This document shows positions 1-64,000 of a stretch of DNA of 64,000 nucleotides, piece by piece (position 1 is the first letter of the stretch; each line of letters starts with the position of its first letter). The notes below the pieces were generated by a model. The model was not told the DNA's origin and ran no database searches. It saw nothing but the letters and a program-made list of their open reading frames with translations. This stretch comes from a bacterium. GTDB taxonomy: Bacteria > Myxococcota_A > UBA9160 > UBA4427. The position numbers were made by a program, and so were the translations under genes. The stretch covers positions 62,001 through 126,000 of the forward strand of contig JANSYR010000004.1 in NCBI GenBank assembly GCA_024742285.1, written 5' to 3'.

Positions 1-429
1 GAAGACGTGCACGTTCTCGACGATCACGACCGGAAACCAGAGCCCGCCCACGTCGATGATCTCCGCGCCGGTCGGGATGATCGCCATCTTCTTCATCGCG
101 TCGTTCAGCGGTTTGTCCGAATAACGCGCCATCCGGTCGACCATCGACTGGTTCATCTCCAGCTCGCGATCGAAGGCCTTCGCGACCCCGTCCATCGTCA
201 TGTCGTCGTGGGTCGGACCGATCCCGCCGGACGTGAAGACGAAGTCGAAGCGTTCCGACATGTCCCGGGTCTCGCGGGCGATCAGGTCGATGTCGTCGGG
301 GATCGTCAGGATTCGCTCGAGATCGACGCCCAGCTTCCGCAGCTCCACGGCGAGGAACGCCGAGTTGGTATCGCGCACCTTGCCCGAGAGGATTTCGTTG
401 CCGATGACGAGAAGTGCCGCGGTGGCCAT
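1..429 (-). CDS. CinA-like molybdopterin-binding domain protein (3' truncated by window edge)
   Basis: The frame is open from an ATG at 429 to the window edge, giving the first 143 residues. The N-terminus MATAALLVIGNEILSGKV, followed by DTN and by FTSGGIGPTHDDMT near residues 66-79, matches the MoCF/CinA N-terminal domain, where the GGIGPTxDD loop contacts the ligand. Family members are nucleotide pyrophosphatases or damage/competence-inducible proteins, often with a C-terminal amidase domain that would lie outside this window. It is divergent from the ferredoxin gene, with an 88-bp gap between them. The family call is firm; whether the full protein is CinA or a stand-alone MoCF-domain protein cannot be decided here. 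Confidence 0.85.
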   Translation of the reverse strand, partial: MATAALLVIGNEILSGKVRDTNSAFLAVELRKLGVDLERILTIPDDIDLIARETRDMSERFDFVFTSGGIGPTHDDMTMDGVAKAFDRELEMNQSMVDRMARYSDKPLNDAMKKMAIIPTGAEIIDVGGLWFPVVIVENVHVF

Positions 430-517
430 GGCCAGAATCGTAACCCAGCCGGACGCGGCCGGGGGCTCCCCAGAGGCGTCCTCCGCCGACCCGGGTTCCA
501 TTCCCTAGACTCCGGCG

Positions 518-811
518 ATGCGTTGCCGAGTCCGATTCCTGCCCTCCGAGAAGGAGCTCGAAATCGAAGCCGGGGAGTTGACCCTCCTCGAGGCGACCCG
601 TGCCGTCGGCCTTCCGATCGCGAGCGCCTGCGGCGAGAACGGGGCTTGTGCGCGATGCGGGCTCGAGATCGTCGAAGGCGCGGACGCGATCGAAGCGCCA
701 TCTGATCGAGAGGTGCGCATCAAGGAACGCAATCGCATCGACGAGACTCTCCGCCTGGCCTGCCGCGTACGGCCGAGCGGCGACGTCACCGTTCGCGCGG
801 CGTACTGGTAG
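518..811 (+). CDS. 2Fe-2S ferredoxin
   Basis: This 97-residue protein has Cys38, Cys44, Cys47 and Cys82 in the plant-type spacing (CX5CX2CX34C), with the core ACGENGACARC. That is the single-cluster adrenodoxin/plant-type fold, and the length is usual for a stand-alone ferredoxin. It would act as a soluble one-electron carrier; the partner is not apparent from the neighbours. The CbiX-like gene follows 16 bp downstream, so the two are probably co-transcribed. No strong Shine-Dalgarno is visible before the ATG. Confidence 0.85.
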   Translation: MRCRVRFLPSEKELEIEAGELTLLEATRAVGLPIASACGENGACARCGLEIVEGADAIEAPSDREVRIKERNRIDETLRLACRVRPSGDVTVRAAYW

Positions 812-827
812 GCGGAGGGAGGAACGA

Positions 828-1205
828 ATGAGCGTCCCCCGCCGAGCCCTCCTGATCGTCGACCATGGCAGTCGCAACGAGAACGCGAACCGGGCCATCT
901 CCGACTTCGCAGGCCGAATCGCCGAAGCCCGACCGGATTGGCGGGTCGCCCACGCGCACATGGAGCTGGCGCAGCCCGACGTGTCGTCGACGATCGATGC
1001 CCTCGTCGAAGACGGCGTGAACGAGATCCACGTCCATCTGCATTTCCTGGGTCGCGGCTATCACGTCCGCGAAACGATCCCCGAGCTGATGGACGCCGCG
1101 CGCGCCCGCCATGCGGAGCTCCGCATCACGATCTCCGATCCGATCGGTGAACACCCGCGCCTGGTCGAGATCGTGCTCGAGAGCCTCAGCCCGGCCGAAG
1201 GCTGA
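828..1205 (+). CDS. CbiX/SirB-like single-domain chelatase family protein
   Basis: The product is 125 residues, starting at the ATG at 828 behind a strong GGAGGGAGG ribosome site (814-822). LLIVDHGSR (residues 8-16) and the HVHLHFLGRGYH segment near residue 70 carry the histidines that bind the metal and tetrapyrrole in short CbiX/sirohydrochlorin chelatases. The length equals one chelatase domain, as in archaeal CbiX-S. The likely role is inserting Co or Fe into sirohydrochlorin. No cobalamin or siroheme genes are nearby, so the substrate is uncertain. Confidence 0.75.
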   Translation: MSVPRRALLIVDHGSRNENANRAISDFAGRIAEARPDWRVAHAHMELAQPDVSSTIDALVEDGVNEIHVHLHFLGRGYHVRETIPELMDAARARHAELRITISDPIGEHPRLVEIVLESLSPAEG

Positions 1206-1224
1206 GCCCGACGCCTGCACGGCC

Positions 1225-1818
1225 TCAACGTCGCGCGTCGCGCCAGATCTCGTACGCGTAGAGCGCGGAGACTGCGAGCGCGTGGTCGATGCCGATCTCG
1301 CGCACGACGGCGCGAAGGTTCGTCACCGGAAGCAGCTCGAAGGTCGTGTGCTCCGTCGACTCGTTCCGGATCACGTCGACCTGCTCGCACTCGAGGGCGA
1401 GCTGCATGTGGACACGATTGCCGAAGAGCGCGGGATTCGGATTGAGCGAGCCGAGATCCTCGAGCCGGCCCGCGCGGAATCCGGTCTCCTCGAGCAGCTC
1501 CCGACCTGCCGCCTGCGCGGGCGTCTCGCCCGGGTCGATCAGACCCCCTGGAATCTCGAGGGTGACGGTCCGCGACCCGTGCCGGAACTGACGGACGAGG
1601 ACGAGATGTTCGTCGCGCGTGAGGGCCACGACGTTCACCCAATCCGGCGACTCGATCCGGTAGAAAGGATGCGCATCGCCGGTCCGCGGCGATTCCATCG
1701 TCGCGCGATGGACGTCGAAGACCTTGCAGTGCTGGAGGTGTTCCTCGTCGACGACACGCCAGGCGGGCGGCGGTGCGATCGGGGGGTTCGAGCGGTCATC
1801 GGAGTCGGATTCGGCCAT
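1225..1818 (-). CDS. NUDIX hydrolase, ADP-ribose pyrophosphatase-like
   Basis: The protein is 197 residues. The Nudix box is complete (GGLIDPGETPAQ then RELLEETGF, about residues 86-110), with the REXXEE core that binds Mg2+. The preceding FYRIESPDWVNVVALT and LVRQFRHGSRTVTLEIPGG resemble ADP-ribose/ADP-sugar pyrophosphatases of the NudF type, which hydrolyse nucleoside diphosphate sugars. It converges with the CbiX-like gene (19-bp gap) and is divergent from the chloride channel. Exact substrate unknown. Confidence 0.85.
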   Translation of the reverse strand: MAESDSDDRSNPPIAPPPAWRVVDEEHLQHCKVFDVHRATMESPRTGDAHPFYRIESPDWVNVVALTRDEHLVLVRQFRHGSRTVTLEIPGGLIDPGETPAQAAGRELLEETGFRAGRLEDLGSLNPNPALFGNRVHMQLALECEQVDVIRNESTEHTTFELLPVTNLRAVVREIGIDHALAVSALYAYEIWRDARR

Positions 1819-1913
1819 CGATCGAGGCTACCACGCACGCCCGGGAAACCCGGCGTTCGCGGCCCCCGGTGCTAACTTGCGCCGCGCCTCGACCCCCAGG
1901 AAGGCTCGCCCGA

Positions 1914-4019
1914 TTGTCCTCCTCGTCCACCGAAGCCCGAAGCCTGCTCGAACGCGGCGGACACCTCTACATGGTGGGCTGCGCGGTCTTCGTCGGCCTC
2001 GCGGGCGCGCTGGGCGCGGTCCTGTTCCGGCTGATGATCCGCCTGATCCAGGGCCTCTTCTTCGAGGGGACCGCCGGCGTCGCAGCCGTCTTCGAGGAAG
2101 GGATCGCCGCCGAGACGCGCGACCCCCTCGACGTCGCGCAGCAGCTCGCCTGGTACTGGCGGATCGCCATCCCCGCCGCCGGTGGCGCCCTCGTCGGCCC
2201 GCTCATCTACTTCTTCGCTCGGGAAGCCCGGGGTCACGGGATCCCCGAGGTCATGAAGGCGGTCGCGATTCGCGGCGGCGTGATTCGCGCGCGGATCGTC
2301 GGCGTGAAGGCGCTCGCCTCCGCCCTCTCGATCGGGACCGGCGGCTCGGTCGGCCGCGAGGGTCCGATCGTCCAGATCGGCTCCGCCTTCGGCTCGACGA
2401 TCGGGCAGAAGCTCCAGCTGAATGCCGCCGGGGTTCGCACCCTCGTGGGCTGCGGTGCGGCCGCGGGCATCTCGGCCACGTTCAACGCCCCGATCGCCGG
2501 CGCGATCTTCGCGGCGGAGATCATCGTCGGCGACTTCGCCGTCACCCAGTTCACGCCGATCGTGATCAGCTCGGTCGTCGCGTCCGTGGTCACCCGATAC
2601 GCGATCGGCAACCACCCGGCGTTCCCGGTTCCGGACTACGAGATCGTGAGCCCCTTCGAGCTCGGACCCTACATGGTCGCCGGCATCGTCGCGGGTCTCG
2701 TCGCCGTCGCATTCATCCGCACGCTCACCTTCGCCGAAGACACCTTCGAGCGCGTGCCGCTCCCCGAGTGGTCGAAGGCGACGGTCGGCGGCGCGCTCGT
2801 CGGCCTGATGGCCGTCTGGCTGCCGAACGTCTACGGCGTCGGCTACACGACGATCTCCGGCGCTCTGACCGGTCAGCTCGCGGCGGGCCTGATGGGTCTC
2901 CTCGTCGTCGCGAAGATCGTCGCCACGTCCATCACGATCGGCTCCGGCGGCTCGGGCGGCGTCTTCGCGCCCTCCCTCTTCCTGGGCGCGACCGCCGGCG
3001 GCGTCGTCGGCTACCTGGTCGAGCAGTATTTCCCGGGCGCGACCGCGACGAGCGGCGCGTACGCGCTCGTCACGATGGGGGCCGTCGTCGCGGCGGCGAC
3101 CCACGCGCCGGTCTCGGCGATCATCATCATCTTCGAGCTGACGCAGACGATCGACATCATCCCGGCGCTGATGACCGCCTGCGTGATCTCGACCCTCGTC
3201 GCCCAGCTCTCCTACCGCGACTCGATCTACACGACGAAGCTACGCCGCCAGGGCGTCGACATCTTCGAGAAGCAGAACCCGAACGTGCTCAAGGACCTCT
3301 CGGTCCGCGACGTGATCGTGCTCGACCCGGTGGTGATCCCGGCGAGCGCCGACTTCAAGACGATCCTCGACCTGGTCGTCGCCAGTCCGCACAACCAGTT
3401 CTACGTGGCGAGCCTCTCCGGCGCGCACATGGGTGCGATTTCGCTGCAGGAGATCCGACGCCTGATCTACGAGCAGGACGCGCTCCAGCACGTCGTCGTC
3501 GCCGGCGACCTGGTCGATTCGAGCCATCCGTCGGTGACCGACGACGTGGATCTCTCGGTCGTGATGTCGATCTTCAGCTCGAGCCACGTCGACGAGATCG
3601 CGGTCGTGAACGCCGACGACCCCAAGAAGCTCGTCGGCACGATCCGCGAGAAGGACGTGATCGAAGCGAGCCACACCGAGCAGCTCCGTCGGGATCTGGC
3701 CGGCGGAATGCAGACGAGTCTCCGCGCCGCCGGCGCGGGACAGACCGTCGACCTCGGCGACGGCCATCAGCTGCGCGAGATCATGGCGCCACCCCACGTC
3801 GTCGGGCGGTCGCTGCGCAAGCTCGGCCTGCGCGAGCGGCTAGGCGTCCAGATCCTGCTCGTGCGATCCCGGAGATCCGACGGCTCGACGCACCTGCGCG
3901 TGCCCCACGGCGAAGACGTCCTCGTCGAGGGTGACGCGGTGATCGTCGCGGGAACGACGCAGGCCCTCGACATGCTCGACGCGCTCTCGACGCAGCCGCC
4001 GCCGGAGACGACGCTCTAG
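1914..4019 (+). CDS. ClC-family chloride channel/antiporter with CBS and TrkA-C domains
   Basis: I chose the TTG at 1914 (about 701 aa) because CCAGGAAGG lies about ten bases upstream and the frame before it does not look coding. The membrane domain (about residues 15-450) has the ClC filter motifs GREGP with the gating Glu near residue 149, GGVFAPSLF, and a GHGIPEV loop. The last has His where Cl-/H+ antiporters usually carry Ser (GSGIP), which may alter anion preference. Residues about 460-600 form a CBS pair, and 620-695 a TrkA-C/RCK-C domain, both cytoplasmic and likely nucleotide or ligand sensing. The gene stands alone; the sigma-54 locus begins just after it. Confidence 0.9.
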   Translation: MSSSSTEARSLLERGGHLYMVGCAVFVGLAGALGAVLFRLMIRLIQGLFFEGTAGVAAVFEEGIAAETRDPLDVAQQLAWYWRIAIPAAGGALVGPLIYFFAREARGHGIPEVMKAVAIRGGVIRARIVGVKALASALSIGTGGSVGREGPIVQIGSAFGSTIGQKLQLNAAGVRTLVGCGAAAGISATFNAPIAGAIFAAEIIVGDFAVTQFTPIVISSVVASVVTRYAIGNHPAFPVPDYEIVSPFELGPYMVAGIVAGLVAVAFIRTLTFAEDTFERVPLPEWSKATVGGALVGLMAVWLPNVYGVGYTTISGALTGQLAAGLMGLLVVAKIVATSITIGSGGSGGVFAPSLFLGATAGGVVGYLVEQYFPGATATSGAYALVTMGAVVAAATHAPVSAIIIIFELTQTIDIIPALMTACVISTLVAQLSYRDSIYTTKLRRQGVDIFEKQNPNVLKDLSVRDVIVLDPVVIPASADFKTILDLVVASPHNQFYVASLSGAHMGAISLQEIRRLIYEQDALQHVVVAGDLVDSSHPSVTDDVDLSVVMSIFSSSHVDEIAVVNADDPKKLVGTIREKDVIEASHTEQLRRDLAGGMQTSLRAAGAGQTVDLGDGHQLREIMAPPHVVGRSLRKLGLRERLGVQILLVRSRRSDGSTHLRVPHGEDVLVEGDAVIVAGTTQALDMLDALSTQPPPETTL

Positions 4020-4046
4020 CGGACGCGCGCGTCGAGCATGTCGTAT

Positions 4047-4084
4047 CGGCCAATGATGGCCGATTTTTCGGCCAAGATTGGCCG
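4047..4084. promoter_or_regulatory. Tandem 16-bp palindromic sites, predicted activator-binding UAS
   Basis: Two near-identical palindromes, CGGCCAATGATGGCCG (4047-4062) and CGGCCAAGATTGGCCG (4069-4084), share outer half-sites CGGCCA/TGGCCG. They are spaced 22 bp centre to centre, about two helical turns. They lie about 60-100 bp upstream of the -24 element of the sigma-54 promoter, the usual place for enhancer sites of NtrC-family activators. The activator gene sits three genes into the same locus. Assigning these sites to that activator is inference. Confidence 0.7.
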
Positions 4085-4143
4085 GCCTTTCGTGCGAGCG
4101 GCCCTCTCGTGCCGTTCAGTCGCGTCTGGGACGCCACCCATCC

Positions 4144-4159
4144 TGGCATGCACCTTGCT
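4144..4159 (+). promoter_or_regulatory. Sigma-54 (-24/-12) promoter
   Basis: TGGCATGCACCTTGCT matches the consensus TGGCACG-N4-TTGCW at all but one base, with the invariant GG and GC at correct spacing. The predicted start near 4170 leaves a leader of about 30 nt before the ATG at 4200. An NtrC-family sigma-54 activator is encoded 1.5 kb downstream, and twin palindromes lie upstream. Confidence 0.85.
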
Positions 4160-4199
4160 CTCTCTATTGGGCGTCAAGAACGCTCAACAGGAGGAAGCC

Positions 4200-5072
4200 A
4201 TGAACATCCAGAGCCATCCGATCCCAGAAGCCCCGAAGCCCGTCGGCGCGATGCCGATGACACGGCGCCGAAACGGACGGGCGCCGCGGACCGTCGTCCA
4301 CGCGGGTCCGCTGGTGCTCGCCCGAGACGGCGCGCCCAGGGGACTCGAGCGGTACCTCGAACGCGAGGAAGACCGTGAGCTCATCCTTCTCCATGGCGGC
4401 CAGTCTACCCTCAAGGAGATCGCCCGCGAGTCCGGCGTGAACGCCGTGCGGCTCGAAGAGATGGCCCACCATGAGGAGGAAGCGGCCGCCGCCGACATGG
4501 CGATCGCCCTCGGAGCGGAGCAGCTCGAGTTCGCCATCGACGACCCCTGTCTCCTGAACGACTCGGGGCGACCCGTTCGCGAGCTGACGGCCTACGAGGC
4601 GCGCGCCTACGCGGCGGACGCTCGGGTCCCCAAGCGAATCCGAGCGAAGCTCGACGCCGGCTGTTCGGCACTCGACCGGGGACTGATGAAGGTCCGGATC
4701 GGCCACCCGGCCGCGCTCGACCGCGAGCGCGCGACGATCGTCTTCCCGGATCCGCCGCTCCACTTCGGTGTCGAGCTCCGCGAGCCCGAGGAGCCGGAGC
4801 CAGCCGAAGCGCGCGAAGGCGACCATCCGAAACGCGACGAGCGCGACCGGTCGCCGATCAGCGAGCCGACCCGAACGCCCGAGCAGCCCGCGCTCGATCT
4901 GCGCGCCCATCGCCGGCCGAAGCGCGTGTCCCGCCGCGCCGACATGCGCTGCGAGATCGGATCGCGCAGGCCGACGCCGTTCCCCGATCTCCCCGAGCCC
5001 TACGCCACCTATTCGATCGGTTCGACCCGAGCGCCGAGTCGCACGCGGCGGCGCCTCGCGCGGCGCTCGTAG
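4200..5072 (+). CDS. Unrecognised protein, first gene of the sigma-54 locus
   Basis: The product is 290 residues from the ATG at 4200, preceded by CAGGAGGA. The longer frame from 4038 runs through the promoter and is rejected. No family is recognised. Residues about 25-190 look globular: a mixed segment with LILLHGGQSTLKEIA, an acidic helix LEEMAHHEEEAAAADMA, and two Cys (PCLLN, AGCSALD). From about residue 190 it turns low-complexity and charged, first acidic (REPEEPEPAEAREGD), then strongly Arg-rich to the end. There is no signal peptide or membrane segment, so it is probably cytoplasmic; the basic tail could touch nucleic acid or membrane. A 62-bp gap separates it from the next gene. Confidence 0.75.
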   Translation: MNIQSHPIPEAPKPVGAMPMTRRRNGRAPRTVVHAGPLVLARDGAPRGLERYLEREEDRELILLHGGQSTLKEIARESGVNAVRLEEMAHHEEEAAAADMAIALGAEQLEFAIDDPCLLNDSGRPVRELTAYEARAYAADARVPKRIRAKLDAGCSALDRGLMKVRIGHPAALDRERATIVFPDPPLHFGVELREPEEPEPAEAREGDHPKRDERDRSPISEPTRTPEQPALDLRAHRRPKRVSRRADMRCEIGSRRPTPFPDLPEPYATYSIGSTRAPSRTRRRLARRS

Positions 5073-5134
5073 GACCCGCCTTCCCGACGGCCATCGACCC
5101 GGAACGAACGAACCGAACCCAGCGAGGAAACACC

Positions 5135-5632
5135 ATGCGAACGATGTATGCGACTGCGATCGAACACCACCGGCACCAGGAGGACGGCTTCCGGCCCCAG
5201 CTGGTGCGCTGGAAGAATCTGCTGCGTCCCCACGTCGGACCGATCGGAACGCTTCGCTGGGTGCTCCGGGAGAACCTCGCGGCGGGCCGCGCGAGCGACG
5301 ACGCAGCGGTCTCGGTCGTCTTCCAGACCTTCGAGCCTGCGCTCCCCGACTGGCGGATCGCGCACGTCTTCGAGCGCGAGCGCCGGGCCGGTCGACCGGT
5401 CCACTTCGAGCTGGTCGCGGCGCCGCCCGACTCGCTCGTGGTCTCGCTCGCCTCGCGGCGGAGCTGGGCGCGTCGGGTCGTCGCGCTCGACGGCGTCACG
5501 ATGCAGATCGAACCGACCTTCCACTGTTTCGCGGAGGTCGACGATCCCGAGACGTGGCGTGAGACCGTCGCAGGCGCCGTCCGCAAGGACGACGTCGACG
5601 ACCTGGGCCGCTTCCTGTCCCTCCATCCCTGA
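5135..5632 (+). CDS. Unrecognised protein, second gene of the sigma-54 locus
   Basis: The product is 165 residues from the ATG at 5135, with GAGGAAA upstream. No family is recognised. It looks like a single globular alpha/beta domain with amphipathic strands (AAVSVVFQTFEPALP, HFELVAAPPDSLVVSLA) and His/Trp-rich ends (EHHRHQEDGF). It has no signal peptide, membrane segment or repeats. It lies between the promoter-proximal unknown gene and the activator (56-bp gap), so it is probably co-transcribed and under sigma-54 control. Confidence 0.75.
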   Translation: MRTMYATAIEHHRHQEDGFRPQLVRWKNLLRPHVGPIGTLRWVLRENLAAGRASDDAAVSVVFQTFEPALPDWRIAHVFERERRAGRPVHFELVAAPPDSLVVSLASRRSWARRVVALDGVTMQIEPTFHCFAEVDDPETWRETVAGAVRKDDVDDLGRFLSLHP

Positions 5633-5688
5633 TCGCGCGTGCGTGCGAGACCCGTCGTGCGCACGACAGCGCTACGCTCCCTCCCATC

Positions 5689-7143
5689 TTGGGCAGGAGC
5701 AACCGGCACGTCGAGTCCCAGAAGACGCACGACCCCGAGCGGACCGTGGTCGTCGCCTCGAACGTGCTCGCTGACCACCTGAGCGCGAGCGCACTCGACG
5801 TCGTGGCCTGGCCGGGCGATGCGGGCAACGACGCACCGCGGGTCGCGCTCGTCGACGTCCGAGACCGCGATCGCGGAGCCGCGCAGGACCGGGTGGATGA
5901 GATTCGTCGGCGCTGGCCCCTCGTCGACGTGCTGGTGATCGCCCCGGAGGCCTCTGGGTCCGACGTTCGGGACTTCCTGCGCTCGGGCGTGAAGGACGTG
6001 CTCGTCGACGACGATTCGGTGGAGGCGATCGAGCGCGCCGTCGAGGCGACGCTCGATGCTCAACGGATCCTTCCGGTCGTGGACGAACTAGCGCGCTCGC
6101 GCGTCCGCACCTCCCGCTTCGAAGGCATGTTGAGCCGCAGCCAGGAGATGTGGGACGTCTTCGAGACTTGCGCCCGCGTCGCGCCGAGTGATGCCAACGT
6201 GTTGATCTTCGGCGAGACGGGCACGGGCAAGGAGCTCCTCGCCCGTGCGATCCACAAGCGTTCGGGTCGTGCCGGGCGCTTCGTCGCCATCAACTGCTCG
6301 AGCCTCCCCGAAGCCCTCGTCGAATCCGAGCTCTTCGGACACGAGCGCGGCGCGTTCACCGGCGCCGCGCGCGCGCGGCGCGGCATCTTCGCTGCCGGCG
6401 CCGGCGGGACCGTCTTTCTCGACGAGATCGGTGACATGTCACCGAGCGCGCAGCAGAGTCTGCTCCGTACCCTCGAGACCCGAACGATCCGCCCGGTGGG
6501 CGGGACCGAGGAGATCCCGGTCGACGTGCGCGTCGTCGCTGCGACGCACGTGAACCTCGACGATGCCGTCGCCGAGAACGCGTTTCGCGAGGACCTCTTC
6601 TATCGACTCGACGTGATCCGGCTGATCGTCCCGCCGCTTCGCGAGCGCCCCGAGGACGCGGTGTTCCTGTTCGCGCACTTCCTCAAGCGATTCGCGCGCC
6701 AGTACGGCGTCGAGCCACCCCGTATCCAGTCAGCGGCGCTGGAGCGCCTCTCCTCGTATCCGTGGCCCGGCAACGTGCGTGAGGTGGAGAACTTCGCCGA
6801 GCGGGTCACGCTGCGCAGGCGACGCAACCTGACGGTCAGGGACGTCGAAGAGTGGATCCGACCGGTCGGCCTCGCGAACGGAAGCGAGTCGAACGAGTCG
6901 GCCCACGCACGAACGACCTCCGAGCCCGCTCCCGAGCGGCTCCAACTCGACACGCGGGAGCCCCTCGCCTCCGCGGTCGCACCGATCGTCGCGGACCTCG
7001 AGCGCGAGTACCTCCGAACCGTGCTCTCGGAGTGTCGCGGAAGCATCCAGGACACTGCGGCCCGGTCCGGTCTCTCGAGAAGGACCCTGCAGCGAAAGAT
7101 GAAGGCGCTCGGTCTCCGCAAGGAAGACTTTCGCGATACGTGA
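5689..7143 (+). CDS. Sigma-54-dependent transcriptional activator with degenerate receiver
   Basis: The product is 484 residues from a TTG with nearby AGGAG; the start is somewhat uncertain. The AAA+ domain (about 140-375) is intact: Walker A GETGTGKE (about 175-182), the sigma-54-contacting loop GAFTGA (about 221-226), Walker B FLDEIG (about 243), and the WPGNVREVENF sensor/arginine region. A Fis-type HTH lies near 440-475. Residues 20-125 resemble a response-regulator receiver: VALVD has an Asp at the phosphoacceptor position, but the N-terminal acidic pair and the usual Lys are missing. Control may therefore not be by a normal histidine kinase. It is likely the regulator of the promoter at 4144, possibly including its own transcription. 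Confidence 0.92.
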   Translation: MGRSNRHVESQKTHDPERTVVVASNVLADHLSASALDVVAWPGDAGNDAPRVALVDVRDRDRGAAQDRVDEIRRRWPLVDVLVIAPEASGSDVRDFLRSGVKDVLVDDDSVEAIERAVEATLDAQRILPVVDELARSRVRTSRFEGMLSRSQEMWDVFETCARVAPSDANVLIFGETGTGKELLARAIHKRSGRAGRFVAINCSSLPEALVESELFGHERGAFTGAARARRGIFAAGAGGTVFLDEIGDMSPSAQQSLLRTLETRTIRPVGGTEEIPVDVRVVAATHVNLDDAVAENAFREDLFYRLDVIRLIVPPLRERPEDAVFLFAHFLKRFARQYGVEPPRIQSAALERLSSYPWPGNVREVENFAERVTLRRRRNLTVRDVEEWIRPVGLANGSESNESAHARTTSEPAPERLQLDTREPLASAVAPIVADLEREYLRTVLSECRGSIQDTAARSGLSRRTLQRKMKALGLRKEDFRDT

Positions 7144-8360
7144 TGGAAGGGTCCGAGCGCAAGCCCTCCCGACTCGCGACCGACGTCTCCGACGGGCGGC
7201 GCCGGCTCCACTTCGTCGCGGGCAACGCCCTGGAGTTCTACGACTGCGGCAAGCGCGCCTTCCCGGCCATGCTTTCGGCGCTCACGGGAGCCACCCGGTC
7301 GATCAGCCTCGAGATCTACACGCTCCGCTCCGATCGCATCGGATCGCAGGTGATCGACATCCTCGAGGAACGAGCACGTGCCGGCGTCCATGTGCGACTC
7401 GTCTACGACGCGATCGGCTCGATCGGACTCGGCTCACGCCGAATCGCGTCGCTTCTCGAATCCGGGGTCGAGGTCGGCTCGTTCAACCCGCCCTGGCGTG
7501 GCCTCTCCGCGCTTCGCGCCGTTCGACGTCGAGATCATCGCAAGCTGTCGATCATCGACGGCGAAGTCGCCTTCCTGGGCGGACTGAACCTCGGAGACGA
7601 GTACGACGGATTTCCGTCGCCGGACGAAGGCCAGCCGGTGTGGCGGGATACGCATCTCCGCCTGCGCGGACCGATCGTGTCCGAGCTCGAACGCGCTTTC
7701 GAGGGTTCGTGGCGACGAACGACCTCGAAGCCGGACCGGATCCGAGCCGCGGCGAAGACGCTCGCGAGCGGCCGTTCGGAGAACGACGTGATGATGGGAT
7801 CCGCCGGTCGCGCCCGCGTGGCCGTGGTCGCAGACGGCCGGCGCCGGGAGAATCGTCGGACGGCGCGACTGTTGGCCCGCGCGATCGACGCGTCGCGAGA
7901 GTCCATCCGGATCACGAGTCCGTACTTCGCTCCGAGCGCGCGAATCCGCAGGGCGCTTCGCCGGGCCGCGGCCCGAGGCGTCGGGGTCGAGATCCTCACG
8001 GCCGGCGAGACGGACCATCGGATCCTTCGCTGGGCGCATCATGCGACGGCGACGCCGCTGCTCGAAGCGGGCGTTCGGCTCTTCGAGTTCGCGCCGGCCA
8101 TGATGCACGCGAAGTGCAGCGTGTTCGACGAACGTCTCGCGATCGTCGGCAGCTCCAATCTCGATCGGCAGAGCCTGCTCCACAGCTTCGAGCTCAACGT
8201 CGTGATCGACGACGAGCCGGCCGCTCGCGAGATCCGTTCGCTGATCGGGCGAGACCTGGACCATTCCCACGAGATCACCATCGCGGACCTCCAGCGACGG
8301 ACGCGGTGGCGGCGGGTCCGTGACCTCGTGGCGGCCCGCTTCGTCGCCGCACTGCTCTGA
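7143..8360 (+). CDS. Phospholipase D family protein, cardiolipin synthase-like
   Basis: The product is 405 residues. The ATG shares one base with the activator's TGA, implying coupled translation. Two HKD motifs are complete: HRKLSIID (about 131) followed by GGLNLGDEY, and HAKCSVFD (about 321) followed by GSSNLD. Order, spacing and length match ClsB-type cardiolipin synthases, which join two phosphatidyl units. No N-terminal membrane segments are seen, as in ClsB, so peripheral membrane association is likely. Its place at the end of the sigma-54 locus suggests that locus modifies the membrane under some stress. Confidence 0.9.
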   Translation: MEGSERKPSRLATDVSDGRRRLHFVAGNALEFYDCGKRAFPAMLSALTGATRSISLEIYTLRSDRIGSQVIDILEERARAGVHVRLVYDAIGSIGLGSRRIASLLESGVEVGSFNPPWRGLSALRAVRRRDHRKLSIIDGEVAFLGGLNLGDEYDGFPSPDEGQPVWRDTHLRLRGPIVSELERAFEGSWRRTTSKPDRIRAAAKTLASGRSENDVMMGSAGRARVAVVADGRRRENRRTARLLARAIDASRESIRITSPYFAPSARIRRALRRAAARGVGVEILTAGETDHRILRWAHHATATPLLEAGVRLFEFAPAMMHAKCSVFDERLAIVGSSNLDRQSLLHSFELNVVIDDEPAAREIRSLIGRDLDHSHEITIADLQRRTRWRRVRDLVAARFVAALL

Positions 8361-8441
8361 GCGCCACCGAACCGTGCGTCTACGAGCGCGACCTCGCGAT
8401 CCGAGGAAAGGCGCCGGAACGGACGCCCGGTGCCGTCTTCG

Positions 8442-9116
8442 CTAGCTGCGCTCCGAGAGCGTCAGCTCGACCCCGGCTTCGCCGGGCGTGAGCCCTTCGA
8501 CGACCGGGCTCGAGATGTCCCCCGGGCCGCGGGTCATCGCATTCCCGTCCGCATCGAGCCTCGCGGAGAGCGAGATCGGCCCGGCGAACTGCATCGTCGG
8601 GATCATCACGTTCTCCGGCCCGATCGAGAAGGAGAGCGGGAAGTCCGGGTCCGGGATCCGGAGCACGGCCAGCGGCGGCCCACCCGTCGCCCCCTGCGGC
8701 CGGGCGATCACGAAGAGCACGCCCTGATCCGGACGCGCCATCGCGAGCTCCGGGGCGAGCGCGATCTCGCCCAGGATCGCGCCGCCGGCGCCGGCGCCAC
8801 GGGCGGCGGTGGTCGCCGCGGGCGGGGCCGGCCCTTCGGCGCGCGTCGGCGGAACCGCCCCGCGCGGCGTCGCGCCTTCATTCTCGCTCTGCCCCTCCGC
8901 CGAGCCCACGCCACCGGGCGGGCCCGGAAAGATGCGCGCGAGGTCGGGTTCACGCGGCTCTTCGCCGGGCGCATAGGGCTCGATGTTCCGGTCGCAGCCC
9001 GAGACGGACGCTGCAAGCGCGAGCAGCAGAAGTCCGCCGCGAAGAATCGGGGTCTTTCGGCCACGATTCAGGACCTTCGGGCCGAGGCTTCGCGCAGATC
9101 GGACGGAATTCGACAT
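8442..9116 (-). CDS. Lipoprotein with CcmI/CycH C-terminal-like domain
   Basis: The product is 224 residues from the ATG at 9116; upstream in-frame sequence is not coding-like. A lipobox LAASVSGC marks a lipoprotein after an unusually long basic N-region. Residues about 40-115 are low-complexity Pro/Ala/Gly linker. The C-terminal part (LFVIARPQGATGGPPLAVLR, DFPLSF, ISLSARLDADG, GDISSP) follows the pattern of the C-terminal domain of CcmI/CycH, which presents apocytochrome c during cytochrome maturation. No ccm genes or CXXCH proteins are nearby, so the role is inferred from domain resemblance only. Confidence 0.7.
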   Translation of the reverse strand: MSNSVRSARSLGPKVLNRGRKTPILRGGLLLLALAASVSGCDRNIEPYAPGEEPREPDLARIFPGPPGGVGSAEGQSENEGATPRGAVPPTRAEGPAPPAATTAARGAGAGGAILGEIALAPELAMARPDQGVLFVIARPQGATGGPPLAVLRIPDPDFPLSFSIGPENVMIPTMQFAGPISLSARLDADGNAMTRGPGDISSPVVEGLTPGEAGVELTLSERS

Positions 9117-9223
9117 GCGGCGCACCTTAGCGCGGCCGCTCCCGGCGACCACGAAACGGGACGTTGCTCTGCTTTCGAGCCTGGGGATCAAGCGAGGCGC
9201 GCGATCGACCGCTGTGAAGATGC

Positions 9224-10000
9224 GTGAAGACGGCCGCCTGGATTCTGCTGAGCGCCGCCTGCCTGGCGTTCCCCGCCGCCGCCGAGACGCGGTCCCGCGC
9301 GTGCGCGGGGGGCCAGACCCTCGCCGGCGGCCCGATCGACGAGACCGTCTTCGCGCGCGCCGCGTCGCGGGGCGTTCGCGCAGAATGGTGCGAGCAGTAC
9401 GACGCGCTCGGGCAAGCCGTCCGGGTCGGCCTGTATCGGGAACGCTATCCGGACGGCGGCGTCCGCCTGGTCGCGCGCTACGTCGACGGTCGGCTCACGG
9501 GACCGGTCGTCGCGTACCACGCGGGCGGAGCGGTCTTCCTCCGCGGAGAGCTCGCCGCCGGTCGCTGGCGCGGCCGACTGTCCCTTCATCACCCGAATGG
9601 CGAGCTCTTCTGGACGGGCGCGTTCGAAGGCGGTCGACTCGACGGCCGCGTCGAGCTCCGGCATCCGGACGGCGGCCTCGCCGCCGAGATGCGCTTCCAG
9701 AACGGCCGCGAGGACGGCCGCGCCCGGAGCTTCTACCCCGCGGCACGCGGCGGCGGGATCCAGAGCGAGGTCCACGTCGAGGCGGATGCGCTCGTCGGGA
9801 TCCACCGCGTCTTCGACGTGAACGGCCACGTCCGCCTGCAGGCGGATCGCGATCGCGCGCCCGCGAGCTGGCCCACCGCCCAGCCCGTCGCCACCCCCGC
9901 CGGTGGGGACGGGACGCCGAACGCGCCGCGCCGTGCGCGGGGCACCCGGCCCAGCGCGAACGAGCGCCCGCCGGCCGCCGGAATCCGCGACCCCCGCTGA
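9224..10000 (+). CDS. Exported MORN-repeat (YwqK-like) protein
   Basis: The product is 258 residues from a GTG, with a signal peptide (AAWILLSAACLAFPAAA). Residues about 60-185 hold repeats of the form YPDGGVRLVARYVDGRLTG, HPNGELFWTGAFEGGRLDG and HPDGGLAAEMRFQNGREDG: MORN-2-type beta hairpins of about 23 residues. The C-terminal 60 residues are Pro/Ala/Arg-rich and probably disordered. Such repeats mediate protein or surface contacts; no enzymatic function is implied. Confidence 0.75.
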   Translation: MKTAAWILLSAACLAFPAAAETRSRACAGGQTLAGGPIDETVFARAASRGVRAEWCEQYDALGQAVRVGLYRERYPDGGVRLVARYVDGRLTGPVVAYHAGGAVFLRGELAAGRWRGRLSLHHPNGELFWTGAFEGGRLDGRVELRHPDGGLAAEMRFQNGREDGRARSFYPAARGGGIQSEVHVEADALVGIHRVFDVNGHVRLQADRDRAPASWPTAQPVATPAGGDGTPNAPRRARGTRPSANERPPAAGIRDPR

Positions 10001-10082
10001 TCGATCGTGCCCGAGTGGGGTACGCTCGGCTTTCCTGCTCGATCGTGCCGTGCGACTGCCAGCGCGAGCCGATCGTTCGTTG

Positions 10083-10173
10083 CCTGGGGGTGGTCGGTTC
10101 GCGCGAGCGGCCGACCTGAGAGCAGACCCTTCGAACCTGATCGTCGTCGCCGAAGGCGACACGCGTAGGGAAG
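10083..10173 (+). promoter_or_regulatory. TPP riboswitch (THI element)
   Basis: The conserved elements appear in order: GGGGTG (about 10087), CTGAGAGCAGACCCTTCGAA (10116-10135), ACCTGATC (10135-10142), a variable stem GTCGTCGCCGAAGGCGAC, then GCGTAGGGAA (10163-10172). It directly precedes thiC. The terminal AGGGAAGG acts both as the 3' side of the aptamer and as the ribosome site for the ATG at 10180, so ligand binding should block translation. No separate terminator hairpin fits in the short gap. Confidence 0.95.
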
Positions 10174-10179
10174 GCCGTC

Positions 10180-12045
10180 ATGTCCGCCGATTCCAGTCCG
10201 TCCTCCGAGAACCTCGCACTCCTGGCCAGCCGCTTCGGCCTGCCCGGACTCGGGAACAATCCTTCCTCTTCACTGCTCGGCACGACACCGGGCAGCTTCG
10301 CGAACCCGCCGGAGATCGGCGGCGCGCGGACCTTCTCCTCGCCGGACACCCCCGGCATGCCGAAGCCGTCCGACAAGACCGCGTGGGATTTCATGCCGCC
10401 GGACTGGACGGAGCTTCCGGGAGACGAGCGCTGCGCCGAGTCGGTGCATCCCGAGTTCGCCCCGGCGAACGCCTATCGCTTCGCCGCGCCGAACGGCTTC
10501 GAGCCGATCACCCAGCTCGAGCACGCGCGGCTCGGGAACGTGACGCCCGAGATGAAGCGAGTCGCGCAGCGCGAGCCGCATCTCTCTCCCGAGGAAGTGC
10601 GCGACGAGGTCGCGGCGGGACGCATGGTGATCCCCGCCAACAAGGTCCATCTCCAGCACGACCTCGACCCGATGGCGATCGGCCGTGCGTCGCTCACGAA
10701 GGTCAACGCGAACATGGGCGCGTCGCCGATCTCGAGTGGCACCCACGAAGAAATCGAGAAGCTCCGCTGGGCCGAGCGCTGGGAAGCGGACACCGTGATG
10801 GACCTCTCTACGGGCGGCGACGTCGACGCGACCCGCAAAGCGATCTGCGGGGCGTCCACCGTGCCGATCGGGACGGTGCCGATCTACTCGATGATCCTCG
10901 ACAAGAAGATCGAAGACCTCGACAAGCACACCGTCCTCGAGACCCTGGAGCACCAGGCCCGACAGGGCGTCGACTACTTCACGATCCACGCCGGCGTGCG
11001 CCGGGAACACCTGCCCTACGTGGCCAACCGCCTGATCGGAATCGTGAGCCGCGGCGGGAGCTTGCTCGCGAAGTGGATGATCCACCACGAGCAGGAGAAC
11101 CTGATGACGCAGATCTGGGACGACATCTGCGAACTGGTTCGCAAATACGATGTGACCTTCTCGATCGGCGACGGGCTCCGTCCGGGCGGCCTCTCCGACG
11201 CGACGGACCTGGCGCAGCTCGGCGAGCTGCAGGCCCTCGGCGAGCTGACCGAGCAGGCGTGGCGACATGGCTGCCAGGTCATGATCGAAGGTCCGGGCCA
11301 CGTCCCGTTCGACCAGATCGAGTTCAACATGAAGCTGCAGCGCCGGCTCTGTCACGGCGCGCCCTTCTACGTGCTGGGCCCGCTCGTGACCGACATCTTC
11401 CCCGGCTACGACCACATCACGAGCGCGATCGGCGCGACGAGCGCGGCGTATCACGGGGCTTCGATGCTGTGTTACGTCACGCCCAAAGAGCACCTCGGCC
11501 TTCCCAAGAAGGACGACGTCAAGCAGGGCTGCGTCGCGTACAAGATCGCGGCCCACGCGGCGGACGTGGCGCTCGGGATCCCCGCCGCGCGAGATCGCGA
11601 CGACGAGCTGACCAAGGCCCGCGCCGCCCTCAACTGGGAGAAGCACTTCGAGCTCTCCTTCGACCCCGACCTGGCTCGCGCCTATCACGACGAAGACCTC
11701 GACGTCGACACCGACTTCTGCGCGATGTGTGGTCACGACTGGTGCTCGGTCCGGATCTCCAAGGAGATCACGCTCTTCGTCTCGGGCAAGGACGAGGACT
11801 ACCAGTGGGACAAGCCGAAGATCTCCGAAGCACTGAACGACGAGCAGAAGGCGATCCTCGAACAGCGCGGCGTCCTCTCGCCCGACGAGATCCATCGCCT
11901 CGCGTCGAAGACGAAGGGCGCGATGGCGAACGAAGGTCGCAAGGCCGCCTGCCACAGTGACCTCGTCGACGACGAGGCCGCCGCCCATCTCCAGAACGAG
12001 CGCCTCGACCCGGTCACGCTCGAGCCGATCGAGCCGTCGGCGTAG
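10180..12045 (+). CDS. thiC: Phosphomethylpyrimidine synthase ThiC
   Basis: The product is 621 residues, the usual bacterial ThiC length. It converts aminoimidazole ribotide to HMP-P in thiamine synthesis by radical SAM chemistry. NANMGASPISSG, DLSTGGDVDATRKAI, EGPGHVPFDQIEFNMK and LGPLVTDIFPGYDHI are family hallmarks. The C-terminal CAMCGHDWC (about residues 514-522) is the unusual CX2CX4C 4Fe-4S site. It is cytoplasmic and controlled by the TPP riboswitch directly upstream. Confidence 0.98.
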   Translation: MSADSSPSSENLALLASRFGLPGLGNNPSSSLLGTTPGSFANPPEIGGARTFSSPDTPGMPKPSDKTAWDFMPPDWTELPGDERCAESVHPEFAPANAYRFAAPNGFEPITQLEHARLGNVTPEMKRVAQREPHLSPEEVRDEVAAGRMVIPANKVHLQHDLDPMAIGRASLTKVNANMGASPISSGTHEEIEKLRWAERWEADTVMDLSTGGDVDATRKAICGASTVPIGTVPIYSMILDKKIEDLDKHTVLETLEHQARQGVDYFTIHAGVRREHLPYVANRLIGIVSRGGSLLAKWMIHHEQENLMTQIWDDICELVRKYDVTFSIGDGLRPGGLSDATDLAQLGELQALGELTEQAWRHGCQVMIEGPGHVPFDQIEFNMKLQRRLCHGAPFYVLGPLVTDIFPGYDHITSAIGATSAAYHGASMLCYVTPKEHLGLPKKDDVKQGCVAYKIAAHAADVALGIPAARDRDDELTKARAALNWEKHFELSFDPDLARAYHDEDLDVDTDFCAMCGHDWCSVRISKEITLFVSGKDEDYQWDKPKISEALNDEQKAILEQRGVLSPDEIHRLASKTKGAMANEGRKAACHSDLVDDEAAAHLQNERLDPVTLEPIEPSA

Positions 12046-12056
12046 GCCGAGCGCCG

Positions 12057-12527
12057 ATGCTCTCCCGGACGGTCCTGCGGACGTCGCTCTGGCTTGCCCT
12101 CGGCAGCTGGGTCGGTGCCTGGGCGTTCTTCGCGTTCGTCGTGTCGCGCCTGGCGTTCCAGGTGCTCCCGGGCGACCTCGCCGGACAGATGGCGGGCGCG
12201 CTCCTCACGGTGCTCCACCATGGAGGCGCGATCGCCGCGTTCGTCGTGGTGGGCACGGGGATCGGCCTCGATCGGCGCGGCTGGGTCATCGGCCTGCCCG
12301 CCCTCCTCGGGCTCCTGTGCCTGGGGTCCGAGTGGTTCCTTTCGCCGCAGGTCGCGGCGGTCAGTCCGATCTCCCTCGGCGCCGAGAACACGATCGAGAC
12401 GCAGCAGCGCTTCCGCCTGCTCCACCGGATCTCGCTCGGCCTCTTCCTGGTCATCCATCTCGCCTCGGTGGTGTTGGTCTGGGGCCACGCCCGACTCGAG
12501 ACCCGCGCCGAACGCGTCGATTCGTAG
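12057..12527 (+). CDS. DUF4149/TMEM205-like membrane protein
   Basis: The product is 156 residues with about four hydrophobic helices (residues 8-30, 45-68, 75-95, 125-147). The pattern SWVGAWAFFAFVVSRLAF and TVLHHGGAIAAF, with a paired-His helix and a later LLHRISLGLF helix, resembles DUF4149 (TMEM205-like) proteins of unknown function. It starts 12 bp after thiC and may be co-transcribed with it; a link to thiamine is not established. Confidence 0.7.
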   Translation: MLSRTVLRTSLWLALGSWVGAWAFFAFVVSRLAFQVLPGDLAGQMAGALLTVLHHGGAIAAFVVVGTGIGLDRRGWVIGLPALLGLLCLGSEWFLSPQVAAVSPISLGAENTIETQQRFRLLHRISLGLFLVIHLASVVLVWGHARLETRAERVDS

Positions 12528-12896
12528 GCGTTCCCGACCGTAAGGCCCCGAAATTGCGGGAAAAATGGATAGCCCCGCCCGCGCCGTTGGTGTATCCTCC
12601 GCGGCCAATCAGAATTCCGCTGCAATTCCAGATACTTGCGGCTGATTCGGTTCGAGCTCGAGGGCTCGCTCCTGTCGTGGAGTGCGCTCCATTGGCCGCT
12701 TGCTCGACGAATCGGCTCTCAGCGACAGACAGCGAACCGTCGTGAACCGGTCCGGGCGCACGCGGTCGAATGCGAAGAGCGAGTCCGTAGTAGATCCGAG
12801 AGAGCAGCGTGGCGCGACCGCGCCAGATCGACACTGGGCGAAGAGCGCGGCGACGACCGACCCGATCGGCCGCCGCGCGAGGACGGAAAGAGAACG
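12528..12896. other. Intergenic stretch, 369 bp, no gene recognised
   Basis: This lies between the DUF4149 gene and the small acidic gene. It starts with a less GC-rich patch (12550-12640, including AAAAATGG and GAATTCC), a plausible promoter area, although I cannot place a convincing -35/-10 pair. The open frame here that runs into the small gene is rich in Arg and Ser and looks non-coding, leaving a possible long 5' leader for that gene. Confidence 0.5.
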
Positions 12897-13115
12897 ATGG
12901 ACGAGATCAAGATCAAGTTCGCACTCGAAATCACCATCAGCGAGAGCGACCTCGAGGACGGCCTGGCCGAATACGATGAGCTGAGCGTCGACTCCCTGAT
13001 CAGCCAGATCCTCGACAAGTCGATCGCCGTCGACGACATCAACTGCAAGGTCGTCGAAGGCCCGAACAACCTCGAAGAGGTCGACGAGCTCCGCGCGGCT
13101 TCGAACGCGGGCTGA
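12897..13115 (+). CDS. Small acidic protein of unknown function
   Basis: The product is 72 residues from the ATG at 12897, with GGAAAGAGA upstream. Composition is strongly acidic (DLEDGLAEYDEL, NNLEEVDEL), with alternating hydrophobics typical of a small alpha/beta fold and one Cys (INCKVV). It has no signal peptide or membrane segment. No family is recognised. A T-run follows the stop codon, and the 39-bp repeat array begins 22 bp later. Confidence 0.65.
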   Translation: MDEIKIKFALEITISESDLEDGLAEYDELSVDSLISQILDKSIAVDDINCKVVEGPNNLEEVDELRAASNAG

Positions 13116-13122
13116 CTTTTTT
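13091..13122 (+). terminator. Possible terminator after the small acidic gene
   Basis: CCGCG (13091) can pair with CGCGG (13106) around a 10-nt loop, followed by GCTGAC and six T residues (13117-13122). The stem overlaps the end of the coding region. It is short for an intrinsic terminator, so the call is tentative, but T-runs like this are rare in the window. Confidence 0.4.
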
Positions 13123-13137
13123 ATCCGCCGGATCCAA

Positions 13138-13293
13138 GCACTTCGGCCGGACGCGGAGCCGGCGGCCTTCCGCCGAGCACTTCGGCCGGACGCGGAGCCG
13201 ACGGCCTTCCACCGGGCACTTCGGCCGGACGCGGAGCCGATGGCCTTCCACCGGGCACTTCGCTCGGACGCGGAGCCGGCGGCCTTCCACCGG
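13138..13293. repeat. Four tandem copies of a 39-bp repeat
   Basis: Units start at 13138, 13177, 13216 and 13255, each GCACTTCGGCCGGACGCGGA followed by GCCGRYGGCCTTCCRCCGR, with one to four differences between copies. The length is a multiple of three, but both flanking genes end before it (13115 from the left, 13418 from the right), so it is intergenic between convergent genes. GGCC and CCGG blocks inside each unit allow local hairpins. Function unknown; a transcribed structured RNA, a protein-binding array or slippage expansion are all possible. Confidence 0.9.
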
Positions 13294-13417
13294 GTGCTCG
13301 ATCGGGCGACGTGCCGCGGCCTTCGACTCGAAGCTCGTCCGGCCGAACGAGGCGAGTCCTCGAATCCAGCGCCGGATCGGGTGCCAGGCGACCGATTCCG
13401 ACTCTCCGGCGCCGGGG

Positions 13418-14065
13418 CTAGCCGAAGAGTTCGAGCTGGCCGGATTGCGGCGACGTCTTCGGACTCGAGGTCGGAGCGGCCGGCTTGCGACGACGCGTGG
13501 GTCGCGCCGCGACCGTGACCCGGGCGGCGAAGACGTCGAGCTGGACCGGACCCGTCTCGGGTTTCGGCCGAGCGCGGGGCGCGGGTCGGGCTCGCACCGC
13601 CGCGGGATCGGGGCCGGGTCGGTAGATGCCCTCGCGCCGAGCCCACTCCAGGATCTGTGCGTAGAAAGCCTGGAAGCGGGGGCCATGGTTGAAGTGGCGC
13701 AGGTGCGCGAGCTCATGGCAGAGGGTGTTGACCAGGCTCGAGTACTTGAGCGGCTGCTTCGTCGTCACGTGGGTGAGGCGGATCCGGATCGTGCCGTCCG
13801 AGAAGCAGACGCCGTAGCGCCGTTTCACGTTGGCCCGCTCAGGCTCCAGGACGCGGTAGCGCAAGCGGAAGCGGGCGCAGATGCGCAGCGCATCGCGCTC
13901 GAGCCTCGCCATGAGCTCCTTCTTGGCCCGCTTGTCCACCTCGAGATGCCCCCAGGGCGGGATTGTCGGGATCCCGAGTCCCAGCGTCAACGCCGAGACG
14001 CAGCCGGACCGCAGGAGCGACTCGGGCGCTTTCGCCGCCGCGCCGCCTGCATGGCCCCCCACCAC
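13418..14065 (-). CDS. SprT-like zinc metallopeptidase domain protein
   Basis: The product is up to 215 residues from a GTG. The first about 40 residues match nothing, and a GTG before VDKRAKKELMARLE may be the true start. HELAHLRHFNHG (HELAH at about 117-121) is the zinc motif HExxH with a third His nearby, as in SprT/YgjP-like peptidases. The preceding KRRYGVCFSDGTIRIR and KYSSLVNTLC fit that fold. The tail (about 160-215) is basic, Pro/Arg-rich and ends in QLELFG. Related proteins act on DNA-bound protein or are uncharacterised peptidases. It is divergent from the LON-domain gene, with a 32-bp gap. Confidence 0.8.
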   Translation of the reverse strand: MVGGHAGGAAAKAPESLLRSGCVSALTLGLGIPTIPPWGHLEVDKRAKKELMARLERDALRICARFRLRYRVLEPERANVKRRYGVCFSDGTIRIRLTHVTTKQPLKYSSLVNTLCHELAHLRHFNHGPRFQAFYAQILEWARREGIYRPGPDPAAVRARPAPRARPKPETGPVQLDVFAARVTVAARPTRRRKPAAPTSSPKTSPQSGQLELFG

Positions 14066-14097
14066 GCCTGCACCGGGCGGCTAAGCTTCGCACAGCG

Positions 14098-14772
14098 ATG
14101 CAGACCATCGAATCCCTCGCGCTCTTCCCGCTTTCGGACGTGGTCCTCCTCCCGGAGGTCTCGGTCCCGCTCTACATCTTCGAGCCGCGCTACCGCCAGA
14201 TGACCCGGGACGCGCTCGAAGGTTCGATGCAGATCGGGATGGTCACGGTTCGCCCGGACAGCGTGGGCGAGATGGCCGGCGATCCGCCGATCTTCGACAT
14301 CGGCTGCGTCGGACGAATCGCCCACGCGCAGCAGCGACCCGACGGCACGTACCAGATCATGCTGATCGGAGAGAGCCGCTTCCGGATCCTGGAAGAGGAC
14401 GAGCGGGATGGAGAGCAGCTCTATCGCAGCGCCCGAGTCGCCCTGCTCGAGGACACGGTCCCGACGACCGAGGCCGACTTGTCGTCGATGGTGGTCGCAC
14501 GCGACACATTGCTCGAGCTCGTCGACCGTCTGATCCGACGCATCGGTTCCGCCGAGGATCCCGCCCGCGCGATGGAGGCCTTCGAAAAGCTCGAGTCGCC
14601 GCGACTGGTGAACGCGCTCGCGCAGTCGATCGCCTTCAGTCCGATCGAACGCCAACAGCTGATCGAAGCCGACTCGGTCGTCGGACGCTGCGAAACCCTG
14701 TCCGAATTGTTGCGCTTTCGTCTGGCGGCGACGGGGATCCCGGACGACGGCTCGGCGCCGCTCCCGAACTGA
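14098..14772 (+). CDS. LON substrate-binding domain protein
   Basis: The product is 224 residues. ALFPLSDVVLLPEVSVPLYIFEPRYRQM opens the N-terminal LON (PUA-like) domain, continuing through IGMVTV, GCVGRIAHAQQ and LIGESRFRIL; the rest is helical. There is no AAA+ ATPase or Ser-Lys peptidase domain, so this is the stand-alone family, not Lon protease. It is thought to bind peptides or act in protein quality control, but the function is not established. Confidence 0.88.
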   Translation: MQTIESLALFPLSDVVLLPEVSVPLYIFEPRYRQMTRDALEGSMQIGMVTVRPDSVGEMAGDPPIFDIGCVGRIAHAQQRPDGTYQIMLIGESRFRILEEDERDGEQLYRSARVALLEDTVPTTEADLSSMVVARDTLLELVDRLIRRIGSAEDPARAMEAFEKLESPRLVNALAQSIAFSPIERQQLIEADSVVGRCETLSELLRFRLAATGIPDDGSAPLPN

Positions 14773-15268
14773 GTCGGGCGCTCATCTGACGCCACAACAA
14801 ATCGAGAATCTTGGAGTAAGCGTGAGAGAAATCGCGTTTCCTTCAGATCGCGATTTCGGAAACGGCGGTTGTTCCGCGCGTGACGGGCGCGTGAATTCGG
14901 TTCCGGATGTGCGTCGAAAGCCCTCGAATCACATTGGAAATCGGAATCGAAACACTGGTTAGATGCCGTCTCGGGGGCGGTTCTGGGTGTTTATCTAATG
15001 TGTCACCTGGGCGGGTCGATCGGAGTCGCGTTTCGTTGCGCATCCCGGGATCTCGTGGTTAATTCGTTTCCGTTCGGTTGGACCTACGACGAATCGAGTG
15101 AGACCCGGCGTGAACCCGCTGAAATCCCCCAGAATCCGACTTCGATCCGCGATTTCGAGGGCCGGTCCCCACATCTCGCCGCGCCACTTCTGAACATGCC
15201 AGCAGCCCCGATCGTCCCTCTTCGTCCCGCGGTTCCGCCCCCGCGGCCTCCCCGTTTGGCCCCCTCGA
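14773..15268. other. Intergenic region upstream of dnaA, 496 bp
   Basis: This stretch is less GC-rich than its surroundings. It contains a stem-loop with arms GAAATCGCG/CGCGATTTC (14828-14857) and a TTAGAT/ATCTAA inverted pair (14959-14998). I see no TTATCCACA-type DnaA boxes and no convincing ORF, so it is not called an origin. It probably holds the dnaA promoter. Confidence 0.5.
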
Positions 15269-17047
15269 ATGACCTTTTCGCCCAAGGTCTGGGGCGACGC
15301 TTTGCGTCGACTCCAGAACGAGACTCCTGACTTCGCCTTCGACGCCTGGATTGCTCCGCTCCAGGCCAAGAGGGCGATGGACCAGACGACGGGCCGTGAC
15401 CGGGTCGTCCTCGGTTGCCCGAACTCGTTCCATCGCGACCGGATCCGTCTCCACCATCTCGACGCGATCGAACGCGCGATCGGGGAAGCGCTCTGCGCCG
15501 ACGCCGAGACCCGCGCGCCCGCCAACGCAGCCTCTCACGCGTCCGGCGCGCCCGGTCCCGAACACGGGCTCGGGCTTCCCATCGAGCTGCTCGCCGCCGC
15601 CGAGTTCAAGGCCGTCGAAGGCCAGAGCATCGAAGCCCGGGTCGGCATGCGCCGCGTCGGTCACGCACGCGCCGCCGAGGCGGTCAACGGACCGACGACG
15701 TCGGGCGCCGCACCCGCCACACGGCGCACGCCGCCGTCGACTCCGCCCGGCGAGCCGACGGAAGTGCGTCCGACCCTGCGCGCACTGCCGAGCCCGAGCG
15801 CGGAGGCCCTGCCGCGAGGCAAGCGGGTGGACCCGGTGCGCAACGATGCGGTCACCGCACCCGACCCGCCGGACGGGCCGCGCTTCGATCTCGACGGCCA
15901 GCCGGCTCCGCGGTCGCGCGGCGGCGCGTCGGAGCCCGCCTTCTCCTTCGAGAGCTTCATCGTGGGGCCCTGCAACGCCCTCGCCCGCGAAGCGACGATC
16001 GCCCTCGCGCGGCAGCGCCAGCAGAGCCTGAACCTGCTGTACCTCGCGGGGCTGTCCGGCATGGGCAAGACGCACCTCGCGAAGGCGGCCGCCGAAGAGG
16101 CGCGGCTGGACCTCGCGAGTCGCTCCGCGCGGCGCGGCGCCGAGCCGGACGCACGTCGTCCGGGCGCCCAGCGAGCCCGCGTGCTCTACACGACCGCAGA
16201 GCAGTTCACGACCGACTTCGTCTCGGCGATGCGCAACGGACGCAGCGAGGCCTGGGCCGCGCGCTACCGGGGCCCGATCGCGCTGCTCGTCGTCGAAGAC
16301 GTCCAGTTCCTCTCGGGCCGGACCAAGACTCAGCAGGAGCTCTACCACACGATCGCCCACGTCCTCGAGTCCGGCGGACGCGTGCTCCTGACCGGTGACC
16401 GCTCGCCGCGGGACCTGACCGGCCTCGACGACGCGCTCCGCGCCCAGGTCGGCCGTGGCTTCATCGCCGAGCTCGATCGGCCCGACCCGATCGTCCGACG
16501 CCACATCCTGCGCGCCAAGGCGGCCGCCGGTGGCGTCCACCTTCCCCCCGACTGCCTCGAGCGACTGGTGGATGCGACCGAGTGCTCGGCCACGGGGAAG
16601 GGGCTCGGCTCGAGCGTGACCGAGATCGAGTCGTTGCTGATCCAGGTCGTGACGACCGCGTCGCTTCTGTCACGCCCGATCGACGCCGCCCTGGTCCAGG
16701 AAGCGATCGACGTGAAGTCGGGGGGCGCCGCGGCCCTCGCGCCGCGTCAGGTCGCCGTCCCCGAGATCGTCAAGGCGGTCGCCGCCTTCTTCGGGACGCG
16801 CCCCGAGGCGCTCGCGTCCCGGTCGCGTCGTCGCGACGTCCTGGTCCCGCGCCAGCTCGCGATGTACCTCGCCGATCGCTACACGAGCGCTTCCTATACC
16901 GAGATCGGTCGTGCCCTCGGCCGCGATCATCCCTCGGTCGCGAACGCGATCAAGAAGATCGAGCGGCAGATCCTCGAGAATGCCCCGGTGCGGTATCAGG
17001 TCGAGGCGCTCTCCGAGAAGATCGACGCTCTTCTGGCGGACGCGTAG
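15269..17047 (+). CDS. dnaA: Chromosomal replication initiator DnaA, long-linker form
   Basis: The product is 592 residues, about 100-150 longer than usual. Domain I (1-90) begins with VWGDALRRLQNE. Residues about 91-225 are an Ala/Pro/Arg-rich linker. The AAA+ domain has Walker A GLSGMGKT (about 260-267) and Walker B VVEDVQFLSG (about 341), where DnaA usually has DD. An Arg/Ala-rich insert (about 285-305) follows Walker A. Domain IV ends with GRDHPSVANAIKKIE (about 550), the DnaA-box-binding signature. It binds origin DNA and loads the replisome. dnaN and recF are not adjacent, so this may sit away from oriC or be a second copy. Confidence 0.9.
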   Translation: MTFSPKVWGDALRRLQNETPDFAFDAWIAPLQAKRAMDQTTGRDRVVLGCPNSFHRDRIRLHHLDAIERAIGEALCADAETRAPANAASHASGAPGPEHGLGLPIELLAAAEFKAVEGQSIEARVGMRRVGHARAAEAVNGPTTSGAAPATRRTPPSTPPGEPTEVRPTLRALPSPSAEALPRGKRVDPVRNDAVTAPDPPDGPRFDLDGQPAPRSRGGASEPAFSFESFIVGPCNALAREATIALARQRQQSLNLLYLAGLSGMGKTHLAKAAAEEARLDLASRSARRGAEPDARRPGAQRARVLYTTAEQFTTDFVSAMRNGRSEAWAARYRGPIALLVVEDVQFLSGRTKTQQELYHTIAHVLESGGRVLLTGDRSPRDLTGLDDALRAQVGRGFIAELDRPDPIVRRHILRAKAAAGGVHLPPDCLERLVDATECSATGKGLGSSVTEIESLLIQVVTTASLLSRPIDAALVQEAIDVKSGGAAALAPRQVAVPEIVKAVAAFFGTRPEALASRSRRRDVLVPRQLAMYLADRYTSASYTEIGRALGRDHPSVANAIKKIERQILENAPVRYQVEALSEKIDALLADA

Positions 17048-17053
17048 CGTCCT

Positions 17054-17075
17054 GTCGATCGCGGGCGCGATCGAC
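17054..17075. terminator. Hairpin between convergent dnaA and outer-membrane gene
   Basis: Perfect 9-bp arms GTCGATCGC/GCGATCGAC with loop GGGC start 7 bp after the dnaA stop. There is no T-run on either side, so it would act as a weak or Rho-assisted terminator at most. Confidence 0.45.
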
Positions 17076-17141
17076 CGCTGAAGGCTCGGTCCCCAAACGC
17101 GCGCGGACAGGTCCGGGCCGTGCGCCCTCGTCCGCCCCCTC

Positions 17142-17795
17142 CTAGAAGTGGAGGACGAGGCCGCCACCGTACGACACGTAGTCGAGGTCCTCGACGTCGT
17201 CTCGCGGAAGCAGGTAGTCGACCCCGAGGTCGATCGCGATGTTCCTGGTCACGAAGAACTCGGCGCCGCCCCCGAAGCGAATCACCGGGCCGGTGGCGTC
17301 ATCGTTCACCGAGGTGGCGGTCAGCTCGGTGCGCATCACGCCGACGCCGAACAGCGCGTAGGGCTGGAAGCGCCCCGTCGCCGCGTAGAGCTTCGCGTTC
17401 ACGGTCGCCGTGATCGAATCGAGTTCGGCGACGGGATTCCCGAAGAAGAACCCTTCCACCGCGATCTCCGCCGAGTCGAGGTAGTCGAACTGGGCTTCGA
17501 CCGCGACGTGGTCTCCCGCGCGATAGCCGAGGACCGCGTCGAAGCCCGCCACGTCATCGATGTCCACTTCGACGAAGCCGCCCAACTCGTCCTCGAGCTC
17601 GTTCTCCGCGACCGTGTAGGTCGCACCCATCGCGCGGACACCGAGATAGAAGCCCGGAGAAGCCATGTCGCTCGTGTCCTCGCGGGCCTCTCCGAGTGAC
17701 GGTGCGCCGAGTCCGAAGAACATCAGCACGAGCGCGATGCGAAGACTGGATCGTGAGATCCGGGGGGCAGCAGCGGAGTCGGCAGGAAAGAACAC
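17142..17795 (-). CDS. Outer-membrane beta-barrel protein (OmpA/OprF-like porin fold)
   Basis: The start is taken as the GTG at 17795, seven bases after AGAGG; an ATG at 17834 lacks such a site. A signal peptide (LRIALVLMFFGLGAPSLGEA) is followed by alternating strands (GFYLGVRAMGATYTV, DHVAVEAQFDYLD, LYAATGRFQPYALFGVGVM, YVSYGGGLVLHF), ending in the C-terminal Phe recognised by the BAM machinery. The size fits an eight-stranded barrel. It probably acts as a small outer-membrane structural protein; no specific ligand can be inferred. Confidence 0.8.
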   Translation of the reverse strand: MFFPADSAAAPRISRSSLRIALVLMFFGLGAPSLGEAREDTSDMASPGFYLGVRAMGATYTVAENELEDELGGFVEVDIDDVAGFDAVLGYRAGDHVAVEAQFDYLDSAEIAVEGFFFGNPVAELDSITATVNAKLYAATGRFQPYALFGVGVMRTELTATSVNDDATGPVIRFGGGAEFFVTRNIAIDLGVDYLLPRDDVEDLDYVSYGGGLVLHF

Positions 17796-17931
17796 GGGCG
17801 GATCCTCTTCGGAGCACGAAGCCGGGGGAGGCATGCTGATCTCGACAGGCGCAGAGGTCCGAAGCCTCGTCGACGCCCGCCCTGTCGGTTCGCAGCGACG
17901 TCCAGGCCGGCCTCCTTCGAGGGTCCGAACG

Positions 17932-19185
17932 CTAGGCGGTCGCGGCGCGGACTTCGGCGCGGGCCTTCTCGACCTTCGCGCGCCAGCGGGTGGGGCCCGA
18001 GAGATCGAGCTTCTTCTGGAGGTGCTCGGGCTCCTTCGAGGGCGGATCGAGGGCCGGGTCGTCGAAGCGCTGAACGATCTTGTAGAGCGTCGTGCGCTCC
18101 ACGGGCGTTCGGCCGATCTCGCGGATCAGACGGCGGAACTCCTCGGGCGGCGTGTTCTCCCCGTGATCCGAGCCGGACTCGCGGCTGATCGACTCCTCCA
18201 TCAGCGTCCCGCCGAAATCGTTGGCGCCCGCGCAGAGCGCCATCTGACCGAGCTTGTGGCCCATCTTGACCCAGGAGACCTGGATGTTCGTGATGTGCGG
18301 TCGCAGGAAGAGACGCGAGACCGCGATCATCCGGAGGTCCTCGTCCATCGACGGTCCCGGGCGCGACCCCATCAGGTTGTAGAGCAGGTTCCGCTCGTGG
18401 ATGAACCCGAGCGGGACGAACTCGGTGAAGCCGCCGGTTTCCTTCTGGATCTCGCGGAGAAGACTCAGGTGAGCCGCGATGTGACGCTTCTCCTCGATGT
18501 GGCCGTACATGAGCGTCGAGGTCGAGCGGAGGCCGATCCCGTGGGCCGCCTTGATGATCTCGATCCAGCGCTCGGTCTTCAGCTTGTTCGGCGAGAGCTG
18601 GTCGCGGATCTCGTCGTCGAGGATCTCCGCGGCGGTCCCGGGCATCGTGCCGAGCCCCGCGTCGACCAGCCACGAGAGGTATTGGGAGAGCTCCATCCCG
18701 CTCTTCTTGTGCCCGAAGTCCATCTCCTCCGGCGAGTAGGCGTGGATGTGGAGGTCGGGGTAGACCGCCTTGATCGCCCGAAGGATGTCGCGATACGTCT
18801 GGTGGTCCTTGCCGGGATGGATGCCGCCCTGGATGCAGACCTCGGTCGCGCCACGCTCGACCGCGTCCTTGCACTTCAGGAGGATTTCTTCGTGGCTGCG
18901 GTCGAAGGCTTCGTCTTCGTCGCTGTGGCGGGCGAATCCGCAGAACGAACAACCGACGTAGCAGACGTTCGTGAAGTTGATGTTCCGACAGACGACGTAG
19001 GAGACGTCGTCGCCATTGTCCCAGGTACGAGCCAGGTCGGCGCTGGCGAGGAGCGCGTGGAAGTCCGCGCCTTGCGCAGAGAGAAGGCGTTCGGCGCCTT
19101 CTTTACTGAGTTCTTTTCCCGAGAGGGCGCCCTCCAGGAGGTCACGGACATCGGGACTCACGGCGGATGACAATTGATCGAGCAT
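17932..19185 (-). CDS. cofH: FO synthase subunit CofH (coenzyme F420 biosynthesis)
   Basis: The product is 417 residues from the ATG at 19185, one base after the cofG stop. It is a radical SAM enzyme: CYVGCSFC (about 74-81, CX3CX2C) binds the 4Fe-4S cluster. Family hallmarks are RNINFTNVCY, ATEVCIQGGIHPG, HAYSPEEM, PGTAAEILDDEIR, STLMYGH, TGGFTEFVPLGF and GANDFGGTLMEE. CofH joins 4-hydroxyphenylpyruvate- or tyrosine-derived material to the ribityl-uracil precursor, and CofG closes the deazaflavin ring to give FO. MqnC/MqnE relatives exist, but the adjacent cofG decides for CofH. Confidence 0.93.
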   Translation of the reverse strand: MLDQLSSAVSPDVRDLLEGALSGKELSKEGAERLLSAQGADFHALLASADLARTWDNGDDVSYVVCRNINFTNVCYVGCSFCGFARHSDEDEAFDRSHEEILLKCKDAVERGATEVCIQGGIHPGKDHQTYRDILRAIKAVYPDLHIHAYSPEEMDFGHKKSGMELSQYLSWLVDAGLGTMPGTAAEILDDEIRDQLSPNKLKTERWIEIIKAAHGIGLRSTSTLMYGHIEEKRHIAAHLSLLREIQKETGGFTEFVPLGFIHERNLLYNLMGSRPGPSMDEDLRMIAVSRLFLRPHITNIQVSWVKMGHKLGQMALCAGANDFGGTLMEESISRESGSDHGENTPPEEFRRLIREIGRTPVERTTLYKIVQRFDDPALDPPSKEPEHLQKKLDLSGPTRWRAKVEKARAEVRAATA

Positions 19186-19186
19186 G

Positions 19187-20434
19187 CTAGGCGGCCTCCT
19201 CGGACTGGTCGTTTCGCTGCGCGTAGCCCTCGTCGTTGGCGTATTTTGGCAGCAGCGCCCGAATATTCGGGTCGAACATCTCGGGTCGTTCGAGGATCCA
19301 GTCCGGATAGACCGGTCCCCGCTCGAAGAGCTCGAATCCCGCACTCGAAGTGTCCTCGCGCAGCGCACGCAGCGCGGGCCAGGGAGCCTCGGGATTGATG
19401 AAGTCGACGGTCACGGGCGAAACCCCGCCCCAGTCGTCCACCCCCGCGCCCGCCAGACGCGGAAGCATGTCGGCGCCGAGATTGGGCGGCGCCTGGACGT
19501 GGACCTCGCGCGGCAGGAGCAGGCGCGCGAGGGCGACCCAGCCGATCACGCGGTCGTCGTCGAGGGGCGATGCCGCACGCATCTTCGTGCCGGGCTTCGG
19601 ATGGAAGGGCTGGATGATCGCTTCCTGGATGTGGCCGTAGCGTTCGGCCAGGTCCTTGATCGCCCAGAGCGTATCGACGCGCTCGTCGTCGTTCTCGCCG
19701 ATGCCGAGGAGCATCCCGCTCGTGAAGGGGATCTGGAGCTCCCCCGCTTCCTCGTGCATCTTGATCCGCGTGGCCGGCTCCTTGTCCGGCGCGTGGAAAT
19801 GAGGCATCCCCTTCTGGCGCAGGCGCGTGCTCGTCGTCTCGAGCATGAGTCCCATCGACGCGTTGTAGGGTCGCAGGAGCGCCATCTCCTCCTTCGTGAG
19901 GATGCCGGCGTTCGTGTGCGGCAGCATGCCCTTCTCACACGTGATCTTGCAGGCGTCGAGGATCAGGTCCGTCGTCGTCTGCAGCCCACGGAGGGCGAGC
20001 TCCTCGCGGTAGCTCTTGTAGGCGACCTCCGGCTTGTCACCGAGGCACATGAGCGCCTCGACGCAGCCCGTCGCGACCCCGCCGCGAATGGCCTCTTCGA
20101 CCTCGTCGATCGTGTAGGTGTGGGCTTCGGCGGAGTCGGGCTGCTTCGCGAACGTGCAGTAGTTGCAGCGGTTGCGACAGAGATTCGTGAGCGGGATGAA
20201 GATGTTCCGCGAAACCGTCACGCGCGTGCCGGTCTGGGCGACCTTGATCGCCCGGGCCGCTTCTGCCATGCGCTCCCGGACCGGTGCCTCGTGCAGCGAA
20301 GCGCCCAGGGCCTCGGCCTGCGCCCGGTCGAGCGGCTGGCCATCGACGACGGCACCCACCCAGGCCTCGACGTCTCCCGGGGAGGGGGACGAGGCGGACG
20401 GACGGGCGGCGGCGGCCGGATCGGCGGTCGACAA
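19187..20434 (-). CDS. cofG: FO synthase subunit CofG (coenzyme F420 biosynthesis)
   Basis: The product is 415 residues from a TTG at 20434. The radical SAM site is CRNRCNYC (about 87-94), preceded by SRNIFIPLTNL. MCLGDKPEV, LLETTSTRLR, GILTKEEM, GMLLGIGENDDER, NLGADMLPRLAGAGVDDWGG and the terminal LERPEMFD are CofG signatures. With CofH it makes FO, the deazaflavin chromophore of F420. The TTG start is not certain because the first 50 residues are low-complexity. It is divergent from the diguanylate cyclase, and the 259-bp gap carries both promoters. Confidence 0.93.
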   Translation of the reverse strand: MSTADPAAAARPSASSPSPGDVEAWVGAVVDGQPLDRAQAEALGASLHEAPVRERMAEAARAIKVAQTGTRVTVSRNIFIPLTNLCRNRCNYCTFAKQPDSAEAHTYTIDEVEEAIRGGVATGCVEALMCLGDKPEVAYKSYREELALRGLQTTTDLILDACKITCEKGMLPHTNAGILTKEEMALLRPYNASMGLMLETTSTRLRQKGMPHFHAPDKEPATRIKMHEEAGELQIPFTSGMLLGIGENDDERVDTLWAIKDLAERYGHIQEAIIQPFHPKPGTKMRAASPLDDDRVIGWVALARLLLPREVHVQAPPNLGADMLPRLAGAGVDDWGGVSPVTVDFINPEAPWPALRALREDTSSAGFELFERGPVYPDWILERPEMFDPNIRALLPKYANDEGYAQRNDQSEEAA

Positions 20435-20693
20435 GGGCGGAGGACTCCGGGGAGGGGGGCGCGCTTCGGATCATCACACAGGGGCGTGGGGCGACGCAAT
20501 TCCAGCCCCGGAACCGGAAATCCGTCGTTCGAAGCACGGAATCCATCCGATTGCCGATCCCAGGGGGAATCCCGGGGTGCGAGCGTCAAGGGCCGCAATC
20601 TGACCACCGATGAGCCGAGGGGAGCCGGGCCCTCCGCGCCCGGCCCGAACGACGACTTTTCCGGCCCCGGCGCGGGGACCGGGCAGGAAATCG

Positions 20694-22409
20694 ATGCGCA
20701 ACCCGCTCCGCAGTCTCGCCGCCCGCATCACGCTGCTCGTCTTCGCCGCGACGATCCTCTCGGCGCTCTCGGTGTCGTGGGTCTCGCTCCAGAGCCTCGA
20801 CGGATTCCTGCGCCAGAAGGTCGACCAGCGATTCCCCCACGTCGCGAACCGGATCGTCCAGGAGCTCGACCATTGGTACGAGAAGCGCACCCACGAGGTC
20901 GAGGTCTTCGCTGGCAGCGCGATCCTGACCGAGTCGGCCCCGGAGCTCGGGAGCCGGGGGCGGCGCGGCGACCGCGCCCGGGACGAGGCGGAGCAGTATC
21001 TCCGCTACGTGCTCGAGAGCTTTCCGCAATTCGAACGGCTGCTGATCACGACCGAGGAGGGCGAGACCCGGCTCGAGGTCGGGGACGGCGAGCCTCTGCC
21101 CGACGACTTCCTCGCCGCCCATGCGAAGCCCGCCGAGCACACCCGGATCAGCGCGAGCTTCCGACACGATGCCCAGCTCGTGCAGATCGCGTCGGCGCCG
21201 ATGCGGGACGCGGACGAGCGCACGATCGCGCGGCTCTTCGCGCTGATCGATCTCTCGCACCTCGAAGCCCTGCTGAAGAGCGGCGAGCTCGGCGACTCGG
21301 CGAACGTCTACATCGTGGATCAGGACGGACGCTTCCTGAACCCGCCCCAGGGCTTCGATGAAGACGCCACCTGGCAGGGCGCCGGCGTCGAACGCGCGCA
21401 TGCGTCCTCGGTCGCGTACTACCCGAATCCGCTCGGCGAGGAAGTGATCGGGACGAGCGTCGATTTTCCGCGCTTCGACTGGACCCTCGTGATCGAACAG
21501 TCCTACGACGAAGCCTTCGCGCCGATCGTCAGCTCGATGAGCCGGGTCGCGGCGGTCAACCTCGCCATCGTCTTCGGGGTCGGCCTGCTCGCCTTCCGGA
21601 TCGCGGGCTCGATCGTGAAACCCCTGCGCGCGCTCTCGGACGCCGCCTCGCGCCTCACCCACGGCGAGCGTGAAGTCGAGATCGAGGAAAACGTCCACGG
21701 GACGGAAGAAGTCGATCTCTTGACCCGGACCTTCAACGAGATGAGCCGGGGACTCGGGCGGAGCGCCCGCGAGCTCGAGGAGAACCAGCGCGAGATCGAG
21801 GAGGCGAACCAACGTCTCCTCTCGAAGAACGAGGAGCTGTCCAACATGAACCTCGTCCTCGAACAGCTCTCGATCACCGATGGCCTCACCAAGCTCCACA
21901 ACCATCGCTACTTCCAGGACACGATGGCCGCCGAGTGCAAGCGGGCGTCGCGTACCGGCGATCCGCTCTGCCTCGTGCTCCTCGACGTCGACTTCTTCAA
22001 GAAGTGGAACGACCGACTCGGCCATGCCGGCGGCGACGAGATCCTGCGGCGGATGGCGGAGGTGATGCACCAGACCTGTCGCGAGACGGACCTCCTGGCT
22101 CGCTACGGCGGAGAGGAATTCGCGCTGCTCGCGATCGACACCGACCTTGCCGGCGCGACCGCTCTGGGCGAGAAGATCCGCCAGGCCGTCGAAGAGACCG
22201 ACTTCGTGACGGACGTGCCGAGCGAGCGGGAGCCGCTCACGATCAGCGTCGGCGTGGCGGCGTACGCGGGAAGCCGCAAGCAACTCTTCGCGGACGCGGA
22301 CTCCGCCCTCTATTCGGCGAAGGATTCGGGTCGCAACCGGGTCGTCGTCGCGCCGCCGTCCACGGACGGATCGCAGATCGATCCGAGCGAGCTCACGGAC
22401 GACGACTAG
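20694..22409 (+). CDS. Membrane-bound diguanylate cyclase (sensor-HAMP-GGDEF)
   Basis: The product is 571 residues from the ATG at 20694 behind CAGGA. The order is: TM1 (about 8-30), a periplasmic sensor domain of about 250 residues (dCache-like; IVDQDGRFLNPP), TM2 (about 280-300), HAMP (about 305-355), a coiled coil, then GGDEF (about 400-565). The active site reads RYGGEEF (about 470-476), and RETD five residues before it is the product-inhibition I-site, so this should be an active, feedback-controlled c-di-GMP synthase. It converges with the SH3 lipoprotein gene. Confidence 0.93.
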   Translation: MRNPLRSLAARITLLVFAATILSALSVSWVSLQSLDGFLRQKVDQRFPHVANRIVQELDHWYEKRTHEVEVFAGSAILTESAPELGSRGRRGDRARDEAEQYLRYVLESFPQFERLLITTEEGETRLEVGDGEPLPDDFLAAHAKPAEHTRISASFRHDAQLVQIASAPMRDADERTIARLFALIDLSHLEALLKSGELGDSANVYIVDQDGRFLNPPQGFDEDATWQGAGVERAHASSVAYYPNPLGEEVIGTSVDFPRFDWTLVIEQSYDEAFAPIVSSMSRVAAVNLAIVFGVGLLAFRIAGSIVKPLRALSDAASRLTHGEREVEIEENVHGTEEVDLLTRTFNEMSRGLGRSARELEENQREIEEANQRLLSKNEELSNMNLVLEQLSITDGLTKLHNHRYFQDTMAAECKRASRTGDPLCLVLLDVDFFKKWNDRLGHAGGDEILRRMAEVMHQTCRETDLLARYGGEEFALLAIDTDLAGATALGEKIRQAVEETDFVTDVPSEREPLTISVGVAAYAGSRKQLFADADSALYSAKDSGRNRVVVAPPSTDGSQIDPSELTDDD

Positions 22410-22435
22410 CCCGCCGACGCGGCCGCGTCGAGGCG

Positions 22436-23203
22436 CTACGGCTTCGGAGCGGCTGGCGCGCCCCCTTCGGAAACGTGCTGTCCGAGCAGGCTGCGATGGA
22501 TCCAACCGGCGGGGCCGCCGGTGACCTGAACGAGCGTCCACTCGCCCTCGGTCGCCTGCGGGATCACGGGCGTGCCCGAGGTCAGGACGGCGAGGATCCG
22601 CTGCCCGGTCGACGGGCCGGAACGCAGATTGACCCGCGTCGCATTGATCATCCGCGCGTTGCCGGCTCCGACGATCTGCTCGACCTCGTCGAGGACGCTC
22701 TCCGCGACGCGGCGCGCACGATAGACGAAGAAGAGCGCGGCACCGAAGCGACCTTCGTCGACCTGGCGCTCGGCCTCTTCCAGCTTCTGTCGGGCGCCCG
22801 CGATCTCGACGGCGCGCCAGGGTGCACGCAGGGCGGCGCGCTCGACGTGGATCCGGGTGACCGCGAGGCTCGAGACCGCGTCCGCACGACCGCTGCTCCC
22901 CGAGAGACCGGACTCGACCTCGACCAGGGCCGACTCCGCGGTTTCGAGGTCCGCCTGGAGGCGTACGATCTGGAGCGCGAGCGCCTCGGCGCGATCGGTC
23001 TCCGCCTTCCGGAAGAGGTCGGCCTTCTCGCGTTCGACCGCGACGGCTTCCGAGTCGCAGACTTCCTCGGTTCCGCCCGAAGGGCGGGAAAACAGCGAGA
23101 AGCCGGTCCCGCCGTTCGGCCCGCTGGCGCAGCCGGTCAGCGCGAGGAAGAGGAGAAGCGACGACACGATCGTCGCGCGCCGGAGAGTCGGGTGGGAAGC
23201 CAT
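22436..23203 (-). CDS. Lipoprotein with coiled coil and bacterial SH3 domain
   Basis: The product is 255 residues from the ATG at 23203. Lipobox LFLALTGC is near residue 22. A helical coiled-coil region (about 55-165) precedes a C-terminal SH3 domain (about 175-240; MINATRVNLRSGPSTGQRIL, EGEWTLVQVTGGPAGWIHRSLL). Such SH3 domains bind peptidoglycan or peptides, so an envelope-anchoring or wall-sensing role is likely. It lies 59 bp downstream of the lpxL-like gene in the same direction and may be the last gene of the lipid operon. Confidence 0.8.
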   Translation of the reverse strand: MASHPTLRRATIVSSLLLFLALTGCASGPNGGTGFSLFSRPSGGTEEVCDSEAVAVEREKADLFRKAETDRAEALALQIVRLQADLETAESALVEVESGLSGSSGRADAVSSLAVTRIHVERAALRAPWRAVEIAGARQKLEEAERQVDEGRFGAALFFVYRARRVAESVLDEVEQIVGAGNARMINATRVNLRSGPSTGQRILAVLTSGTPVIPQATEGEWTLVQVTGGPAGWIHRSLLGQHVSEGGAPAAPKP

Positions 23204-23262
23204 GGGTCGTCTCGCGATGGGGCGGGCCGCCGGCAGGGCCCGGTCCACGACGACCGTCGCGG

Positions 23263-24201
23263 CTAGCGCGCGTCGGTCGCTTCGGGCTGGTCGCGCCAGC
23301 GCCGATGGGTCCAGATCCACTGCCCGGGCGTGGCCCGGATTGCCTGTTCGAATCCGGCGGTCACCTCCTGGAGGATCCGCCGAAGGACCTCCTCGTCATC
23401 GGACTCCACGGCTGCCGTCTCAAGTGCAGGTTGGATGGTGAGCCGATGTCGGCGCCGATCGGCGGACCGCTGGGCCCAGCCGTGCACGATCGGGGCGCCC
23501 GCCCGCCGCGCGAGCTTGATCGGGGCCCGCCTCGTTGCCGCCGGCTTGCCGAAGAAGCGCACGTCGATGGATTCTCCGGGCTTCCCGCGCTGGTCGAGCA
23601 GCGCCAGAACCACTCGACCCCGCTCGAGCGCTCGCGCGAAGTGCACCCCTGCCCTCGGCCCCATCGGGATCGACGCCACGCCTTCTCCGCGGATCCGACG
23701 CAGCGCGCGCTCGAACGCGGGGCGCCCGGTGTCCCGGTAGACCGCCGCGACGGGAAGACCCACGTCCGCGAGCTTCGCCGCCGCGAGCTCCCAGCTCCCG
23801 AGGTGCGGAGCGAGGACGAGGACCCCGCCTTCCTTCGTCGCCTTGCGGGCCGCCTCGAGGTGTTCGAGGCCCTCGATCTCGACGCGTGCGAGGAGTGCGG
23901 CCCGACGGCGGCCGGCGAGCAGCAGACCTTCCGCGACGCCGAGTCCGAGGTGGACGAAGACGGCGCGGGCGATCCCCTCGATCCACGCGGGGTCACGCTC
24001 CGGAAAGGCCTGCGTCAGCTGCGCGCGAACCCGTTCGCGACGCGGGCCGCGCAGCGTCCACCACGCACGACCCAGTCCCTCGCCGAGGCGCAGGGTCGGC
24101 TCGACGCCGATCCACTCCGCCACGCGAATCGAGATCCGGATCCCCGCGTCGAGGAGACGATCGCGCGGCGGCTCCGCACCTTCCGGCGCCGCCGCCGACA
24201 T
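23263..24201 (-). CDS. Lipid A acyltransferase, LpxL/HtrB family
   Basis: The product is 312 residues. APHLGSWE (about 130) is the HX4E catalytic motif; VYRDTGRPAFERALRRIRG, IPMGPRAG and LALLDQRGKPGESIDVRFFGKPA follow the family order. It transfers a secondary acyl chain to the lipid A precursor on the inner membrane. No clear N-terminal membrane helix is seen, unlike E. coli LpxL. It starts one base after the carboxylase stop, so it belongs to the fatty-acid operon, linking acyl supply to lipopolysaccharide. Confidence 0.88.
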   Translation of the reverse strand: MSAAAPEGAEPPRDRLLDAGIRISIRVAEWIGVEPTLRLGEGLGRAWWTLRGPRRERVRAQLTQAFPERDPAWIEGIARAVFVHLGLGVAEGLLLAGRRRAALLARVEIEGLEHLEAARKATKEGGVLVLAPHLGSWELAAAKLADVGLPVAAVYRDTGRPAFERALRRIRGEGVASIPMGPRAGVHFARALERGRVVLALLDQRGKPGESIDVRFFGKPAATRRAPIKLARRAGAPIVHGWAQRSADRRRHRLTIQPALETAAVESDDEEVLRRILQEVTAGFEQAIRATPGQWIWTHRRWRDQPEATDAR

Positions 24202-24202
24202 C

Positions 24203-27200
24203 TCAGTCCCGGGAGGTCGTCGCGTCGAGGGCGTCGATCACGCTCGCGCGCAGGTCGCCCGGTGCCAGGATGTCGGTGAGCGAGCCCACCTCCTTCGCCC
24301 GCTCGACGCTGTGGATCGCGTCGAACTCCGCGGCCGTCTCCGCCTGCTTCTCGAGGGTGACCTCGCGCAGCACCGCATCGAGCGCCGCACGATTTTCCTC
24401 CGACGGATGCCGCCGCACGATCTCGGTCTTGTCCTTGACCCGCGGATCGTCGAGGGCCATCGCGCGGACCTCCCGGCTGAAGACGACCGTCGCCGCCGGC
24501 CCCCCGCCGATCACCGAGGCGTAGGAACCCTCGAGGGCCACCGCCTGCATGTCGTCGTTCAGCTCCTGGCTGAACACGACGTAGGCGCCGCCGTGGTAGC
24601 GGGAGACGACCACGAAGTAGATCGGACCCTGGAAGTTCACGACCGCCCGCGCGATCTCGGCACCGTTCTCCAGCTGGATCTTCCGAAGCGACTCGGGCGA
24701 ACCGTCGAAGCCCGAGAGATTCGCCAGGACGACGACCGGGCGGTTGCCGCTCGCCGCGTTGATCGCGCGCGCGACCTTCTTCGACGACTGAGGGAAGAGC
24801 GTTCCGCCGTTCCAGGCCTCGGGACCGTCGACCGGGTGGTAGCCGTCGCGCGGCACGTTCCGGCTCTCGATGCCGATCAGCGTGATGGGCTTGCCGCCGA
24901 CGTGGGCGTCCCAGACGATCGCCGTCTCGCCGCCGACCCAGGCGTTCCATCGTTCGAGGTGACCGCCGTCGGTATCGACGAGCGCGCCCATGACCGCGCG
25001 CATCGAGAACGCGCGCTTGCGCCCCGGGTTCGTCTCGTCGTCGAAGAGCTCGCCCACGGTCGCGAGTCCGTCGGCATCATCGGCCTTGATCTCCGTGTCC
25101 CCGATCGAACGATCGCGCGGATCCGACGTCGGGAAGGCTCGCGGACCGGCTTCGCCCGGAACGACGTAGCTGTAGCGATAGTGTTCGTAGAGGATCCGAT
25201 AGGCCTCGGGGAGGTTTCTCGCGTAGTACTGCGCCTCGCCGTTCGGCCCCATGATCCGCTCGAAGCCACCGATCGCGACCTCGTCCTCCGCCGAGACCGC
25301 ACCCGACGCTTCGAGGGCGGCGCGGCCGGTCAGCACCATCGACGCGTTGTGCGTCATGATGAGGACACCGCGGCAGTGCATCAGCATCGTCGCCAGCGCG
25401 TCCCAGTAGCTCTGCGCGCCGACGTTCACGCCCTGGACGATCACGTGGATCACGCCGCCGGCCTGGGTGAAGGTCACGATCCGGCGCACCACGCGCGCCG
25501 TCGCATCGAGGTTCTCGGTCCCGGAATCCATCGCGATCTTCGCGCCCGACGAGACCGGCACCCACTCGACCGGCACGCCGAGGGACTCCGCGAGATCGAT
25601 GGCCGCGACGATCCGATCGCATTCCGGCCCTGCCAGCGCGCCCATGCCCATCGTCGGGTCCGACAGGACGAGCACGCGCGTCATCCCCTCCGGCACCTTG
25701 TCGGTCGGCGTCCGGATGACGCCGAACACGACGGCGGAGGTGTTCTGTCCGGGCGGCCGATCGGAGACGGCGGCCGCCGTCGGCTTCGCCGCCGTGGGAT
25801 CGAGGTCGTACTCCTCGAACGCGCCGCTCTCGGACTCGTTCGTGAGCATCTTCACGATCTCGTAGGGGTAGATGAGGCGTCGGCGACGGGCGGCGACGAC
25901 CTTGCGCTCGTACTCCTGCGCCGGCGCGAGCGGCGCATCGTGGGGCGGCCGCCAATCGATCTCGAGCTGCTCGCCGGTATCCATGAAGACGAGCTCGACG
26001 GGGACCGCGGGCGCATCGGGATTCTCCCGGTCCAGCCGGTTCAGTCGGACCAGGACCTTCTCGAGGCCGAGGTGTCGCGTCGCCGGCGCGAGTCGACGAG
26101 CGACTTCGGCGGCGACGTCCTCGTCGATGAAGACCGGCGGAGCGACCGAGAGCGAAATCCGGTTCCACTGCAGGCGGCGCCGGGGATCGTGGGTCTGCAG
26201 GATCGTGCGAAGACGGCGTGCCGCGCGGTTGAAGACGCGCTCGAAGGTCGCGAGATGGTGATAGAGCTCCCGGCCCGGCTCGGGCGATCGATCCCGAGCG
26301 TCCGCGAGCACGAAGACCCGCTCGTCTCCCGGCGCCGTGCGCGCGCGACCGTGGAAGGCGTACACCCCTTCTTCCGCCTGAAGGCGTTCGAGCTCGAAGT
26401 GCCCGTAGCGGCCGAGCCCGATCCGCATCGCGGTCTCGGGATGGAGGTCGTGATCCTCGGTCGCGAGTTCGAGCCGTCCCTCGCGCCGGATCAGGGTGCG
26501 GTAGACGTCGCCCTCCCCGTCCGGCGTGAGCAGTCCGACGGTCATGCGTGCCTCGAGGCCCCCGTCGCCCCAGTTCGACTCGAAGCTCCCCAGGGTCGCG
26601 TCCCAGTCGATCTGCGACTCGGAAGAGACGAGATATTCGAGCGCCAGGATCGGCGTGGACGGGTCGTGCTCGAGGAGCTCCGAAGCGCCGCGGACGAGCC
26701 GGTCCATCCACAGGACGGCGTCGTGGCCGGGACCGCTCGCCGCGAGGACGACGCCCTTGTCGGGATACTCGACGCAATGGATCGGCTCCCCGTCGACACG
26801 AACCGCGCGGTAGGCCTCGGGTCGCGACGGCGCGTACCGTCGCTGGACGTGCGCGGCCAGCGCGATCGCCCGGCGATTCGGATCTTCGCCTGCGATCCAG
26901 CGACCGACACGCTCGAAGACGAGACGCGGCGACGAAGCCAGCTCGAGCAGCACGTCGCCGGGCGGCGCCACGACGTCGAGCTCTGATTGAGCGAGCCACT
27001 CCTCGACGCTCCGCGAGGAACGCTTCGCACGGGCTTCGATGCCCGGCTGCTGGAAGAGCACGTAGGCGGCCTCGAGGGCAGCGTCCGCGACAGGATCCGT
27101 CACCTGCGGACGAAGTCCCGCGATCCGGTTGAGCGAGCGCGCGAGCGCATCGTCGTCCCCGAGGTCGATTCCCGCCTCGGCCACCGCCGCCGTCCGGCGA

Positions 27201-29809
27201 AGCACGCCGAGCATCAGCGAGAGCCGGAGCGACTTGTCCGCCTGGCAGGAGAGGATCCGGAGCAGCGCCCGACGGAGCGCATCGAGGTCTCCCAGATCCG
27301 ACACACCGTAGTGTCGGAGGGCGGCGCGCACGAGCTCGAGGTAGCCCTCGTCGATCCCGCTGCCTTCGGCTTCGATCCGGCGCAGGAACATCCGTAGGCG
27401 CGCGCTGTTCGAGGGGCCGGATTCGCCGGAGATCGACGCGGAGGGGGCGCGGATCGAGAGCAGCTCGACGTCGGCGAAGGCCGCGATCTCGTGGCGGATC
27501 TCGGCGAGCTCGCGCAGGAAGCTCTCGGAGGTGCCCTCGGGCAACGGTGCCTCGAGGAAGGCGGTGAGCGACTCGGCGCGATCCGGGTTCGCGTCGTAGC
27601 CGAGGAGCACGCGTCGAACCTCGTCGCGGATTGCGTCCATGGCCGCGCGGCGAAGGCGCAGGTCCGCCTGGTCCGCGGCGAGCAGGTCGGGCGTCCCGAG
27701 CAGGCGCGTCCCGTCCTCGGTCTCCTCCGGCTGGAAGAGCAGCGCGAGCGGATCGACCTGGGACGGAAGCGAGAGTCGGCTCTTCGAGGCCTCGCCCGCG
27801 TCGTCTGCGGCGGACTCCTCGATCACGAGAATCACGTCGCCCGCGGCGACCTGCTGCCCCTTGGAGACGAGGATCTCCTTGATGGTACCGCCGACCGGCG
27901 CGTTGAAACCGATCTCCATCTTCATCGCTTCGAGCAGACCGAGCGGCTGGCCGACCTCGACCGTCTGGCCGACCTCGACCTGCACGGCGACGACGACGGC
28001 CGGCGTGCTCGAGCGGACCTGGCCGGCGGTCTGCGAGCCGAAGCGGAGCGGGTGACCGTCGACCTCGAGCCGGAGCCCGCGATCGTTCGCATCGTAGATC
28101 ACGCGACGCACCCGATCGTCGATCTCGAGCCGGGTCGCGTGCGCCCCCTCTTCGCGCATCGTCGCTCCGACGGCGACGCCCTCGAGATGGACGCGGTACC
28201 GCCAGCTGCCCATCGCGAAGACCTTGAGTCGATAGCTCTGGTTGCCGTGGGTGAGGTCGATCTGCTGCCCCTCGGAGCTCGGCAGACGATCGGTCCGACC
28301 ATCCGCGAAGACGCCCTTCCGCAGGGTCCTCCGGTTGCGCTGATAGGCGAGGATCGCCGCGGCGACGAGGGCGTCCTGCGCGATCTCGGGGTGGCGCTCC
28401 GCGATCGGCGGCCGCGCCGCGCCCCACCGATCGAGCCAGCGCGTGTCGACGCCACCGGCCCGGAAGTCGTCGCTCTCGAGGATCGAGAGCAGGTAGCCCT
28501 TGTTGGTCGCGCCCCCCTCGACCACCAGCTCGAAGTCGCGAAGGGCACACTCCATGCGCGCGAGCATCTCGGCGCGATCGTCGCCGACGGTGATCACCTT
28601 GCCGATCAGCGAGTCGAAGTCGTTCGAGATCACGACGTCGGTCGTGACGCCGGAGTCGACGCGGGTGTTGGGTCCGAGGGCCGGCTCGAAGAGCGCGATC
28701 CGGCCGGGCGACGGCAGGAAGCCCTCGTCCGGATCCTCGGCGCAAACACGGGCCTCGAGGGCAAGGCCGCGATTCTGACGGGGGACCTCCGCGATCGATT
28801 CGCCGCGAGCGATCCGGATCTGGAGCTCGACCAGATCGACGCCGGCGATCAGCTCGGTGATCCCGTGCTCGACCTGCAGGCGCGGGTTCACCTCGAGGAA
28901 GAAGAAGTCCTCACCGGTCAGCAGGAACTCGACCGTTCCGACGCCGCAGTAGCCGACGTGCTCGACCAGGCGGACGGCGGAGTCCTCGAGACGTGCGAGC
29001 AGCTCCGGCGCGAGACCGGGCGGCGGGGCTTCTTCGAGGACCTTCTGATGGCGACGCTGGACGGAGCAGTCGCGGCAGCCGAAGGCCCGCGCGTGTCCGT
29101 GCTTGTCCGCCGCGACCTGGACCTCGATGTGTCGCCCGCCGGTCACCATCGCTTCGACGAAGAGGGCCCCGTTGCCGAAGGCGTTCACCGCTTCGGACTG
29201 CGCCGACCGGAACGCCTCGTTGATCCCCTCGGCCTTCTCGACGATCCGGATACCGCGTCCGCCGCCACCGGCGGTCGCCTTCAGGACGACCGGGTAGCCG
29301 ATCCGCGAGGCTTCCCGTTCGGCGTGGCTCTCGTCGGCGAGCTCGCCCCCGCTCCAGTCGGTGACGGGCACGCCCGCCCGCTCCGCCAGCCGCTTCGAAG
29401 TGATCTTGTCTCCGAGGGAGCGCATCGCTTCACCGGAGGGGCCGAGGAACTCGATGCCCTCGGCGGCGAGCCGGTCCACGAAGACCGCGTCCTCGGCGAC
29501 GAAGCCCCAGCCCGGCCAGACCGCGTCCGCGCCGACTTCCTTGAGCGCGGCGACGACCGCGTCGTGATCGAGGTAGGCGGCGACGGCGCCCTTCGCGGAC
29601 GGGAGCTCGACGGCGCGGTCGGCCTGACGCACGAAGGGCGTATCCCGATCCGGCGGCGTGAAGAGCGCGACGACTTCGAGGCCTCCGCCCTCGAGGGCAC
29701 GCAGGCTCTTCGCCGTTCGAAGACATCGCACCGCGGCCTCGCCGCGATTCACGATCGCGAGTCGCTCGATCTTCCGCTGCTCGACTGCCGGCTTCTTCTG
29801 CTCGCTCAT
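24203..29809 (-). CDS. Fused multidomain acyl-CoA carboxylase (BC-BCCP-CT)
   Basis: The product is 1,868 residues from the ATG at 29809 (MSEQKK), which overlaps the PPTase stop by four bases. Biotin carboxylase spans about 1-470 (ATAGGGGRGIRIV, EVNPRLQVEHGITE). The biotinyl domain has EAMKMEIGF with the carrier Lys near residue 630. A long central region (about 680-1250) has no motif I recognise. Carboxyltransferase halves fill about 1250-1860 (WDAHVGGKPITLIGIESR, LANLSGFDGSPES, SRYHGGAYVVFSQELND). The architecture is like eukaryotic acetyl-CoA carboxylase in one chain. Its place in a FAS-II operon suggests it makes malonyl-CoA; propionyl-CoA cannot be excluded. Confidence 0.92.
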   Translation of the reverse strand: MSEQKKPAVEQRKIERLAIVNRGEAAVRCLRTAKSLRALEGGGLEVVALFTPPDRDTPFVRQADRAVELPSAKGAVAAYLDHDAVVAALKEVGADAVWPGWGFVAEDAVFVDRLAAEGIEFLGPSGEAMRSLGDKITSKRLAERAGVPVTDWSGGELADESHAEREASRIGYPVVLKATAGGGGRGIRIVEKAEGINEAFRSAQSEAVNAFGNGALFVEAMVTGGRHIEVQVAADKHGHARAFGCRDCSVQRRHQKVLEEAPPPGLAPELLARLEDSAVRLVEHVGYCGVGTVEFLLTGEDFFFLEVNPRLQVEHGITELIAGVDLVELQIRIARGESIAEVPRQNRGLALEARVCAEDPDEGFLPSPGRIALFEPALGPNTRVDSGVTTDVVISNDFDSLIGKVITVGDDRAEMLARMECALRDFELVVEGGATNKGYLLSILESDDFRAGGVDTRWLDRWGAARPPIAERHPEIAQDALVAAAILAYQRNRRTLRKGVFADGRTDRLPSSEGQQIDLTHGNQSYRLKVFAMGSWRYRVHLEGVAVGATMREEGAHATRLEIDDRVRRVIYDANDRGLRLEVDGHPLRFGSQTAGQVRSSTPAVVVAVQVEVGQTVEVGQPLGLLEAMKMEIGFNAPVGGTIKEILVSKGQQVAAGDVILVIEESAADDAGEASKSRLSLPSQVDPLALLFQPEETEDGTRLLGTPDLLAADQADLRLRRAAMDAIRDEVRRVLLGYDANPDRAESLTAFLEAPLPEGTSESFLRELAEIRHEIAAFADVELLSIRAPSASISGESGPSNSARLRMFLRRIEAEGSGIDEGYLELVRAALRHYGVSDLGDLDALRRALLRILSCQADKSLRLSLMLGVLRRTAAVAEAGIDLGDDDALARSLNRIAGLRPQVTDPVADAALEAAYVLFQQPGIEARAKRSSRSVEEWLAQSELDVVAPPGDVLLELASSPRLVFERVGRWIAGEDPNRRAIALAAHVQRRYAPSRPEAYRAVRVDGEPIHCVEYPDKGVVLAASGPGHDAVLWMDRLVRGASELLEHDPSTPILALEYLVSSESQIDWDATLGSFESNWGDGGLEARMTVGLLTPDGEGDVYRTLIRREGRLELATEDHDLHPETAMRIGLGRYGHFELERLQAEEGVYAFHGRARTAPGDERVFVLADARDRSPEPGRELYHHLATFERVFNRAARRLRTILQTHDPRRRLQWNRISLSVAPPVFIDEDVAAEVARRLAPATRHLGLEKVLVRLNRLDRENPDAPAVPVELVFMDTGEQLEIDWRPPHDAPLAPAQEYERKVVAARRRRLIYPYEIVKMLTNESESGAFEEYDLDPTAAKPTAAAVSDRPPGQNTSAVVFGVIRTPTDKVPEGMTRVLVLSDPTMGMGALAGPECDRIVAAIDLAESLGVPVEWVPVSSGAKIAMDSGTENLDATARVVRRIVTFTQAGGVIHVIVQGVNVGAQSYWDALATMLMHCRGVLIMTHNASMVLTGRAALEASGAVSAEDEVAIGGFERIMGPNGEAQYYARNLPEAYRILYEHYRYSYVVPGEAGPRAFPTSDPRDRSIGDTEIKADDADGLATVGELFDDETNPGRKRAFSMRAVMGALVDTDGGHLERWNAWVGGETAIVWDAHVGGKPITLIGIESRNVPRDGYHPVDGPEAWNGGTLFPQSSKKVARAINAASGNRPVVVLANLSGFDGSPESLRKIQLENGAEIARAVVNFQGPIYFVVVSRYHGGAYVVFSQELNDDMQAVALEGSYASVIGGGPAATVVFSREVRAMALDDPRVKDKTEIVRRHPSEENRAALDAVLREVTLEKQAETAAEFDAIHSVERAKEVGSLTDILAPGDLRASVIDALDATTSRD

Positions 29810-30594
29810 CCCACGACCTCGTTCCACTTCGCTTGCCCTTGCGCCTCTCTCGGGGTCTGGCGCATCGATTCGACTCCGCTCACACCGCCTGCTCCTCTCG
29901 CGCCGCTCCCGGAAGGCCGCGATCCACGCGGACACGCATCGGGATCCGCGCGCAGCGTCATCGCGCACGCGACGAAGCGTCCGTGGTGGGAGAGAGACAG
30001 CTCGAGTCCGCTTCGGGACCCGTCGATCAGGACGGTGGGGATCTTCGCCGCGCCCCCGGCTCGCGGATCGCCGCGGCGGCCGATCGTCACCCGCGCCTCG
30101 TCGACCCCGAGGTCTCGGGCGATCGCGAAGCACGCCAGGGTTCGGACCCGCGCAGAGGGATCGTCGTCGGACCCGGTCCGCTCGATCGCGGACACGATCG
30201 CGTCCCAGTCGGCGCCGGGGGGCACCGCGAGGACGTGGACGCGCTCGCTCGTCTCGTCGCTCCGGAGCTCGAGATGGTCGATTCCCGGCACGAGTGCCCG
30301 CGGGAGGGTGAGGTTTCCACGACGAATCGTGCGCCCGCCCTCTTCGGATTCGATCGAATCGAAGCGCGCGACCAGACGCGAAGGGGTGAACACGAAGGTG
30401 TCGTCCGCTTGTCGCGCGAGCTTGTACGCCGCTTCCTTCGCCGCCCAATGGGCCCAGCGCCGGAGGTGGGGACTGGGATCCTTGGCGATCGAACGCCGCT
30501 CCGCCGGATCGAAGACGCGCTCGTCGAAACGAGGGCGGAAGGTCTCCGGACGCGTGTCGGGATCCTCGAGATCGACGACGTCGTTGCCGATCAT
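29806..30594 (-). CDS. 4'-phosphopantetheinyl transferase
   Basis: The product is 262 residues from the ATG at 30594. MIGNDVVDLEDP at the N-terminus and RWAHWAAKEAAYKLARQ (about 45-61) are the two Mg/CoA-binding motifs of the superfamily, and SLSHHGRFVACAM near 215 fits the third conserved block. It transfers phosphopantetheine from CoA to the carrier serine of ACP, presumably the AcpP encoded two genes upstream. It has ATGA overlaps at both ends (plsC and carboxylase). Confidence 0.9.
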   Translation of the reverse strand: MIGNDVVDLEDPDTRPETFRPRFDERVFDPAERRSIAKDPSPHLRRWAHWAAKEAAYKLARQADDTFVFTPSRLVARFDSIESEEGGRTIRRGNLTLPRALVPGIDHLELRSDETSERVHVLAVPPGADWDAIVSAIERTGSDDDPSARVRTLACFAIARDLGVDEARVTIGRRGDPRAGGAAKIPTVLIDGSRSGLELSLSHHGRFVACAMTLRADPDACPRGSRPSGSGARGAGGVSGVESMRQTPREAQGQAKWNEVVG

Positions 30595-31391
30595 CGGGCC
30601 TCTCCAGCCGCTGCGGCGGAGGCGGACTCGCCCCTGGCCTCGAAATGCGCCGCTTCCATGTTCATCAGCTGGCGGACGATCTGTTGCGCGAGGTCGCGGG
30701 ATCGCCGCACGCCCTTCGCGTCGCTCTTCGGCTCGATGCATGCGAGGCTCACGTCGAGGGTGTCGCCCCTGGCAGGGAAGTCGCCCCAGGTTTCCTGCTG
30801 GCGCCCGCGCATGTACACGCAGAGCACGCGGCACTGCGGATGCGCCCCGACGATCCGGCCGACCCCCCAGGCGGCCGAGGATTCCTCGACACGCCCGGAC
30901 CGACTGCGTCCGGCTTCCGGGAAGATCAGCGCCGTCTCGCCGCGCTCCATCAGGTGCTTCACGCGTTCGAGCACGTCACCGACGTCCTCGCGGGCGCCAC
31001 CGCGGGTGATCGGGATGCACTTGGCCACATAGATGAGCGCACGCGCGATCCAGGTCTTCCCGAAGTTCGTACGCTCCGGCGTGTTCCAGGGCAGCTCGTC
31101 CGGATGCGTGAGCCAATAGCCGGGGCCACCGAAAGCCCAGGCGATCAAGAACGAATCCACCAGGGTCAGGTGGTTCGCGCAAACCAGGATCGGTCCGTCG
31201 GACTGTGCGCGCAGCGCTCGATAGCGCGCGCGCACGGCCTCGACGTCCTCGATCCGGTAGCGGAACCAGAAGCGCATGATGAGGACGGACGCGCCGATCC
31301 AGATCGGCCCCGCGAGAATGCTCACGAGCCGTTGGCGCGCGTGGCGCTGGATCATCCCGGAGTTCGCTCCGGGCTGCTCGTCCGCCGTCAT
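30591..31391 (-). CDS. 1-acylglycerol-3-phosphate acyltransferase family protein (PlsC-like)
   Basis: The product is 266 residues. A hydrophobic N-terminal segment (LAGPIWIGASVLIMRFWF, about 23-40) anchors it to the membrane. CANHLTLVDSF is the catalytic NHX4D motif (about 72-78), and FPEAGRSRSG (about 155) is the substrate block. It acylates lysophosphatidic acid or a related acceptor. It sits between acpP and the PPTase in the fatty-acid operon and may use acyl-ACP directly. Confidence 0.88.
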   Translation of the reverse strand: MTADEQPGANSGMIQRHARQRLVSILAGPIWIGASVLIMRFWFRYRIEDVEAVRARYRALRAQSDGPILVCANHLTLVDSFLIAWAFGGPGYWLTHPDELPWNTPERTNFGKTWIARALIYVAKCIPITRGGAREDVGDVLERVKHLMERGETALIFPEAGRSRSGRVEESSAAWGVGRIVGAHPQCRVLCVYMRGRQQETWGDFPARGDTLDVSLACIEPKSDAKGVRRSRDLAQQIVRQLMNMEAAHFEARGESASAAAAGEAR

Positions 31392-31424
31392 CTGGCAACG
31401 GATTCCCGTCCGACCGGGGTCGGA

Positions 31425-31670
31425 CTAGAGCTTCCCCGAAATCAGGTTCACCGCGTCACCCACGGTGTTCACCTGGTCGACGTCCTCGTCGGCGATCTCG
31501 ATGTCGAAGTCGTCTTCGAACGCGATCACGACGTCGACGAGTCGCGCCGAGTTCACCTTGAGATCCTCGAGGATGTTGGTCTCCATCCCGACGTTCGCCA
31601 GCGCGCCCTCGTCCTTCACCCAGGGCGTGAGAATCTTGACGACCCGTTCCATCACTTCCGACTGTTCCAT
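31425..31670 (-). CDS. acpP: Acyl carrier protein
   Basis: The product is 81 residues from the ATG at 31670 (MEQSEVMERVV), preceded by GAGGAG; a GTG seven codons upstream is less likely. The acidic four-helix carrier is typical: LEDLKVNSARLVDVVIAFED holds the phosphopantetheine Ser. The usual DSL reads NSA here, which is unusual and may mark a specialised carrier. It lies between fabF (90-bp gap) and plsC. Confidence 0.9.
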   Translation of the reverse strand: MEQSEVMERVVKILTPWVKDEGALANVGMETNILEDLKVNSARLVDVVIAFEDDFDIEIADEDVDQVNTVGDAVNLISGKL

Positions 31671-31760
31671 CGAACTCCACTCCTCGTTCACGGTCGGCCC
31701 GCGTCTGCGGACCTCCGAATCGAATTCAAGTTGTCCGGGCGGTCGCGCCGCCCTATCGCG

Positions 31761-33050
31761 TCACGCCTTGTAACGCTTGAAGACCAGGCACGCGTTGACG
31801 TCGCCGAAGCCGAAGCCCGCCTTGACGAGCACGTCGAGGTCCGGCTTCTCGAGCAGCTCGTGCGGAATCGAAGCCGCGTGGGGCTCGATCTCCGGATGCA
31901 CGTCCTCGCAGTTGATCGAGGGATGCACGAAGCCCTTCTGGACCATCAGGATCGAGGCGACGGACTCGAGACCTCCGGCGGCGCCCAGGCCATGACCGAT
32001 CATGCTCTTGGTGGACGTGATCGGCGGCAAGGTCCCGGGTTCGCGCTCGAGCGCCCGCGCCCAGGAGCCGACCTCCTTGGGATCCGCGCCGGTCGCCGTC
32101 AGGTGCCCGTTGATCGCGTCGACCTCCGACGGAGCGACGCCGGCGTCGGCGAGCGCCTGGGAGATGCAGCGCTGGACGCTCGTCGGATTCGGCGCCGTCA
32201 TGCTGCCACCCATGCGATGGCCACCGCAGTTGACACCACCGCCGGCGAGCTCGGCGCGAATCGTCGCGCCACGCGCCAGCGCGCTCTCGAGGCTCTCGAT
32301 CAGGACGACGCCCGATCCGGAGCCGGGGATGAAGCCGCCGGCGCTCGCGGACAGCGGCCGCGACGCCTTCTCCGGCTCGTCGTTCGAGCCGCGATTCAGC
32401 ACGCGCATCGAGTCGAAGCCCGACCAGATGTAGTGGCTCGCCGCTTCGGCGCCGCCGCAGAGCATCCGCTCCGCGAGACCCGCTCGGATCCGCTCCATGC
32501 CCATCGCCAGCGCTTCGGTCCCGGTCGAGCAGGCCGACGAGTTGGTGGTCACTTGATTGCCCAGCGCGAGCTGGCCGGAAAGGCGCGCGCTGATTCCGCT
32601 CGCCATGACCTGCTCGACGCAGGTCGAGCCCATGCGTCGAATCTTCTTCGCGTCGGTGAGCGGCACGACCTTCTCGGCGATCGTGTCCATTCCGCCGATG
32701 CCGGTCCCGAGGATCGCGCCGGTGTCCCAGTCGACCTCGTCCGAGTCGTGGGCCGGGCGTTCGAAGCCTGCGTCCTTCCAGGCTTCGAGGGCGGCGAGGC
32801 TCGCGTACCGGTGGTTCATGTTCATCGCGAGGAGCTCCTCCTCGCTGAACGTCTTCTCACAGAGCGCGTCGACGCCTTCGGGCGAACCGGCGACGGTGCA
32901 GCCGAACTTCGCCTCGATCATCGATTCCTGGCTCTTGAGCCCGGATCGACCCTCGCGAAGCGCCTCTTCGTAGGCGGGCACGCCGACGCCGTTCGGCGCG
33001 ACGACGCCGATCCCCGTGATCACGACTCGTCTCTTCTCGGCAGCGCTCAT
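31761..33050 (-). CDS. fabF: Beta-ketoacyl-ACP synthase II (FabF/KAS II family)
   Basis: The product is 429 residues. The catalytic triad is present: Cys in SSACSTGTEAL (about 172), His in NGHLTATGADP (about 315) and His in KSMIGHGLGAAG (about 350). NGHLTATG differs from the common NAHGTSTP, placing it in a divergent KAS subgroup. It elongates acyl-ACP with malonyl-ACP. It overlaps fabZ by four bases. Confidence 0.92.
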   Translation of the reverse strand: MSAAEKRRVVITGIGVVAPNGVGVPAYEEALREGRSGLKSQESMIEAKFGCTVAGSPEGVDALCEKTFSEEELLAMNMNHRYASLAALEAWKDAGFERPAHDSDEVDWDTGAILGTGIGGMDTIAEKVVPLTDAKKIRRMGSTCVEQVMASGISARLSGQLALGNQVTTNSSACSTGTEALAMGMERIRAGLAERMLCGGAEAASHYIWSGFDSMRVLNRGSNDEPEKASRPLSASAGGFIPGSGSGVVLIESLESALARGATIRAELAGGGVNCGGHRMGGSMTAPNPTSVQRCISQALADAGVAPSEVDAINGHLTATGADPKEVGSWARALEREPGTLPPITSTKSMIGHGLGAAGGLESVASILMVQKGFVHPSINCEDVHPEIEPHAASIPHELLEKPDLDVLVKAGFGFGDVNACLVFKRYKA

Positions 33051-33535
33051 CTCGGCACTCCCATCCCCGACACCTCGCCGGAACAGACGACGGTTCCGTC
33101 GTCGAGCTTCATCTCGAATTCGGCGCGCAGCTTCTTGCGTCGCCAGAACTTCTTCTTTCCGTAGGTCGTCACGCGATCCCCGGGCTTCACCTGGCCGGCG
33201 AAGTCGACGGCGCAGTCGGTGAAGATCGTGAGCAGCTTGTCGACCTCGCCGCGCCCGGACTCCCTTGCTACGAGCGCGATCCCGAAGGCGACGACGACCG
33301 CCTGCGCTGCAGTCTCGGTCAGGATCACACCGGGTGTGATCGGGTTGCCCGGGAAGTGACCCCGATAGAAGTCGGCGTCCTCGCGGAACGTGTAGGTCGC
33401 CACGATGTGCTCGTCGTCGAGCTCGACGATCTCGTCGATGAACCGGAAGGGCTCCTGCTGGGGAACCATGTCCAGCACTTCTTTCGCCGTGAGCTCGACC
33501 CCGGCGCTCTCCGCCCGAACAGGCGCTTCACCCAC
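33047..33535 (-). CDS. fabZ: 3-hydroxyacyl-ACP dehydratase, FabZ-type hotdog
   Basis: The product is 162 residues. FYRGHFPGNPITPGVILTE contains the catalytic His and Glu of the FabZ hotdog fold. PFRFIDEIVELDDEHIVATY precedes it as in the family, and a basic patch KKKFWRRKKLR near residue 127 could dock ACP. It removes water from 3-hydroxyacyl-ACP. It overlaps fabG by eight bases and fabF by four. Confidence 0.88.
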   Translation of the reverse strand: MGEAPVRAESAGVELTAKEVLDMVPQQEPFRFIDEIVELDDEHIVATYTFREDADFYRGHFPGNPITPGVILTETAAQAVVVAFGIALVARESGRGEVDKLLTIFTDCAVDFAGQVKPGDRVTTYGKKKFWRRKKLRAEFEMKLDDGTVVCSGEVSGMGVPR

Positions 33536-34262
33536 CGTACATGCCCCCGTTCACGTGCAGCACGGAGCCGTGGACGTAGCTGCCGCGCGTCGCGAGGAAC
33601 GCAACGACGTCGGCGATCTCGGCGGCGTCGGCGACGCGGCCGAGCGGAACCTTCGCGAGGATCTGCTGCTGGATCTCGTCCGGCAGCTCCTCGGTCATCT
33701 CGGTCTCGACGAAGCCCGGCGCGACCGAGTTCACGAGGATCTCACGGCCCTGCAGCTCCTGGGTCAGCGACTTCGTGAACGCGTCGAGCCCCGCCTTCAC
33801 CATCGTGTACGGGATCTGCCCGGCGTTGCCCGTGTGGCCGACGACGCTCGTGATGTTGATGATGCGACCCGTCCCCTTGCGCATCATGAAGCGACGCAGG
33901 ACGAGCTTGGTCAGATACCACGTACCGCGCGCGACGCTCGCGACCTTGTCGTATTCGTCGAGCTTCATCGAGAGCATCGGCGCGTTGATGTTGAAGCCGG
34001 CGTTGTTCACGAGCACGTCGATCCGTCCCGCGACCTCCTTCAGCTCCTTGATCATCGCGTCGATCGATTCACCGTCCGCGAGGTCGGCCTTGATCGTGAA
34101 GGAGCCGTCGAGCTCCGCGGAGAGCTTCTTGGCGCCTTCCTCGGACGAGCGGTAGTGAATGCCTACCCGGAAGCCTTCGGCGGCGAGGGCGCGGGCGCAG
34201 GCGGTTCCGATCCCCGTCCCCGCACCGGTGACGAGCGCGACGGGTCGTTCGTCTTCACTCAT
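33528..34262 (-). CDS. fabG: 3-oxoacyl-ACP reductase FabG
   Basis: The product is 244 residues. It is a short-chain dehydrogenase with the NADP-binding TGAGTGIG (12-19), NNAG (about 87), and catalytic Ser (ITSVVG) and YTMVK (YXXXK, about 150). The C-terminal HVNGGMYGG is typical of FabG. It reduces 3-oxoacyl-ACP in elongation. It overlaps fabA by four bases. Confidence 0.9.
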   Translation of the reverse strand: MSEDERPVALVTGAGTGIGTACARALAAEGFRVGIHYRSSEEGAKKLSAELDGSFTIKADLADGESIDAMIKELKEVAGRIDVLVNNAGFNINAPMLSMKLDEYDKVASVARGTWYLTKLVLRRFMMRKGTGRIINITSVVGHTGNAGQIPYTMVKAGLDAFTKSLTQELQGREILVNSVAPGFVETEMTEELPDEIQQQILAKVPLGRVADAAEIADVVAFLATRGSYVHGSVLHVNGGMYGG

Positions 34263-34852
34263 CTTTCCATCCTCCCGCCGCGGGAGTGCTCGCTCTTCTC
34301 GGGATAGTCCGGGTAGTCGATGTCCCGGAAGAGACCGACGCGGGCGCCCTTCACCGTGTAGATCTCCTCGTCGTCGATCAGGACGCTCGCGTCGCCGACG
34401 ACCATCGAGGCCCCCGCGTTCTTGAGCTCCGTGTAGCGCTTGACCTTGACCTCGTACCGCATGACCGAGTCGTGGGGCCGGATCTGTCCGAAGAACTCGA
34501 CCTCACCGCAGCCGAGAGCGCGTCCGGCGCCGACGCCGCCCCGCCAGTTGCAGTAGAAGCCGAGCAGCTGCCACACGCCGTCGAGGCCGAGGCAGCCGGG
34601 CTGGACCGGGTCTCCGAGGAAGTGGCAGTGGAAGAACCAGTCGTCGAGACGTACGTCGCGGCTCGCGCTGATCGTGCCCTTGCTCTTCTCGCCGGTGATC
34701 GACTCGATCCGGTCGACCATCAACATGGGCGGCACCGGCAGGCGCGCGCGGAAGCCCTCCGGCGGGTCCTTGATCAGCCGGCCATAGGCGAAGCCCAGGA
34801 GGTCCTCCTGGCCGAAATGGTCGCGGCTCTTGAACTCTTCGTGCGTCAACAT
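34259..34852 (-). CDS. fabA: 3-hydroxydecanoyl-ACP dehydratase/isomerase FabA-like
   Basis: The product is 197 residues. DWFFHCHFLGDPVQPGCLGL is nearly identical to the FabA active-site block, with the catalytic His (CHF) and the Asp in LGLDGVWQLLGFY. FabA dehydrates the C10 intermediate and isomerises the double bond, starting anaerobic unsaturated fatty acid synthesis. Having FabA and FabZ in one operon gives both saturated and unsaturated branches. Confidence 0.9.
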   Translation of the reverse strand: MLTHEEFKSRDHFGQEDLLGFAYGRLIKDPPEGFRARLPVPPMLMVDRIESITGEKSKGTISASRDVRLDDWFFHCHFLGDPVQPGCLGLDGVWQLLGFYCNWRGGVGAGRALGCGEVEFFGQIRPHDSVMRYEVKVKRYTELKNAGASMVVGDASVLIDDEEIYTVKGARVGLFRDIDYPDYPEKSEHSRGGRMER

Positions 34853-34871
34853 ATGGGTCTCGCGCGGCGCA

Positions 34872-35873
34872 CTAGGCCGCGACGTCCTCCTCGAATCGCA
34901 TCAGATAGCTTCCCCACGTCAGTCCGGAACCCACGCCCACGACACAGATATCGTCGTTCGCGGTCCACCGCTCCCAGCGTTGCGAAATCACGCTGGCCGA
35001 GCCGGCCCCGGCGGTATTGCCGATTTCGGCGCAGTTCGAGTGGTGGAGCTGATCGGGAATGTCGCAGCGCTTGCAGACGGACTCGAGCATGCGCAGGTTC
35101 GCCTGGTGTCCGACGAAGTGGAACTTGCGCGCGTCGTCCTGGACCGCGTCCCAGGTCGCCTTGTAGAGATCCCCGGTCTTGCGGATCGCGAAGGTCTGGA
35201 CCGTGCGGCCTTCCTGGTTGAAATGGCCGAGTCGCGGAACGACGACCTTGTCGTTGCCGCCCGGGTCGGAGCGGAGGCGTTGGTCGATGAGCCGCGCCTT
35301 GCCCCGATGTTTCGTCGACAGCACCGCGGCCACGGCGCCGTCCCCCCAGAGCACTGCGCTCGCGCGATCTTCGTAGTGGACCGTTCCGGTCATCGGCTCC
35401 GCGCAGACGAGCAACACGTAGTCCGGCAGCTTCGCCTCGTCCATCATCGAGAGCATGTAGACACCCGCGATGAACGAGGAGCAGGCCGAATTGACGTCGA
35501 GGGCGGCCGCTTCGATGCCGAGCTCCCGGCCGATGTTGCACGCCTCCGCCGGCGACACCGTGTTGGGCGCACAGCCTCCGCCGACCAGCAGACCGACGTC
35601 GGCCGCCGCGACGCCCGCACGTTCGAGCGCGAGCTCGGCGGCACGGGCCCCCATCCCCGCATTCGAGACCTCCGCCACCTCGACCGCCTGGCGTACGTCG
35701 GCATTCCGCGTCTCCCGGATGTAGTCCAGGGGAAGCGAAGTTCGTCGCGAACGAATCCCCGTCCGCTCGAGGATCCACTCGTCGGTCGTACCGATGTCGA
35801 GTTCCTCGAGGAACTGGTTCGTGATCTCGTTGTCGGGATTGAAGTGTCCCAATCCGAGGAGGTTCAAGCTCAA
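34872..35873 (-). CDS. fabH: Beta-ketoacyl-ACP synthase III (FabH)
   Basis: The TTG at 35873 (333 aa, behind GAGGG) makes the N-terminus LSLNLLGLGHFNPDNEITN line up with FabH starts; the frame stays open to 36065 without FabH-like sequence. DEWILERTGIRSRR is the FabH signature. The triad is Cys in NSACSSF (about 129), His in GHQANLRML (about 254) and Asn in EIGNTAGAG. It condenses a CoA primer with malonyl-ACP to begin chains. It lies between the fabI-like gene and fabA. Confidence 0.88.
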   Translation of the reverse strand: MSLNLLGLGHFNPDNEITNQFLEELDIGTTDEWILERTGIRSRRTSLPLDYIRETRNADVRQAVEVAEVSNAGMGARAAELALERAGVAAADVGLLVGGGCAPNTVSPAEACNIGRELGIEAAALDVNSACSSFIAGVYMLSMMDEAKLPDYVLLVCAEPMTGTVHYEDRASAVLWGDGAVAAVLSTKHRGKARLIDQRLRSDPGGNDKVVVPRLGHFNQEGRTVQTFAIRKTGDLYKATWDAVQDDARKFHFVGHQANLRMLESVCKRCDIPDQLHHSNCAEIGNTAGAGSASVISQRWERWTANDDICVVGVGSGLTWGSYLMRFEEDVAA

Positions 35874-36030
35874 AGCCCTGCCCTCGAGGCGCGTTCGTTC
35901 AAATCTGCGCGTCGCACTCCGCGAACCGGCCAGAGAGCGCCGCTTCACGAGCATGAGACACGTTGAAACCTTCCGTTCTCGGCTTCGAGGAGCGGTCGAA
36001 GCCACCCCGTCGCCGAGCGCCCGCAGGCGA

Positions 36031-37005
36031 CTACTTAGTCGATCCGGAGATGTGCTCACCGCCATCGACGCGAATCAGCTCACCGTTGATCCAGCTCGCC
36101 TCGGCCTGCGAGAGGAGATAGATCACACCGGCGATGTCCTCGGGCGTCGTCAAGCGACCGCCCGGATTGCGCAGCCGCGCCTGGCTCTTGAGCTGGTCGC
36201 TGCCGGGAATCGCCCGGAGCGCCGGCGTGTCCGTGACGCCCGCCTGGATGATGTTGCAGCGAACGCCGTAGGGCGCGAACTCGATCGCGATCGAACGCGC
36301 GAGGGATTCGAGGCTGACCTTCGCGGCGGAGACCGCGGCGTAGCCCTTCCAGGCCACCTCGTTGCCTTCGCTGGTCATGCCGAAGATCCGCGTGTCGGGG
36401 GCGAAGAGGCCCTTCGAGAAGAGCTCCTGGGTCCAGCCCAGCAGACTCGTGCCCATCGCGAGGATGGTCCGCCCGAAGTCCTCTTCGTCGAGATAGGACG
36501 TGTCGGGGTACTTCGGCTGGCTGACCAGCGGGTGGAGTCCGTCCTCACCGGCCTCGAAGAGCTCGTCGGCGATCTCGGTCAGCTTCTCGGCATCGACGCC
36601 GAGGCGCTTCGCCAGCTCGGGGCCCGCCGTGCGCGCGTCGACCTTCTCGGGCGCGATCAGCTTGAGGTTGCCGAAGGCGATCGAATGGAGGAGGACCCGG
36701 ACCTTGCCGTCGGGACCGATCGTCTCCGCGATGGACTCGATCGTCTCGGAGCGCTTGTCGGCGGCGATCGCATCGGCGTTCCAGGTGTGGAACCCGAGCC
36801 CGCGCGCTTCGGCCTCCGCGGCGATCTCGTCGAAGTGGGGCTGGATGTCCTTCATCGCGCCGCGTCGGTCACGATGGACGATCAGCATGTTGAGGCCGCC
36901 GCGCACCAGGCGCTTCGCGGTCGCGAGACCGAAGCCACTCGATCCGCCGAGGATCAGTCCCCACTCGTTGCTCGGGAAGTCTGCTCCGGATTCGTTCGTG
37001 CCCAA
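36031..37005 (-). CDS. fabI: Enoyl-ACP reductase, FabI-like SDR
   Basis: The product is 324 residues, longer than E. coli FabI (262). LILGGSSGFGLATAKRL binds NAD(P)H; LLHSIAFGN is typical FabI. The active site GYAAVSAAKVSLE has Tyr-X6-Lys, the FabI spacing rather than the YXXXK of FabG. An insert of about 60 residues (110-180) sits before the substrate loop. It catalyses the last reduction of each elongation cycle. It is first in the lipid operon; the fabH stop lies beyond a 157-bp gap that might hold an internal promoter. Confidence 0.85.
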   Translation of the reverse strand: MGTNESGADFPSNEWGLILGGSSGFGLATAKRLVRGGLNMLIVHRDRRGAMKDIQPHFDEIAAEAEARGLGFHTWNADAIAADKRSETIESIAETIGPDGKVRVLLHSIAFGNLKLIAPEKVDARTAGPELAKRLGVDAEKLTEIADELFEAGEDGLHPLVSQPKYPDTSYLDEEDFGRTILAMGTSLLGWTQELFSKGLFAPDTRIFGMTSEGNEVAWKGYAAVSAAKVSLESLARSIAIEFAPYGVRCNIIQAGVTDTPALRAIPGSDQLKSQARLRNPGGRLTTPEDIAGVIYLLSQAEASWINGELIRVDGGEHISGSTK

Positions 37006-37451
37006 CTCGATTCCCCTTCAACCCGGACCACCCACGCGGGGGCTCCGGTCGTCCTCTGCGATTTCGTCGGGCTGCGCTCGAGTCGAACGTCCGTCCACTC
37101 CCTTCCCGGTATGGGAGGAGAGGAGAAGACCCGACACCTCGGGACGCAGCTTTCTGGGGGCTAAAACCAACCCACGCGATCCGGTCGACCTGACCGGCCA
37201 CGGCCACGCCGCTGGGGAAGCGACGGGTCGCGGAGGCATGGAGACGGCTTGCTGCGACACGGAATCCGGTCTGAACGAGCCCGGTAAAGGGTCGGTTCCG
37301 ATCGGGATTTCCGAATTCCCGAAGAGTAGCGAGGGATCGCGATCCGAAGTGCAAATGTCTCGCAAAACTTGTGCAGCAAGGCGCTGAGCGGGAATAGTGA
37401 CTCATGGTCAAGCCAGCCGCCAGCGCTCCGCCGGACCGTCGGTTCGGCGAG
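37006..37451. other. Intergenic stretch upstream of the lipid operon, 446 bp
   Basis: This lies between the dinG stop and the fabI start, both on the minus strand, so it should carry the dinG 3' end and the promoter of the fatty-acid operon. Several short open frames here have biased, protein-unlike composition. I see no terminator hairpin with a T-run and cannot place a -35/-10 pair with confidence. Confidence 0.5.
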
Positions 37452-40400
37452 TCAGATCGATTCGGGTCGAAAAACGCCCAACTCGAGGCTTCGAACGATG
37501 TCCGGCAGCGCCCCGACCTCGGCCGACTCCAGTGCGACCCCTTCGGGGAAGGCGTCCGACAGGCGGCGGAAGTAGGGACGGTCCCGACGCGCGTCGACGA
37601 TCACCACCAGGCCGCGATCGGTCTCGCTCCGGATCAGGCGGCCCGCCATCTGCTTGAGGTGCAGGAGCATCCGCCCGAGGGCAGCGCGGCGGAACGGATC
37701 CTCGCCCATCGCCCGAAGCCGGTCATCCCGGCGCCGACGAAGCTCCGTCGGCACGTCGAAGGGGAGCTTCTCGATCACGACCGCCTGCAGATCCTCGCCG
37801 CGCACGTCGATGCCCTGCCAGAATCGCCGCGCCCCGAGCAGCACCGCCCCACCCTTCGCCTTGCGGAAACGGTCGACGAGCGCGCCCGGATCGTCGCTCG
37901 CCCGTCGCGGGAGGAGGACCTCGATCCCCTCGCCCTCGAGGAGCTGGCTCAGGCGATCCGCCGTGTCGCGCATGCGCGCGAGGCTCGTGAAGAGGCCGAG
38001 GGTCCGACCGCCCATCGCGCGAGCCAGCGTCGCCAGCGTCTGGGCGGTCTCCTCGACCAGGTCGCCGGCGAGCGCCGGATCGTGCTCGATCGCCACGACC
38101 CGCATCGCCTCGGCGTACGGGAAGGGTGAACCGACCGCGCGGCTCCAGCTCTCCGGCACGTCGTTTCCAGCGAGCCCGACTTCACCGAGGGCGGCGTGAT
38201 CGTCACCGCCGACGAAGAGCGTCGCCGACACCACGGCAAGCCCCTCGAGCTTCTCGAGGAACTCCTCCCGGAACGCCTCACCCGGCGCGACCGGCCGGAG
38301 CACGAGGGACCAGCGATCGTAGGGGCTCTCGAGACCCTCGAAGGCCGCCACATAGTCGTCGTTCTCGGGCGCGAAGGCCACGCGGAGTCCATGGGCGGCG
38401 CCGACCAACGCCTCGACGTGGGCCGTGATCGAGCGCTCCGCTTCTTCCTCGGCGTCGAGATCTCGCTGGGGGCCCGTCGGAAGCCCGTCCCGATCCTCCC
38501 CGGACACGAGCCGCTTGGCCGGACCCGTGCGACTCGCATGGGCGGCGATCGCGTCGAGCCGCCGCGCGGCGGCCTCGGCCACCTGCCCCGCCCCCCGGAA
38601 TCGACGGGCCGCTTCCGCCGAGAGCTCGACGCCCCCGAACGCATCCGCGCCTTCGGCCATCGTCCGCCCGAGCCCGATCAGCTCGAGCATCAGATCGCGC
38701 CGGTTCTGCCGGAGCGAGGCTTCTTCGTTCTTCGATTCGGGCTGCGCCACGAGGCCCGTCGTCGCATACCGTCGCTGGCCGCGCCGAACCGGGGCGCCGA
38801 AGAGCTCGTCGAGCCGCTCGGCCACGTCTTCCGGACGCACGCGGATGGCGTAGACCTCCTCCGCGACCCCGCCGACCTCGTGCCCCTCGTCCATCACCAC
38901 GTGCGCGAAGGCGGGGTAGTCCGGCGGCCAACGGAGCAGCAGATCGTGGTTCGCGACGACGAGGTGGGCCTTCGCCAGGGAGCGCCGATGTCGGCCGAAG
39001 GGACAGCGACGCTCGTGGGCGCACTGCTCCCGGGAGCACTGGTCCGATCGAACGGCCACGCTCGCGCGCAGCAGCTCGCGCAAGCGCGGATGCCTTCGCA
39101 GGAGCGCCGCGGGCAACGTGCCGATCTCGCCGTTCGGCCGGATCCGCGCGCACGCCTCGAGGAGCGCGTAGTCCTCGCGGAGATCGTCGAGGAGCGCCGG
39201 GTCCGAGGCCTCGCCGAGCGCGGCGCTCAAGCGCCGCTCGCAGACGTAGTTCGCGCGGCCCTTGATCGAGAGCGCACGCAGGGACGGGTGGCCCAGGAAG
39301 CGCGCCGCGGCGGCGATGTCCTTCCGTAGGAGCTGGTCCTGGAGGAGCTTCGTCCGCGTCGAGAGGACGACCGGCTCCTTGGCGCCGGCCGCAGCCCGCG
39401 CGATCGCGAACGGAATCGCGACCGCGAGATAGGCGAGCGACTTCCCGACCCCTGTCCCACCCTCGAGCTTCGCGATTCCACCGTCGGCGAACACGTGGAA
39501 GAACTCGCGAGCGAGGGTCAGCTGCTCTTCCCGCACGCGGTAGCCCGGGAAGTGACGCCGCCCGCGCGCCTCGTCCGAGAGCGCCTCGAGGATCGCCTCG
39601 AGCTCGAAGGGCACCGGCACCTCGCCGCTCGCCCCGATCTCCAGGAAGCGCCCGTCGGCCTGCGAGCCGGGGGGCGCGGGCCGGACGCCCGCTGCGTCTT
39701 GCGTTGCACCCGTGGCGAATCGCTCGAAGTCGAACGCCTCTTCGTCGTCGCCGACGACGAAGAGATCGTCGGCCTCGCCGTCGGCGAGCTCGCTCGCGGC
39801 GCCTTCCAGCAGCCCGCGCCACGGGGAGCTCGGGAGATGACGCGCGAGGATCCGTCGCGCCTCGGAATAACGTGCGACACCCAGGATCGCGCCCCGCGCG
39901 AGCCGACCGACGAGGGTGGCGGCATCCAGCGCGTCCTCGAAGGCCCGATGACGCTCCTCGCGATCGAGCATCGAGCGCACGAAGGTCTCGAGCCGGAGAT
40001 CCCCCGCGTCGGGATGGGTGAGCGCGAGGATCGCCTGCGTATCCAGGAAGCGTGCGCTGCCGAGACCGGAGTCGACCTCCTTGCGCAGGAAGGCCCGCTC
40101 GAACTCCGCTTGATGAGCCACGAGCGTTCGGCCGGCGAGCGCCTCGCGAACGCGCTCGCGCAGCTGGATCATCCGCGGCGCCGACTCGACGTCGGCGTCC
40201 ACGAGACCGGTCAGTCGACTCACCAGTGGCGGGATCGGCCGCGACGGGCGGACCAGGCTCGCCCCGACGCCGACGGTCGCCTCGTCGGGATCGAGGAGCA
40301 GGAGCCCGATCTCGATGATCTCCGCCGAACGACTCTCGGGCAGCCCCGTCGTCTCGAGATCCACGAACGCGACCGGACCGATCTCGGACAGCCACGACTG

Positions 40401-40460
40401 CAACGCAGCCAGGTCGAGCCCGAGATCCTCCGGATTCCGCCGCTCGATCTCGAAGCTCAT
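37452..40460 (-). CDS. dinG: DnaQ-like exonuclease fused to DinG-type helicase
   Basis: The product is 1,002 residues. The exonuclease domain (about 28-190) has FVDLETTG and HRAFEDALDA, but the ExoII block reads HQAEFERAF where the Asp of NXXFD is expected. The helicase has Walker A GGTGVGKS (about 330), DEGH (about 523) and motif VI QMAGRLIRS. Four Cys between about 400 and 490 (YVCERR, CSREQC, RRCPFG) would hold the 4Fe-4S cluster of XPD/DinG helicases. It unwinds DNA 5' to 3' in repair. Exonuclease activity is uncertain because of the altered motif. Confidence 0.92.
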   Translation of the reverse strand: MSFEIERRNPEDLGLDLAALQSWLSEIGPVAFVDLETTGLPESRSAEIIEIGLLLLDPDEATVGVGASLVRPSRPIPPLVSRLTGLVDADVESAPRMIQLRERVREALAGRTLVAHQAEFERAFLRKEVDSGLGSARFLDTQAILALTHPDAGDLRLETFVRSMLDREERHRAFEDALDAATLVGRLARGAILGVARYSEARRILARHLPSSPWRGLLEGAASELADGEADDLFVVGDDEEAFDFERFATGATQDAAGVRPAPPGSQADGRFLEIGASGEVPVPFELEAILEALSDEARGRRHFPGYRVREEQLTLAREFFHVFADGGIAKLEGGTGVGKSLAYLAVAIPFAIARAAAGAKEPVVLSTRTKLLQDQLLRKDIAAAARFLGHPSLRALSIKGRANYVCERRLSAALGEASDPALLDDLREDYALLEACARIRPNGEIGTLPAALLRRHPRLRELLRASVAVRSDQCSREQCAHERRCPFGRHRRSLAKAHLVVANHDLLLRWPPDYPAFAHVVMDEGHEVGGVAEEVYAIRVRPEDVAERLDELFGAPVRRGQRRYATTGLVAQPESKNEEASLRQNRRDLMLELIGLGRTMAEGADAFGGVELSAEAARRFRGAGQVAEAAARRLDAIAAHASRTGPAKRLVSGEDRDGLPTGPQRDLDAEEEAERSITAHVEALVGAAHGLRVAFAPENDDYVAAFEGLESPYDRWSLVLRPVAPGEAFREEFLEKLEGLAVVSATLFVGGDDHAALGEVGLAGNDVPESWSRAVGSPFPYAEAMRVVAIEHDPALAGDLVEETAQTLATLARAMGGRTLGLFTSLARMRDTADRLSQLLEGEGIEVLLPRRASDDPGALVDRFRKAKGGAVLLGARRFWQGIDVRGEDLQAVVIEKLPFDVPTELRRRRDDRLRAMGEDPFRRAALGRMLLHLKQMAGRLIRSETDRGLVVIVDARRDRPYFRRLSDAFPEGVALESAEVGALPDIVRSLELGVFRPESI

Positions 40461-40537
40461 TCCCTCACCCGGCCTGGCGTCGATCGGAGACCGTTCGAAG
40501 CCAAGGCGCCCGCTCTAACTGGACGTCGCCATAGGGG

Positions 40538-40560
40538 CAAGGCGCGACGAACGCGCCTTG
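40538..40560 (-). terminator. Hairpin between dinG and the ThDP-enzyme gene
   Basis: Perfect 9-bp arms CAAGGCGCG/CGCGCCTTG around loop ACGAA lie 12 bp past the ThDP-gene stop on the minus strand. No T-run follows, so termination would be weak or assisted. Confidence 0.45.
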
Positions 40561-40571
40561 GCGCCCCCCGG

Positions 40572-42227
40572 CTAGACATAGATCCCGCCGGCGTACTCGC
40601 GGTCCTGACGGATCTCGACGTTGATCAGAGCGGGCAGTCCCGAAGCCGCGGCGCGTTCGAGCGCGGGCCGCAGCTGATCCGGCTCGGTCACGTACTCCCC
40701 GTGACCGCCCAGGGCTTCGACGACCTTGTCGTAGCGCGTGCGGTTCAGCAACACGCCTTCGAGACGATCCCAGCCGTAGATCGCGCCCTGGGGTCGCATC
40801 ATCTGTCCCCAGGCGCCGTCGTTGCCGACGATGCCGATGATCGGGAGGCCGAAGCGGACGGCGGTGTCGTACTCCATCCCGTTGAAGCCGAAGGAGCCAT
40901 CGCCGTACATGATCACGACCGGGCGCTCCGGGTGGGCGAGCTTCGCGGCGAGCGCGAAGGGCATCCCGACGCCGAGCGTCCCGAGCGGCCCGGGATCCAT
41001 CCAGGCGCCTTCGCTCTTGACGGGGATGATCTTCGCGGAGGTCGCGACGATGTCGCCGCCGTCGCCGATCACGATCGGGTCGTTCCCTCCGACGGAAAGG
41101 GTGTCGAGCCAGTCCCGCACCTCACGACACATGCGCTGGGGGTCGATCGGAACCTCGTCGCTGTTCAGCGCGGCCTGGACCTTCGCCTCGGCCTTGTTCT
41201 CGATCTCGCGGAGCTCGTCGCGCCAGCCCGTGAAGTCGAGCTTCGCGCCCTGCGTCTCGATCTCCGCCGAGAGCGCCTCAAACGTGCACGCCAGATTTCC
41301 GACGAGCGGGACGTCGGCCTGGCGGTTCTGACCGATCAGCGTCGCGTCCATGTCGAGCTGGATGATCTTCGTGTCCGCCGGGATCGTCTGGCCGAAGCGC
41401 ATCCGGAAGTCGAGGAGCGTGCCCGCGAGGATGATCAGGTCGATCTTCTGGAGCGCATCGCGTCGCGAGCGGTTCAGGAACTCGGGCGAGTCCGGCGGAA
41501 CCGTGCCGCGACCCATGCCGTTCGTGTAGGTGGGCATGTGCGTGTCGGAAATGAACTGATTCATCGCCTCGGACGCGTACGACCACTTCACGCTCGTCCC
41601 GGCCATCAGCATCGGCCGCTCGGCCTGTGCGAGGAGCTCGACCGCCTTCGTGACCTCGTCCTTGTCGGGGGAGAGACGCGGCGGGTTCGTCCGGATTTTC
41701 GGGATCGTGACCTCTTCCTCGACGCCCCCCATGAAGATGTCCATCGGGATCTCGAGGTAGGCCGGGCCGGGGATGCCGGAGACGGCGTGGCGGATGGCGA
41801 GCTCGATGTATTCCGGGATCCGCTTCGATTCGTAGACCGCGTCGCAGTACTTCGTGATCGGGCGGACGACGCCGAGGTGGTCCATCTCCTGGAGCGAGCC
41901 CCGGCGGAGGTTCTCGAAGGGCCCCTGACCGCCGAAGACCAGGATCGGAGAGTTGGCGCGCCAGGCGTTCGCGATTCCCGTCACGCCGTCGGTCACGCCG
42001 GGGCCGGCCGTGATCGCCGCGACGCCGATCGACCCGGGATTGCAGCGCGCCCAGGAGTCGGCGGCGTGGACTGCGGCCTGCTCGTGCCGCACGTCGACGA
42101 TCTTGATCCCCTCGTCGATGCAGCCGTCGTAGAGGGGCATGATGTGTCCCCCGGAAAGAGTGAAGACGACTTCGACGCCGGCCTCCTTGAGCGCCTTGGC
42201 CGCGAGCTTTCCGCCGTGAAGGGACAT
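40572..42227 (-). CDS. Thiamine-diphosphate-dependent enzyme, acetolactate synthase/2-hydroxyacyl-CoA lyase-like
   Basis: The product is 551 residues from the ATG at 42227. The order is N-terminal Pyr domain (VVFTLSGGHIMPLYDG, and the catalytic Glu in DVRHEQAAVHAAD), central domain, and C-terminal PP domain with GDGSFGFNGMEYDTA ending in GNDGAWGQ, the ThDP/Mg2+ motif. These details resemble the ILVBL/HACL group more than biosynthetic IlvB; no small regulatory subunit is adjacent. The substrate could be a 2-hydroxyacyl-CoA, oxalyl-CoA or pyruvate. It appears to be transcribed alone between two hairpins. Confidence 0.85.
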   Translation of the reverse strand: MSLHGGKLAAKALKEAGVEVVFTLSGGHIMPLYDGCIDEGIKIVDVRHEQAAVHAADSWARCNPGSIGVAAITAGPGVTDGVTGIANAWRANSPILVFGGQGPFENLRRGSLQEMDHLGVVRPITKYCDAVYESKRIPEYIELAIRHAVSGIPGPAYLEIPMDIFMGGVEEEVTIPKIRTNPPRLSPDKDEVTKAVELLAQAERPMLMAGTSVKWSYASEAMNQFISDTHMPTYTNGMGRGTVPPDSPEFLNRSRRDALQKIDLIILAGTLLDFRMRFGQTIPADTKIIQLDMDATLIGQNRQADVPLVGNLACTFEALSAEIETQGAKLDFTGWRDELREIENKAEAKVQAALNSDEVPIDPQRMCREVRDWLDTLSVGGNDPIVIGDGGDIVATSAKIIPVKSEGAWMDPGPLGTLGVGMPFALAAKLAHPERPVVIMYGDGSFGFNGMEYDTAVRFGLPIIGIVGNDGAWGQMMRPQGAIYGWDRLEGVLLNRTRYDKVVEALGGHGEYVTEPDQLRPALERAAASGLPALINVEIRQDREYAGGIYV

Positions 42228-42482
42228 GTTGGGACTCCGACTCGGCCGGGCTTCGTCCACGGAAGCATGGAGAGGACGAGCGCCGAGCGATTGGGAACGG
42301 GTTGCGGGGCGAACGGCCCGCTGCACCCTCGCAGATGGCCGGATCCGCACGATATCACCGGGCCCGAGGCCGGGCCAAGCGAGTGCCGGCGTCCACCGAC
42401 CGTGAAACGCAGGACTCCGGGTTTCGCAATCGGTCGCAGGAACCGCGACCCGCGAGCGTGTCACGCGAGCGGGACCCGAACC

Positions 42483-42520
42483 AAAAGGGCCGGTGGATGC
42501 TTCCGCATCCACCGGCCCTT
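42483..42520 (-). terminator. Rho-independent terminator of pal
   Basis: A perfect 16-bp stem AAGGGCCGGTGGATGC/GCATCCACCGGCCCTT with tetraloop TTCC is followed on the minus strand by TTTTGGTT. It lies 38 bp past the pal stop and is the strongest hairpin I saw in the window. The rest of 42228-42558 (331 bp) shows no gene and should contain the promoter of the ThDP-enzyme gene. Confidence 0.9.
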
Positions 42521-42558
42521 CGATTCGCAGGCGGCGATCCACGCCGCGCCGGCGTTCC

Positions 42559-43077
42559 CTAGCGAACGACGAACTGCGCGCGGCGGTTCAGCTGCCACGC
42601 GGTCTCGCCGGTGCCGTTCACGGCCGGGCGGGCCTCGCCGTAGCTCACGACGCTCATCTGGCCGTTCGGAACGCCCAGGTTGTAGAGGTAGGAGCGGACC
42701 GCATTCGCGCGGCGCTCGCCGAGGGCGACGTTGTACTCCTCGGATCCACGCTCGTCGCAGTGGCCCTCGATCGTGACCGAGGCGCCGGACTCGCGAAGCG
42801 CGTCCGCCGCGCCCTCGAGGACGTCCGCGAACTCGGGCTTGATCGTCGATTCGTCGAGATCGAAGTAGACCGGCGAGATCGAGATGTTCGCCGCGGAGAT
42901 CGTCGTGTCCTGGACGGGGGCCGGCGGAGGCGGCGCGGGCGCCTCCGTGAACTCGCTGGTGTCCGGCTCTTCCTCGACCGGCGCGTCGTCGGTCGCGCAG
43001 GCGCCCACGAAGGCAACCATGGCCAGGCAGAGGAAGGGGATCAGCCGCTTCTGGGTCGAGGTGGAAATTCGCATCAT
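42559..43077 (-). CDS. pal: Peptidoglycan-associated lipoprotein Pal (OmpA domain)
   Basis: The product is 172 residues from the ATG at 43077; the longer frame upstream is not coding-like. Lipobox VAFVGAC is at about 23-29, then an acidic/Pro-rich linker (about 30-65), then an OmpA-like domain with VYFDLDESTIKPEF, VTIEGHCDERGSEEYNVALG and RRANAVRSYL. The Asp and Arg of EGHCDERG and RRAN bind diaminopimelate. It tethers the outer membrane to peptidoglycan. No tol genes are adjacent, but a strong terminator follows. Confidence 0.93.
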   Translation of the reverse strand: MMRISTSTQKRLIPFLCLAMVAFVGACATDDAPVEEEPDTSEFTEAPAPPPPAPVQDTTISAANISISPVYFDLDESTIKPEFADVLEGAADALRESGASVTIEGHCDERGSEEYNVALGERRANAVRSYLYNLGVPNGQMSVVSYGEARPAVNGTGETAWQLNRRAQFVVR

Positions 43078-43425
43078 GACTCGGTCGTTGCCTCCGCGAC
43101 GAACATCCGCCGACGCCATGCGTCCTAACCGGGGGCGGCTCATCGCTCTTCTATATGCATGTTTGGTCTTCGAGGGCTGGCCTCGAAGCCCGCCAAACGG
43201 CAGCGGGGGGTCCAGGTCCGGAGCAGCCGCGACTCCCTCGAGCGACATCGAAGACGCTCCGGGAACCGCGCTGGTTCCGCCGATTCGGATCACACGGGCG
43301 TCCGAACCGAAGGAGATAATGGGGATTCCCGCGGGCCCGTGCAAGCTTCCGAGTGAGACCCGGCGACCGGCAAACGACCTGCTCGACTCGACTTCCGTGT
43401 GACCCCCGACACGAAGGCGTCGCGC
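43078..43425. other. Intergenic stretch with nested stem-loop, 348 bp
   Basis: This lies between the selenoprotein-candidate gene and pal, both on the minus strand. A two-step stem-loop at 43161-43198 pairs GTTTGG/CCAAAC outside and CTTCGAGG/CCTCGAAG inside with loop GCTGG. An AT-rich ATGCATATAGAAG (minus strand, 43147-43159) follows it about 70-80 bp upstream of pal and could be its -10 region. No gene is recognised. Confidence 0.5.
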
Positions 43426-44028
43426 CTACCAATCGCTCCGGGCGAGCGCTTCCCGGACCGCCTCGGGGTCCAGCCAGAAATGGAAATCTTCGCGCACGTC
43501 CACGAAACGGATCGTGCCGCCCGCGTCCAGCAGGAGCGTGGTGGGGTGGGGGACCCCCTGCTCGATGGCCTCCGGCTCCTGTTTGAGGATCCCGAGTGTG
43601 CTGATCAACTCACTTCTGGGATCGGCGAGGAAGAGGATCCGGTTCGCCAGACCGAGCTCGTCGATGAAGAGCCGGCTGCGTTCGTTGATCTGCGACTCCG
43701 CCATGACCCACACGATCCTCAGGTCCGGCGTCTCCTCGAATGCCTTCCGCAGCTCGACGAGCCGCGCCTTCGTGAAGGGTCACCAGTCGACCGAGCGTTC
43801 GAAGGTCAGTAGGACACGATGCCCCAGGAGGTCTTCCCGGGTGAAGGCCCGGCCCTGGAGATCGTGGAGCGTGAGCGGCGGCAACGTCTGACCGACGGCG
43901 AGCTCGCTCACGAGGTCCGCCCGCACCCGGTTCTCCGGTCCGCGCGCCATGCCCTCCACCGAAGGCAGGAGGAAGTTCAGCACGAGCAGTCCGCCGATCG
44001 CGAGGCTCGCGAGTCCGCGCAGGATCAT
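43426..44028 (-). CDS. Predicted selenoprotein: membrane-anchored redoxin with in-frame UGA (Sec83)
   Basis: Read through one TGA (43780-43782), this is a 200-residue protein from the ATG at 44028. An N-terminal membrane or signal segment (about 6-22) precedes a thioredoxin/AhpC-TSA-like redoxin domain: VGQTLPPLTLHDLQGR, VLLTFERSVDW, then UGA, then PFTKARLVELRKAF. Related redoxins have Cys exactly there (motif DWCPxC), so UGA falls on the catalytic residue. The frame after it continues the fold to the end (IVWVMAES, HPTTLLLDAGGTIRFVDV). A SECIS-like stem-loop follows. Alternatives are a Cys-to-stop mutation or sequencing error. The ATG overlaps the upstream four-TM gene by ATGA. Confidence 0.75.
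43743..43778 (-). promoter_or_regulatory. Candidate bacterial SECIS element
   Basis: Starting one base after the UGA on the minus strand, CCUUC pairs with GAAGG, a 7-nt bulge follows, then CGCGGCUC pairs with GAGCUGCG (one G-U) around loop GUC. The loop G is 22 nt after the UGA, inside the 16-37 nt window known for SelB-binding bacterial SECIS. Read by eye; no folding energy computed. Confidence 0.6.
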
Positions 44029-44465
44029 GCGCTTTCTCCTTCGGGTACCGGTCCGCGGAGACAGCTCTCGGCGACGGTGGGTTTGGTCCAGATCAGAGCG
44101 AGGGCGATCAGCAGGAAGCCCGTGACCTCCCCGCGTAGCGCCTCGCCGGCGAATTCGTAGTAGTCGCCGATGATCCAGGCGACGAGTCGGATCACCGCCA
44201 TCAATACCAGCGCGACGATCGTCATCGTCCCGACCGAGCGCGACGCCCACGGATCCCGTGCGGCCCCGATCAAGCCACCGGACCAGCCGACGAGCGCGCA
44301 GCCGGCGAAGGCGACGAAGTAGTGACCGATGGGACCGGTCGTCACCAGCGGCGTCGAATGCGGTCGCTGATAGAGAAAGAAGGAGAGGATCAGCGCCATC
44401 CCGAACAGGAAGAACGCGATCCCCAGCGATCCCATCAGCACGCGGTAGAGGCGCACACGATTCAT
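44025..44465 (-). CDS. Four-TM membrane protein coupled to the redoxin gene
   Basis: The product is 146 residues with four hydrophobic helices (about 8-32, 45-66, 75-98, 110-127). No family is recognised. Its stop overlaps the start of the redoxin by four bases, so the two are made together, which suggests a membrane partner for a thiol/selenol redox protein. One Cys lies in a membrane helix (AFAGCALVGW) and one in the tail (AESCLRG). It is divergent from thiI (8-bp gap between starts). Confidence 0.8.
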   Translation of the reverse strand: MNRVRLYRVLMGSLGIAFFLFGMALILSFFLYQRPHSTPLVTTGPIGHYFVAFAGCALVGWSGGLIGAARDPWASRSVGTMTIVALVLMAVIRLVAWIIGDYYEFAGEALRGEVTGFLLIALALIWTKPTVAESCLRGPVPEGESA

Positions 44466-44473
44466 CGCCCGGT

Positions 44474-46069
44474 ATGATACCGCGCAACGAGCACAGGAAC
44501 TCCCGTCTGGTGGTGAACGACCCCGATCAAAGCAAGACCGAAGCGCCTCCGCCGTCGAACGACGGTACGAAGCCCGAGACGACGCTGCTCCTGCTGCGCT
44601 TCAGCGGCGATCTGACCACGAAGGCCGACGCCACGCGACGCCGGATGACGTCGCGCCTCGTCGAGAACCTGCGCACCAGCCTCAAGAGCAGCGGCCGCGC
44701 AGGAAAGGTCGTGAAGGAGCGGAATCGCCTCTTCGTCTCCCTGGAGACGACCCACGATCCGACGCTCCCGGACGACGACGCCATGGCCGCGCGCTTCTCC
44801 CGGGTATTCGGAATCCAGTCCGTCTCGATCACCCACGCGATCCCGTGGTCCGACCAGGACGAAGTGGTGCGCGAGGGTGAGGCCTTCGGCGCGCCCTATG
44901 TCCGGAATCGGAGCTTCGCGATCCGCGCGCGTCGGGTCGGCGAGAAGAGCAGCATCCCGATCAGCACGACCGCCGTCGAGCGCGCGCTCGGCGCAGCACT
45001 CCTGCCGCTCGCGACCCGCGTCGATCTGGGAAACCCCGAAGCCGTCGTCTTCGTCGAGATCGATCCCGATCAGGCCTACTACTTCTCCGCGAAGGAGCCG
45101 GGCGTCGGCGGCCTCCCCCTCGGAACGGAGGGCCGCGCCGTCAGCCTCCTCTCCGGGGGCTTCGACTCCCCCGTCGCCTCCTGGCGGCTGCTCCGCCGCG
45201 GCGTCGCCCTCGACTACGTGTTCTGCAACCTCGGTGGCCGACAGCACGAGCTCGAGACGCTGCAGATCGCGAAGTGCCTCGCCGACCGCTGGCAGGCGGG
45301 GACGCGCCCGCGCTTCCACTCGGTCGACTTCGACCCGGTCAGCCGCGAGATCCAGGAGAAGGTCACGACCCGCTACTGGCAGATCATCCTCAAGCGGCTG
45401 ATGTTGCGCGCCGCGGAGGCCGTCGCGGCGCGCTGGGAAGCCTCCGCGATCGTGACCGGCGAGGCGATCGGACAGGTCTCCTCCCAGACGCTGCAGAATC
45501 TCTCCGTGATCGAAGCCGGCGCGCAGCTTCCGATCCTTCGACCGCTCGTCGGCAACAACAAGGAAGAGATCATCGCGGAAGCCCGACGCGTGGGGACCCA
45601 CGACCTGTCGGCCAAGGTCGGGGAGTACTGCGCGATCGTCCCGTCCAGGCCGGCGACCCATGCGCGTCTCGAGGACATCCTCGAGGAAGAGGCCAAGCTC
45701 GATCCGGGCGTGCTCGAAGAGGCCCTCGCCTCGCGCACCCACTACGGGCTCACCGAGGTCGACCTGGCGGCGTGGGACGCGGAGGCGCTGTCGGCCCGTG
45801 AGATCGGCCCGGCGGACACGGTGATCGACCTCCGGCCGAAGGCGGCGTATGCGACCTGGCACTACCCCGACGCGCTCTTCCTCGACTTTCCGAACGCGCT
45901 CCGCGCCTACGCATCGTTCGACCCCGCCCAGAGCTACGTGCTCTACTGCGAATTCGGGCTGAAGAGCGCGCACCTCGCCGATCTCATGCGACGCCAGGGG
46001 CTGAAGGCGAGCCACGTCTCGGGCGGGCTCCGCGAAGTGCGCCGCATGGCCGAGGCGCGAACGACCTAG
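44474..46069 (+). CDS. thiI: tRNA 4-thiouridine synthase ThiI with rhodanese domain
   Basis: The product is 531 residues from the ATG at 44474; a GTG at 44513 is an alternative. The order is N-terminal ferredoxin-like and THUMP domains (about 30-190), PP-loop ATPase with LLSGGFDSPVASW (about 225-237) and GEAIGQVSSQTLQNL, then rhodanese (about 430-531) with the sulfur-carrying Cys in YCEFGLKSAHL (about 492). It adenylates U8 of tRNA and transfers sulfur; the rhodanese domain may also serve thiamine thiazole synthesis. The gene ends overlap the CWC gene tail to tail. Confidence 0.95.
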   Translation: MIPRNEHRNSRLVVNDPDQSKTEAPPPSNDGTKPETTLLLLRFSGDLTTKADATRRRMTSRLVENLRTSLKSSGRAGKVVKERNRLFVSLETTHDPTLPDDDAMAARFSRVFGIQSVSITHAIPWSDQDEVVREGEAFGAPYVRNRSFAIRARRVGEKSSIPISTTAVERALGAALLPLATRVDLGNPEAVVFVEIDPDQAYYFSAKEPGVGGLPLGTEGRAVSLLSGGFDSPVASWRLLRRGVALDYVFCNLGGRQHELETLQIAKCLADRWQAGTRPRFHSVDFDPVSREIQEKVTTRYWQIILKRLMLRAAEAVAARWEASAIVTGEAIGQVSSQTLQNLSVIEAGAQLPILRPLVGNNKEEIIAEARRVGTHDLSAKVGEYCAIVPSRPATHARLEDILEEEAKLDPGVLEEALASRTHYGLTEVDLAAWDAEALSAREIGPADTVIDLRPKAAYATWHYPDALFLDFPNALRAYASFDPAQSYVLYCEFGLKSAHLADLMRRQGLKASHVSGGLREVRRMAEARTT

Positions 46070-46308
46070 CGTTCCGCGGCCTCGGCTTCGGCCGCGGAAT
46101 CGAGACACGCCTCGCAGACACAGCTCGCCCCGCCGTCCCGTTCGGTCGCGCGCTTCGTGATCGAATCCGGGAAGACCCGCGAGACGCACCAGCAGGGCTC
46201 GTCGACGTCCTCCCCCTGCGCCCGCCGCTCCATCACGCAGGCGTTCGGTCCACCGCAGAGCACGCAGCGACTGCGGTCGATCTCGAGATCGACGATCTTG
46301 CGCGGCAA
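46066..46308 (-). CDS. Cysteine-rich CWC family protein
   Basis: The product is 80 residues. I chose the TTG at 46308 because GGAGG lies about eight bases upstream and the sequence before it belongs to another gene's frame. RCVLCGGPNAC, then EPCWCV, then SCVCEACLDS give a zinc-ribbon-like cluster with the CWC signature of this small family of unknown function. It overlaps the end of thiI by four bases, convergently. Confidence 0.75.
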   Translation of the reverse strand: MPRKIVDLEIDRSRCVLCGGPNACVMERRAQGEDVDEPCWCVSRVFPDSITKRATERDGGASCVCEACLDSAAEAEAAER

Positions 46309-46358
46309 GGGGATTCCTCCACGGGATCGGGCCCCGGAACGTCGAGAATACCTCGGGA

Positions 46359-46961
46359 TCAGCGCCGCTTCGCGGCCTCCATCTCCCGCAGCAGCTCGCG
46401 GCGCTCCTCGACGCTCATCTCGCGCAGGCGCTTCATCTGCTCGCGCGCCTCCTGGCGTTCGGCCTCGGACATATCGCGCCAGCGTCGGCGATTGCGTTCG
46501 AAGCGCTCGATCTCCCCCGATCGGCCCTGGATCATCGCCTCGAGCTCGTCGACGAAGGCCTTCCGTTCCGCCGGTTCGAGGTCGTCGATCCCACGAAGCC
46601 GCTGCCGGAGCGCCTTCCGTTCCTCCGCCGGGAGCGTCGCGGCGGCGCGCAGCAGCGCCAGGCGCTCGATCGGCGAGAACTCGGGCAGCGCCCGCTCGAG
46701 GGCGCGCATCCGCCGCCCCGCGCGGCGTCGTTCGCGCGGGGACGCATCCTCCAAGCGCTTCCGGACCTCCGCGCGCATCGCGCGCCGCTCCACCGGCGTC
46801 GCCTTCTGCCAGCGCTCGATCATGTTCGCGCGGTCGGGTCGCGCCGTCGGCGCCGTTTCCTCGGACCCCGCCGCGGCGGCGACCGTGAGCGCGAAGAACC
46901 CGGCCAGCAGGAAGGTGACCGCCCACGCGCGTACGAGGCGCCTTCGCTCCGTCGCGCTCAT
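46359..46961 (-). CDS. DUF3106 domain protein, third gene of the ECF sigma operon
   Basis: The product is 200 residues. An N-terminal signal or membrane segment (VTFLLAGFFALTVAAAA) is followed by an Arg/Glu-rich helical body with repeats like RWQKATPVERRAMR, EFSPIERLALL and RWRDMSEAERQEAR, characteristic of DUF3106. It is likely periplasmic. The start overlaps the anti-sigma stop by ATGA; genes in this position behind ECF sigma/anti-sigma pairs often sense envelope signals, but that is inference. Confidence 0.85.
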   Translation of the reverse strand: MSATERRRLVRAWAVTFLLAGFFALTVAAAAGSEETAPTARPDRANMIERWQKATPVERRAMRAEVRKRLEDASPRERRRAGRRMRALERALPEFSPIERLALLRAAATLPAEERKALRQRLRGIDDLEPAERKAFVDELEAMIQGRSGEIERFERNRRRWRDMSEAERQEAREQMKRLREMSVEERRELLREMEAAKRR

Positions 46962-47593
46962 CCTCGCTCCCCCTCTTCGCGGCTCGCCATGAAGTCGAGC
47001 AGGTCGAGCTCCGAAATCACGGGCAGGTCCGCGTTGTCGACCCCCGGCACGAAGTCCGGACCCTCGCCGTAGCCGAGGGCGATCGCGAGCTCGGGGTCGA
47101 AATCCGGATCTCCGTCTTCCAGGCCGAAGGGATCGACCGCCTCGGGCGTCGCGACGACGACCCCCTCCCGGACAGGCGATTGGGGGCGCTGCACGATCTC
47201 CGAAGGTGCCGAGGCCGTGTCGGCGGACTCGCTCGGCATGATCGCGAAGTAGAGCATCAGCGCCGCGGCGGCCGTACCCGCGAGCAGCGGAACGGCCGGA
47301 TGCCGCCACGGCGCGCGCCAGCCGTCGAGCTGGACGACGCCGGAAGCCTCGCTTCCCGTCCTCTCCCTCAGGCGTTCGAGACCGTCGGCGATCGCGGCCT
47401 CCCCGAGCGGAACACGCCCGAGATCCGCGAGGGCGTCGTCGATCGTCGCGAAGGCCGTCCGGCGCTCCACCGCGGCGGGATCGCTCGCGAGCAGGGCGTC
47501 GAGCTCCGTCCTCTCCCGGGGCTCGAGCGCATCGTCCCGCTCCGCGGACAGGAGCGCATCCAGGCGTTCTTCGGTCGAGTTCGAATCGCTCAT
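46958..47593 (-). CDS. Predicted anti-sigma factor with one membrane segment
   Basis: The product is 211 residues. The N-terminal cytoplasmic part (LDALLSAERDDALEPRERTELDALLASDPAAVERR) resembles anti-sigma domains, but it has no HXXXCXXC zinc site. A single membrane helix (PLLAGTAAAALMLYFAIM, about 108-125) and an acidic periplasmic tail follow. ATGA overlaps join it to the sigma gene before and the DUF3106 gene after. It probably sequesters the ECF sigma factor at the membrane. Confidence 0.8.
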   Translation of the reverse strand: MSDSNSTEERLDALLSAERDDALEPRERTELDALLASDPAAVERRTAFATIDDALADLGRVPLGEAAIADGLERLRERTGSEASGVVQLDGWRAPWRHPAVPLLAGTAAAALMLYFAIMPSESADTASAPSEIVQRPQSPVREGVVVATPEAVDPFGLEDGDPDFDPELAIALGYGEGPDFVPGVDNADLPVISELDLLDFMASREEGERG

Positions 47594-48213
47594 CGCGACC
47601 CCTCCGTCATGGGCGTGTCGGGCGCTTCGGTCGCCGGGCTCGAAGCGGCCATGCGATCCGCGAGGGTCGCACGGGCGCGGTGGATCAACGCCTTCACCGA
47701 CTGGGGCGATGCCTCCAGCACCTCGGCGATCTCCGCGTACGAGTGGCCTTCCACCGCCGCGAGCCAGAGCGCGGTCCGCTGGCGCTCGGGGAGCACCGCG
47801 AGCTCCGCCTCGATGCGGCTCCGTTCGCGGCGGGCGTGGGCGAGATCGTCCACGGCGTTCCCGCCGGAGACCAGGGTGAGGGCGGGACGCTCGTCGTCTT
47901 CGCGCGCCGGCGCGTCCGTACTCACGTGGGTCGCCTTGTTGCGGGCCCGATCGAGCTCGTTGAGCGCGAGATTCCGGGCGATGCGGAAGAGCCAGGTCGA
48001 GAAGCGGGCGTCCGCCTCGTAGCGATCGCGCGCGCCGTGCACCCGGACGAAGGTCTCCTGCATCAGTTCTTCCGCCGTCGCTCGTTCGCGCACCATCCGC
48101 TCCAGGAAACGGAGAACGGGCCCCGCCCACCTCCGGTACAGGGCGGAGAGGGCTTCCTCGTCCCCGTTCCGGAACGCGATCATCAGCCGGGCGTCCGGAT
48201 CAAGGGTCTGCAT
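47590..48213 (-). CDS. ECF-type RNA polymerase sigma factor
   Basis: The product is 207 residues. Region 2 (about 18-85) has LYRRWAGPVLRF, ELMQETFVRVH and FSTWLFRIARNLALNELDR; region 4 (about 135-190) has LPERQRTALWLAAVEGHSYAEIAEVLEASPQSVKALIHRAR, a normal promoter-reading HTH. Length and layout fit the RpoE group. It heads a three-gene operon with its anti-sigma factor and a DUF3106 protein, and is probably autoregulated. Confidence 0.93.
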   Translation of the reverse strand: MQTLDPDARLMIAFRNGDEEALSALYRRWAGPVLRFLERMVRERATAEELMQETFVRVHGARDRYEADARFSTWLFRIARNLALNELDRARNKATHVSTDAPAREDDERPALTLVSGGNAVDDLAHARRERSRIEAELAVLPERQRTALWLAAVEGHSYAEIAEVLEASPQSVKALIHRARATLADRMAASSPATEAPDTPMTEGSR

Positions 48214-48285
48214 TCCACCTCCGCACGGGGGATGAAACCGTCGACGAACGGGAAGGTTGCGCCGGGAGGCGAGATCGGACGCCCT

Positions 48286-49119
48286 TCAGGCGCCCTCGAG
48301 CTCCGCCAGGAAGCCGAGCACCTCGCGCTCGAAGACGTCGGGCTGCTCGATGTTCACGATGTGCCCCGCGTCCGGAACGACGACGTGGCGCGCGTTCTGG
48401 AGCTTCGCGCTCATGACCTCGCCCGCCCGGCGATAGGGCTTGTCGTCCTCGCCGACGAGGACCAGCGCAGGCACCGCGATGTCGGCGAGCTCGTCGATGA
48501 CGGGCGGAATCGTGGCCGAGATCTCGCGGCCGAACCGGGCGATCCCCGGAACGGACTGGGCGATGATCGCCTTCGCCGCGGCCTGCGCGGCGGGGAGCTC
48601 GGGCTTGCTTCCGATACAGGTGATGCCCGCGCGGCCGTTCACGAAGTCCTCGAAGCCCCGGGTCTCCAGGAAGCTCGCGGTCCGCTCGACCTGCGCAGCC
48701 CAGCCCTCGGCGGCCTCGGGGTTCTTGAAGCCCGGGCCGGAGCCGACGAGCACGAGGGCGGCCACGCGATCCGGGAAGCGCGCCGCGAAGTGGAGACTCG
48801 CGAGTCCGCCGAAGCTGTGTCCCGTCGCCACGAAGGGTGCATCCGGGGTCGTCGCGTCGGCGATGGCCGCGAGGTCGGTCATCACGTTTTCGAGGGACCA
48901 CGTCGGATCGTTCTGGGGGGCGGGCGAATCGCCGTGGCCGCGCTGGTCCCAGAGGACGACGGGATGGCCGGCCGCGACGAGGGCGCCGACCTGTCCACGC
49001 CAGTTCTCGTGCGTCGTGCAGAAGGCGCACGAGATGATCACCGTCGTCTTCGACTCGCCCTCGGGCCGATGGTGTTCGTAGTAGAGGGTGTTGCCCTCGG
49101 CAGTCGTCACGAAGGACAA
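48286..49119 (-). CDS. Alpha/beta hydrolase
   Basis: The product is 277 residues from a TTG at 49119 behind AGAGGAAC; a GTG four codons later is possible. The nucleophile elbow is GHSFGG (about 98-103), with WDQRGHGDS before it, Asp in LVGEDDKPYR and His in DAGHIVNIEQP. This is the general esterase/haloperoxidase-like family; the substrate cannot be named. No signal peptide, so cytoplasmic. It follows sppA in the same direction (50-bp gap). Confidence 0.88.
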   Translation of the reverse strand: MSFVTTAEGNTLYYEHHRPEGESKTTVIISCAFCTTHENWRGQVGALVAAGHPVVLWDQRGHGDSPAPQNDPTWSLENVMTDLAAIADATTPDAPFVATGHSFGGLASLHFAARFPDRVAALVLVGSGPGFKNPEAAEGWAAQVERTASFLETRGFEDFVNGRAGITCIGSKPELPAAQAAAKAIIAQSVPGIARFGREISATIPPVIDELADIAVPALVLVGEDDKPYRRAGEVMSAKLQNARHVVVPDAGHIVNIEQPDVFEREVLGFLAELEGA

Positions 49120-49169
49120 GGTCGTTCCTCTTCGTCTGGAGTGAATCCGGGCGCCTGGCTTCGACGCGC

Positions 49170-50903
49170 CTAACGAATCTCGATCATCATCGGCGGCACG
49201 AGCACCGGGCTCCCGGTCGGCAGCCCTTCGACCGCCTCCGCCAGCTGGGCCAGGGGCGCCGGCCACTCGAAGGTCGGCGCGACGGCGCGGATCGACGCAG
49301 AGGAGAACGCGCGCATCAGCTGCTCGGAGAGCGTCGGCGGCTTCGGGTACGGGATCAGCAGGACGTCGTCGTCGGGATCGAGGCCGATCTCGACCTTCGC
49401 ACGCCGCGCCGCGGTGTAGAGACCGCCGACCTCGTCGACGAGCCCGGCATCGAAGGCCTGCCGTCCGCTCCAGACCCGCCCCTGCGCGACCTTGCCGACC
49501 GCGTCGATCGAGAGCCCGCGGCCGTCCGCGACCCGGGTCAGGAAGAGCTGGTAGGTGTCGGAGACCGAGGTCTGCAGCCGCGCCAGGGCCGCCGGCGAGA
49601 GCTTCTCGCTCGAGAGGAGGAAGTCCGCGTGCCTGCCGCGGGTGAGCGACTCGACGCCGACCTCGAGCTTCTCGAAGAGGCCGCCGACCACCGGCCGGAT
49701 CGCGAAGACACCGATCGAGCCCGTGAGCGTGCCGGGATCCGCGATGATCGCGTCGGCGGCGCTCGCCACGTAGTAGCCGCCCGAAGCGGCGACGTCGGAC
49801 ATCGACACGACGACCGGCGTCCCGAGCTCCCGCGCCCGGATGATCGCCCGCCAGATGATCTCGCTGGCGAGGGCGGAGCCGCCGGGACTGTCGATCCGCA
49901 GCAGGATGGCGTCGATCTCGGGGTCCTCGGCCGCGTCGAGGATCGCGCGGGACACGGTCTCCGACGCGAAGACCGTGTCGGTCGAGAGGGGGGAATCGTT
50001 GGCCTCGCCCTGGAGGACGGTGCCGACGCCGAAGATGAGGGCGACGCTCGCCTCGGGCTCGAAACCGATCGTCGCCGGATCGACTCGCGCGTAGTCGACG
50101 TCGTCGAGCAGTGCTCCGCCCTCCCGTTCGAGCAGCTCGTCGAGATGGACCTCGCCGTCGATCAGTCCGAGCGCCTCGAGCTCCTGGCTCCGGACCGGGC
50201 CCCGGTCGATCGCCGCTTCGACGGCGGCGACCGGAAGATTCCGCCCTTCCGCGAGGGCCGACACGAAGCGCGCCCAGGCATCGTCGAGGAGCGAGTTCGC
50301 CATCTCTCGAGCGTCGTCGGACATCGTCCGCTCGGCGTAGACCTCGACCGCGCTCTTGTACCGGCCGGCCCGCGCCACGTCGAAATCGATGCCGAGCTTC
50401 TCCCAGAGCCCGCCGAGATAGATGTACTCGGCGGCGAGACCGACCAGGGGAATCGCCGAGCCCGGCGCCACGAAGATCTCGTCCGCCGCGCTCGCCACAT
50501 AGAGCTCCTTGTTCGCCAGGAAGCCCTGGATCTCGAGATGGGCCACGACCCGCTTGCCGCTCTCCCGCACGCGGATGGCCGCCGCGCGGATCTCGTCCGC
50601 CTTGCCCCACCCGATCGCGAGGGACTCGATCCGGAGCACCACGGTCTCGATCCGCGAATCCCGTTCCGCTCGGGTGAAGAGCCCGAGCAGGCTCAGGAGC
50701 GGCTGGGTCGAGTCCCCGGCCAGACGCGCGAGCGGATTGGGGCCGGGGGTATCGACGTACTCCCCGCCGATCTCGATCAAGAGCGTGGTGCCGTCCTCGA
50801 CCTCCACCGCCGTTCCGCCGCCCAGCGAACACGCGAGGGGGGTGGCGATCAGGAATAGAAGGAAGAACGCAGGCACCGAGCGAAGAGAGAAAGCCGTCTG
50901 CAT
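49170..50903 (-). CDS. sppA: Signal peptide peptidase SppA, 67-kDa type
   Basis: The product is 577 residues with two tandem SppA halves, as in the E. coli 67K enzyme. The general base Lys is in RAGRYKSAVE (about 183) and the nucleophile Ser in SDVAASGGYYVA (about 371); DSPGGSALAS precedes it. The N-terminus (LLFLIATPLACSLGG) looks like a lipobox rather than a plain membrane anchor. It degrades cleaved signal peptides at the periplasmic face of the membrane. Confidence 0.93.
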   Translation of the reverse strand: MQTAFSLRSVPAFFLLFLIATPLACSLGGGTAVEVEDGTTLLIEIGGEYVDTPGPNPLARLAGDSTQPLLSLLGLFTRAERDSRIETVVLRIESLAIGWGKADEIRAAAIRVRESGKRVVAHLEIQGFLANKELYVASAADEIFVAPGSAIPLVGLAAEYIYLGGLWEKLGIDFDVARAGRYKSAVEVYAERTMSDDAREMANSLLDDAWARFVSALAEGRNLPVAAVEAAIDRGPVRSQELEALGLIDGEVHLDELLEREGGALLDDVDYARVDPATIGFEPEASVALIFGVGTVLQGEANDSPLSTDTVFASETVSRAILDAAEDPEIDAILLRIDSPGGSALASEIIWRAIIRARELGTPVVVSMSDVAASGGYYVASAADAIIADPGTLTGSIGVFAIRPVVGGLFEKLEVGVESLTRGRHADFLLSSEKLSPAALARLQTSVSDTYQLFLTRVADGRGLSIDAVGKVAQGRVWSGRQAFDAGLVDEVGGLYTAARRAKVEIGLDPDDDVLLIPYPKPPTLSEQLMRAFSSASIRAVAPTFEWPAPLAQLAEAVEGLPTGSPVLVPPMMIEIR

Positions 50904-50988
50904 GCGGCGAGGGTATCAGAGGCGCTCCGCCGGGCGCGAAACGCCGGTCCCGAACCGACGGAGCGCACGCCCCTCGAGACGAAGGCGG

Positions 50989-51519
50989 CTAGCCCGCGAG
51001 ACCCAGCTTCCCGTCGAGGGTCGACGCGAAGAGCTTCGAGATCCCTGCCCCCTGCGCGCGCGTCGGCTTCCCGATCTTGACGCTCATCCCCATGCTCATG
51101 GTCGAGAGCGTGTGCGCGCCCTGGCTGATCGAAGTGACCACGACCACCGGCAGGTCCGCCACCTCCCCCTCTTCCTCCAGGGAGACCCGCATCAGGAACC
51201 GGGCGCCGACCTCCGCCGCAAAGGGGGTCGGCACGAAAAACCCGGCGGGCTGGATGTTCGAGACGACGGAGTCGAGCAGATGCTCCCGGTTCCGGTACTC
51301 GACGACGAGGCGGGTGGGGCGCTCCCTCGAGTCCCCACCGCCCATCGCCCGGAGGCCGGCCTGCCGGGACTTCGCGAAGGAGTTCCCGATCTGGCCCTTC
51401 AGGTCGAGCCAGCGCTGGTATTCCAGCGGCGTCACGCCCGCGCCGAGACGCTTGCGCTCCAGGCTGCCGAATTCCCGCATGAGCGGCATCAGTTGCTGCA
51501 CTTTCGTCCGGTCCCGCAT
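50989..51519 (-). CDS. PilZ-domain-like protein
   Basis: The product is 176 residues. After an N-terminal helical part (about 1-60), residues about 65-150 have the PilZ order: RERPTRLVVEYRN, LDSVVSNIQPAGFFVPT, GARFLMRVSLEEEG, and MGMSVKIGKPT. The Arg pair at the front is only partly like RXXXR, so c-di-GMP binding is uncertain. It could respond to the diguanylate cyclase at 20.7 kb, but nothing local shows this. Confidence 0.7.
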   Translation of the reverse strand: MRDRTKVQQLMPLMREFGSLERKRLGAGVTPLEYQRWLDLKGQIGNSFAKSRQAGLRAMGGGDSRERPTRLVVEYRNREHLLDSVVSNIQPAGFFVPTPFAAEVGARFLMRVSLEEEGEVADLPVVVVTSISQGAHTLSTMSMGMSVKIGKPTRAQGAGISKLFASTLDGKLGLAG

Positions 51520-51622
51520 CCTCGACCCATCGGCAGATCGGGATCCCCGCCGAAGGGAGATCCCCGGCGGGTGCCCTCGAAGCGCCGCGGACGAGCCGCC
51601 CCGATTCCGTTAGATTCGCGGC

Positions 51623-52462
51623 ATGAGTCACGACCATTTCCGATTCCTGCCTCATCACATCTCCCCGGACGATCCCGGAGATGACCCCATCGTCTTCGCC
51701 TTCAAGGGCCGAGACCTGCTGGTCACCGAGGACGGCACCCTCCCGGATCTCGGCAAGATCGACGCCGCGGGCTACGAGGCCGTCCGGCGCCAATACCTGG
51801 GCTCCCTCGAGGGTCGGCACTGCTTCTCCGCCGAGCTCGCCGACGACGCGCAGCCGGCGGGCGGCCTGCGCTTCTCGAACCTGCACATGCTCTACGGCTC
51901 CCTCGACGAGGCGACCCACGCGGTCGCGGGCCGCGCCGTCCAGATCGTCGAATGGGACAAGACCCACCAGTTCTGCGGCGCGTGCGCGGAACCGACCGTC
52001 GTGTCCGAGATGGATCGCTCGCGCTCCTGTCCGTCCTGCCAGATCCCGATGTACCCGCGGCTCTCGCCGGCGATGATCGTGGCGGTCGAGCGCGGTGACG
52101 AGATCCTCCTCGGGCGCTCGCCGCATTTTCCGGAAGGCATCATGAGCGTGCTCGCCGGCTTCGTCGAGCCCGGCGAGAGCGCCGAGGACGCCGTCAAGCG
52201 CGAGGTCTACGAGGAGACGAAGATCCTCGTGAAGAACGTGCAGTACTACTCGAGTCAGGCCTGGCCCTTCCCCAACTCGCTGATGCTCGGCTTCCGCGCC
52301 GAGTACGAAGCGGGCGAGATCGAAGTCGATGGCGTCGAGGTCGTCGCGGCGGAATGGTTCAGGGCGAAGGACATGCCGAACTTCTTCCCGGGTCGCGTGA
52401 GCATCAGCCAATGGCTGATCCACGACTTCCTCGAGCGGAACGGCGTGAATCCGCCGAAGTAG
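51623..52462 (+). CDS. nudC: NAD+ diphosphatase/decapping hydrolase NudC
   Basis: The product is 279 residues. A four-Cys zinc ribbon (FCGACAE, RSCPSCQ; about 115-140) comes before the Nudix box GFVEPGESAEDAVKREVYEETKI, and YYSSQAWPFPNSLM is the NudC-specific SQPWPFPXS motif (Pro to Ala here). It hydrolyses NAD(H) and removes NAD caps from RNA. The oxidoreductase gene starts three bases after its stop. Confidence 0.93.
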   Translation: MSHDHFRFLPHHISPDDPGDDPIVFAFKGRDLLVTEDGTLPDLGKIDAAGYEAVRRQYLGSLEGRHCFSAELADDAQPAGGLRFSNLHMLYGSLDEATHAVAGRAVQIVEWDKTHQFCGACAEPTVVSEMDRSRSCPSCQIPMYPRLSPAMIVAVERGDEILLGRSPHFPEGIMSVLAGFVEPGESAEDAVKREVYEETKILVKNVQYYSSQAWPFPNSLMLGFRAEYEAGEIEVDGVEVVAAEWFRAKDMPNFFPGRVSISQWLIHDFLERNGVNPPK

Positions 52463-52465
52463 TCG

Positions 52466-54676
52466 ATGGTCGAGACGCGCCCTTCGATCTGTCGCTTCTG
52501 CCATGCGAACTGCGGGATTCTCGTCGACGTCGAGGAGGGGCGGCCGGTTCGGGTGACCGGGGACCGCGCGAACCCGGCCTATCACGGCTTCACCTGTGCG
52601 AAGGGCCGGTCCCTCCCGGATCAGCACGCGCATCCGGACCGTCTGCTCGCGTCCCAGAAGCGCGGCGTCGACGGGACCTACTCGTCGATCTCGAGCGATC
52701 GAGCGATGGACGAGATCGCGCGCCGCGTCCGTGAGATCGTCGATCAGCACGGACCGCGGTCGGTGGCCCTCTACCCCGGCACGTACTCGGGGCCGCACCC
52801 GGCGTCGATCCCGTCCGGTGTCGGCTGGATGATCGGCCTCGGCTCGCGGATGGTCTTCACCTCCGCCGCGATCGATCAACCGGGCAAGCACGTGGCGAAC
52901 GCGATCCACGGTCGCTGGCTCGGCGGCTCCCATGTCTTCGACGAATCCGACGTCTGGCTCCTCGTCGGGAACAACCCGCTGATCTCGATGTCCGGCGGGA
53001 TCCCACCGTCGAACCCCGGCCGCCGCCTGCGCGAGGCGAAAGCGCGCGGGATGAAGCTGATCGTGATCGATCCGCGCAAGACCGAGGTCGCCCGCTTCGC
53101 CGACCTCCACCTCCAGCCGAAGGCCGGGGAGGATCCGACGGTCCTCTCGGCGATGCTCCACCTGATCCTGCGCGAGCACCGCTACGACGAGGCCTTCTGC
53201 GAAGCGCACGTCGCCGGACTCGACGCCCTCGCCGAACGCGTCGCGGACTTCGACCCCGAATACGCCGCCGAGCGCGCGGGGCTCACCGTCGACGAGATCG
53301 TCGCTGCCGCCCGGATGTTCGCCGGGGCCCCTCGCGAGGGCGAGACGCCTCGCGGCTGCGGCGTCGCGGGGACGGGGCCCAACATGGCGCCTCACGGCAA
53401 CCTGACCGAGTACCTGCTGCTCGCGCTGAACACGGTCTGCGGACGCTGGCGCAAGGAGGGCGAGGTCGTCCCGAATCCCGGCGCACTCCTCCCCGAAGCG
53501 CAGGCGAAAGCGCAGGCGCTTCCGCCCCGCGCCGGCTGGGGCAAGGGCGAGCACCTGCTCTCGCGGGACCTGTCGAACTCCGCCGCCGGACTCCCGACCG
53601 GCGCGCTGGCCGACGAGATCCTCTACCGGGGCGAAGGCCGGATCCGCGCCCTCTTCTGTATCGGCAGCAACCCCGTCTCGGCCTGGCCCGATCAGCTCAA
53701 GACGATCGAGGCGATGGAGTCGCTCGACCTGCTCGTGACCCTCGACATGAAGATGTCCGCCACCTCCCGCTTCGCCGACTACGTGATCGCCCCGAAGCTC
53801 TCCCTCGAAGTCCCGGGCATCTCGGTCTCGAGCGAAGCCATCGAGCAGACCTACGTCGCCCATGGCTATCCCGAGCCCTACGCCCAGTACACCCCTGCGA
53901 TCGTCGACCCGCCCGAAGGCGCCGACGTGATCGAGGAGTGGGAGTTCTTCTACGGCCTCTCGAAGCGCATGGGCATCGACCTCGTCGCCTATCCGATCCG
54001 CGCCGAAACCGGTGCCCTGCGCGGTCGGCGTGAAGCCTTCGCCTTCGACATGGAGCAGAAGCCCACGACCGACGAGGTCCTCGACGGACTGATGAACGGC
54101 TCGCGCATCCCGCTCGACCGTGTCCGCGCCGAGCCCCACGGCGCGATCTTCGACGACGTCGAGATCCGGGTGGCCCCCGCCGATCCGGATTGCGAGGACC
54201 GCCTCGACGTCGGGAACGTGGACATGATGAGCGAGCTCGCCGACGTTCGAGACGAGAATCCCGCCGGCGAGGCCGCCTATCCCTTCCGGCTGATCTCGCG
54301 GCGACTCCCGAACGTCTACAACTCGAGCGGCCGGGACATCGATCGTCTGAACGGGCGGAAGCCGTGGAACCCCGCGTTCCTCCACCCGGACGACGTCGCG
54401 CGTCTCGGCCTCGCGAAGGGCGATCTCGTCGAGATCCGCTCCCCGCGCGCTTCGATCATCGGGATCGTCGAGCCGGCCCGGGACGTCCGGCCCGGGGTGG
54501 TCTCGATGGCGCATTGCTTCGGAGAGACCCCGACGGAAGAGGAGGCGGTCGACGATGCGGCCCGCGCGCTCGGCGCGAACACGAGCCGGCTCGTCGACAA
54601 CGAGGACGTGTTCGATCCACATACGGGCATCCCGCGCATGAGCGCGATCCCCGTCGCAGTGGAGCGCCACGGGTGA
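52466..54676 (+). CDS. Molybdopterin-dependent oxidoreductase (DMSO reductase superfamily)
   Basis: The product is 736 residues. Cys9, Cys12, Cys16 and Cys44 (CRFCHANC then FTCAKG) bind a 4Fe-4S cluster; the rest follows the bis-MGD fold with LVGNNPLISMSGG, VIDPRKTEVARFADLHLQ, CGRWRKEG and a C-terminal dinucleotide-binding domain (RLISRRLPNVYNSSGRD). There is no twin-arginine signal, so it is cytoplasmic. I could not identify the molybdenum ligand residue. No redox partner genes are adjacent. Substrate unknown. Confidence 0.9.
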   Translation: MVETRPSICRFCHANCGILVDVEEGRPVRVTGDRANPAYHGFTCAKGRSLPDQHAHPDRLLASQKRGVDGTYSSISSDRAMDEIARRVREIVDQHGPRSVALYPGTYSGPHPASIPSGVGWMIGLGSRMVFTSAAIDQPGKHVANAIHGRWLGGSHVFDESDVWLLVGNNPLISMSGGIPPSNPGRRLREAKARGMKLIVIDPRKTEVARFADLHLQPKAGEDPTVLSAMLHLILREHRYDEAFCEAHVAGLDALAERVADFDPEYAAERAGLTVDEIVAAARMFAGAPREGETPRGCGVAGTGPNMAPHGNLTEYLLLALNTVCGRWRKEGEVVPNPGALLPEAQAKAQALPPRAGWGKGEHLLSRDLSNSAAGLPTGALADEILYRGEGRIRALFCIGSNPVSAWPDQLKTIEAMESLDLLVTLDMKMSATSRFADYVIAPKLSLEVPGISVSSEAIEQTYVAHGYPEPYAQYTPAIVDPPEGADVIEEWEFFYGLSKRMGIDLVAYPIRAETGALRGRREAFAFDMEQKPTTDEVLDGLMNGSRIPLDRVRAEPHGAIFDDVEIRVAPADPDCEDRLDVGNVDMMSELADVRDENPAGEAAYPFRLISRRLPNVYNSSGRDIDRLNGRKPWNPAFLHPDDVARLGLAKGDLVEIRSPRASIIGIVEPARDVRPGVVSMAHCFGETPTEEEAVDDAARALGANTSRLVDNEDVFDPHTGIPRMSAIPVAVERHG

Positions 54677-55473
54677 GCCTGCGCCCTGCGATCCTCCTCA
54701 GCCTCGCGTTCCTCGCCCTCGCCTTCACCGGCGTCGCCTGTTCGACCCTCCCCGGCCGTTCCGAGTCCCGCGGAGCGGACACGCGCCACCGCTACGCCCT
54801 GGCCGGCGACGAAGGGCCCGTCGTGGTCTTTGAGAACGGCCTCGGCAACTCGATGCGCGTCTGGACCCCGGTCTTCGAGCCGGTCTCGGGCTTCGCGCGC
54901 GCCTTCGCCTACGACCGGGCCGGCGTCGGCGGAAGCCGCTCCGAGACGGCGACCCGGGACGGCGCGACGATCGTGCGCGAGCTCCGCGCGCTGCTCCAGT
55001 CCCTCGAGCTCGAGCCGCCCTACGTCCTCGTGGGCCACTCCCTGGGCGGCCAGTTCGTCGAGCTCTACGCGCGGACCCATCCCGAGGAGGTCGCGGCCGT
55101 CGTCTTCGTCGACGCGCGGCACGCGGAGTTCGGAACCCGGTGTCTCGAGGCGCAGGCGGAGCGGTGCGCCGTTCCCTGGTACGCGCGGCTGCTCATGCCG
55201 AGCGGACCGCGGGCCGAGCTCGATGCCGCCGATGCGACGACCCGGGCGATTCGCGACGCGGGCCCCTTTCCGCCGATTCCGGTTCGCGTACTGACCGGCC
55301 GAGGGCAGCCACCCGAGATGCCGAACCTGCGGCGCGCCTGGGCCGAGTCCCAGGCGGATCTCGTGCGGCTCTCGCCGCTGGGCACGCAGGAGATCTGCGA
55401 AGACTGCGGCCACTACGTCCAACGCGACGCGCCGGAGCGGGTGATCGGCGCGATCCGGGCCCTCGTCGAATGA
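54673..55473 (+). CDS. Lipoprotein alpha/beta hydrolase
   Basis: The product is 266 residues from a GTG overlapping the previous stop by four bases. Signal and lipobox (LALAFTGVAC) indicate membrane anchoring. FENGLGNSMRVW, YDRAGVGGS and the nucleophile GHSLGGQF (about 119-126) with a C-terminal CGHYVQRDAPE His define the hydrolase fold. Possible envelope esterase or lipase; substrate unknown. It is coupled to the M16 pair downstream by ATGA. Confidence 0.87.
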   Translation: MSLRPAILLSLAFLALAFTGVACSTLPGRSESRGADTRHRYALAGDEGPVVVFENGLGNSMRVWTPVFEPVSGFARAFAYDRAGVGGSRSETATRDGATIVRELRALLQSLELEPPYVLVGHSLGGQFVELYARTHPEEVAAVVFVDARHAEFGTRCLEAQAERCAVPWYARLLMPSGPRAELDAADATTRAIRDAGPFPPIPVRVLTGRGQPPEMPNLRRAWAESQADLVRLSPLGTQEICEDCGHYVQRDAPERVIGAIRALVE

Positions 55474-56894
55474 TCCGTCGGGCGCTCGCCACGCTCACGC
55501 TCGCGGCGACCCTGCTCGTCCCCCTCGCCACCGCCGCCGCGACCTGCCCCCCTCCGCCCGGCTTCGAGGCGGCGCTCGCCCGCGCGATTCCCGAAATCGT
55601 CTCGGGTCGGCTCGACAACGGCCTCCGCTTCGTCCTCGTTCCCCGGGCGCACGATCCGGCGCTGTCGATTCGCGTCGCCTATGACGTGGGCGCGCGCGAC
55701 GAGGCGATTGGACGCGAGGGCGTCGCCCACCTCTTCGAGCACATGATGTTCAAGGGCGGCGGACGTGTCCCCGACGGCGGTCATTTCCGCGTGATTCGCG
55801 ACGTCGGCGGCTACACGAACGCGATCACCGACTACGACACGACCCAGTACTGGCAGAACGTCCCGCGCGCCGCCCTCGAACGAACGCTCTTCCTCGAAGC
55901 CGAACGAATGCGCGGGCTCCGGCTGAGCGAAGCGAACCTCGCGAACCAGCGCGCGGCGATCCGCGAAGAAGGCCTGGGGCTCGAAAACCAGCCCTATGTG
56001 AACGCGGCCCTCGCCTTCGGGCTCTCGCTCTTCGAGGGCACGCCCTACGCCCACAGTCCGCTGGGCACGCCGGAATCCCTCGCCTCGATGAGCGCCCCGG
56101 AGGCCGAGGCGTTCCAACGGCAGTGGTACGCCCCCTCGAACGCCGTCGTCGTCCTCGTCGGCGGCTTCGAGACCGAGGAGGCGCGCGCGATCCTCGAACG
56201 GACCCTCGGTGCCGTCCCCGCGCGTCCGGCGCCGCCCGAACGCGAGCGTTCGACGCTCGAGGGAACGCCGCGCAACGTCGTCGCGGAGGACCCCCTCGCC
56301 CCCTTCCCCATTCTGGCGACCGTCTGGAACGGCGTCGCCGCGGACGATCCCGACCTTCCGGCCATCGCCGTCCTCGACGACGTCCTGCTCGGCCATCCGG
56401 ACGCCCGCCTCGTCCGCACGCTCACCCGGGACAACGCCCTCGAAGCGTTCTCGCTTCCGCTCGCGTTCCGCGACCTCGGCCTGTTGGCCTGGGCCTTCGT
56501 CCCCCGGACCTTCGTTTCGACGGCGACGCTGCGTGCGCGCATCCAAGAAGAGACCCGACGACTGCTCGATCGACCGCCGGACTCGGAGGAGACCTGCCAC
56601 TCGGTGCAGCGGGTGCTCCGCGCGCGCCTCGCCCTCGTCGCGGATGCGGAAGGCGTCGGGGCCGCGCTCGCCCGCGCCGCGCTCTTCCAGGGCGATCCAC
56701 GCGCCTTCGAGCAGGAGCTGTCCGCGATCGCACGGGTCGAGCCGGACCAGCTCGCGCGCGTGGCCGAACGGGTCTTCGAAGGACCGATGCACACGCTCGA
56801 AGTGGAGCCCGTCGGCCTCATGCGCTTCGTGAAGCGCCTGCTCGAGTGGCTGCCCGATGGCGTCGGCGCCTCGCTCGAGGGGACGCTCCTTTGA
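55470..56894 (+). CDS. M16 family zinc peptidase (active subunit)
   Basis: The product is 474 residues, with a signal peptide (LATLTLAATLLVPLATAAA). HLFEHMMFKG (about 87-96) is the inverted zinc motif HXXEH, and FLEAERMRGL about 50 residues later supplies the third ligand. GGYTNAITDYDTTQYW is typical. It is periplasmic, and it pairs with the next gene, which lacks the motif, as in two-chain M16B peptidases. Likely degrades unfolded or short peptides in the envelope. Confidence 0.92.
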   Translation: MIRRALATLTLAATLLVPLATAAATCPPPPGFEAALARAIPEIVSGRLDNGLRFVLVPRAHDPALSIRVAYDVGARDEAIGREGVAHLFEHMMFKGGGRVPDGGHFRVIRDVGGYTNAITDYDTTQYWQNVPRAALERTLFLEAERMRGLRLSEANLANQRAAIREEGLGLENQPYVNAALAFGLSLFEGTPYAHSPLGTPESLASMSAPEAEAFQRQWYAPSNAVVVLVGGFETEEARAILERTLGAVPARPAPPERERSTLEGTPRNVVAEDPLAPFPILATVWNGVAADDPDLPAIAVLDDVLLGHPDARLVRTLTRDNALEAFSLPLAFRDLGLLAWAFVPRTFVSTATLRARIQEETRRLLDRPPDSEETCHSVQRVLRARLALVADAEGVGAALARAALFQGDPRAFEQELSAIARVEPDQLARVAERVFEGPMHTLEVEPVGLMRFVKRLLEWLPDGVGASLEGTLL

Positions 56895-58363
56895 TCCGCG
56901 GACGGGGGCGGTCTCGGGCAGCGTCGAGCGTCGTCTCGCTGCTCGTTGCGTGTGTGCGACCTCCGACGCCCGTCGAGCCCACGGCGCCGATCGTCGACAT
57001 CGACCTCGCACCCCGTTGCCTCGAGATCGCGGATCTCCCGACCCTCTCGCGCGACCTTGGCGAGCGCGTGCCGACCGAGCTCGCGGCGCACATGCCATCG
57101 CCGGAGGGCGACGCGGCGATCTGGGTCGACGCCGACACCGCGTCGCCTTTCGCGCGGATCGCGATCGGCGTCCCCTGGCCCCGCGTCGAAGCGGACGACG
57201 CCGCGATCGCGGGACTCCTGCTCTCGGAAGGCTGGACCGCGCGAGATCCGGAAGGATTCCGGGCGCGCGCCGCCCGACGCGGGGCGCAGGTGCGCGTCGA
57301 CACGACCGGGGATCGTCTCTGGCTCGCGGCTTCGGCACCCACGACGGAGGCGGCCGTACTGACCGATCTCCTCGACGAAGTCGTCGCGTTCGCCTCCGTG
57401 GACGAGGAAACCTTCGCCCATGCACGTCGACGCGCGCGCCTCGCCCGCCTGGCGGCCGCCGCCCTTCCTGCGACGGTCGCGCGTGATCGCCTCGATCGAC
57501 TGAGAAGCGATCCGGCCAAGGGCGCCGCGAAGCCGCCCCGCGACCGGGCCGCGCTGCGAGCGACCCTGCGCACCCGATTCGTCGAGGCGCTCGATCGCAC
57601 CCTCGTCTTCCAGGGATTCGCGAAGGACCGGGTCGCGGCGCTCGGTGAGTGGACCCGGGCTCGCGCCGGGTCGGCTCCCGACCGAGCCGACCCGGCGGAG
57701 CGCGTCGCGAGGGAGAGCGAAGGCGCCCTCGATCTCGCGCCGACCGACGTCCTCGTCGTCGGCCGAAGAGGCGCGCCCCAGGTCGAAATCCTCCTGGCGA
57801 TTCCGAACGCGCCGGGCGGGCGCGACGATGCGCCGCTCCTCGAGGTCCTCGCGAGCGCCGTCGGCGGCAACGTCGGGGGCCGACTCTTCGCCGATCTGCG
57901 CGAGCGCCAGGGACTCGTCTACACGATCGATGCCGCACAGGATCCCGACGGTCTCTTCTTCGTCACGACCCGCGCCCGCGCCCCGCGCGTACCCGCCGTC
58001 GTCGCCGGTGTCGAAGCCCATCTCCGCGCCCTCGTCGACGTTCCCTTCCTCGACTGCGAGGTCGCGACCCTCGCGCAGCGGATGCGCGGTGAAGATCTGC
58101 TCGAACGTGCGGACGCGGACGCTCGCTATGCCGCGCTCCGCACGTGGCTCTCGCACCGGAGACGTCCGGCGGGGGTCGAGCTCCCCGCCCACCCGATCGG
58201 GTCGATCACGTCCGAGGCCCTCCGCGCCGTCGCCCATCGACACCTGAACGAAGCCCCGATCGTCGTGCTGGTCGGCGACGCCGATGCGATCGAGCGAGCC
58301 TTCGAGACCGTCGCGCCGGAACGCCGGCTCCGGACGATCGATGACGAGGGGCGGATCGACTGA
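56891..58363 (+). CDS. M16 family peptidase-like protein (non-catalytic partner)
   Basis: The product is 490 residues from a TTG that overlaps the preceding TGA by four bases. A short hydrophobic start with VSLLVAC may be a lipobox. No HXXEH is present in the N-terminal half. The C-terminal half keeps the M16 substrate-binding RERQGLVYTI motif (about 335-345) after GGNVGGRLFADL. This matches the R/Y subunit of heterodimeric M16 peptidases. Confidence 0.88.
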   Translation: MIRGRGRSRAASSVVSLLVACVRPPTPVEPTAPIVDIDLAPRCLEIADLPTLSRDLGERVPTELAAHMPSPEGDAAIWVDADTASPFARIAIGVPWPRVEADDAAIAGLLLSEGWTARDPEGFRARAARRGAQVRVDTTGDRLWLAASAPTTEAAVLTDLLDEVVAFASVDEETFAHARRRARLARLAAAALPATVARDRLDRLRSDPAKGAAKPPRDRAALRATLRTRFVEALDRTLVFQGFAKDRVAALGEWTRARAGSAPDRADPAERVARESEGALDLAPTDVLVVGRRGAPQVEILLAIPNAPGGRDDAPLLEVLASAVGGNVGGRLFADLRERQGLVYTIDAAQDPDGLFFVTTRARAPRVPAVVAGVEAHLRALVDVPFLDCEVATLAQRMRGEDLLERADADARYAALRTWLSHRRRPAGVELPAHPIGSITSEALRAVAHRHLNEAPIVVLVGDADAIERAFETVAPERRLRTIDDEGRID

Positions 58364-58380
58364 GGCGAACGGCTTCGCCT
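58363..58380. terminator. Bidirectional hairpin between convergent genes
   Basis: Arms AGGCGAA/TTCGCCT with loop CGGC span the stop codons of the M16 partner gene (plus) and the hydrolase gene (minus). It is short and lacks a T-run. Confidence 0.4.
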
Positions 58381-59359
58381 AACGGTCGCGCCCCGTGCAG
58401 TCGATCCCGTCGAGGAAGGCGAGCGCCGTCTCGGAGACCGGATCGCCCTCCAGACTCATCGAGACGAGGATGCGTTGGTGGTTCTGGCCCGCGACCTCGT
58501 GGCGCTTCGAGGCCGGCGCGAGCGGCGAGACGACCTCGTAGAGCCGGTTCGACTGTCGCTCGAAGGTCGGTCCCTCGCCCTCCGCCGTCAGCAGGAGCGC
58601 CGGCGGCGTCGGCGGGTCGACGTTCGTCACGACCGAGGCCCGGGCCTCCCAATCGCCTTCGCCCCCGAAACGCTGCTCGAAGTAGGCGCGGCTCGCTCCC
58701 GCCTCGTAGGTCGCTTCGTCGGCCAGGTCGTAGCCCGCGCCGCTCACGAGGACGAGACCGCAGAGCCCGCGGCGATCCGTGCCGTGACGCGCGAGAGGCG
58801 CATCGTCGAGGCCGACGCGCGCGGCAAGCCAGGCGCCTGCCGAATGCCCGCCGAGGGCGATCGCCTCCGGGTCTCCGCCGTAGCGAGCGACGTTCTCGCG
58901 CGCCCAGGCGACCGCCGCCGCGACGTCGTCGACCTGAGCGGACCAGTCGACGCCGGGTTGCAGGCGATAGCTCGGCACGACGACGCCATAACCGCGCGCG
59001 GCGTAGAAGCGACCCAGGTTCCGGATCGGTTCGACCCCGAACGCGCCGAGGCGACGATCGCCGTGGGTCCAGCCGCCGCCGTGCACGAAGACGAGCGTCG
59101 GCCAGCCGGTCCTGCCTTCGGCGGGGAGGAAGAGATCGAGACGATGCTTCTCGTCGTCGAAGTCCGCGCCATCGCGATAGGCGAGGTCGAGCCGGACCCG
59201 CTCGCTCGGCCAGTCGGCCCCGCGATAGGCCATCGCCGCGCCCAGGGTCTCGCGCTGGGCCGCACAGCCCGTCAGGACGAGCAGACCCGCGACGACCAGC
59301 AGGACCGTCGAAGCGTTCTTTACCGTCACCTTCACCGCCACCGTCGCGGACGCCCCCAT
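58379..59359 (-). CDS. Lipoprotein alpha/beta hydrolase (carboxylesterase-type)
   Basis: The product is 326 residues from the ATG at 59359. Lipobox LLVLTGC is followed by a hydrolase with the oxyanion motif FVHGGGWTHGD (about 93) and nucleophile GGHSAGAWLA (about 163-172), as in hormone-sensitive-lipase/kynurenine-formamidase-like esterases; the His is probably in AGQNHQRIL. Likely an outer-membrane or periplasmic esterase. It starts one base after the lipoprotein gene upstream in the same operon. Confidence 0.88.
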   Translation of the reverse strand: MGASATVAVKVTVKNASTVLLVVAGLLVLTGCAAQRETLGAAMAYRGADWPSERVRLDLAYRDGADFDDEKHRLDLFLPAEGRTGWPTLVFVHGGGWTHGDRRLGAFGVEPIRNLGRFYAARGYGVVVPSYRLQPGVDWSAQVDDVAAAVAWARENVARYGGDPEAIALGGHSAGAWLAARVGLDDAPLARHGTDRRGLCGLVLVSGAGYDLADEATYEAGASRAYFEQRFGGEGDWEARASVVTNVDPPTPPALLLTAEGEGPTFERQSNRLYEVVSPLAPASKRHEVAGQNHQRILVSMSLEGDPVSETALAFLDGIDCTGRDR

Positions 59360-59360
59360 C

Positions 59361-59975
59361 TCAGACGCCCGGGATCGTGAACTGGACCGAGCCGACGGCG
59401 GCCTCGAAGTCGCGGACGAAGCGATCGAAGTAGTACTCCTCGGGCGCCATGAACTCGAAGCGGTAGAGCCAGTCACCCACCGGACAGCCGTATTCGAGGG
59501 TCCGCTTCTCGAGGCCGATCGCATTGCGGTGGCGGTAGTCGAGGCGGAAGCAGGTCTGGCCGCCGATCGTCGCCGGCCGATTCGACACGACCTCGAAGTT
59601 CCCGGTCCCGTCGTCGAGGCGACGACTGTCGAGGGAGATCTCGGAGATCTCCTGGACGGTGAGCGACCCGGCCGTGTTCCGGCCCGTCCCCTTCACGATC
59701 GCGCTCTTCGGGAAGCGCCGGACCCAGAACTCCTCGAGCTCGCTGCCGTGGACCGTGAAGAAGAAATAGCCGCCGACCGGCGCATAGTAGGACGACATCC
59801 AGCCCATCGGCATGTTCATGCGGATCTGCACGGGGGTCATGTCGAAGGGGCGCGGCGTCGTCTCGTCGATCGGCACCCAGGGCGGCGCACAGGCCATGAG
59901 CGAGAGGAGCACCACGAGGAGCGTCCCCAGGGCGAGCCCGCGCGCGATCGTTCCCGAAATCAGCCGGCCCATCAT
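59361..59975 (-). CDS. Lipoprotein of unknown function
   Basis: The product is 204 residues from the ATG at 59975, overlapping the M48-like gene stop by ATGA. Lipobox LLSLMAC. The body is beta-rich (IRMNMPMGWMSSYYAPVGGYFFFTVHG, FEVVSNRPATIGGQTCFRLDYRHR, WLYRFEFMAPEEYYFDRFVRDFE) and resembles a single envelope beta-sandwich domain; no family is recognised. Confidence 0.8.
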   Translation of the reverse strand: MMGRLISGTIARGLALGTLLVVLLSLMACAPPWVPIDETTPRPFDMTPVQIRMNMPMGWMSSYYAPVGGYFFFTVHGSELEEFWVRRFPKSAIVKGTGRNTAGSLTVQEISEISLDSRRLDDGTGNFEVVSNRPATIGGQTCFRLDYRHRNAIGLEKRTLEYGCPVGDWLYRFEFMAPEEYYFDRFVRDFEAAVGSVQFTIPGV

Positions 59976-61225
59976 CGGCCTCCTTCCGAGAGCTCCCGGA
60001 TGTAGCTCTCGACGTATCCCCGATCCTTGGCATTCGGATCCATCCGCAGGTAGCGACGGAAGCGGTCGAGCGCCTGCTTCGAATCCTCGTCGCTCCGACT
60101 CGTCCCGTTCGTCTTGTAGTAGGACATCGCCAGCTCGCGAACCGCCACTGCGCTCTCTCGATCCCGGCGAAGCGCTTCCTCGAAGGCCTCGCGGACCTGC
60201 GTGATCGAGGGCGTCGGTCGGTTCGGGATCGGCTTCGTTCGTTGCCCCGAGAGTGCGCGCCCCAGCAGGATCCAGGGCTTCGGGTCCCGCGTGTCGCTCT
60301 CGGTCGCGCGACGCGCCGTCTTCTCGGCGGAGAGGAAGAGCCCGGCCGCCAGCTCGAGCTCCGCCTGGCGGATCGTGACGGGATGGATTCGCCGCTCGAA
60401 GGCGGACGGATCGAGGAGCGGCGAACGCGTCGCCTGCTGGTCCGGATACTTCGTCTGGATCAGCGTCTTCATGCCCTGGACGCGCGCGACCACCGGGGCC
60501 GGCGGCACGAAGGGCACCCAGCCCCAGACGCCCTGCGCGTGGACCTCGCCGATATAGGCGATCGTCGTCTCGTAGAGGCGCGGCGTGTCGCCGACGGCGT
60601 AGCCGGCCTCGTCGAGAAACTCGAGACCGCGCTCGTCCGCGATCGTCTCGATCGTGTGGTGGAAGTTGACGGCGCTCGTCATCTGCGCGGCCTGCACGAG
60701 AAGCTTCGCGTTTCCGCCGCCCTCGACCATCGACGAGCCCACCCCGATCCACGCCATCGTGTCCGCGTTGCGTCGCTTCTCCCGCTTCGCCCGCAGCGCG
60801 TTCCGGTTCACGATGTGCGCCATCTCGCGGGTCAGCATCGTGGCGAGCATCGTCTCGTCGGTCATCTGCGCGAGCAACGCCGTGTGGATGTAGATCACGC
60901 CGTTCGCGAACGAGTAGCCGTCGATGTTGATGTCGGAGATCACCTCGATCCGCGGCTCGAGTCCCGCCTGCTTCATGCGGGCCGGGGTCGAGCGTTCGAG
61001 GACCTGCGCCAGGTAGGCGTCGACCGCGGCGTTCTCGAAGTGGAGGCCGGCGGATTCGATCTCGTACTGGATCGCCCGTGACTCCTTCCAGAGCGCCTGC
61101 TCGTCGGGATCGAGCTGCATGGTCGTCCGGTCGGCTCCCATCGGCGGGAGCGGCGGCGTCGCGCAACCGCCGGCGCCGAGCAGGACGAGCACGGCGAGAG
61201 AGAGAAGACCCCGTCGCGCCCTCAT
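59972..61225 (-). CDS. M48-like lipoprotein with degenerate zinc motif and TPR-like tail
   Basis: The product is 417 residues. Lipobox LLGAGGC. The first half follows BepA/M48 peptidases (VISDINIDGYSFANGVIYIHTALL, then LTREMAHIVNRN, then ETIADERG), but HExxH reads REMAH (about 131-135): the first zinc His is Arg, while the other His and the later Glu remain. Catalysis is probably lost. The second half (about 270-417) is helical and TPR-like. Likely an outer-membrane assembly chaperone. ATGA overlaps on both sides. Confidence 0.85.
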   Translation of the reverse strand: MRARRGLLSLAVLVLLGAGGCATPPLPPMGADRTTMQLDPDEQALWKESRAIQYEIESAGLHFENAAVDAYLAQVLERSTPARMKQAGLEPRIEVISDINIDGYSFANGVIYIHTALLAQMTDETMLATMLTREMAHIVNRNALRAKREKRRNADTMAWIGVGSSMVEGGGNAKLLVQAAQMTSAVNFHHTIETIADERGLEFLDEAGYAVGDTPRLYETTIAYIGEVHAQGVWGWVPFVPPAPVVARVQGMKTLIQTKYPDQQATRSPLLDPSAFERRIHPVTIRQAELELAAGLFLSAEKTARRATESDTRDPKPWILLGRALSGQRTKPIPNRPTPSITQVREAFEEALRRDRESAVAVRELAMSYYKTNGTSRSDEDSKQALDRFRRYLRMDPNAKDRGYVESYIRELSEGGR

Positions 61226-62010
61226 CGTTCGATCCCCTTGAGCGCCAGCTCGACCAGCGCCTTGTTGCCCGCCGGATCCCGCAGGTCCGCCAGCGGCATC
61301 GAGACCTTGTTGAAGAAGAGGATGTCCCCGGTCCGGGCTTCGACGAGAGCGACGAAGAGCTCCGCCGGCGTGGCTCCCGGACCGCCGTAGGCTCCGGTCA
61401 CGAGGGTCGCCGCCGCTCCGACCGCCACCAGCGCCTGGCGCTCGCCGGTCGGCACGTAGTCCGTCGCGATCATCAGCACGTACGCGTCCGCACGCGTTCC
61501 GTCGAGGAGCACGCTCGACTTCGGCCCGAGCGTGTAGTCGAAGCGCTCCATCTGCGCGGGGAAGAGCTGCGTCATGTCATAGGTGTGCCGAAGGATCGAT
61601 TCCTTCGCGGACTCCCAGAGGAGCCACGCCTGTTCGCCGTCGCTGACCGCAGGCTTCGCGTTCGGGTTCTCGACGCCCAACCGGAAATCCGGTCGCGGCG
61701 GATGGGTTCCCGCGTAGGGGACGAAGGTCTTGCCCGCGCGCTCGACGATCTCGCGCACCGCCGTCTGGGCGTGCTCGTTGGCCGCGTCGCTCCAGTCCTG
61801 CACTTCTTCTTCGATGTCACCGGAGGACATCGAGTAGACCGAGACGAGCGGCGGGATCAGCGTGATGCGGTCGAGATCGGCGAAGCGCACGCCGTAGTTC
61901 GCGGGCCCGCGATAGGGCGGCGGAACGGCGCAGGCGGCGGTCGACAGGACGACCAGGCACACGCCGAGCATTGCGCCCCGGGCGCTTCTCGTGCGGATTC
62001 GGATGGGCAA
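61222..62010 (-). CDS. Lipoprotein of unknown function, first gene of a four-lipoprotein operon
   Basis: The product is 262 residues. Lipobox LVVLSTAAC, then YRGPANYGVRFADLDRITLIPP. The middle has DAYVLMIATDYVPTGERQAL followed by a Gly/Ala-rich hydrophobic stretch, and the end has ARTGDILFFNKVSM, a pattern of lipoproteins that report or assemble at the outer membrane. No precise family is recognised. It overlaps the M48-like gene by ATGA. Confidence 0.8.
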   Translation of the reverse strand: MPIRIRTRSARGAMLGVCLVVLSTAACAVPPPYRGPANYGVRFADLDRITLIPPLVSVYSMSSGDIEEEVQDWSDAANEHAQTAVREIVERAGKTFVPYAGTHPPRPDFRLGVENPNAKPAVSDGEQAWLLWESAKESILRHTYDMTQLFPAQMERFDYTLGPKSSVLLDGTRADAYVLMIATDYVPTGERQALVAVGAAATLVTGAYGGPGATPAELFVALVEARTGDILFFNKVSMPLADLRDPAGNKALVELALKGIER

Positions 62011-62207
62011 AGCGCAGGCTCTCCTCGAGCAACCGGGCCCGGGGGGCGTGGGACACGCGGTGTGCGACGACTATAGGGCAGTCGTCGCGCAAAGGATGCG
62101 CGAGGGCGGCGGGGCGGCGGGGCGGCGATCGATGGGGAGGGCCGCGGGCGCGCGATCGGTTCCGCGCGATCGCGCGCCGCGGAGCCGGACTCGGGGCGTC
62201 CCGTCGA

Positions 62208-63323
62208 TCAGGCCGCGGCGATCATCCGGCCGAGCCGTCGCAGATGATGCGTCGAGCCTCCGAGGATCAGCTCGATGTGGCGGGCGTGGACGTAGTAGCG
62301 GTGGACGGGGTACTCGCGGTCGACCCCGATCCCGCCGTGGATGTGCTGGGCGGCGAAGGTCACGCGGAAGCCCGCCTCGCTCGCGAGGTGTTTGGCAATC
62401 GCGACCTCTTCGTCGGCCTCGCGACCGACGGCGATCCGCCAGGCCACCTCGAGCGCGGAGAGCCGCACGGTCTGCGTGTCGATGTACGCGTCGCTCTCGC
62501 GATGGGACACCGATTGGAACATCGCGATCGGCTGGTCGAACTGCTTCCGCGTCTTCGAGTACTCGGCCGTCATCTCGAGCGCGGCCTCGAGGCAACCGAG
62601 CAGCTCGTTGCAGAGGGCGGCGTTCGCACGCAGGTCGATCCACTCGATGATCTCGCGGCCCTGCGTGAGGCCGCCGAGGAGCGCATCGCCGGCGACTTCC
62701 ACACCGTCGAGGGTCAGCTTCGCCTCGGGCCGATAGCTCGTCGTCTCGAGCGACTCGATCCTCACGCCGTCCGCCTTCGGATCGACGAGGAAGACCGCGG
62801 GCCCCTCGTCGGTCGCAGCGGAGACCAGGACGAGGTCCGCGATCTGGCCCGCCGGCACGTAGGACTTCACGCCGCGAAGCCGGAAGCCCGACTCCGTCGC
62901 CGTCGCCTCGACGCCGGGTCGCTCGATCTCGCCCTCTGGCTCGACGAGCGCGGCGGTCAGGATCTTCCGTCCCGCCGCGACCTCCGGCAGGATCGACTTC
63001 TTCTGCTCCTCGGTCCCGAACGCGGCGATCGGGAGCGCACCCAGCACGGCGGTCTCGAAGTAGGGGATGGCCGCCGTGGTCCGACCCACGTGTTCGAGGA
63101 CCCCGCAGACCTCGAGGAACGAGAGACCGCCGCCGTCGTACTCGGACGGGACGGCGACGCCGACGAGCCCGGCTTCGCCGACGGTCGCCCAGAGGTCGGC
63201 GTCGAAGCGCGGACCGTCGCCGCGCTCGAGGGCCAGGAGCTTCTCTGCCGGGGAGCCTTCGGAGAGGATCTGCGACGCGAGGTCGAAGATCGCCTGCTGT
63301 TCTTCGCTGTAGCTGAAGTCCAT
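62208..63323 (-). CDS. Acyl-CoA dehydrogenase
   Basis: The product is 371 residues. It starts FSYSEEQQAIFDLASQIL, with LVGVAVPSEYDGGGLSFLE, a middle beta domain (AALVEPEGE, GVKSYVPAGQIADLVLV) and the C-terminal helices KTRKQFDQPIAMFQSV and QHIHGGIGVDREYPVHRYY. The position of the usual catalytic Glu (YEGT) reads LGGST. It follows a second dehydrogenase gene (30-bp gap), like the paired FadE subunits of steroid or branched-chain degradation, where only one subunit is catalytic. Confidence 0.92.
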   Translation of the reverse strand: MDFSYSEEQQAIFDLASQILSEGSPAEKLLALERGDGPRFDADLWATVGEAGLVGVAVPSEYDGGGLSFLEVCGVLEHVGRTTAAIPYFETAVLGALPIAAFGTEEQKKSILPEVAAGRKILTAALVEPEGEIERPGVEATATESGFRLRGVKSYVPAGQIADLVLVSAATDEGPAVFLVDPKADGVRIESLETTSYRPEAKLTLDGVEVAGDALLGGLTQGREIIEWIDLRANAALCNELLGCLEAALEMTAEYSKTRKQFDQPIAMFQSVSHRESDAYIDTQTVRLSALEVAWRIAVGREADEEVAIAKHLASEAGFRVTFAAQHIHGGIGVDREYPVHRYYVHARHIELILGGSTHHLRRLGRMIAAA

Positions 63324-63353
63324 GTTCGTCTCGCTCTCTATTCTCGTCTTCTA

Positions 63354-64000
63354 CTACATGCGCGGGATGCGCGGCAGACCGAGGCCGAAGAGACCGATCA
63401 GGTCGCGCTGGATCTCGTTGGTGCCGCCACCGAAGGTCAGGATCAGGAGGCTGCGATAGAGCATCTCGACCATGCCGTCCGCGACCAGCTCGTCGGCCTT
63501 GCCGTCGGGCCGCAGATAGGCGCGCTGGCCCATCACCTCCATCATGAGCCGGAAGGCTTCGAGGAAGAACTCGGTCCCGTAGACCTTGATCGTCGACGCG
63601 TCGGCCGGGTTCAGCTTCCGCCCCTCGGCCGCCGTCCAGGCCACCTTCCAGTTGAGCAGCCGAAGCGCGTGCAGCCCCGCCTTCACCTTGGCGAGATTGA
63701 CCTGGACCCACTCGTCGTCGATCACCCGGCCACCGTCCGGCCGCTTCGTGTCCTTCGCCCACTGGACGACGGCGTCGTAGGCGCCCTCGATCATCCCGGG
63801 CGCGCAGAGGGTCACGCGTTCGTGGTTCAGCTGGCCGGTGATCAGCTTCCAGCCCTGGTTGAGGCCTCCGACGAGGTTCTCCGCCTGGACGCGCACGTCG
63901 TCGTAGAAGACTGCCGCGATGTCGTGGCTCGAGAGCAGGTCGAGCGTGTCGACGCGGATGCCCGGCGTCTTCATGTCGACGAGGAACATCGACAGGCCGC
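63354..64000 (-). CDS. Acyl-CoA dehydrogenase (5' truncated by window edge)
   Basis: The C-terminal 215 residues are visible, reading in from beyond the edge. MFLVDMKTPGIRV, LVGGLNQGWKLITGQLNHERV, and LYRSLLILTFGGGTNEIQRDLIG identify the family. The canonical Glu site reads GGGTNEIQR, so the catalytic base, if any, lies elsewhere. It probably forms a complex with the downstream dehydrogenase. Confidence 0.9.
   Translation of the reverse strand, partial: GLSMFLVDMKTPGIRVDTLDLLSSHDIAAVFYDDVRVQAENLVGGLNQGWKLITGQLNHERVTLCAPGMIEGAYDAVVQWAKDTKRPDGGRVIDDEWVQVNLAKVKAGLHALRLLNWKVAWTAAEGRKLNPADASTIKVYGTEFFLEAFRLMMEVMGQRAYLRPDGKADELVADGMVEMLYRSLLILTFGGGTNEIQRDLIGLFGLGLPRIPRM

Follow-up and report, generated by a model that had tools for sequence, protein, structure and literature searches.

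A probable selenocysteine-containing AhpC/TSA redoxin with a UxxT motif and an obligate membrane partner in a class of largely uncultured Myxococcota_A

Background

A TGA codon inside an otherwise continuous redoxin gene may mark a broken gene, the border between two genes, a codon read as an ordinary residue, or a site of selenocysteine (Sec) insertion, and the last of these raises the further question of what chemistry such a protein might carry out. Such a locus was analyzed in a 64,000-nucleotide stretch of DNA (positions 62,001 to 126,000 of contig JANSYR010000004.1, assembly GCA_024742285.1; hereafter, the window). Orthologues were searched for in 98 genomes, i.e., the one that contains the window (G000) and its relatives, and the redoxin was found in 34 of them. 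Once duplicates and one fragment truncated by the end of its contig had been removed, 34 distinct sequences were kept for comparison. The features of the locus are the following:

43426..44028, minus strand: probable Sec-containing redoxin gene of the AhpC/TSA fold (200 aa plus TAG stop)
43780..43782, minus strand: in-frame TGA at codon 83, almost certainly decoded as selenocysteine (31 TGA and 3 TGT/TGC in the family)
43748..43766, minus strand: SECIS hairpin with an 8-bp stem (arms 43766-43759 with 43755-43748, tri-loop GUC at 43758-43756)
43960..44025, minus strand: N-terminal hydrophobic helix, residues 2-23, a membrane or signal anchor (model pLDDT 92-94; kept in orthologues)
44036..44041, minus strand: Shine-Dalgarno-like AAGGAG ahead of the redoxin ATG (direct sequence reading)
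44025..44465, minus strand: partner gene for a 146-aa four-helix membrane protein, with a TGA stop that overlaps the redoxin ATG (ATGA, four bases)

Results and discussion

A conserved TGA within a continuous redoxin

The redoxin frame runs from 44028 to 43426 on the minus strand and consists of an ATG, 82 residues, the TGA as codon 83, another 117 residues and a TAG (MILRG...LLTFERSVDW-TGA-PFTKARLVELR...SDW-TAG), with this single TGA interrupting the 200-residue protein at U83, its active-site residue. Gene callers that take no account of Sec would report two false genes here. The preliminary description of this DNA had held that the frame carries on past the TGA for 117 residues of the same fold, and this was borne out by the Pfam family PF00578 (AhpC-TSA), which covers residues 45-175 across the TGA (E = 6.6e-13) and scores 49.1 bits against a gathering score of 26, placing the window protein within AhpC/TSA; the same profile matches 33 of the 33 family members at E ≤ 0.01. 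A mechanical 95-aa ORF at 43713-43426 would allow for two separate genes, the C-terminal half starting from the internal GTG at 43713, but the redoxin domain would then be cut in two and the conserved residues 84-105 left untranslated, and the comparative data refute this reading, to which we give next to no chance.

At the residue aligned with U83, TGA is present in 31 of the 34 distinct sequences (the window's own and 30 from other genomes) and Cys in the other three (TGT in L024, TGC in L031 and L058), with nothing else observed. The earlier claim that the TGA stands at the position of the active-site Cys thus holds, with Sec or Cys at residue 83 throughout the aligned homologues, and a conserved in-frame UGA at a redox residue with Cys-containing homologues is the pattern characteristic of selenoproteins. 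Amino-acid constraint persists downstream of the TGA, as judged from substitutions between L001 and L025 (pN 0.069 and pS 0.526 after the TGA; 0.125 and 0.555 before it). One in-frame stop in a draft assembly could also represent a pseudogene or a sequencing error, with no full-length protein made; however, the recurrence of this TGA in 31 distinct sequences, the purifying selection after it and the conserved hairpin described below refute this, and it can be given hardly any credence.

The three Cys forms are scattered among the Sec forms on the protein tree, and three separate changes are needed. One of them, L024, adjoins the window's own sequence; with TGT, 85% identity to this neighbour and a slightly damaged SECIS, its Sec/Cys switch is apparently recent. 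As Sec is found in 31 of 34 sequences, the simplest reading is that it is ancestral in the family and was followed by three later changes to Cys, with an outgroup that is too distant for a firm root.

The hairpin downstream of the TGA

Bacterial SECIS elements are hairpins directly 3' of the UGA with a small apical loop that contains a G (PMC1088965), and the Sec forms have precisely such an element, immediately downstream and with a small G-bearing loop. Taking the T of the TGA as 1, positions 17-24 pair with positions 28-35 around a three-base loop that starts with G, and 21 nt separate the UGA codon from the loop. RNAalifold on the 31 sequences returned exactly this hairpin. A SECIS-like stem-loop had been anticipated within 43740-43782; the hairpin lies inside this interval, is kept in the Sec forms and is degraded in the Cys forms.

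Stem pairing in the Sec forms reaches 99.6% of 248 cells, vs. 33-46% in controls with a shifted partner strand. As seven of the eight stem pairs are invariant in these forms, covariation is confined to one, the eighth, where three sequences carry a compensatory G-C in place of C-G (Glu to Gln, and Leu CTC to CTG); in the Sec form L026, the top stem pair is open. The codons are likewise fixed, with CGG for Arg +6 and CTG for Leu +10 in 31 of 31 Sec forms, while Ala/Thr at +5 and Glu/Gln at +9 use one codon per residue. The hairpin holds the highest 8-codon excess of synonymous constraint in the gene (0.44; elsewhere mean 0.03, SD 0.05), and synonymous divergence away from it is high, with a pS of 0.36-0.59 for the N-terminal part in six pairs. 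In the Cys forms, one (L024), three (L058) or six (L031) of the eight pairs are lost, and folding z-scores against codon shuffles are -1.1, 0.0 and 0.7, respectively, vs. a mean of -2.2 for the Sec forms. Since about 4% of codon shuffles of a single sequence give the hairpin, which makes it mildly unusual, the case for a SECIS rests on the family and not on one sequence. Rfam returned zero matches even at E 10.

Selenocysteine machinery and distribution

The genome of the window (6.5 Mb, 95% complete) encodes selA (E 1e-156), selB (283.9 bits over the cut-off), selD (259 bits) and tRNA-Sec (67.8 bits, anticodon tca, i.e., UCA), so that selA, selB, selC and selD, on which the preliminary description depended, are all found in the same genome. 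TGA reassignment is known in some bacteria, and the UGA might accordingly be read as another residue, by reassignment or by plain readthrough, with no selenium involved. Yet TGA is the genuine terminal stop in 20 of the 37 orthologue loci (a few of these loci are duplicate records) and likewise ends the partner gene in most loci, which means that it is not reassigned and that the internal TGA is special. The presence of the full sel machinery with tRNA-Sec, the occurrence of Cys and never Trp in the non-TGA forms, and a hairpin specific to the TGA forms also stand against this reading, which we consider very unlikely. On the evidence of sequence comparison, the redoxin gene almost certainly encodes a selenoprotein with UGA83 specifying Sec, which would be inserted, in place of termination, when SelB and Sec-tRNA(UCA) bind the hairpin past the codon.

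All 34 redoxin-bearing genomes contain selA. These include the three with a Cys form, which led us to reject loss of the Sec machinery as an explanation of the change to Cys. In the genome of L024 (G003), two selA matches over the cut-off were observed; this draft has 5.1 Mb, 91% completeness and 6% contamination, and the second copy may be a genuine duplication or stem from contaminating DNA. Across 378 sampled genomes of the phylum, the redoxin was matched within the class and not outside it; no relatives were found in viral contigs, and a plasmid search gave two distant matches (< 30% identity).

Two other Sec redoxins were observed in G000. The second one (L002:1405-1971, plus strand; match at contig C1:59134-59592) is a divergent paralogue with the motif FYRSAVWUPPC, a frame that extends well beyond the redoxin domain, no NCBIfam family above cut-off, and a hairpin with an 8-bp stem and identical spacing but of different sequence (CGCAGCUC-GGU-GAGCUGCG). 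The third (L003:1474-2196, minus strand; match at contig C1:777451-777900) has the motif RGHWUPYC, its own hairpin and N-terminal hydrophobic segments, and is located about 1.4 kb from selB.

A redoxin with a single reactive residue

The invariant residues of the family include E77, R78, S79, D81, W82, U83, P84, T86, K87, R89 and Q113, the last of which stands after the next strand (often ...NQ...) and recalls the catalytic Gln of glutathione peroxidases (GPx). Thr86 replaces the resolving Cys (UxxT) and is Thr in 37 of 37 loci, i.e., the redoxin lacks the Cys or Sec at the +3 position from Sec that marks the Prx-like UxxC/UxxU proteins. Additional Cys residues are lacking in 30 of the 31 Sec forms, the exception being L026, with a Cys in its anchor helix. 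The UxxT motif without a resolving Cys, first described for the window sequence, is thereby extended to the whole family.

The AlphaFold2 model (33-row alignment; pLDDT 85) matched one-Cys AhpE, Tpx and DsbE/TlpA/ResA structures in Foldseek, with AhpE 1xxu at E 4.7e-9 and a TM-score of 0.80 by target. Matches of the sequence profile to the PDB were mainly TlpA/ResA/Etrx-like thioredoxins, in whose alignments Sec83 and Thr86 take the places of the first and second Cys of CxxC, respectively. The peroxiredoxin motif PxxxT/SxxC is absent (residue -3 is V/L/I and -7 is F/L), and the GPx profile (PF00255) was matched neither by the window protein (E ≤ 1) nor by any of the 33 members (E ≤ 0.01). Basic residues (K/R) around the N-terminal helix average 3.0 on its C-side vs. 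1.1 on its N-side. Anchored redoxins of this kind act in the periplasm, but the basic residues on the C-side would also fit the opposite orientation, so that the domain may lie in either the periplasm or the cytoplasm.

We propose that the product is a membrane-anchored protein of the thioredoxin fold (AhpC/TSA) whose sole reactive residue is Sec83, and that its selenol probably reduces a hydroperoxide or a related oxidized substrate. Since the redoxin has no resolving Cys of its own, regeneration of Sec83 would depend on an external thiol or on the partner. As PxxxTxxC is absent and the GPx family is unmatched, peroxidase activity is proposed by analogy. The complete explanation, a membrane-anchored mono-selenol redoxin with peroxidase-type chemistry, is in our judgement reasonably probable.

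Alternatively, the selenoprotein could be a non-peroxidase, namely a mono-selenol thiol-disulfide reductase/isomerase or a deglutathionylase-type enzyme that acts on disulfides of proteins or small molecules in the envelope. The PDB profile matches, led by TlpA/ResA/Etrx-type proteins with Sec83 and Thr86 on the two Cys of CxxC, are in line with this, and the thiol-disulfide type is common among known Sec redoxins (PMC13188914). On the other hand, the invariant Thr at the resolving position argues against dithiol exchange and the best fold matches are the one-Cys AhpE and Tpx peroxidases, so that we regard a non-peroxidase as possible but rather unlikely.

The membrane partner

The gene directly upstream of the redoxin, in the loci whose flanks reach that far, encodes the four-TM protein. 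Its stop codon usually overlaps the redoxin start, as ATGA or TGATG, and a few loci have 8-104 bases between the two genes. A profile search for the partner alone recovered the 34 redoxin-bearing genomes out of 98 and, as a weak match, G066 (E 5e-9); partner and redoxin co-occur in 34 of 34 genomes (Fisher P about 1e-25, uncorrected for kinship), i.e., they form an obligate pair. The partner was modelled as four long helices (pLDDT 91). Neither Pfam nor NCBIfam assigns it to a family, all Pfam matches being weak, and Foldseek against solved structures gave nothing significant (best E 0.32). Its invariant residues are W61, W97, G100, R111, W126 and P129, with no Cys among them. A Cys relay through the partner was rejected, as the commonest Cys (position 56) occurs in 24 of 32 sequences and is thus not invariant, which makes a universal disulfide link of a simple kind improbable.

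On the opposite strand and divergent from the module, a ThiI-like tRNA sulfurtransferase, named from its sequence only, is located at 44480-46069 (plus strand) and is also found beside the module in many relatives.

The four-TM protein is a natural candidate for a tether or a reductant link. The preliminary description had suggested peroxidase-like or partner-dependent chemistry; both parts stay at the level of a suggestion, the partner idea with new support from the obligate membrane protein. A more specific version, in which the pair forms a two-component membrane module with the four-TM protein as the dedicated reductase or electron conduit of a mono-selenol peroxidase, recycled through the membrane and not by soluble thiols, seems doubtful to us.

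Comparison with known systems

Several known systems share part of these characteristics. MauD is paired with the membrane protein MauE, and the anchored redoxins TlpA, ResA and MauD, the first two being among the nearest PDB sequence matches, also combine an N-terminal helix with a redoxin domain; the window redoxin differs from them by UxxT in place of CxxC and by a partner unassigned in Pfam. With one-Cys AhpE and Tpx it shares the fold and, as in AhpE, a single reactive residue, but it lacks PxxxTxxC, has Sec for Cys and carries a membrane helix. The Prx-like thiol:disulfide oxidoreductase selenoproteins (PF00578; UxxC/UxxU) have the same AhpC/TSA fold with Sec first in a CxxC-type motif, and the UxxC paralogue L002 even has the F-x-R-S-x-x-W-U-P neighbourhood and SECIS spacing of the window redoxin; UxxT, no second redox residue, the N-terminal membrane helix and the obligate four-TM partner set the latter apart. 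UxxT is also the motif of GPx selenoproteins (PF00255; PMC13188914), from which the redoxin differs by the failure to match that family and by a thioredoxin-like Pro-Thr before the next strand.

A 2026 inventory lists 119 prokaryotic selenoprotein families, with TxxU (Prx) and UxxC/UxxU under PF00578, UxxS under cd02970, UxxT for GPX, OsmC-like and Grx-like proteins, and UxxC/T for DUF3179, and contains no PF00578 member with UxxT (PMC13188914). In NCBIfam 20.0 (June 2026), all scores of the window protein fall far short of the cut-offs (e.g., 20.2 bits vs. 120 for NF040769, SelL-related), and other members match the same models weakly. The openly accessible papers searched contained nothing on selenocysteine and Myxococcota. 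Given the absence of PF00578 with UxxT from the inventory, the sub-cut-off NCBIfam scores and the lack of a literature match, we rate the redoxin as a previously undescribed subfamily within the AhpC/TSA proteins that contain Sec.

Conclusions

The redoxin adds a well-supported selenoprotein subfamily (PF00578, UxxT), mainly encoded with Sec, across a class of largely uncultured bacteria. Its three separate Sec/Cys switches beside a fixed partner gene constitute a natural experiment, and recycling of the selenol by the membrane partner, if it takes place, would be unusual among selenoenzymes.
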